Source of the DNA: Chromera velia
Lineage: Eukaryota > Sar > Chromeraceae
Reading direction: 5' to 3'
DNA: 28,071 nucleotides
Assembly (NCBI GenBank): GCA_018398765.1
Contig: JAHBMJ010000343.1
Span: forward strand, 15,001-43,071
The position numbers and the translations under genes are program-made. Of the stretch, positions 1-28,071 are shown in pieces (position 1 is the first letter of the stretch; the number at the start of each line of letters is the position of its first letter). The notes under the pieces are model-generated. The model saw only the letters and a program-made list of their open reading frames with translations, had not been told where the DNA came from and searched no databases.

Positions 1-619
1 GAAAGCTTGCATTGGGGCACGTAGCAAAACAAGATGTCGACTCACGATTGGGAGCAAGACGACCCTCTCCAATTTTATCTACCTCACCTACTTGACAGAA
101 TGAGACGGGGAAATAAACCCATGCAAAAAAAAAAAGAGACGGCTGAGGTTCCACCCAAAGTCTGCTCCCTATGCGAAGCGTAGAACAGCCTTGACTTCAA
201 CAAAGTGTGACCTGATCTGAGAATATTAGGAAACATGAGCGGTGAACAGTAAACACTTCATGGGCAGTGTGAAGAGAAAAATGCAGTGTGACTAGCTTAT
301 TAAAACCTTTGTCAAATCAGAGTTTATGTATGCTGTATCAATTCTACCGCGTGCGTGCGTCAAAATCGGATTCTGATCCAATTTTAAATCCCCTTGAAAG
401 CTTTGCGAGCCGCAGCGCGCGCGGCCGCCGCGGACTATTAATTATTTGGGGGGGTGCACGGACGCAGGCTTGCACTCGGTCACACACCATCATACGTGCA
501 GGCGCAATGCATTTTTTCTATAGCACTCGCTAACGATGATTCATAAACGTAAAAATGTACTTGCAGAATGTTTAAAACTCTTTATTTCTACTTTTTAACC
601 ACTGTTTACTGCCCAAACA
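1..619. other. Non-coding stretch, nothing recognised
   Basis: No reading frame here resembles a known family or shows a convincing splice pattern. There is a short A-run near 126-136 and a GC-rich patch near 411-432. Imperfect copies of a GGAGACCGTTTT motif appear just to the right (641-672), at the far end of the decayed oxygenase copy. Confidence 0.5.
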
Positions 620-1168
620 TGCCTGCGGGATAGGGTTATTTTGGAGACCGTTTTGGTGTTGGAGACCGTTTTAAAAAAATTTCCCTTCATTCCGTTTTGC
701 GGTACTGTTCGCACGGTCTTCACCTTCTTACCGTTTGCCTGCTTTTTTCATTCTTGTGTAGTCAGAAGGAAACTACAAAAGAGCCCCGTTGTCTTCAGAA
801 GAGTCCTCAACGTCGACATAATAGATCCCTGTCACTTCAGTGATGTGGTCATGGGGCGCCCCTACTGATGAGGACCCATCAATTTTCCCAAACAATCCTG
901 TTAACTCTAGATGTAGGAGATCGAGTTTTGTTCTCAAAGTCTTGTCTACGATGCTTTTCAGTTTGGGAAAAGACTAGAAAAGATATGAACTCCGTTGAGT
1001 TGTGGAGACCCGGAGGTGACCTCCAGGAATTTCTATTTGTCCATGGAGCATTTCACTTTCCTTCCTCAGCAGTCTGTTGAAGAAAGAGCAGGTCCTAGGG
1101 TATTCAACTATTTCAATCACGATTAAGATTTTATAGGTAAGATCATACAAAACATATAATAAAAACAT
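620..1168 (-). pseudogene. 2OG-Fe(II) oxygenase-like relic, copy B
   Basis: Read on the minus strand, this tract encodes pieces in the order expected for a small 2OG-Fe(II) oxygenase of the PF13759 type. A block containing SFPKLKSIVDKTL comes first, then GKIDGSSS, then GAPHDHITEVTGIYYVDV, then EDNGALL, and after a frameshift KTVRTVPQNGM. The same blocks in the same order occur on the plus strand at 3005-3616, so the two are paralogues. In-frame stops lie before SFPKLK (TAG, 974-976) and after GALL (TAG, near 725), and a frameshift is needed near 700-712. The C-terminal strand with the distal His and the Arg is not recognisable, because the sequence diverges after QNGM. I infer a dead gene. 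The family name rests on motif memory (an H-x-H then SGxYY-like block, and a late G-x-L-x-x-x-P strand seen only in copy A). Confidence 0.55.
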
Positions 1169-1379
1169 ATATTACATAAACATTTCAGGCTAAAGAAACG
1201 TGGTTCATCTTCTCATACTGGTTGCTAGCCTAGTTGCTAGCACACTAAATTAGGGGGGTCACGGACTCCTTAAAAAAAATTTGATAACACTGTGGAAGGT
1301 AAGACATCAATGAAGTCCAACTGATTGTTTGAATGTAATTAACCCTTTGTAAAGCTTGCTAGCAGTGAACTCTAGCCCT

Positions 1380-1526
1380 GTTTTTTCTTGCCTAGCGGTA
1401 CCTTTTGGCTACTTAGCGGTACCGTTGGGCTGCCTAGCGGTACCTTTTGCCTGCCTAGCAGTGTTCTTTGCCTGCCTAGCGGTCATCTTCGCCTGCCTAG
1501 CAGTTAGATTCAGCTGCCTAGCAGTT
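1380..1526. repeat. 21-bp repeat array, left arm
   Basis: About seven contiguous 21-bp units with the core GCCTGCCTAGCGGT (read on plus). They mirror the array at 2341-2487. Both strands stay open through the array, giving a CLAV heptad on one strand and a TARQ heptad on the other, so openness alone is no evidence of coding. Subterminal arrays of this kind are often transposase-binding sites; that role is inference here. Confidence 0.75.
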
Positions 1527-1902
1527 AGATTCAGTTGTTTAACAGTTGTATTTAGTTATTCTATAGTGTTTAGTAGTTGTAAAATAGTTCAAATATGTTA
1601 TAATAAGTATAAATGGGTTACGCATAGGTTACTCAATAAATTATTCGATTAATTTTGAATTATATTAAAAATTAAATGATATTCAAACGTATTTAACATA
1701 CAATTAGCATAATTCAAGGCTAATTACAATATATTCAGTCCTCTTTATCAGACTCGGAGTCACTTAAAACAGAAAAACTAGCAGAAGAAGAACTAGAGGA
1801 AGCTTTTTCATGATCACTAACATCTGGAAGATACACCTCCAACCCTGAAAAAAGTCTTCTTCTTCACTCAAGATCTCTGCCAAATAATGTAAGACACGCA
1901 TT

Positions 1903-2132
1903 AGTCTTGAGGAGTATGAATTGTTGTACAAGAATGTGGTCTTAACAAAAGGGTGCAAAATTTTGATGCGTGGCTTACATTATTTGGTAGAGATCTTAAG
2001 TGAAGAAGAAGACTTTTTTCAGGGTTGGAGGTGTATCTTCCAGATGTTAGCGATCATGAAAAAGCTTCCTCTGGTTCTTCTTCTGCTAGTTCTTCTGTTT
2101 TAAGTGACTCCGAGTCTGATAAAGAGGACTGA
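1903..2132 (+). pseudogene. C-terminal coding fragment with acidic Ser-rich tail
   Basis: Starting in the palindrome spacer, one frame reads SLEEYELLYKNVVLTKGCK and on to HYLVEILSEEEDF. After a frameshift at a run of six T (about 2015) it continues as SGLEVYLPDVSDHEKAS and ends with SDSESDKED and a stop at 2130-2132. The left arm carries a mirror copy of the part after the spacer, with the same frameshift and only a few substitutions. The frame runs on into the spacer only from the right arm, so the right arm is probably the original and the left arm an inverted duplicate. The fragment could be the end of a transposase, but I do not recognise the family. Confidence 0.45.
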
Positions 2133-2340
2133 ATATATTGTAATTAGCCTTGAATTATGCTAATTGTATGTTAAATACGTTTGAATGGCATTTAATTTTT
2201 AATATAATTCAAAATTAATCGAATAATTTATTGAGTAACCTATGCATAACCCATTTATACTTATTATAACATATTTTAACTATTTTACAACTACTAGACA
2301 CTATAGAATAACTAAATACAACTGTTAAACAACTGAATCT

Positions 2341-2487
2341 AACTGCTAGGCAGCTGAATCTAACTGCTAGGCAGGCGAAGATGACCGCTAGGCAGGCAAA
2401 GAACACTGCTAGGCAGGCAAAAGGTACCACTAGGCAGCCTAATGGTACCGCTAGGCAGCCAAAAAGTACCGCTAGGCAAGAAAAAAC
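2341..2487. repeat. 21-bp repeat array, right arm
   Basis: Seven contiguous units of 21 bp with the core ACYGCTAGGCAGGCAAAG. They mirror the array at 1380-1526. The core GCTAGGCA resembles the GCTAGC motif at both ends of the palindrome, which fits a binding-site role within one element. Confidence 0.75.
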
Positions 2488-2622
2488 AGGGTTAGAGTTC
2501 ACTGCTAGCAAGCCTTACAAAGGGTTAATTACATTCAAATAATCAGTTGGCTCTTCAATGTTGACCTACTCCAAAGGGGTCCGTGGCCCCCCTATTTTAG
2601 TGTGCTAGCAACCAGTGTGAGT

Positions 2623-3004
2623 TAAAAAGCTTAAATCTGGTGAAATTAAGTGTAATTATGGGAAAAAATAATCATATACCCCCCCTTTTGTGGTATGTCT
2701 CTTATAACTGATTACGAATTACGAGATTATGGCATCTTTTCGCATGCCCGGGGCAAGTGGAGTGGTTTTTGCCCCCCCTTCTATATAGGAGACCGGCGCT
2801 TTTCCGCAAAAAACTCGTTCTCATAATTGGTAAGGAGTTAGAAGCTGAAACTTTGTGTAAGAAGACGTTGTAACGATAGAAAAAGAACTATGGAACAGAT
2901 TTTTTATATCATTTCTAGAAATATAGGCTGCCATACAATTTTTTTGATTTTTCGGCTTGTGACACTGTGCTTCATTCTGGTCTGGAGCTGCACGGTTGTC
3001 GGTG
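2623..3004. other. Spacer between palindrome and oxygenase copy A
   Basis: No gene recognised. It contains C-runs near 2680 and 2774, a CTATATAGG motif near 2782-2790 that could act as a TATA element for the plus-strand copy A, and AT-rich flanks. Any promoter role is a guess. Confidence 0.3.
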
Positions 3005-3616
3005 ATGTTTCCAGTAGATGAGTCTCTGCGCAGTCAGTTGAGAGAGGACCTTCTCCATCTCTGTGAAACCTCAGATCCAGGCAAGTGGGCCTGTTCATGG
3101 TATAATACGGAGTTATGGAAAACGGAGGGATATGGATTACATCAATTGAAGCAATTCCCTTCATTTCGGAAGTTGAAGGAAGTGATTAGCCTCGTGCTCA
3201 GCAAGTTGAAAAAGCTCCAACATCCTGATCAGAAAGTGACGATGATGTTCAGGAAGATTGACGGTTCACAGTCATGAGGGGAGCCTCACGTGCATTCGGT
3301 AGAACTGACCGGAATTTTCTACATCGATGCTGGTGATTTGTCTGAAAACAACAGTGCATTATTGGTCTACCCTCCTGATCAGAAAAAAGAGGGGAAGTAT
3401 AAGGGGACGGGAAAGACCCTGAAAACTGTACTACAAAACGGGATGCTTCTCCTTTGGCCAGCCTCGTTGTTTTATCAGATGCCGAGCTACACATCCAACC
3501 GTCTACGCATATCAATCGTTTTCTTTATAAGCTTACAAAGAGAAGGCGGTGTCGCAAAGTTAAAGGGCACCAAGAAAGTTGGGGGCAATGGGAGTGCGGT
3601 AAGTGGGCAGGAATAA
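3005..3616 (+). pseudogene. 2OG-Fe(II) oxygenase-like relic, copy A
   Basis: A frame opens at the ATG at 3005 (MFPVDESLRSQL) and runs through FPSFRKLKEVISLVL and FRKIDGSQS to a TGA at 3275-3277. It then resumes in the same frame as GEPHVHSVELTGIFYIDAG, SENNSALLVYPPDQ, LKTVLQNGMLLLWPASLFYQM and NRLRISIVFFISL, ending at 3614-3616. The order matches small 2OG-Fe(II) oxygenases of the PF13759 type: an early helical part, a His-rich metal-binding strand, then a late strand that normally reads FPSxLxHxV followed by RISISFN. Here the expected distal His is Tyr (LFYQM), while the 2OG-contacting Arg region (RLRISI) is kept. The TGA and the missing His argue for loss of function. The minus-strand paralogue has Val where this copy has TGA, so a recoded Trp is unlikely. 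An intron hiding the stop cannot be excluded. Confidence 0.55.
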
Positions 3617-4070
3617 AAAACGACAGAGCCCAGCAGTTTGCCTGACACTGCAGGAGAGAGAGAAAAAGAAAAGTTCGACGTCAGGGAGTTCTGATGGACA
3701 GACAGACCGACCGTCTCAGTCACCTTTCCGGTTCCTCTGTAACGTCTCTGGCTGATAATGGGTCTTCTGTCCGTCTTTCCATCTGCCACTGGTATTCCTT
3801 TAGGATGCAGGAGAGAGGATTCGTATCTCACAGGATGAAGCTGAAAATTTGAGTACATGAACGTAGCAGGTAAGAATGCACTAGCTGCATCAAAGTAAAC
3901 CCAGCAGTTCCAGTTGTCTTTCAAACAGAAAGAGAAGAAAGAATAAAGGTAGACCGTACACCGAAGGGCACCCCAAAGGTAGGCATCTGAAAAGTCTCTC
4001 CTAACGGCTCCTTATCAGAATTAAGCACACCTAATTCCACCGGATTTCACCCCTCAAGGCACGTCTTTTG
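3617..4070. other. Non-coding stretch, nothing recognised
   Basis: Short open frames exist on both strands, but none has a recognisable domain or motif. The sequence is mixed in composition with a small GACAGACAGACCGACC repeat near 3698. Confidence 0.4.
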
Positions 4071-4078
4071 ACCAATTG

Positions 4079-4278
4079 ATCGATGCATAGGGGCATCGAT
4101 TGAACGGCACCACCGCACTAAAGCCGAATGAGTGCTTTCCTCCAAGAGAGGGCCTGACTGTATACTGCTCATCAGTATACACTTTTACTTTCCCACCCAA
4201 GCTGTTCAGCTGAGTAATACAGCCCGAGTTGCGTGGCCACCACCATCTACCAAGTCAGTGGCAGCGGCTACCACTGAC
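4079..4278. other. Cluster of six short perfect hairpins
   Basis: Six perfect stems follow one another in 200 bp: ATCGATGC/GCATCGAT (4079-4100, 6-nt loop), GCACT/AGTGC (4115-4135), CCTC/GAGG (4139-4151), GTATACTG/CAGTATAC (4160-4180, 5-nt loop), AGCTG/CAGCT (4200-4211) and GTCAGTGG/CCACTGAC (4254-4278, 9-nt loop). No protein frame crosses the region. It could be a structured non-coding RNA on either strand or the wreck of a small palindromic element. I recognise no snRNA, SRP RNA, RNase P RNA or tRNA. Confidence 0.5.
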
Positions 4279-4299
4279 CAAGACTAAGTGTCAACGGAG

Positions 4300-5324
4300 A
4301 TCAAACCAATGCATGAATCGTTTTATATTATTACAACTTTATTGTGCTGATCGATGTGAATTCATGCAATTTAATTGCTGAACCCTTGGCTGTGCTCTTT
4401 ATTTATTGCTTAAAGATCAATTCAATAGTATTTGGCTTGCTTGAAACAATTGATCATTGTTGTTTAATAAGTTTTTAAACTCTAGCTATACACTGTCCTA
4501 ATTTGGTCCCTAGCTAGGTCTCTAAAGCTTAGACTATGGGGCCCATGCCTAGGCCTATGCGGACTACATTTAGGCCAGCATTAGCCAGCATTCAAGAATT
4601 AGGATTTCGGAGAACAATTAAAGTTATAATTTTCTAAATATAAACCAATTAAAATTAAAAAAACCCTCGAATGTGTGAGCAATTTACGATCTGCATGGTT
4701 TAGACAGGTCATATATTAGTAACAAATTACGAATCGTAATCAAATTATCAGAAGTATATGTAAACTTGCATATTTTTAGAAATTTAGCTTACAGTAACGC
4801 AGTTAAATTCAAGTTGGTGGAGTTATAGAACATTCATTTTCTGGACAACGTTTATAAAACATCAAATTTGCATACATATACACGTATGTTGCGATTATAT
4901 AAGCTATAGTATATAAGCATACAAAAAGTTGACAAAAAAAAAATGCTAGCTGAACTAACATTTTTTTGAGACTTGAAGTCTGATCAAGTTTACTCAGCGG
5001 CTAATAATATGTTGAATGAGGTCTGAGGCTCCTAGATTGACGTATTAATTAGTTTGATATATAATTGATTTACGTAATTTATCTTGGCGCTTAATTTACG
5101 CACTAGTTCATGCATGGATGCACATATTTTTCTCAGAAAACAAAAAAAGATTGATAGAGCAATCAAGGCAATTTGAATCCAGATTGAAGAAACATATATA
5201 GTGCGACGGCATCAAATAATATGAAATGACTACGTACTTTATGCAATGATAGTCTGTTCTTTTTGCGCCCTGCAAAGTTTGCACACCAGTCATACACCAA
5301 AGTGGTTCAAGGTGGATACGCGGA
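4300..5324. other. AT-rich non-coding tract
   Basis: Stops are dense in all frames. Composition is clearly more AT-rich than in the gene-bearing parts, especially 4600-5260. A GC-richer island near 4530-4580 contains GGCCCATGCCTAGGCC. No gene or element ends could be defined. Confidence 0.5.
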
Positions 5325-5325
5325 C

Positions 5326-5362
<37 letters not shown>

Positions 5363-5367
5363 TGTGA

Positions 5368-5400
<33 letters not shown>
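5325..5400. repeat. GA/GT microsatellite
   Basis: Mostly (GA)n with a (GT)n block in the middle. It directly precedes the duplicated 3' end of the dioxygenase gene. Confidence 0.95.
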
Positions 5401-5542
5401 TCACAAGGCATAGGAGATGTCAGGGCTCCACTGAAATCCTGTGGGACCAGAGTACCAAACCCCGTCCTGGTTGAAGGGGTTGGGGCCCTCGATGTCGAGA
5501 GTCAAGTCATCTTGGAGACCCGGAATTGCATTTGTGGTCGGG
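5401..5542 (-). pseudogene. Duplicated 3' end of the TauD-like dioxygenase gene
   Basis: These 142 bp match 5651-5792, the last 142 bp of the dioxygenase gene including its stop. I see two substitutions, near 5411 (T for C) and 5432 (T for C). The copy lies between two GA microsatellites and stops at the N gap. It is either a real microsatellite-linked duplication or two alleles placed in tandem by the assembler. On its own it encodes only the C-terminal tail of the enzyme. Confidence 0.85.
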
Positions 5543-5571
5543 NNNNNNNNNNNNNNNNNNNNNNNNNNNNN
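5543..5571. other. Assembly gap (29 N)
   Basis: A run of N inside a GA-rich repeat. The true length is unknown, and the order of the two copies of the dioxygenase 3' end on either side should be treated with caution. Confidence 0.99.
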
Positions 5572-5613
<42 letters not shown>

Positions 5614-5615
5614 GT

Positions 5616-5650
<35 letters not shown>
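5572..5650. repeat. GA microsatellite
   Basis: A (GA)n tract with a short GAGT-rich interruption. It abuts the stop codon of the dioxygenase gene, so the 3' UTR of that gene begins in this repeat. Confidence 0.95.
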
Positions 5651-5653
<3 letters not shown>

Positions 5654-6835
5654 CAAGGCACAGGAGATGTCAGGGCTCCACCGAAATCCTGTGGGACCAG
5701 AGTACCAAACCCCGTCCTGGTTGAAGGGGTTGGGGCCCTCGATGTCGAGAGTCAAGTCATCTTGGAGACCCGGAATTGCATTTGTGGTCGGGTCCACGGG
5801 AAACGTTCCCTTGACGGTGGTACGGTGAAGGATTCTGAGGTCGGGTCTGTGTGACTCAGGGAGGGAGCGTTTCGATGTCGCTCGTGTGTGAGCAGAGGCG
5901 TCTGCTTTGTGGGAGACTGCTAGATTGTCCGTGATCAGAAAATCTCCCGTCTTCCAATTGAACTTTGTCGAGACGTCAGGATGTGATACAAGCTCGATGT
6001 AACGCTTGCACACGGCAGTTAGCTCCTCCTTTGTGAGCAGTCTCATGTTGCTTGTGTCTAAAATGGCCCCCAAGACAATGAGGTACAGGAAGAGATGTTT
6101 CCTTCCGGTCATCGGGTGTGTGAACACGAGGGGGTGCACCACTCCTCTTCTGTTAGTAATGAACACCAAATTCTTCCATCTGATCTTTTCTTCCTCTGTC
6201 AGAAGGTCGTAGGCCTTTGAGGTTAAGGCAAAGTGCGTACCCCCCCTGAAGGTTTTTGAAGGAGCCTTGACCATGTAATAGGTGACGTGGGAATAAGGGA
6301 CACGGTGGAATCCGCCGTCGTTGTGCCAGGTGGCCCCCGCCCCGTTCATCCCTTCGGATCGGTCGTTGGAAAGGCGAAGGATGTGCTCATTTGGGGCCTT
6401 CGGGTGGATTAAGTGACTTCCTGTCATCTCTCTTCCCCCAAAATATTCCGAAATTTGCACCTGCTCGTCTCCCGACAGAGTCTGGTTGCGGAAGAGAAGA
6501 GCACCGACGGTCGCCATGTAATCCTCCAAGGCCTTCAGCGTCTCCTCTGACGGCCTCTGCCTGAGGTCTAGGCCAGAAACTTCGGCTCCGACCGGGTGCA
6601 GAGGTTTGACTGTGAAGGTTTCGCTCCCGATTGTGTGTGTGAACGTCTCACCAACATCGGGACAAGTTGACGGGGAGGGCTCAGAGACGTCGACTGAAAG
6701 AGTGCCGGGGGGTGAATGGCAGACGCTCGAGCAGTCGGTAGGGATAATGAAAGCAAGGAGAAGGAAAGGCACAGACGATTTGATCATTCTGAGGGCAGCC
6801 AAAAACATGAGGCGAGATGAAAATTTGCGTGGCAA
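5651..6835 (-). CDS. TauD/TfdA-type 2OG-Fe(II) dioxygenase, secreted or ER-targeted
   Basis: A 394-residue uninterrupted frame. The family couples oxidation of a small substrate to decarboxylation of 2-oxoglutarate. The Fe-binding HxD is in ATWHNDGGFH (His171, Asp173), the distal His is in GDFLITDNLAVSHKA (His309), and the 2OG-binding Arg lies in LRILHRTT (about 334-338). The early VGAEVSGLDL and GALLFRNQTL blocks and HPMTGRKHLF are also typical. All ligands are present, so it should be active; the substrate cannot be told. An N-terminal hydrophobic stretch, SVPFLLLAFIIPTDCSS (21-37), looks like a signal peptide. Met17 (codon at 6787) would give a more classical signal and is an equally likely start. 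A secretory signal is unusual, as most family members are cytosolic. Length fits the family plus the signal and a tail. No intron is visible. The stop abuts a GA repeat, and the last 142 bp recur at 5401-5542. Confidence 0.88.
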
Positions 6836-7563
6836 AGGTCAGTCATTCCCCCTATCGCCTGGTTTCTCTCTCTGGGGGCTGTAATGAGACAATTAAGGGT
6901 GCACTCGATCCCTTTTGTGGAACTGTCACATCACACTTTCTGATTCAGGCAGCTGTGTGTTCTGACACTCTCCTGCGCACGTCAGTCCAGCTGCTCTTAC
7001 ATACATATATAGAGAAGGGCAATGATGCATGCAGCTAGGTATATAGTGACGAGATACACCCAACCAGTTGGGTGAGAGCCTCGGGGGGCCCTTTAGGGGT
7101 CCGCAAATTTCCCCCATCGGGGGCTTGGGCATGTCTTGTGCAGGTGCATGCATGCATGGGGCGGGGGCCACGGCAACGCGCATGCACGAAGTATGCTTTT
7201 AATTCGAGACCGCGCGAGCATACACTTGCAACTCCGTGCGAGTTACTTGAGGGGCACGCATGCATGTGCGAAGTAATTAAGGTATGTCCGATCGCGGCTC
7301 CGTGCGAGTTTCTTGAGGGGCATATTTTGGAATTCGGGTGACACCGTGAGATAGAAGCGACCCCCCCCCCTAAAAAATGAAAAGATACGTTATGCGAGTG
7401 CGTGCGATCTCAGGGCCTCTCGGCTGATCTCAGCAGAGCTGAGCTGCCCCCCGAGGCGACGCATTCATCCCCTCAGTGAGCACATTCCCATTTATCCATA
7501 CGCGGTAGTGGGCCCGACCGACTCACTCAGTGCCGGGATCTTTGGTGGGCCTGCGGGGGCTCG
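6836..7563. other. Upstream region of the dioxygenase gene; GC-rich, no gene seen
   Basis: This holds the promoter side of the minus-strand dioxygenase gene, but no core promoter can be called firmly; a TATATATG lies about 170-180 bp upstream. From 7050 on it is GC-rich with G- and C-runs and small palindromes such as ACCCAACCAGTTGGGT near 7048-7063. Open frames here have no recognisable domain. Confidence 0.4.
7232..7322. repeat. 25-bp direct repeat pair
   Basis: Two 25-bp copies at 7232-7256 and 7298-7322 (start CTCCGTGCGAGTT, end CTTGAGGGGCA) differ at one base and are 66 bp apart. The sequence between is GC-rich with GCATGCATG. No function is evident. Confidence 0.75.
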
Positions 7564-7757
7564 TATAAAATACCTTATGCAACGGCGTTGCATAAGAGGG
7601 CTGGAGGGGGGGGGGTTCTTATATAAAGGTGGTCCCTCTGGGCGCCGCCACATTCTAGCATGCAATACATACACGCCACCGCCTTATGCAACCGGCAAAT
7701 TGATGGCTTGGGGGGGGGGGGGGGGTTATGCAACGCCGTTGCATAAAGTATTTTGTA
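7564..7757. mobile_element. 194-bp TIR element (MITE) with nested palindromic ends
   Basis: The 32-bp ends (7564-7595 and 7726-7757) are inverted repeats with two mismatches. Each end starts at a TA and contains an inner palindrome, TTATGCAACG-N-CGTTGCATAA. A third partial copy, CTTATGCAAC, lies at 7683-7692. The element has no coding capacity and contains two long G-runs (7607-7616, 7711-7725). If the outer TA is the target duplication, this would be a Tc1/mariner-type non-autonomous element; that assignment is inference. Confidence 0.75.
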
Positions 7758-8282
7758 CAAGTCCCCCGCGCTATGTGGCTTGCAAGAACCATCTGCACGC
7801 AGGAGTCCACTTCGGCACCTCCGACAGTCACTTTGGCTACAAGTTTGGCATGAGAGAATTCTACTCAGTTCTCTAAAATATCCATTTCTTTCACCAAGGC
7901 ATTTTGTTTTGAACAAACGAGGCCCCCACCTACTACGGAAAGTTGCCGCCGGAAACTTGCAGTTCTTCTTGATATTCTCTCGTTCGATCATCCGTCTTCC
8001 CGTCTCCATCCCTGTTTCACTTCTCTTCACCAAATCAGGATATATCAGAGCAGGGGCGTTTTCATTTTCGTGTGCATTCGCTACTCAGTAATTCTCTTTC
8101 AAAATTGTCTGTACTTTTTCAAAAAGACCCACGAAAAGGAGATAAATCGGAGTGACACTGTTTTTCCGAGGCAGTACAGGCAAGCATATCGATAAGAGAT
8201 TCTCTCTCTTTCACTCCCTCCCTCCCTCTCTCCCTTCCCTCCTTCCTCCCTCCTTTCCTCCCCCCCCTTCTCTCTCTCTTTC

Positions 8283-8325
<43 letters not shown>

Positions 8326-8639
8326 ATGTGTGTGTGTGTGTGTGTGTGTATTTGTGTGTGTGTATGTGTGTATCTGTGTGTGCGCATGTGTGTTTGCCCC
8401 CATATGCATATGTCAGAGTGAGTTTTAGTTTAGTCTTGGTGAGCACAGAACTTCTAAAACGAACATTACACTGACCATTCACTGACAAAGATATTAAGTT
8501 CAGTAGAGACTTGCTAAAAACAATAAGTCTCTTTAGGAGGATCTAGCCGTTTCTCTATTACTAGGCATGCATGGCCCCGGTAACTGAGTCCGGAAAAGCA
8601 ACATAAATCAACTCCCCCCCTGCAGCTTACAAACAGGAA
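7758..8639. other. Non-coding stretch with CT and TG microsatellites
   Basis: No gene recognised. From about 8200 to 8395 it is a pyrimidine-rich tract: CCCT/CTTC-type repeats, then (CT)n, then (TG)n. The final part, near 8540-8612, may include the 3' LTR side of the copia relic, since a minus-strand polypurine run lies at 8613-8623, but no LTR pair was found. Confidence 0.5.
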
Positions 8640-8653
8640 GATGCACCGATTGG

Positions 8654-9283
8654 CTAGGCAACATCTGGATCCTTCCATTTTGTAAGACAATCAGCCATCT
8701 GGCTAACATCACCATCGACATACTCGAACGTAGCACCGACAGCTTCGATCTCTTGCAAAGCAAAAAGCAAACGACCTTGGAGAGTAGGTTCTTTCTTGCA
8801 AACGCGATTCTTCAATTGTTTAACCAACGCTGCACTATCAGTCAAAACACATACTTTCACTCTGCCAAAAAGCAAACGAGCGACTCTCAAAAGCAATGGC
8901 ATTCGCAACACACCTTGACAGAGAGTGAGAAGCTCTGCTCCTGCAGTGGAACGTATAAGTCGCTTCTCTCTATGACTGAACCAATCAATCAGATTCACAC
9001 AACACGTCAGCGGCCAGCTCTAATCGGCAAGCTGAAAAATAAATCCGCTTCTTGATTCACAAGTGTGATCACAGTAGGCTGCATCCACAAACAAACGCAA
9101 CTCAGGCATAGAGACAGCAAAAAAGAACAGCTCTCATACTTTCTCGACAGCAATAAAAAGAACAGTTGCGAAAGTACGCAAAAGACGCTGGCTCGGTCTG
9201 GATGCCCATCGAGATAATTATGAAAAAGCAAAAGCAAGATCGAACCTGGTCTTGCATAACCAACCGAGCATTTCAAGAAGAGT
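8654..9283 (-). pseudogene. Copia RNase H and connection region
   Basis: In the frame continuing from the RT, after a TGA, come MLGWLCKTRFDLAFAFS (the copia tRPD-like block) and a TAA, then ELRLFVDAAYCDH and SRSGFIFQLAD, another stop, and finally WFSHREKRLIRSTAGAELL, VCVLTDSAALVKQL and VDGDVSQMADCLTK. The STAxAE, TDS and ADxLTK blocks are the signature of copia RNase H with its acidic residues. RNase H removes the RNA strand during reverse transcription. At least three in-frame stops make this copy non-functional. Confidence 0.85.
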
Positions 9284-10669
9284 TCAAAAAGTCCCTTCCA
9301 ATTTCATGTCTATCTCTTTCTCTTCAGGCTTCTCGAAATCTGCTTTCTCCAGCTTTCTGCTTCTCTTAGGCTCAGGCAGAGAGTCTGTACTAATGTATTT
9401 CTTCTGTCCTTGTTTGATCACCCCTTTCTGATTATCATGAGAGAGATCAAGTCCAACGACTTTCCTTCCTCCAGGTCCGATCAGTTCAGGCTCATCGCAT
9501 TCAACACGCTTTCTGAATTGTCTCAAAGTCTCGAGCAGGTCAGGCAAAATTAAAAGTAAGTCATCTATATGCATTTGTACTGCCGCTGTGATGTCTACCT
9601 GAGGAACATCGGCCCACGACTTGCTGTCTGAAGAGCAAACAAGAGAAGGAAGAGGAGAGCAGGTCTGGATGAGGATCGACTCAGCACACTTAAAAAAGGA
9701 AAAAAGAGAATGCAAAACTTTTTTAAGCCACTGAATGAAGATTCTCGGACTGTCTTTCAAACCATAAAGAGCTTTCAGAATTTGATATACCCCTCCAGGC
9801 CGAAAACTCCATTTTTTTTCCTTTAAAAAAAACTGAGGCATCTTCACGCGCACCGCAGAGGTGGCAGAGCCAGTGATAGGCGCCTGAAGGAAAGCACACG
9901 TCACATCTGTTAGAGTAAGGGCCCATCCTTTCACCCAACAGAAAATAAAGAAAAGGCAAAAGATTAATGCATCAGGTGTGCCTGCATACGTTTCATAGTC
10001 ACGTTGATCTCTTCCTGAATGTCCTACACAGACAAGACATGCCTTTGGGACTCTTTTTCCATCTTTCAATTTCCACGTCAACACCCACTTGCACAGAAGA
10101 AGAAAAGAACAGAGAGTAGAGAGGACAGAGGAGAATTTGAGAGTAGGAATAGACGCAGCAGGAATTTCATCAGCATCCCCTAAAACAGAAAATCTCTCGA
10201 ACTTGTCAAGCTTGCTGTTCATTGCTTCATTGAACAGACCTTCTTTCACAGCAGGATTAGAGAAGGAAACAGGAATCTGGTTCTTTCCCGAATTGTTTAG
10301 AGACTCAGGCAAAGTGTAAGAAAGATCAGCTGGCTTCTCTTTCTGCTTGCATACGTACGCCTTGTGCTCTTTTTCAAAGCAAAACCTACACACAGCCGTA
10401 CGCTGAGTATCAGTTGACTCATCTAACTCAATAGGTTCCCCCCAAATAATCTCTGACTATGAAGACTCAGAAGAAGAAGAAAGAGGAGACAGAGAAAAAG
10501 AAGAAGAAGAAGAAGAAGAAGAACGAAAAGAAAAATCGTCTTGTTTCTTTGCTTTAATTCCGTTTTCATTTTCATGCCCCCCCCGACCTACAGTCTTCCC
10601 TTTGTTCATCTGTTCCCCCCTGTAAAGAAGGCCGGGCATCTCCCAACATCCACTCTCCCACATGATCAA
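9284..10669 (-). pseudogene. Copia reverse transcriptase with CCHC-like linker
   Basis: The largest intact piece (10393 to 9284, 369 codons) is an RVT_2-type RT. It shows WVLTWKLKDGKRVPKACLV, then TLTDVTCAFLQAP with the first catalytic Asp, ILKALYGLKDSPR, and the catalytic MHIDDLLLI (HIDD replacing the usual YVDD). Just before the RT is CRFCFEKEHKAYVC, a perfect C-x2-C-x4-H-x4-C spacing. In classical elements this knuckle sits in Gag, not between integrase and RT. The frame continues upstream in phase to 10669 through a Ser-rich GAA-repeat segment, interrupted by one TAG at 10457-10459. The piece ends at a TGA (9284-9286) in the same frame as the RNase H remains. RT copies element RNA into DNA. 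Confidence 0.88.
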
Positions 10670-11411
10670 CCAGTCCCGAAGAAAGTAAACTTGCTTACGA
10701 GCAAGACTTCACACCATGTTTGAGAGGATGCACGCGAACAACCCGTGACCAGTCTGAAGAAAAGGCACTCCATTCCGCAAGCATCTATTCATATGGTGAC
10801 ACCGCGCAAAGGAAAATGCATACCTTTCCCGGAGGGTGGAGAGTATTCTCGACTTTCTTGTGAAAGGGTGGGATGTAGACAACAGGATCTCCCAGCATGT
10901 ATGTCACCTTTGGCCGAACACCCAAGGCAGTGCGCAGAGGAGAACGACCTGTCTTTCCTGACACTGTTCGGTTGTATGAATATTTAACCGCCCGCAACAT
11001 ACAAGGGAAGAAACAAAGATGAAGTTTGTATGTATGAATGAACGACCTGAGACCTGCTCTCGCTGTTCGAATCCACCTTTCAGCAGGTCTATCAGAAGAG
11101 TCAGGAGGCCTTGGACAGACATGCACACCCCTCTCTTCCAACATTACCTTTACCTTCCCTTTACAAATCTCTTCCGCATTGTCTGAAACAAACTTCTTCA
11201 TAAGACCGTACGCATTTATCCATTCGCACACTGCAGCTAAAGGCCCACTGTCTGTCCTTCTTTTCATTACCCTCGTAAGCATCACCCCTTTCTTTGTATC
11301 CCTCATCACAAACACCCAACGGAACCCCAAAAGAGAGACCTTCCGACCGATTTCAGGATCGAGTCAACTAACCTTGAAAATGTCTGCCCACACCTCGTCT
11401 AACCATGAGAG
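10670..11411 (-). pseudogene. Copia integrase relic
   Basis: In phase with the pre-integrase piece, the frame reads DEVWADIF (first Asp of the DDE triad), passes a TGA near 11358, then GFRWVFVMRDTKKG, KKFVSDNAEEI (second Asp), PAERWIRTARAGLRSF (Glu) and KTGRSPLRTALGVRP, as in rve-type integrases. It reaches a stop at 10785; a frameshift near 10.7-10.8 kb separates it from the RT frame. The integrase would insert the cDNA copy. All three catalytic positions are still recognisable, but the frame is broken. Confidence 0.82.
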
Positions 11412-11666
11412 TTAAGCGCGAGACGTAGACGGAGGGGAAGAGTGGTGGGTAGCATTCACAAGACAGCAGGATAAACACCACTTGAGGGCAGCTTCTGTAT
11501 GAGACTGAGGGACAGAAAGAATGTGTTGGTAATTCTGTTTGTGTTCTTTCATCGTTATAAGAAGGCGAGGAAAAGAAGCATGACCAAAACGAACATGTTG
11601 TCTCAGTATGCGAAAAATCACAGAAGAAGGAACAAGAACGGGAGAACGAAGATTGCTTGGGTGCAC
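11412..11666 (-). pseudogene. Copia pre-integrase (GAG_PRE-INTEGRS) relic
   Basis: RFGHASFPRLL followed by KWCLSCCLVNATHHSS matches the pre-integrase zinc-binding pattern, in which an H-x-R-x-GH block is followed by C-x2-C. A TAA at 11412-11414 ends the piece, and the same frame then continues straight into the integrase. This confirms the Ty1/copia domain order. Confidence 0.78.
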
Positions 11667-12100
11667 GGCGACTCCCTACTTGCCGGTGAAGACAGAAGAG
11701 GAGCCGTCTTGATGGACAGGAAGCCCTTTCTTGGAGAGAAGAGTCTGCAGAGGGAACAAACCCAAAGAGACAATCACTTTTCTACCAACTAAAGATGCAA
11801 GACTAAATCGGGAAAACCAGTTTCGTTCAACACAAGAAAGAGCATACAAATAGTAAAGCACATACGTGGCCTACGGCTCACATGCAACGACTGTGTTTGC
11901 AAGCACTGCGTATGCAGGGACTTCCTTGCTGACCGTGTAAACCCGGATGCAAGTCGACGCCCGGAAAGGGTACGCTCCCTGTAGATCGAATTCAGACTGT
12001 AACCCAACCCGCACAAACTTCCCGCCATTGCTGCGCACAACTGCTGTGCCGTTAAATTGGTCTACCGTCCCCACATGAATGAGGAGATCTGCATCTGCCG
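11667..12100 (-). pseudogene. Probable copia protease-side remnant
   Basis: Open pieces on the minus strand (12074-11871 and 11861-11676) lie where a copia protease would be, upstream of the pre-integrase piece. A stretch ending in FPLQTLLSKKGLPV resembles the region between protease and pre-integrase domains. The catalytic DSG motif was not found, so this is positional inference. Confidence 0.35.
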
Positions 12101-12880
12101 GAGGCTTGTGCCTTTAAAAGTGGACTTTTGCCCTCAAGTCGGACTTTTATCTTAACTCATTCAAAAAAGCCTAAATTTTAGCCTGAATTTGAAATCTTCC
12201 ACCTAATACCATATAATTGAGAATGAAAGAGATGATCATACATTATTTATTCATCAACTAATTATTTATAAAAAAATATAATATGACTATATCAGTTATA
12301 TACAATGTGGCACATTTTGTAGAAACTAATACACTGTCATACAATCTTAAATTTCTTTGAAATCTAATTTATCTGGACTGAGTGGTTTATGGTGGTTTAA
12401 AAGTTAATTATAAACATTTTTTTTACAAAATATTTAATAGTCTATTAATTAGTAATAAAAACTAGAAAACTGCTTTGTCAGATGATCCGACTCAGATCCG
12501 CGCTTTAAGTACTGAACAAATTAAATTTTTAAATTATTTTTCATAAATGCATGTCACTGAATTTTTTAAAAAGAAGCCGGCCTGGGATCTAACTTCAAAA
12601 CAGCTTGCACACACCCAGCTTTATATAGCGTGCATGCGTCGAACTCAGCAGCTGATACAAGTGTTTCAAAGTTAAATGTTTTGGCACAGTTTAGCTATCA
12701 TTTACATACATGTGTATGGAAACACGTGAACTTCAAGCAAAAATGACACCCTGGGCTGGGGGTTGCATCTAAAGCGAATCCCATTGGCGCAAGTCGTTGC
12801 TTATCGATCTACAACTTTCAAATCAGGAAGGAATGCAGCTGCATACATACCATCATACAAGATTCATGTGGTTTAAACCA
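12101..12880. other. AT-rich non-coding tract
   Basis: There is a sharp fall in GC at about 12150 with stops in all frames to about 12600, then mixed sequence. No terminal repeats or coding segments could be defined. The abrupt edge marks the truncation point of the copia relic. Confidence 0.5.
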
Positions 12881-13926
12881 ATGGCATAGCGATTGGAAAG
12901 GAAAGAGTAATTCACATAGTAACAGAGAGAAAAGAAAGGTGCATGATTTCAATGGAGGATTTCCTTCAATGAAGAGTCAAAAAGAGAAGAAAAAGACAGA
13001 AAAAAGACTCCGAGAGAGAAGAAAAAAAGAAGGGGGAAGGAGAGCAGGTAAAAAAAGCTTGGCTAGGGAGCTTTGGGGATTATACAGAAAGAGGAGGAGA
13101 CAGTCACTATAGGAAGGAGAGAAGCGAGTCCAAAGAGAAAGTCGCAGTCGAGAGTCTGCATGACGGGATTAAAAGAAGGAAAAACGGAGTAAACGTACAC
13201 AGGATTAAGACAATTTAAAGGAGAGATAAATGGAGAAAAACAAAAGAGAAAGCGAAGATGAAACAGGAAGGAAGGGAAAATACTGGGAGGAGGCGGAAAG
13301 GGAGGTGCCAGAGCAGAGACGGACTCCGAGTTGATGTCAGAGCAGAGACAGAGGGACAGATAGAGAAAGATCTAGGGAGAGAAGGGGAGGGAAGGAGGGG
13401 AGAAAGAAGTCAAACAGACAATGATGTATACACATAACCAAACATGCTTGCGTCAGCTTGTGGACACCGGCGTATATCAATACAGACACAGACACTGTAA
13501 CACATGGACACGTACAGTTACGGATGCATACATACACACACACACACACATACACATACACACATACACACACAGACATACACATAGAGAGAGAGAGGGA
13601 GAAAGAGAGAGCACGTGACAGAAAGAGTGAATGAAGAACTCATAGAAAAAGGCACGAGGAGAGAAAAGAGGGAGAGAGAGAGAGAGAGAGGGGGGGGGGG
13701 GGGGGGGGGGGGGGGGGAGAGGGAGAGGGAGAGGGAGGGAGAGGTAGACACAGATATAGGTATGCTGAGGCTCGGATAAGAGAGGTTCCTTTCTGACAGT
13801 TCAAAGCTCTACTTGGCAGCAGTAGAAAACACCACCACAACACACAAACAACACTGTCAAACAGGGTGGACTGCAATAAACAGAAAGGAGAGCAGGGGTA
13901 TAAAAGCAGAGGAAAGTACGTGATCT
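12881..13926. repeat. Long purine-rich tract with CA microsatellite and G28 run
   Basis: The plus strand is strongly A/G-biased from about 12890 to 13410. Then come (CA)n (13528-13588), (GA)n, and an uninterrupted run of 28 G at 13690-13717 followed by GGGAGA repeats to about 13744. No gene is recognisable. Long mirror-like purine tracts can form triplex or R-loop structures; that is general knowledge and not shown here. Confidence 0.85.
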
Positions 13927-14180
13927 GGGTAAAAATGTAGGGGAGTCTGAGGGGGGGCACATTTTTACTGACAACAGCCCCTTCTCGGTAAAAATGCAGG
14001 GGGTTGAGGGGGGTGGCGCATACAAAGCAGCAGAGAAAAGGACAGAAAACAACTTCTTGATACACAACAGATACAGAAAAATTTCAAAGTGGGAGTAGGG
14101 GGGGTGCATTTTTACCGAGCAGGGGCCGTTGTCGGTAAAAATGCGCCCCCCGGCCCCCAGACCCACCTGCATTTTTACCC
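13927..14180. mobile_element. 254-bp multi-palindromic element with GTAAAAATG motif
   Basis: The arms (about 13927-14012 and 14094-14180) are inverted repeats. GTAAAAATG occurs six times in alternating orientation: 13929 (+), 13960 (-), 13988 (+), 14107 (-), 14135 (+), 14170 (-). Each arm is therefore itself a nested set of hairpins, with G-rich spacers in the left arm and C-rich spacers near the end of the right arm. Ends are GGGTAAAAATG and its complement. No coding capacity and no clear target duplication. This is probably a non-autonomous DNA element of foldback or MITE type. Confidence 0.7.
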
Positions 14181-14558
14181 ACGACTGACTAAGATCAAGA
14201 AATTCAACCAAGACTCACTGAAGCAAGACTGACCATCGCTGGACTTCTGCTCGAGGCTCCTACGATTGTTGAAGTACTTGAAGCATAATTGAAGACGTAC
14301 CTGCACACAACATCACATGCAAGTATCTGCATGAGAATCAGATCGACCAAAGAGAGATCCCATATCATGGGTCTCCTGGACAGATTGAGAAGGTAAGGAA
14401 CGGAACACAAAGTGCATGAGAAGTGAACACAGAAACTCTAGATGCCTGCCAAGTTAGCCAAGTTAGCCGGGTGGGCTCCCCGTCCTCTCCGACCGCATAC
14501 AGATTTCATCCTTCCCGATGTTTGCAAGTCAAATTTTGTCTGAGAGGATCAAGCAGAA
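14181..14558. other. Non-coding stretch, nothing recognised
   Basis: Mixed composition. Short repeats such as GCCAAGTTA occur twice near 14448-14465. An open minus-strand frame of 68 codons (14204-14410) has no recognisable domain. Confidence 0.4.
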
Positions 14559-15008
14559 ATGACAGATTTCGGTTTTGGTCACCCTAGAAAGCTTCTATGG
14601 GTGCCTAGCAAGATCCATTGGGGTTTCTTCTTTGAAGACTTTCCCCGTAACTGTATGGACCTTCATATATGGCGATGTGAAGGTAAAGAAGCGCCTATGT
14701 TTCAAGAAGAGCTAGGATAAGAGACCTTTTTCATTCCCGCAGAAGTCTACTTGTCTTTGAACTTTACCCCTAAAGCTGATGAAGAGAGAGGGAAGTGGTT
14801 AGATGGGTATAAGAAACTGCTGACAGAGAGATGTCATTTCAAGGAGCCCAAAGAGGTCTCCTCCTGTCAGTCGAGACACGTCCTTTTCCGACTCTGCTTT
14901 CCGCTTTCTTCCTATCCGGAGGAATGCAAAGAGGTGGGTGAATTTATTCGTCTCCTCCGGCCTTTTGTAGAGAGTTTCCGTCTGCATACAGACGGCCTTG
15001 ATGGTTGA
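14559..15008 (+). pseudogene. Unknown ORF with one in-frame stop
   Basis: From the ATG at 14559 a frame reads MTDFGFGHPRKLLWVPSK, then IHWGFFFEDFPRNCMDLHIW, to a TAA at 14718-14720. It resumes in the same frame as ETFFIPAEVYLSLNF and KWLDGYKKLLTERCHF and ends at 15006-15008. The total is 149 codons plus stop. The amino-acid mix on both sides of the TAA looks protein-like, rich in aromatic and charged residues and without simple repeats. TAA is one base from TAT, so a single change could have made this stop. I do not recognise the family. It may be a pseudogene, or two exons if a small intron covers the stop. Confidence 0.4.
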
Positions 15009-15280
15009 AAGGTCTCTGATCAGATAGAAGTCACGCGATCTGCCCCTGTTCAGTTGTTATTCGCTGAGGGGTTGCACTTGGTTGACTCTGGGGCCTTTAA
15101 CTGTGCTCATGGGTGGGGGTGAGGGATCAGAGAGAAGCTGTATAGGAGTAGAGGGATGTAAAAAGGAGGGGAGGAGGGGAAAGGGTCAAATGACGAGGTT
15201 TTCAATGGGAACAGATGGACAGATAGACCGTGGGGGAATGGATGAAGAAGAATTGAATTCCGCCCATGCATGTCTCCGGA
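15009..15280. other. Short spacer
   Basis: G-rich plus strand with GGAGGGGAGGAGGGG near 15166-15180. No gene seen. Confidence 0.4.
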
Positions 15281-16400
15281 CTCCCGGGTTCCAAATAATA
15301 AATTAATTCCTAACTTTCCCTCTTTCCCTCTTTTCTTCCCTCCCTCTATTCATCCCTTCCTTCCTAGCATTTCGACTGACGGCTGGTTTTTTCACTTTCG
15401 TCTCCTTTTCTCCCTCCTTTTTGCCTGATGAGTGATCGATGGAATAAATGAATGACGGAGGGAAAGGGAATTCATCCATTCAATTTGGGAACTTCCCCGA
15501 CTGGGTATACAGCAAGGGGAGGGAGATTATGGAGGGCACTTGCGATGAATTCACAACACTTGCAGCTTCTCTTCTCTTCTCTTTCATCTCTTCATCTAGC
15601 TTTCCTCTTCCTTCTGCATTGTAGAAAGCAAGGCAGACCCAGGGATAAGGGCAGGGCACATACAATCGGGGCGGAGACAGGGAGAGTTTCTCGGTAATGA
15701 CCATACATGCAGCGGTTGACGCGTCCTTAAATTCCTCTGTCCTTCTAGCTCTCTTTCCTTCTCCTCTTTCTCTCTTGATAGAATCTACTTCCTTGTACTC
15801 TACTGCTTCAACTGTGTTGTATACGTCGTTTTTGTCCGAACATTTGTAGGTTTGAATTGGTAAATTCATTCCTCTGTCTCCTCCTTCCTCCATCCATCCA
15901 CCCCTTCCTTCCTTCCTCCCTTAGCATTTCGACTGACGACTGGTTTCTTCACCTTCGACTCCTCTCTTCTCATCTCCTCTGCTCTCCTCTGTCCTCTTTT
16001 TGGTCTCATGAGAGATCGATAGAATGAATGAATGAATGAATAAATGAATGAAGAAGGGAAGAAGGAGTCACCCAACTTCCCCCGCTGGGTACACAGTAAG
16101 CAAAGGGAGATAATGGAGCGCACTTACATTGAATTCACTACATCATAACCTAATTCACACTCATGACTTATCTTCTGTCTCATCTTTCCGTCTCTCTTCT
16201 GCATTGAAGGAAGCAACGGAGAGTGGAGGGTGCGATTGGGGGGGGATGCGTCTCCCCTCTGAGTTCCTGCATGTCTTTCTGTCGAACAAATGTAGGAAGG
16301 AATGGATCTTATGTTGCATTGTATTCTTTTTTTTTGTATTTCACTGCCTGCATTGTCTTGTATGCCCAGCCCCCCTCTGGAATGACCTCAATAATTCAGC
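15281..16400. repeat. Dispersed tandem repeat, copy 1 (two units of about 570 bp)
   Basis: Unit 1 starts at 15286 and unit 2 at about 15848. Each begins with a GGTT...AAATT(A/C)ATTCC block, followed by a CCTT-rich tract, AGCATTTCGACTGACG, a GATCGAT and GAATGAAT stretch, and CTGGGTA(T/C)ACAG. The same pair recurs at 26866 and 27445 in direct orientation. Open frames inside are short and not shared in register between units, so I do not call genes. Decayed traces of a further unit may reach 16.5 kb (AGCATTTAGACTAG at about 16467). Confidence 0.8.
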
Positions 16401-17779
16401 CGGAAGAGGATGGATGACTTCCTTCTTCTCTTCACCTCGCGTGCTTCTTTGCTATTCTATGACCAGCATTTAGACTAGTGGGTGACCTTCTCTCCCTTCT
16501 CCTTTCAACCTCGATACATGGTCACTGAATTCACAGCCCTTTCGGATCGTCTACCCTCTCCTCTTTTTTTGTTGTCGCTTTCTCTTCGTACGTTTAGAAT
16601 GGGAGGCAGGGAGGTGTATGGGGAGAATGGGAGTATTTTGATGCGATCACATGCATGTGAGGACGGAAAGTTTGTCTGTCAACAACTTATTAATGCAGTC
16701 AGGGGCGCGTACTCCTGCATTCTTTTTTTTTTTTGTCGTTTGCCCCTTAGCTACCGTTCTGTTGGTGCTTCTCATTGAGTCGGAGCACCAAAGTTCGATC
16801 CGTTTTTGTCAGGAGCGACGTCTTCCTTTTTTTCTCTATTTCTTTCTGTTTGCCTGTGTGTTTATGTGTCGCTTTAGAAGGAACAGAAAAAACAAATAAC
16901 AATCCTTTCCGCAGTATAAGGGCATGATTGATTTTGATTTGATGGAAGGTTGTTTTTGTCAATCGAAGTAGAGATTGTGCACTATTTTTTTTTCTCTATT
17001 TCCACGGTATCTATCGGACTGCACTTTTGAAAGAAAAAGAGGGAGGAAGGGAGGGAGGTATGGTATGAGATTTGCAGGAGACAGGAGGAAGCAGACCGAT
17101 CAATCGACTGATTGGTTTTTCGTGCCTTCTGATTCTGTGGGGACTGACCACGTCATGTGTCTCTCTCCCTCTTCATTATTGAAATACAGCGACCTACAAG
17201 AAAAAGAATTTGAAGTAAAAAAGTGGAAGAGACTATATGAATCATCATCTAAGGGGCGGCTTTCAATCTGTTTGATAATGCAGGGGGAAAGATTGAAGAA
17301 GAGGACATGGATATGCAAGCAAGTAAGCAAGCAAGCAAAAAATCAAGAAAGGATCACGTGAAACCTTTACGCCGCTTGCAAGGCCTGTCTCGCAAGGAGG
17401 AAAACAAGTTAGTCGCAGGTGGGGGCGTTCTGCCAGATTCTTGATTCACCCGCAGCTATCGGGTTTCTTGAGACCGTCTGAGAAGCCAGGTGAACGGAGT
17501 CTGAACGAACGCAGCGCCACAGGGAGTTGGATGGTCACGAAGGAATACATGTCTTGGAAGCATCCTGAAGGCAGTCTGTCTGTCTACCTCCATTGATTTT
17601 CTCTCTCGGCATGGGCCTTGCAGACAAAATAATGACATGCAGACACACAAACAAAGAGCTGACCGCCAAATCGAAAGAACTTCATCCAGTCAACAGATAG
17701 AAGGGCTGAGGGGTGGAGTTCGTCTGTCACTCTCGGAACTCTTTCCTGGACCATCTGTTTGTCATTTCTCTTTCGTCTT

Positions 17780-17827
<48 letters not shown>

Positions 17828-18540
17828 CCTCTCTCTTTCTCTCTCTGAGGAGTCGAGACCACAGCCATTCAGATTCCCCTGCAGCTTCTGCCGGGTCGAC
17901 AGAATTGGTCTGTGTGACGTCTCCCTCTCTTTCTCTATCTCTTTTTTCTCTTTGTGTGTGTGGGTGTTTTGAGTTCTCTTCGACCCAAATCTCGTTTGTG
18001 ACCATCATGATTTTCTGTTCGGTTTTCGAATCCTTATCGTCTTTCAGAGACGGGGAGAAGCAGAAAGGTTGTTGCCACATGCAAAGAATCCGGGGGGGTC
18101 AGTGAGCGCGTTCCCTTTTTTTTCGGCCGCTTCTTGCATGGCCTGTGTACTTGGAGCTTTGTGTGCCTTTTTTATGATTTCTTTTCTTTTTTTTTTTTTT
18201 CTTTGCTTTCCTTTGCTTTTCCAATATACGTCTGGGCTGTGTTTGGGCTGATGGTCTTGCAATCATTATCGGTCAATGGGTTGATTGGGGGTGTTAGTGG
18301 GCGTTTTCTGTGATTGATCGATGGCTTTTTGATTCTTTCATTCGCGTGTATGTGTGCATGATCGCTCCATACATAATTCAAAGGATTGACAAGATTGATA
18401 TGTTTAGACTTCAATCCGGCAGTCTCTTCCTTCGCCTGCATTGTCAATCGGTCGATGAAACGATGATGTTGGCTGGGGTACAAGAGGGGTTCTTCTTCCA
18501 CTGAACAAAGCGGGTGCATGCTTTCTCTAGCCTGAGTTGT
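16401..18540. other. Long intergenic region with CT microsatellite
   Basis: No gene recognised. Open frames of up to 130 codons occur on both strands but are dominated by (CT)n or (T)n translations, or lack any domain. The region is pyrimidine-rich on the plus strand. (CT)n lies at about 17783-17846, and T-runs at 16727-16736, 18115-18123 and 18187-18201. Confidence 0.5.
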
Positions 18541-19222
18541 CTCTTCAATCGTGCTTAAATTAATTATATGTTGTCTTTATCTAAAGAGCGATCAATTGAG
18601 GGTGCCTACACAAATGTATAACCATTTTCAGCATGACAAGGAAAACACCCTAGAAAACACCAGGAGAACATTGAGATCCGTTTTGCTTAATCTGCTGTAG
18701 AAAAGACTGCACTTAGTGTACATTATTGATAGTACCTAGATTTAACTAACAATCTGCCTTGCGTGTCTTGACGTGTTGAACGCTAGACACCCATTATAGG
18801 CGCCGATGGGCGATAGCGATATGGCGTATGATGATGATGATGATGACTCTTGGACCTAGATCGACTTAGATCAAGACTAGACAATATTTAGGTCAAATTG
18901 AATATATTTACTTGTTGTTTCCTGTATATAGGCTGTTGATCAAAGTAAACTACACTGAAAGTATAGTGTGATTAGTGATTAGTGATTAGTGGTGCCCTAG
19001 AGCACTGTTACCGTTTTGTCTTATAGAGGTTGCCCCCGCAAACGGCAGGGTACCCTACTATATTGTGTTACACAATGTAATCCTGTAATCCTAAATATCA
19101 GTTTGCATGGAAATCGATGCTTTAAATTATTTTTTATAGATTATTTAAAAATTTATTTTAAATGATACACCAAATTTAATTAGTATATACCGGGCATTAT
19201 ACCCGACATAAAGGCTAGCATA
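18541..19222. other. AT-rich non-coding tract
   Basis: Stops are dense in all frames. Small tandem repeats include (GAT)n near 18829-18845 and GTGATTA units near 18968-18989. A palindrome TTGTGTTACACAA lies near 19064-19076. No gene seen. Confidence 0.5.
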
Positions 19223-19469
19223 AAGGGAATCTAGGCGCCGGCTAGAAAAAAAAAAAAAAGATCCCCCAAAACCTTTTACTTTTTTTTTTTCTGTATCAGT
19301 CAAATAACTGTTGTTCAAGTGTTGTACAATTAAGTGTTGTTTGTTTGTTGCACAACTGTTGCTAAGTGTTGTTCAAGGTTGAAAAGTCAAAAAAAAAAAA
19401 AAAAGATCTCCTCAAATCGCTTATTTTTTTTTCTTTTTTTTTTTCTCTAGCCGGCGCCTAGAAGGGAAT
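19223..19469. mobile_element. 231-bp hAT-like MITE with 8-bp target duplication
   Basis: Perfect 16-bp terminal inverted repeats, CTAGGCGCCGGCTAGA at 19231-19246 and its complement at 19446-19461, bound a 231-bp non-coding element. Immediately outside on both sides is AAGGGAAT (19223-19230 and 19462-19469), a perfect 8-bp target duplication, the length typical of hAT transposons. Inside are two related A-run/GATC/T-run blocks (about 19247-19290 and 19391-19445) and a TTGTT-rich middle. The perfect ends and duplication suggest a recent insertion. A transposase must be supplied from elsewhere. Confidence 0.88.
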
Positions 19470-20370
19470 CAATTAAACGTAAAAAACAATATAGTAATCA
19501 TTGATTTTTACTAAGATGGCGCAATACAAAGTGAGGCTCCGACTAGGACTCCGAACTGCATCGGTTCTGTAGAGGCGTCGTTTAAAGCGAACACATCCAA
19601 TACATATTCACATATGCAGATCCATGCAGATTATGCAGACCTCTTTCCCCCCCTTGACTGCATGACTCTCGCCTTTCTATAGGCTGGGAGCCCATAACTG
19701 GGCCATAAGACGAAACGGCTGCAGATACAGGCGAGAATGAACGTACATACACACAGTGAAAAGGAGCGGAAAAGGACGTCTTGAATGTGAAGCAAACAAA
19801 CACACCATGCAGGCTGAGCGAAACGCCGTCGATCCTCCCCCAGGCGCACACGCAAGCACGAATCCCGTCATGCGGTCACTCTTCTCCTTCAGTATTCACC
19901 CCCTTATTATCCAACAAGTCTGCTCTCTATACACAACACCAACACAGGGTTGGAATCAGAAGAAGAGAGTTCCAGACAAAAAAGAAAATCTTTGAGACAA
20001 AAAAAAGCTTCCTGTGAAGGAAACAGAAGGAGAGGGAAAGAGAAAGACTGGAGAATCAGCGCAGAAAAAGAAAAAAAAGACTGCAGAGGCGGAGAAGACG
20101 AGACGAATGCAGGCAGGTGAAATCAGACCAATGGTCAAGACGATCGAGACGAATGACAACGGTCAGAAAGATCCATGCATAAACTAGGACGGTTGATAGA
20201 ACATGCAAAGACAGTCAACAGAAAAAAGATAGGCAGCACAAAGCAGCTAGACAGCTGCACAGGTAGTGCAAAGAAAGAAAGACAGAAAGAAAGAAAGAAT
20301 GAAAGAAAGAAAGAAAGAATGAATGAAAGAAAGAAAAAAAGAAAGAAAGAAAGAAAGAAAGAATGAATGA

Positions 20371-20418
<48 letters not shown>

Positions 20419-21119
20419 GAGATGTATGTCCTCGCTGACGCTCATGCAGTCACTTCACTGACTTCACTCACTGCTAACTTCGATTCTTCCCCCCCCCGAG
20501 ATCGCATGCTGTGCATGCTGATGTGGATCTATCCCGGACAGGCCCATCGGCCCGGACGCCACCGGTCCGTGTCATTGACCCATAATCCAACACTGGGCCC
20601 ACAAAAGCAGACCATGCAATGCACGTGTGATACAGGATGGTCACTATGGTCGCCTTCGCTGTGAGTAGCTGTGAGCAAACAGGACGACTTTGGTCGCTGG
20701 GCCCACAAAAGCAGACCAACGTGTGTGTGATCTAGTACGGTCTCGTCCACTCACCCCCTCAGTCACTCACCCACCACTCCCCTCTCTTGGTCTCTCTGCT
20801 CAATGACATGAGCTTGAGACATCCCTTCGAGTTCTCGCATAATTGACGCAAGACTCGGCCTCGAGGCTCAAATGTTAACCTCCTGTCTGTTTTTCCACAA
20901 TTAAGGCGAAGTGATCACGCGAGTGTGCAAGACCGAGGAAAGGATGATCAGAGGGCCGTCAGAGACGTACGGGGAAAGCGCGGAAAAACGAAAAGGAAGT
21001 AAAGGAAACGATTTGAATCAGAACTAGGAAGAGGCGTTCAGCATCTCACGCACGCGAGATTCCAGAGTGACGTAACAGAGTAGGCAGGCGGGCAGGAAAA
21101 GGTCAACAGTGGCATGCAC
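19470..21119. other. Intergenic region with GAAA microsatellite and direct repeats
   Basis: No gene recognised. (GAAA)n with GAAT variants runs from about 20269 to 20419. A 22-bp direct repeat, CTGGGCCCACAAAAGCAGAC plus CA, starts at 20594 and again at 20698, and each copy is followed by a GTGTGAT-containing stretch. The right end is the 3' flank of the CPC-heptad gene; no AATAAA was seen there. Confidence 0.5.
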
Positions 21120-22671
21120 TCACACGGCGGGGCAGAGGCCTTGCCCAATCGGACAGAGACCAGCACCGCAAGGGCACTCCGCGGTATCACACGGGCAAAG
21201 TCCGTCATTGCAGGGACAGAGACCAGCACCGCAAGGGCACTCCGCGGTGTCACACGGGCAGAGGCCCTCGTTGCAAGGACAGAGACCAGCACCGCAAGGA
21301 CAGATACCAAACGGGTCATTGCAAGGACAGTTCCCCTGAGCGCATGGACAGTCCCCCTGAGCGCAAGGGCAGATGCCGGTGCCACAAGGGCAGTTGCCTT
21401 GGTTGCAAGGACAGTCCCCCTGGTTGCAACCACACACGCCAGTACCACAAGGGCAGTTGCCTTGGTTGCAGGGACAGTCGCCTGAGTTGCAAAAACAGCA
21501 AATTCAATATAAATTTACGACAAAAGACGACAATATCGATATTGCAAGAAAATTGCTTTGAATTTGTGGATGACAAAGCACATGGTTTCTTTCCCCCATT
21601 CTCTTCATGGACGCAACAGACAAAAAGAAAGAAAGCAACAAAGAGAAAGGAACGTCACAACAACTCAGACAAAGTGGGCAGGGGGCCCGAAAGGTGAGAG
21701 TTAAGCGCCCCTTGCCTCTCAACCTCCCGACAGGACTTCACATGATCACTTGTCGTCACACGCTACTTCTTGCTGCTTCCACCCAAGACAAGAGAGAAGA
21801 TTGCAAAAACAGTAAAAACCCCATTGACAAAATTGCAACAAAAGACAACAATATCATTGCAAGAAAATTGTTTTGAATCCGCGGAAGACAGACCTGCGTT
21901 GCAAGGACAGTTGCCTGAGTTGCAGGGACAGAGCCCCTGATTGCAAGGACAGTCGCCCTGGTTGCAAGGACAGTTGCCTGAGTTGCAGGGACAGAGCCCT
22001 TGATTGCAAGGACAGTCGCCTTCGTTGCAGGGACAGTTTCCGGTAGCACAGGGGCAGTCTCCTTGGTTGCACGGACAGAGGCCGCTCCCACACTGACAGT
22101 CTCCTTGCGCACAAGGACACAGACCTGAGTTGCAAGCACACGGATCTGCCGCGTCGTTTGTACAAGTACAGAGACCCTGATTGCAAGGACAGTTTCCCGC
22201 AGTGCCGCATAGGCACGGGTCGTTCGGGTCTTTACTGCATTGGCAGTTGCCTTGGTTGCAGGGACACGTCTCCGTACCGCAAGGACACTCGTCCGTCTTG
22301 CAGGGACAAGGACCTGTGCCGCAAAGACAGTGATCCGTGCCGCAAGGGCAGTCTGCTGTGCCGCAGGGACGCTGTTTCGTACCGCAAGGAACTTTGTCCT
22401 TCGTCCTCGACTTCGGGCCGGCGTCTTTGCCCTCGTTGGTCTTCGTGAAGTCAAAGATGTCCTTGTCAAATTGCATTCCTTTGAACAAGTCTGCGAACAA
22501 ATATTATACATGGATGGGCAGGAGAGAGCTCGTTTTATCTCCGTGTTTTGAGGCGAGGTCCCGCTATAATCAGCTTCAATTCAATTCGTGCGCCTCACCT
22601 TGTAGCTTTTCCTGATCCAGGGCGGCAAACGCCACCGTCCCCACCAGGAGGCCAAAAAGAACCTTCAGCAT
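21120..22671 (-). CDS. Secreted CPC-heptad repeat protein, three exons
   Basis: Proposed exons are 22599-22671, 22490 down to 21894, and 21481 down to 21120, giving 343 residues. Exon 1 encodes a signal peptide, MLKVLFGLLVGTVAFAALDQ. The donor is GTGAGG, the acceptor TTCGCAG, and intron 1 is 108 nt. After a short linker containing KDIFDFTK, the rest is about 40 units of 7 residues with consensus CPCNxGx; 36 keep the C-x-C, and I count about 76 Cys (22 percent). Intron 2 (412 nt, GTCTGT to CTCAG) is phase 1 and rejoins exactly in the heptad (CPCNA|GDCPC). If intron 2 is retained, the protein ends at 21763 with a hydrophobic tail (266 residues). The C-x-C spacing recalls metallothioneins, but the signal peptide points to a disulfide-rich extracellular or cell-surface protein. 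Function unknown. The stop overlaps a GTGAGT, so a further exon is possible. Confidence 0.72.
21151..22410 (-). repeat. 21-bp / 63-bp coding minisatellite
   Basis: Heptads are encoded by 21-bp units, often grouped into 63-bp blocks of three. Two blocks at about 21151 and 21214 are nearly identical. So are two at about 21899 and 21962, which share more than 50 bp with few changes. This shows recent unequal exchange or slippage in whole-codon steps that keeps the frame. Confidence 0.85.
21482..21893 (-). other. Intron 2 with internal 85-bp duplication
   Basis: The segments at about 21487-21570 and 21800-21884 are near copies, offset by about 313 bp, sharing GCAAGAAAATTG and CAAAAGACRACAATATC (plus strand). 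In the transcript the first copy starts at the donor and carries a dead acceptor (TTTGCAATCTTC). The second ends in the live acceptor (TTTGCAACTCAG) and starts with a dead donor. The ancestral intron was probably about 105 nt and became duplicated with about 200 nt between the copies. The tract between them has no CPC heptads. Confidence 0.65.
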
Positions 22672-23657
22672 TCCGGACGCAACAGTGTGAACGAAAACGG
22701 AGTTGCCAACTCGCGAACACCTTTCTCTATTCTTGTCCTGGCTTCTGGTTGCCCTTGACTTCTCCTTCTTCCAACTTATAGAAGTGAGAGCTGTTCACGA
22801 TTGATTGAATCTGATGATCGGGGTTTTCACGATTGACTGAACGGTTTTTCTTGCGGTTGCATATGCTATCAATGAATTGTCATGAACTCGTTGTTCCACG
22901 ACATTCCACGACACAGATCAGCAGATGATCAGCAATGATTGATCAGCAGTCTGATGAATACTTTGTACGACGGAGACGGTGTATCCTGAGATATCCTGAG
23001 TGCGTGACGCAGTCTGAGCGGCATGCAGTCGAACGCATGCATGCACTCCGTGCGAATGGCCTGGAAGGCGCGAATTCTTAAATGAGCCTCACCCTCATGC
23101 ATCTTTACGGGGCCAAAAAGTCTGATCAGTCTGCATCCAGCAGCTCAGCTGTACTGCAGGAGCTGAAAGTGTTGTTTGTTAAGATCGAAGCAAAAGCTTC
23201 ACGACTGACAGAAACAAACTTTGAAAAAGGTGGATTGCCTTCAGACATACGGTATCAGCACGATCAAGCGGGCAAAGGAAACAGCTCTTTGCCTTTTGGC
23301 TTCAGGATTGCCTCCCTGAGTTGCACTGTTGCACAAATTGCGCTTACTGCTCAACTGGGAAAATGCACATGTTTCACTCTGTCAGAAAAGCCCTTGTTGG
23401 GCTGATCTCTGACGGCAAAGAAGTCAGTTCCACGTATGGCTCGACGTTGAGGTTTCGGCAGGCTTCTTCCCCGCGCTCTCATGCATCTTCTTGATCTGTT
23501 TGCAAGTGCCTTGTCAGTGTTTCCACTAACTTCTTCACATGGTCATCCTTTTGTTCGCTTCCTTGCTTTTCCTTTACGCCAACATTTGTGTCGTGGAGAG
23601 TCCCAGAACACACATCTCCCTTCCTACCCTTCCCCTTGTGCCTCTTCTTCCCCCCTC
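22672..23657. other. Spacer between two divergent genes
   Basis: This lies between the minus-strand CPC gene and the plus-strand coiled-coil gene, so it should hold both promoters. TTCACGATTGA-Y-TGAA occurs twice (22795 and 22826), and AGATATCCTGAG-like duplications lie near 22980-22998. An open frame at 23082-23405 (107 codons) has no recognisable domain. The pyrimidine-rich end with ATGCAG at 23658-23663 could be a splice acceptor, so an upstream coding or 5' UTR exon is possible. Confidence 0.4.
22775..22780 (-). promoter_or_regulatory. Possible TATA element of the CPC-heptad gene
   Basis: CTATAAGT on the minus strand lies about 105 nt upstream of the proposed start codon. Position and sequence are compatible with a core promoter, but nothing else supports it. 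Confidence 0.25.
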
Positions 23658-25320
23658 ATGCAGGAAACAACACCTGAAAAGTGGACAGAGACGGACACGG
23701 ATGCCGAAACGGAGACGGAGACCCCCCTCAATCGTCTCTCTCTCGAGGTGAACCAGGAGAGTTTTACAGATCCGGATTCCGGAACAGATTCTGGATCGAC
23801 TGATGATGATTGTCTGCTGTCCCCCTCTTTCCTCCGCTTCAAACGGCCGTTTCGAAGCCTCCCACCCAGCAGTGTGCTGTCTCCTGCAGCAGAGCAAGAG
23901 ATGGGAGCGACGTCAGATTCCGGGTCTGAATCCGACAGTGTCAGCACGACGTGGTCTGATAGGGCAATCGGACAGTCCCAAAAGTCTCTTGCACTGTGCG
24001 AGGACCTGATGAGAATGTGTGAGAACATGCACAGAGAGAGAGAGCACTACAGAATGAAGGCGGAGGAAGAAGAAAGAAGGGCTGAGGCCGCCGAATTTTT
24101 CCTGCAGCAAGCACTGACACAACTACAGACATTGCGAATAAAGAGAAAAGGAGAAGATCGGCCACTTCTGCACGAAGGAGAAAGGGAACTTCTACCCGCT
24201 TCTCCTCAGTCTTCCAACAGTCCTCATCAAGAAGAGAGAGAGCAGATCCAACCCTTGAGTCATCTCTTTCCTGCCGCTGTACAGGGAGACGGTGATTGTC
24301 AAGATCTCTCACCCCCCCTTCACTCTAGGTCTGGCCCTGCTTCTGACCCCCCGATTTCCGTCTCTCCTTTGCTGCACAGTTTTTCTAACCGCATGACTCA
24401 GCCGCAAGCAGCTCCTCCCAGTGTCTCCTCAGCAACTGACAGTGTGGGGGTCGAAGGGGAAAGGGAAACACTAGTGAACATCTGCCTGGAAGAAGAAGAA
24501 GAAGAATGGGAGGAGGGTGTGCTCTGTTCTTCCAGTGAAGCAACTGCTTTTAGTTCTTTCTTTGTCGCTCTCTGTGCTGATAATGTGCTTCCTGTAGTGA
24601 GGACGCACCTGGGGAGACGGCTTGAGAGTGACGAGATTTTTTGGGAAGACAGGAGAGAAGAGAGTCAGCAGTTGGAGTCGTCGTCCTTTCTTTCTGAGGG
24701 GGGAAGAGAGGACACGCTGACGGCGTTCTTGCAGCAGTCAGAGATGCAGAAGGCGAGAGTGGAGGCGAGCATCCCTCCGCTGATTGAAATGCTCAGGAAG
24801 ACAGAAGATACTCTCTCTACGGTGAGAGAGTCGTTCAATGAGAGCGAGAGAGAAAGGAGGAGGTTGGAAAGAGAGTTTGAGGGGGAAAAGGAGAAAAGAG
24901 AGGAGGCCGGTAGAGAAGTCGCACACCTGAAGAAAATCTCTCAAAAGCAGCAGCAACAAATTGACGAATTGTATCAGGAGAGGAGAGGGAGGGAAAGGGA
25001 GAGGGAAAACCTGATGCAGAGGGAGCGAAACCTGCGCCTCTCTCTGCAGTCGATACAGTCAAGCTCCGGGAAGGAGAGGGAAACCAAAGATATAGTCAGT
25101 CTCTGGCAAAGGATGTACGTGCAGAATATCATCGATCAGAAGAATCATGTACAGAATATCACCGCTCAGACATCCTTTTTCAAAGCAGAAATAAAAGGAC
25201 GCATGATCGAAGAGAAAGAATGCCAAGCAGGCATAGAGATCGAGGAGTCAATCCGCAGACCTGAATTCACGAAGGGAAGAACAAAGTCTGCAATGCAGTC
25301 TTACAAACATGCACACAGAT
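23658..25320 (+). CDS. Coiled-coil protein, Ser/Glu-rich, C-terminus uncertain
   Basis: The frame is open from 23481 to 25478. I start at the Met at 23658 ([20 protein letters not shown]) because the 59 upstream codons look like UTR or intron and a CT tract with CAG precedes the next codon. The protein has an acidic Ser/Thr-rich N-terminus, a first coiled coil at about residues 110-163 ([20 protein letters not shown]), a Pro/Ser region, an acidic run (EEEEEEWEE), and a long coiled coil at about 351-471 ([20 protein letters not shown] through [15 protein letters not shown]). Near the end, VQNI occurs twice in a 27-bp duplication. After about 25320 the frame translates a CA microsatellite, which I take as intron: GTATGT at 25321 and CCCTCTCTTTAG at 25467-25478 could be its splice sites. 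No enzymatic domain. It could be a scaffold or cytoskeletal protein; the family is not recognised. Confidence 0.6.
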
Positions 25321-25478
25321 GTATGTATGCACACACATACCCACACGCCCTCACATACACATATACACACACACATATACATACACGCACGCACGCTCGC
25401 ACGCGCACACGCACACACACATACACACACACACTCACACTAATTTTGCTGATCTTCGCTTTCCTTCCCTCTCTTTAG
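25321..25478. repeat. CA microsatellite in a probable 3' intron
   Basis: (CA)n with TA and GC variants from about 25326 to 25440, followed by a pyrimidine tract and TTTAG. The acceptor-like end coincides with the stop of the long frame. Joining at GTATGT would add only two residues and a stop, so the true last exon is unclear. Confidence 0.6.
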
Positions 25479-26759
25479 TTTCTGATTGACGTTCATGTCT
25501 CCAATCTGTCCTTGTTGACTATGTACTGAACGCTGCAGCTGATTGCGTCGTTGCGAGAGGGACTTCTCCGATCACTTGAAGGAGCCAGTCCGACCCTTGC
25601 AGCTGTCCTTTGACGGAGGCGGTCCGAATTTCGAGGTTTGACGGAGACGCAGGGGTTGGGCATTTATTTATTTGGTAACGTCGATCGATCGTCTCTCGAT
25701 CATCGAGAGGTGGGTGTCGGGTGTCTGTCCTCCGGTCAAGTGCCTTGAGAAAACCGAAGGGGTTGAGTCTTCGAGGGAGGATTCATAGGGGTGGATGGAG
25801 ACGGCTACTCTCTGCTCTGAAACTCGATCCGGCCTTCGCCCGGCAAGGTCGAGACGTTAATTCTGGCGCATGCAGGTGCATGCAGAGTTCTTTCTTGACA
25901 CACGCAGGCAGGGGGGGCAAGGGTGAGGGGGGGCGTGTATAGATCCATCTGGCCCCTTCGACAGCTAGAATCTTTCCTTCCTTGGATTCTTCTCCCTTAG
26001 CACTGCCGGCCCCTCTGTTGAAGAGGAGTGTGGGTCCAAATTTCAACAAGGGTCGATTGTGTGTGATTGGAGTCACCTGTCTGTGCATGTTGAGAGAAGG
26101 GGAAAAGATGTGACGAGAGAGTGGGACACATGAAGAGAAGGAGGGCTTCTCTCGGGTAATTGATTCATGCAGCAGTGCATTCATTCATTCAGATCATGGT
26201 GCTCTTCCTTCTCTTTCACCACTTCTAAGCTGCATGCCTGGTAATTATCTTATCTCGATCATGCATCCGTCATCCCTTCTTTCTTTAAGTTTGACCTTTT
26301 CCTTTCTTCTGTCTAGCTCACCTGGAACGTACCTTCCTGAACGACAGTCAGTCGAACGACTTTCTTTCCCCTCTTCCGTCGCATCTGACATTCAAAAGGG
26401 CAGCTTGACTGAAAACGGCATCTGTCTGTTAAGGCGGAAAAAGAAGATGGAGGCACATGAAGACATGAAACTCTCTCAGCGAAAGGTCTTTCCCCTGAAA
26501 AGAAAACTTAGTCAGAGAGGGTGGATGAGTTCGGATGGAGAGGTCGCACGCGAGGATTTTCACACGGCCTTTTGTCTGTCTGTTTGTCTTTCAGTCTGCT
26601 TCTCTGTCTGACTGACTGTCCAGCACATTCTTTAGACGTCAGTCTGTGGGTAAGGGCAGGGAAGGAGTTCCATGCGTACGTCGATCGGCATGGCCTGCTT
26701 GAGAAGAAGATGCACAAGTGACAAGCAAAGATGGTTAAGTCAGTGGATTTCCCTAGGGA
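25479..26759. other. Intergenic region, nothing recognised
   Basis: Open frames on both strands (for example 25783-26184 minus and 26234-26611 plus) show no known domain or repeat pattern. Small features are TCGATCGATCG near 25680 and TGCAGGTGCATGCAG near 25872. Confidence 0.4.
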
Positions 26760-28071
26760 TTTCCCGATGAATTTATCTTGTCTGTTTCCTCCTTCCTTGT
26801 CTTCTATTGCGTGATTTGTGCTGTATGCGTCGTTTTTGTCCGAACTTGGTCTCAAATGACCTCCTGGGTTCCAAATAATAAATCAATACCTCCCTTTCCC
26901 TCTTTCCCTCTTTTCCTCCCTCCATCCCTTCCTTCCTTCCTCAGCATTTCGACTGACGGCTGGTTTCTTCACCTTCGTCTTCTCTCCTCTCCTCTCCTCT
27001 CCTCTCCTCCCCCTTCTTCGCCTCTTGAGTTATCGATGGTATGAATGAATGAAGGAGGGAAGGCGAATTCATCCGTTCAATTTGGCAACTTCCCCGACTG
27101 GGTATACAGCAAGGGGAGGGAGATTATGGAGGGCACTTGCAATGAATTCAGGACACACGCAGCTTCTCTTCTCTTCTCTTTCATCTCTTCGTCTAGCTCT
27201 CCTCTTCCTTCTGCATTGCAGAAAGCAAGGCAGACCCAGGGATAAGGGCAGGGCACATGCAATCGGGGCGGAAACAGGGAGAGTTTCTCGGCAATGACCA
27301 TGCATACAGCGGTCGACGCGTCGTTGAATTCCTCTGTCCTTCTAGCTCTCTTTCCTTCTCCTCTTTCTCTCTTGATAGAATCTACTTCCTTGTACTCTAC
27401 TGCTTCAACTGTGTTGTATACGTCGTTTTTGTCAGAACATACCTGGGTTTGAATTGGTAAATTGATTCCTCCGTCTCCCTCCCTTCCTCCCTCCATCCCT
27501 TCCTTCCTTCCTTCCTTCCTCAGCATTTCGACTGACGGCTCGTTTCTTCACCTTCGTCTCCTCTCCTCTCATCTCCTCTGTCCTCTTCTTGCCCTCATGA
27601 GTGATCGATCGAATGAACGTAGGAAGGAACGAACGAATGAATGAATGAATGAATGAATGAATAGACAAAGGAGGGAAGAGGAGGTCATCCAACTGCCCCC
27701 ACTGGGTACATAGCAAGGGGAGGGGGTTTATGGAGGGCACTAAGTCTTGCACTGAATTCACTGCAGCATCGATCATCCAATTCACACTGACGGCTTATCT
27801 CCTCTTTCACCTTTCCGTCTCTCTTCTGTATTAAAGGAAGCAGGGAGAGTAGGGAGAAGGACACGGTGCGATCAGTGGGGATGCGTCTTCCCTCAGGTTC
27901 CCTGCATGTTCCTGTCTTTCTTTCTATCGAACAAAGGAAGGAAGGAAGGAAGGAAGGAATGGATCAGTCTGTTGTTGTATTTTATTCTTTTGTATTTTAT
28001 TGCTTGCGTTGTATTGTATGCGTTGACTCTGCTCCGATCTTTCTTTCGCTTGAATGGCCTCCCTGATTCAT
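26760..28071. repeat. Dispersed tandem repeat, copy 2 (runs past window end)
   Basis: This is the same pair of units as at 15281-16400, in direct orientation with an offset of about 11.6 kb. Unit starts are at 26866 and 27445. About 100 bp of a preceding unit end is also present (GTATGCGTCGTTTTTGTCCG near 26823), and the window ends as a new unit would begin (GGCCTCCCTGATTCAT). This supports a tandem array of about 570-580 bp units rather than a single insertion. Simple CCTT/GAAT tracts inside vary in length between units. Confidence 0.8.

Follow-up and report, generated by a model that had tools for sequence, protein, structure and literature searches.

A predicted secreted protein of forty cysteine-rich heptads in Chromera velia, possibly a disulfide ladder

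The minus strand of a 28,071-nucleotide stretch of Chromera velia DNA (the window, meaning the whole stretch analysed) can be read as a gene for a protein in which a seven-residue unit, usually containing Cys-Pro-Cys, recurs some forty times. Such a locus raises the question of whether an open frame in repetitive DNA is a gene at all and, if it is, what its many cysteines would do: bind metal, cross-link a wall, or pair with one another in a fixed order. The gene is modelled in three exons running from 22671 to 21120, with 1032 nt that make up 343 codons and a TGA stop. Its parts are as follows.

22599..22671, minus strand: exon 1, 73 nt; codons 1-17 are the putative signal peptide
22491..22598, minus strand: intron 1, GT-AG, 108 nt, phase 1
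21894..22490, minus strand: exon 2, 597 nt; Cys-free linker up to residue 57, units starting at residue 58
21482..21893, minus strand: intron 2, GT-AG, 412 nt, phase 1; splits the array
21120..21481, minus strand: exon 3, 362 nt including the TGA stop; remainder of the array
22351..22392, minus strand: two N-terminal half-units, residues 58-71, VPCGTKQ and RPCGTAD, without the first Cys of the pair
21156..22350, minus strand: 36 C-x-C units, residues 72-332, with intron 2 inside
21120..21155, minus strand: two C-terminal half-units and the stop, residues 333-343, CPIGQGL and CPAV, without the second Cys of the pair

The sequence-only reading had held that reading frame, splice signals and exon lengths agree, and they do: both introns have GT-AG ends, both are in phase 1 as deduced from the exon lengths, and the frame closes on the terminal TGA. 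The signal peptide claimed in the same reading also appears sound as a prediction from composition. The protein begins MLKVLFGLLVGTVAFA, a signal-peptide-like start with a maximum 11-residue Kyte-Doolittle mean of 2.46 and an A-x-A motif, found by eye, that would place cleavage near residue 16-17. The linker that follows has 40 residues and no Cys, with 7 Asp, 2 Glu, 8 Lys and 1 Arg, and would be unlike a plastid transit peptide. Divergent from this gene lies an ORF of 665 aa (23481-25478, plus strand) with Glu/Arg-rich stretches recognised by eye; its best Pfam E value is 0.12, and its end enters a CA-type simple repeat.

The estimates of about 40 heptads and about 76 cysteines proved exact, the array consisting of 40 units in heptad register and the Cys total being 76, all within 286 residues. 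The description of a uniform CPCNxGx heptad was an overstatement, in that 36 of the 40 units are C-x-C, 29 are C-P-C, only 14 fit the strict pattern, and four are longer, at 8-10 residues, three of these carrying Asp-Pro in the loop. In order, the array has two units with the second Cys only (residues 58 and 65), the 36 C-x-C units, and two with the first Cys only (residues 333 and 340), the last of which ends after four residues. No single Cys occurs between C-x-C units, and the spacing is x4 in 33 of the 39 Cys gaps other than x1. In six frames of the unspliced window, the longest unbroken C-x-C-x4 run is 12 units; in the remainder of the window it is 1, and in all 500 first-order Markov shuffles of 21000-22700 it ranged from 0 to 2.

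The DNA shows how the array apparently grew. Tandem 63-bp copies within it match at 80-93%, a sign of recent growth, and the ends of intron 2 are themselves diverged copies (21521-21575 and 21836-21890, 75% over 55 nt ungapped, with a gapped alignment extending over about 90 nt), arguing that a duplication once included an intron inside the array and that two short ancestral introns may once have flanked an exon that has since gone. At the protein level, the residue class at position 7 recurs with a period of three units: 15 of 24 agree at lag 3, and shuffling gave p 0.013 for lags 3 and 6. We rejected this 21-residue super-period as a structural feature because agreement between third codon positions increases at that lag as well, to 0.68 as against 0.42-0.58 for every other lag as far as 9, and the 63-bp duplication therefore suffices to produce it.

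Repeat growth of this kind is also what would be expected if there were no gene, only a 21- or 63-bp minisatellite open by chance, and other frames of the array are indeed partly or wholly open, a second same-strand frame being likewise stop-free across exons 2 and 3. The evidence from substitutions among the units argues otherwise. The comparison covered 39 of the 40 units, with the truncated last unit dropped and the longer units cut to their first seven residues. In the CPC frame pS was 0.74 and pN 0.33, with a bootstrap 95% interval of 0.39-0.52 for a ratio in which, because it compares repeats inside one gene, old and present constraint are inseparable; with the Cys codons removed the interval was 0.61-0.77. 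When the frame was shifted on that strand, either way, pN came out slightly greater than pS. The Cys codons are almost free of replacements (pN 0.05) while their synonymous differences are saturated (pS 1.10); pN at positions 4, 5 and 7 was 0.52-0.64, and at position 7 it exceeded pS. This contrast between the Cys codons and the variable rest argues that selection maintains the Cys lattice first, and then Pro and Gly. One antisense frame gave a similar ratio (pS 0.61, pN 0.31) over 32 units, in a comparison that chose units by their Cys, was hence partly circular, and is superseded by the 39-unit one. That frame shares its third, or wobble, positions with the CPC frame and is interrupted by seven stops, five in exon 2 and two in exon 3. 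Given also the exact splice phase, the signal-like start and the terminal stop, we consider a chance-open minisatellite very improbable; the predicted gene is real and probably functional, encoding a putatively secreted Cys-repeat protein.

A further point on the side of a minisatellite is that bacterial repeats of the 21-nt type mimic the heptad in shadow frames, and this emerged from the searches for relatives. When bacterial contigs were scanned with a 42-residue repeat alignment, two of 67 candidate stretches were confirmed (L020 and L021). Both were rejected as relatives: each has a long ORF (734 and 403 aa, respectively) on the opposite strand with Gln/Pro repeats (AQGQF.., QGQRPP..), and the CPC frame there is accordingly read as a shadow, although L020 nonetheless has a 78-aa ORF in that frame. 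The window's own array, read antisense, also yields repeats of the QGQSPWL type. A Photobacterium plasmid that matched exon 2 at E 1e-4 was likewise set aside, with no CPC array among its listed start-bearing ORFs of at least 60 aa; this match, too, looks like a shadow frame. Bacterial shadow-frame repeats at L020, L021 and L041 imitate the CPC heptad, and they are a trap for profile searches with the motif. In viral contigs, none of four candidate stretches was confirmed with the exon 2 query and none of 67 with the repeat alignment, and exon 2 matched nothing in phages at E up to 1.

The protein matched nothing in Pfam, NCBIfam or PHROGs at E up to 10, nor among PDB sequences, so that as far as those libraries reach the earlier description of a family that could not be named stands; a relative among eukaryotic proteins is possible. 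In the literature, the one paper returned for Cys-Pro-Cys motifs concerned Wilson's disease, and among the listed papers on CXC repeats none dealt with an array of this kind, as judged by title. In the organism's own genome the whole protein gave five matches at E 0.001 or better, all at the gene's own locus, and the first 58 residues gave two at E up to 1, both again at that locus; by this search the N-terminus appears to be single-copy, the six-frame, exon-by-exon method being one that may overlook diverged copies. A DNA pattern for a single unit occurs 49 times in the genome compared to 11 for the reversed control, with 14 of the 49 in the Cys-repeat gene and 35 scattered, only C3688 having two, 1 kb apart. 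Querying the genome with 70 residues of the repeat, at E up to 10, returned 12 matches from 13 candidates, eight of them at the gene's own locus. The other four (L029, L030, L032 and L033, E 0.001 to 1.0) are not counted as relatives. L032 and L033 contain GT-type simple repeats, and L029 (G000:C1318, 22306-22452) and L033 (G000:C30, 45826-45966) can be read as repeats of 14 residues, each containing a single CPC (LCPCSRTEAATDA- and CICPCNKEREPVGR-like), that may be minisatellites.

Short tandem units occur elsewhere in the window as well. An inverted repeat with 585-nt arms (1317-1901 and 1966-2550, 97% complementary, with a 64-nt spacer) contains 21-bp tandem units of the CTGCCTAGCAGT type and looks like a foldback transposable element. 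Farther along, on the minus strand, are a long ORF with a TauD/TfdA dioxygenase domain (5651-6835, E 4.8e-30) and an RVT_2 (copia-type) reverse transcriptase (9284-10393, E 2.9e-9). The genome as a whole is that of an alga, with 58 matches to light-harvesting proteins, several being fragments of a single gene. Compared with PDB chains, one light-harvesting protein came closest to LHCI of 9vfj and next to various algal types, and one alpha-tubulin came closest to 7tnt and 7miz, both Toxoplasma structures. PsaA and PsaB had no match in the assembly.

What the cysteines do is best approached from the ends of the array. Val or Arg stands in place of the first Cys in units one and two, and Ile or Ala in place of the second Cys in the final two, with the register and the Pro preserved in all four. 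The result is a balance of 38 first and 38 second cysteines. When the second Cys of unit i was paired with the first Cys of unit i+k for the 11 offsets from k = -5 to k = +5, only k = +2 paired all 76 and left no orphans. A blind draw from the 80 Cys positions would give this taper with a probability of 6e-7, which we judge too generous a figure; if array ends decay and the four end units are each bound to drop one Cys, the chance of the observed choice is 1 in 16. The sequence-only reading had left the mechanism open among metal-binding, wall and adhesive roles, and on this point the tapered ends go further, providing a strong hint, short of proof, of ordered disulfide pairing.

The explanation that we prefer, tentatively and as something not quite probable, is that the protein is a secreted disulfide ladder of granulin order, serving as structural material and perhaps as a rod in the matrix of a wall or cyst. 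The signal peptide would route the protein into the secretory pathway, whose oxidising conditions would let the ladder close, the second Cys of C-x-C unit i bonding to the first Cys of unit i+2 and the 76 Cys forming 38 disulfides in one regular ladder. The product would be acidic and rod-like, with its variable turns pointing outward, and its most likely place would be in the cell wall, the cyst wall or the matrix at the surface, as a tough structural component.

The cysteines of a granulin are spaced as two singles, paired cysteines and two further singles, and two last bonds complete its set. Among its other bonds, CysI is joined to CysIII, CysII to CysV, CysIV to CysVII and CysVI to CysIX (PMC7463432), giving a twisted ladder of four stacked hairpins and six disulfides (PMC4527844). 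The C. velia protein resembles this arrangement in being secreted, as predicted here, in having its paired Cys flanked on either side by two single ones, in the balance that this gives for i to i+2 pairing, and in the bond from the second Cys of unit i to the first Cys of unit i+2, which is known in granulin and is proposed here. Its loops vary while its Cys are kept, as in granulins, where conservation chiefly concerns the Cys framework (PMC7463432). It differs in having 36 C-x-C motifs (mostly C-P-C) and no vicinal C-C, mostly x4 loops, 76 Cys rather than 12 per module, and 36 full units with 38 bonds rather than four units with six. The granulin profile PF00396 gave no match, as was true of every Pfam family at E up to 10, and a search of the genome for granulins also returned none, which does not show absence, because the control genomes likewise gave none. 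Granulins are reported to be absent from bikonts except green plants (PMC4527844). The protein may work like a granulin without being one.

Several observations count against such a ladder. The taper could be decay of the array ends, the geometry of C-P-C differs from that of granulin C-C, and C-x-C spacing suits metal clusters too. The order of the disulfides cannot be fixed from sequence because mini-granulin folds occur with another order (PMC11035057). The mean pLDDT of the AlphaFold2 models was 42.6 when exon 2 was modelled by itself and 37.4 when 11 units were modelled from an 8-row alignment built from pieces of the one protein, and the models showed no confident strands.

The ladder has to be weighed against a metallothionein-like store, secreted or in the endomembrane system, in which C-P-C units would form metal-thiolate clusters and repeat number would set capacity; we consider this unlikely, but the strongest of the rivals. 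Metallothioneins are not known to carry a signal peptide. The hydrophobic start with its A-x-A motif argues against a metallothionein here, and would lead to an oxidising compartment; this is an argument from composition, and a rust fungus is said to have small metallothioneins that are secreted (PMC2441471), so that the cytosolic location by which the sequence-only reading had set metallothioneins apart may not separate them. Their shortness alone does not: metallothioneins contain about 15-30% Cys in CC, CxC or CCC motifs and are classically under 100 aa (PMC9781358), and the present protein, with 76 Cys and 36 C-x-C in its 286-residue array, has the composition and exceeds the length (343 aa), as do longer members such as Oikopleura OdiMT2 with 399 aa and 123 Cys (PMC8283569). 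OdiMT2 also grew through internal duplication, and its capacity scales with repeat number, a precedent for long tandem metallothioneins (PMC8283569). Like these and the multi-domain snail proteins, the array is a tandem series of C-x-C units of similar length and Cys content; it differs in its signal-like start, in its acidity, in the tapered ends that a metal store leaves unexplained, and in its near-uniform x4 spacing without interspersed single Cys, in contrast to the x3-rich mixed patterns of molluscs (PMC9781358). With a pI of 4.05, three Lys and one Arg in 286 residues, and neither Tyr nor Trp, the array makes Lys-rich metallothionein-like chemistry, and dityrosine chemistry as well, appear unlikely. 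No metallothionein family profile in Pfam or NCBIfam matched at E up to 10, in libraries where short divergent families may lack a model. Metal may be bound even by a granulin-like fold: that of Pirh2 holds zinc in place of disulfides (PMC10133702).

Disulfides might instead run mainly between molecules, in a wall or matrix protein that lacks a fixed ladder within the molecule and has a chemistry resembling that of keratin-associated or oocyst-wall proteins. The very high Cys content, signal-like start, low complexity and lack of a predicted fold would all suit such a protein, which we nevertheless think rather improbable, since the register intact to both ends and the tapered balance of 38 and 38 Cys suggest internal pairing. 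The domains of COWP and OWP proteins are long and multi-Cys, unlike the seven-residue units here. No OWP domain was matched in Pfam, which may lack a model for it. The two are alike as secreted Cys-rich arrays within one wider lineage, oocyst wall proteins occurring in Cryptosporidium, coccidians and the other sequenced chromerid, Vitrella, which has arrays of oocyst wall protein domains (PMC4501334). The same paper reports, only from C. velia, a two-Cys domain in tandem arrays, e.g. in Cvel_967; by its description it resembles the present repeat in having two Cys per unit and a tandem arrangement, and it may or may not be identical to it (PMC4501334). A comparison with frustulin hexapeptides was considered and dropped. 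A surface adhesive, ice-binding or other ligand-binding solenoid would also be a regular repeat, with a position 7 that is free, partly hydrophobic and of a class recurring every three units; the 63-bp duplication is enough to account for that recurrence, and the missing sequence match to solved structures and the absence of confident strands in the models leave such a solenoid a slim chance.

The larger claim that the preferred disulfide ladder invites is possible but on balance doubtful: a granulin-type ladder would have arisen independently in an alveolate as a continuous rod of 38 rungs, made from seven-residue units with defined end caps, and would constitute a new extracellular building material. 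If that is true, the protein would be a minimal, designable disulfide rod whose length is set by repeat number and whose ends are closed by the loss of one Cys in two units. It would offer a clean test case from nature of whether C-x-C arrays serve disulfide bonding or metal binding, and it would add a candidate to the wall components of a photosynthetic organism related to the apicomplexans, which build their oocyst walls with different Cys-rich proteins.
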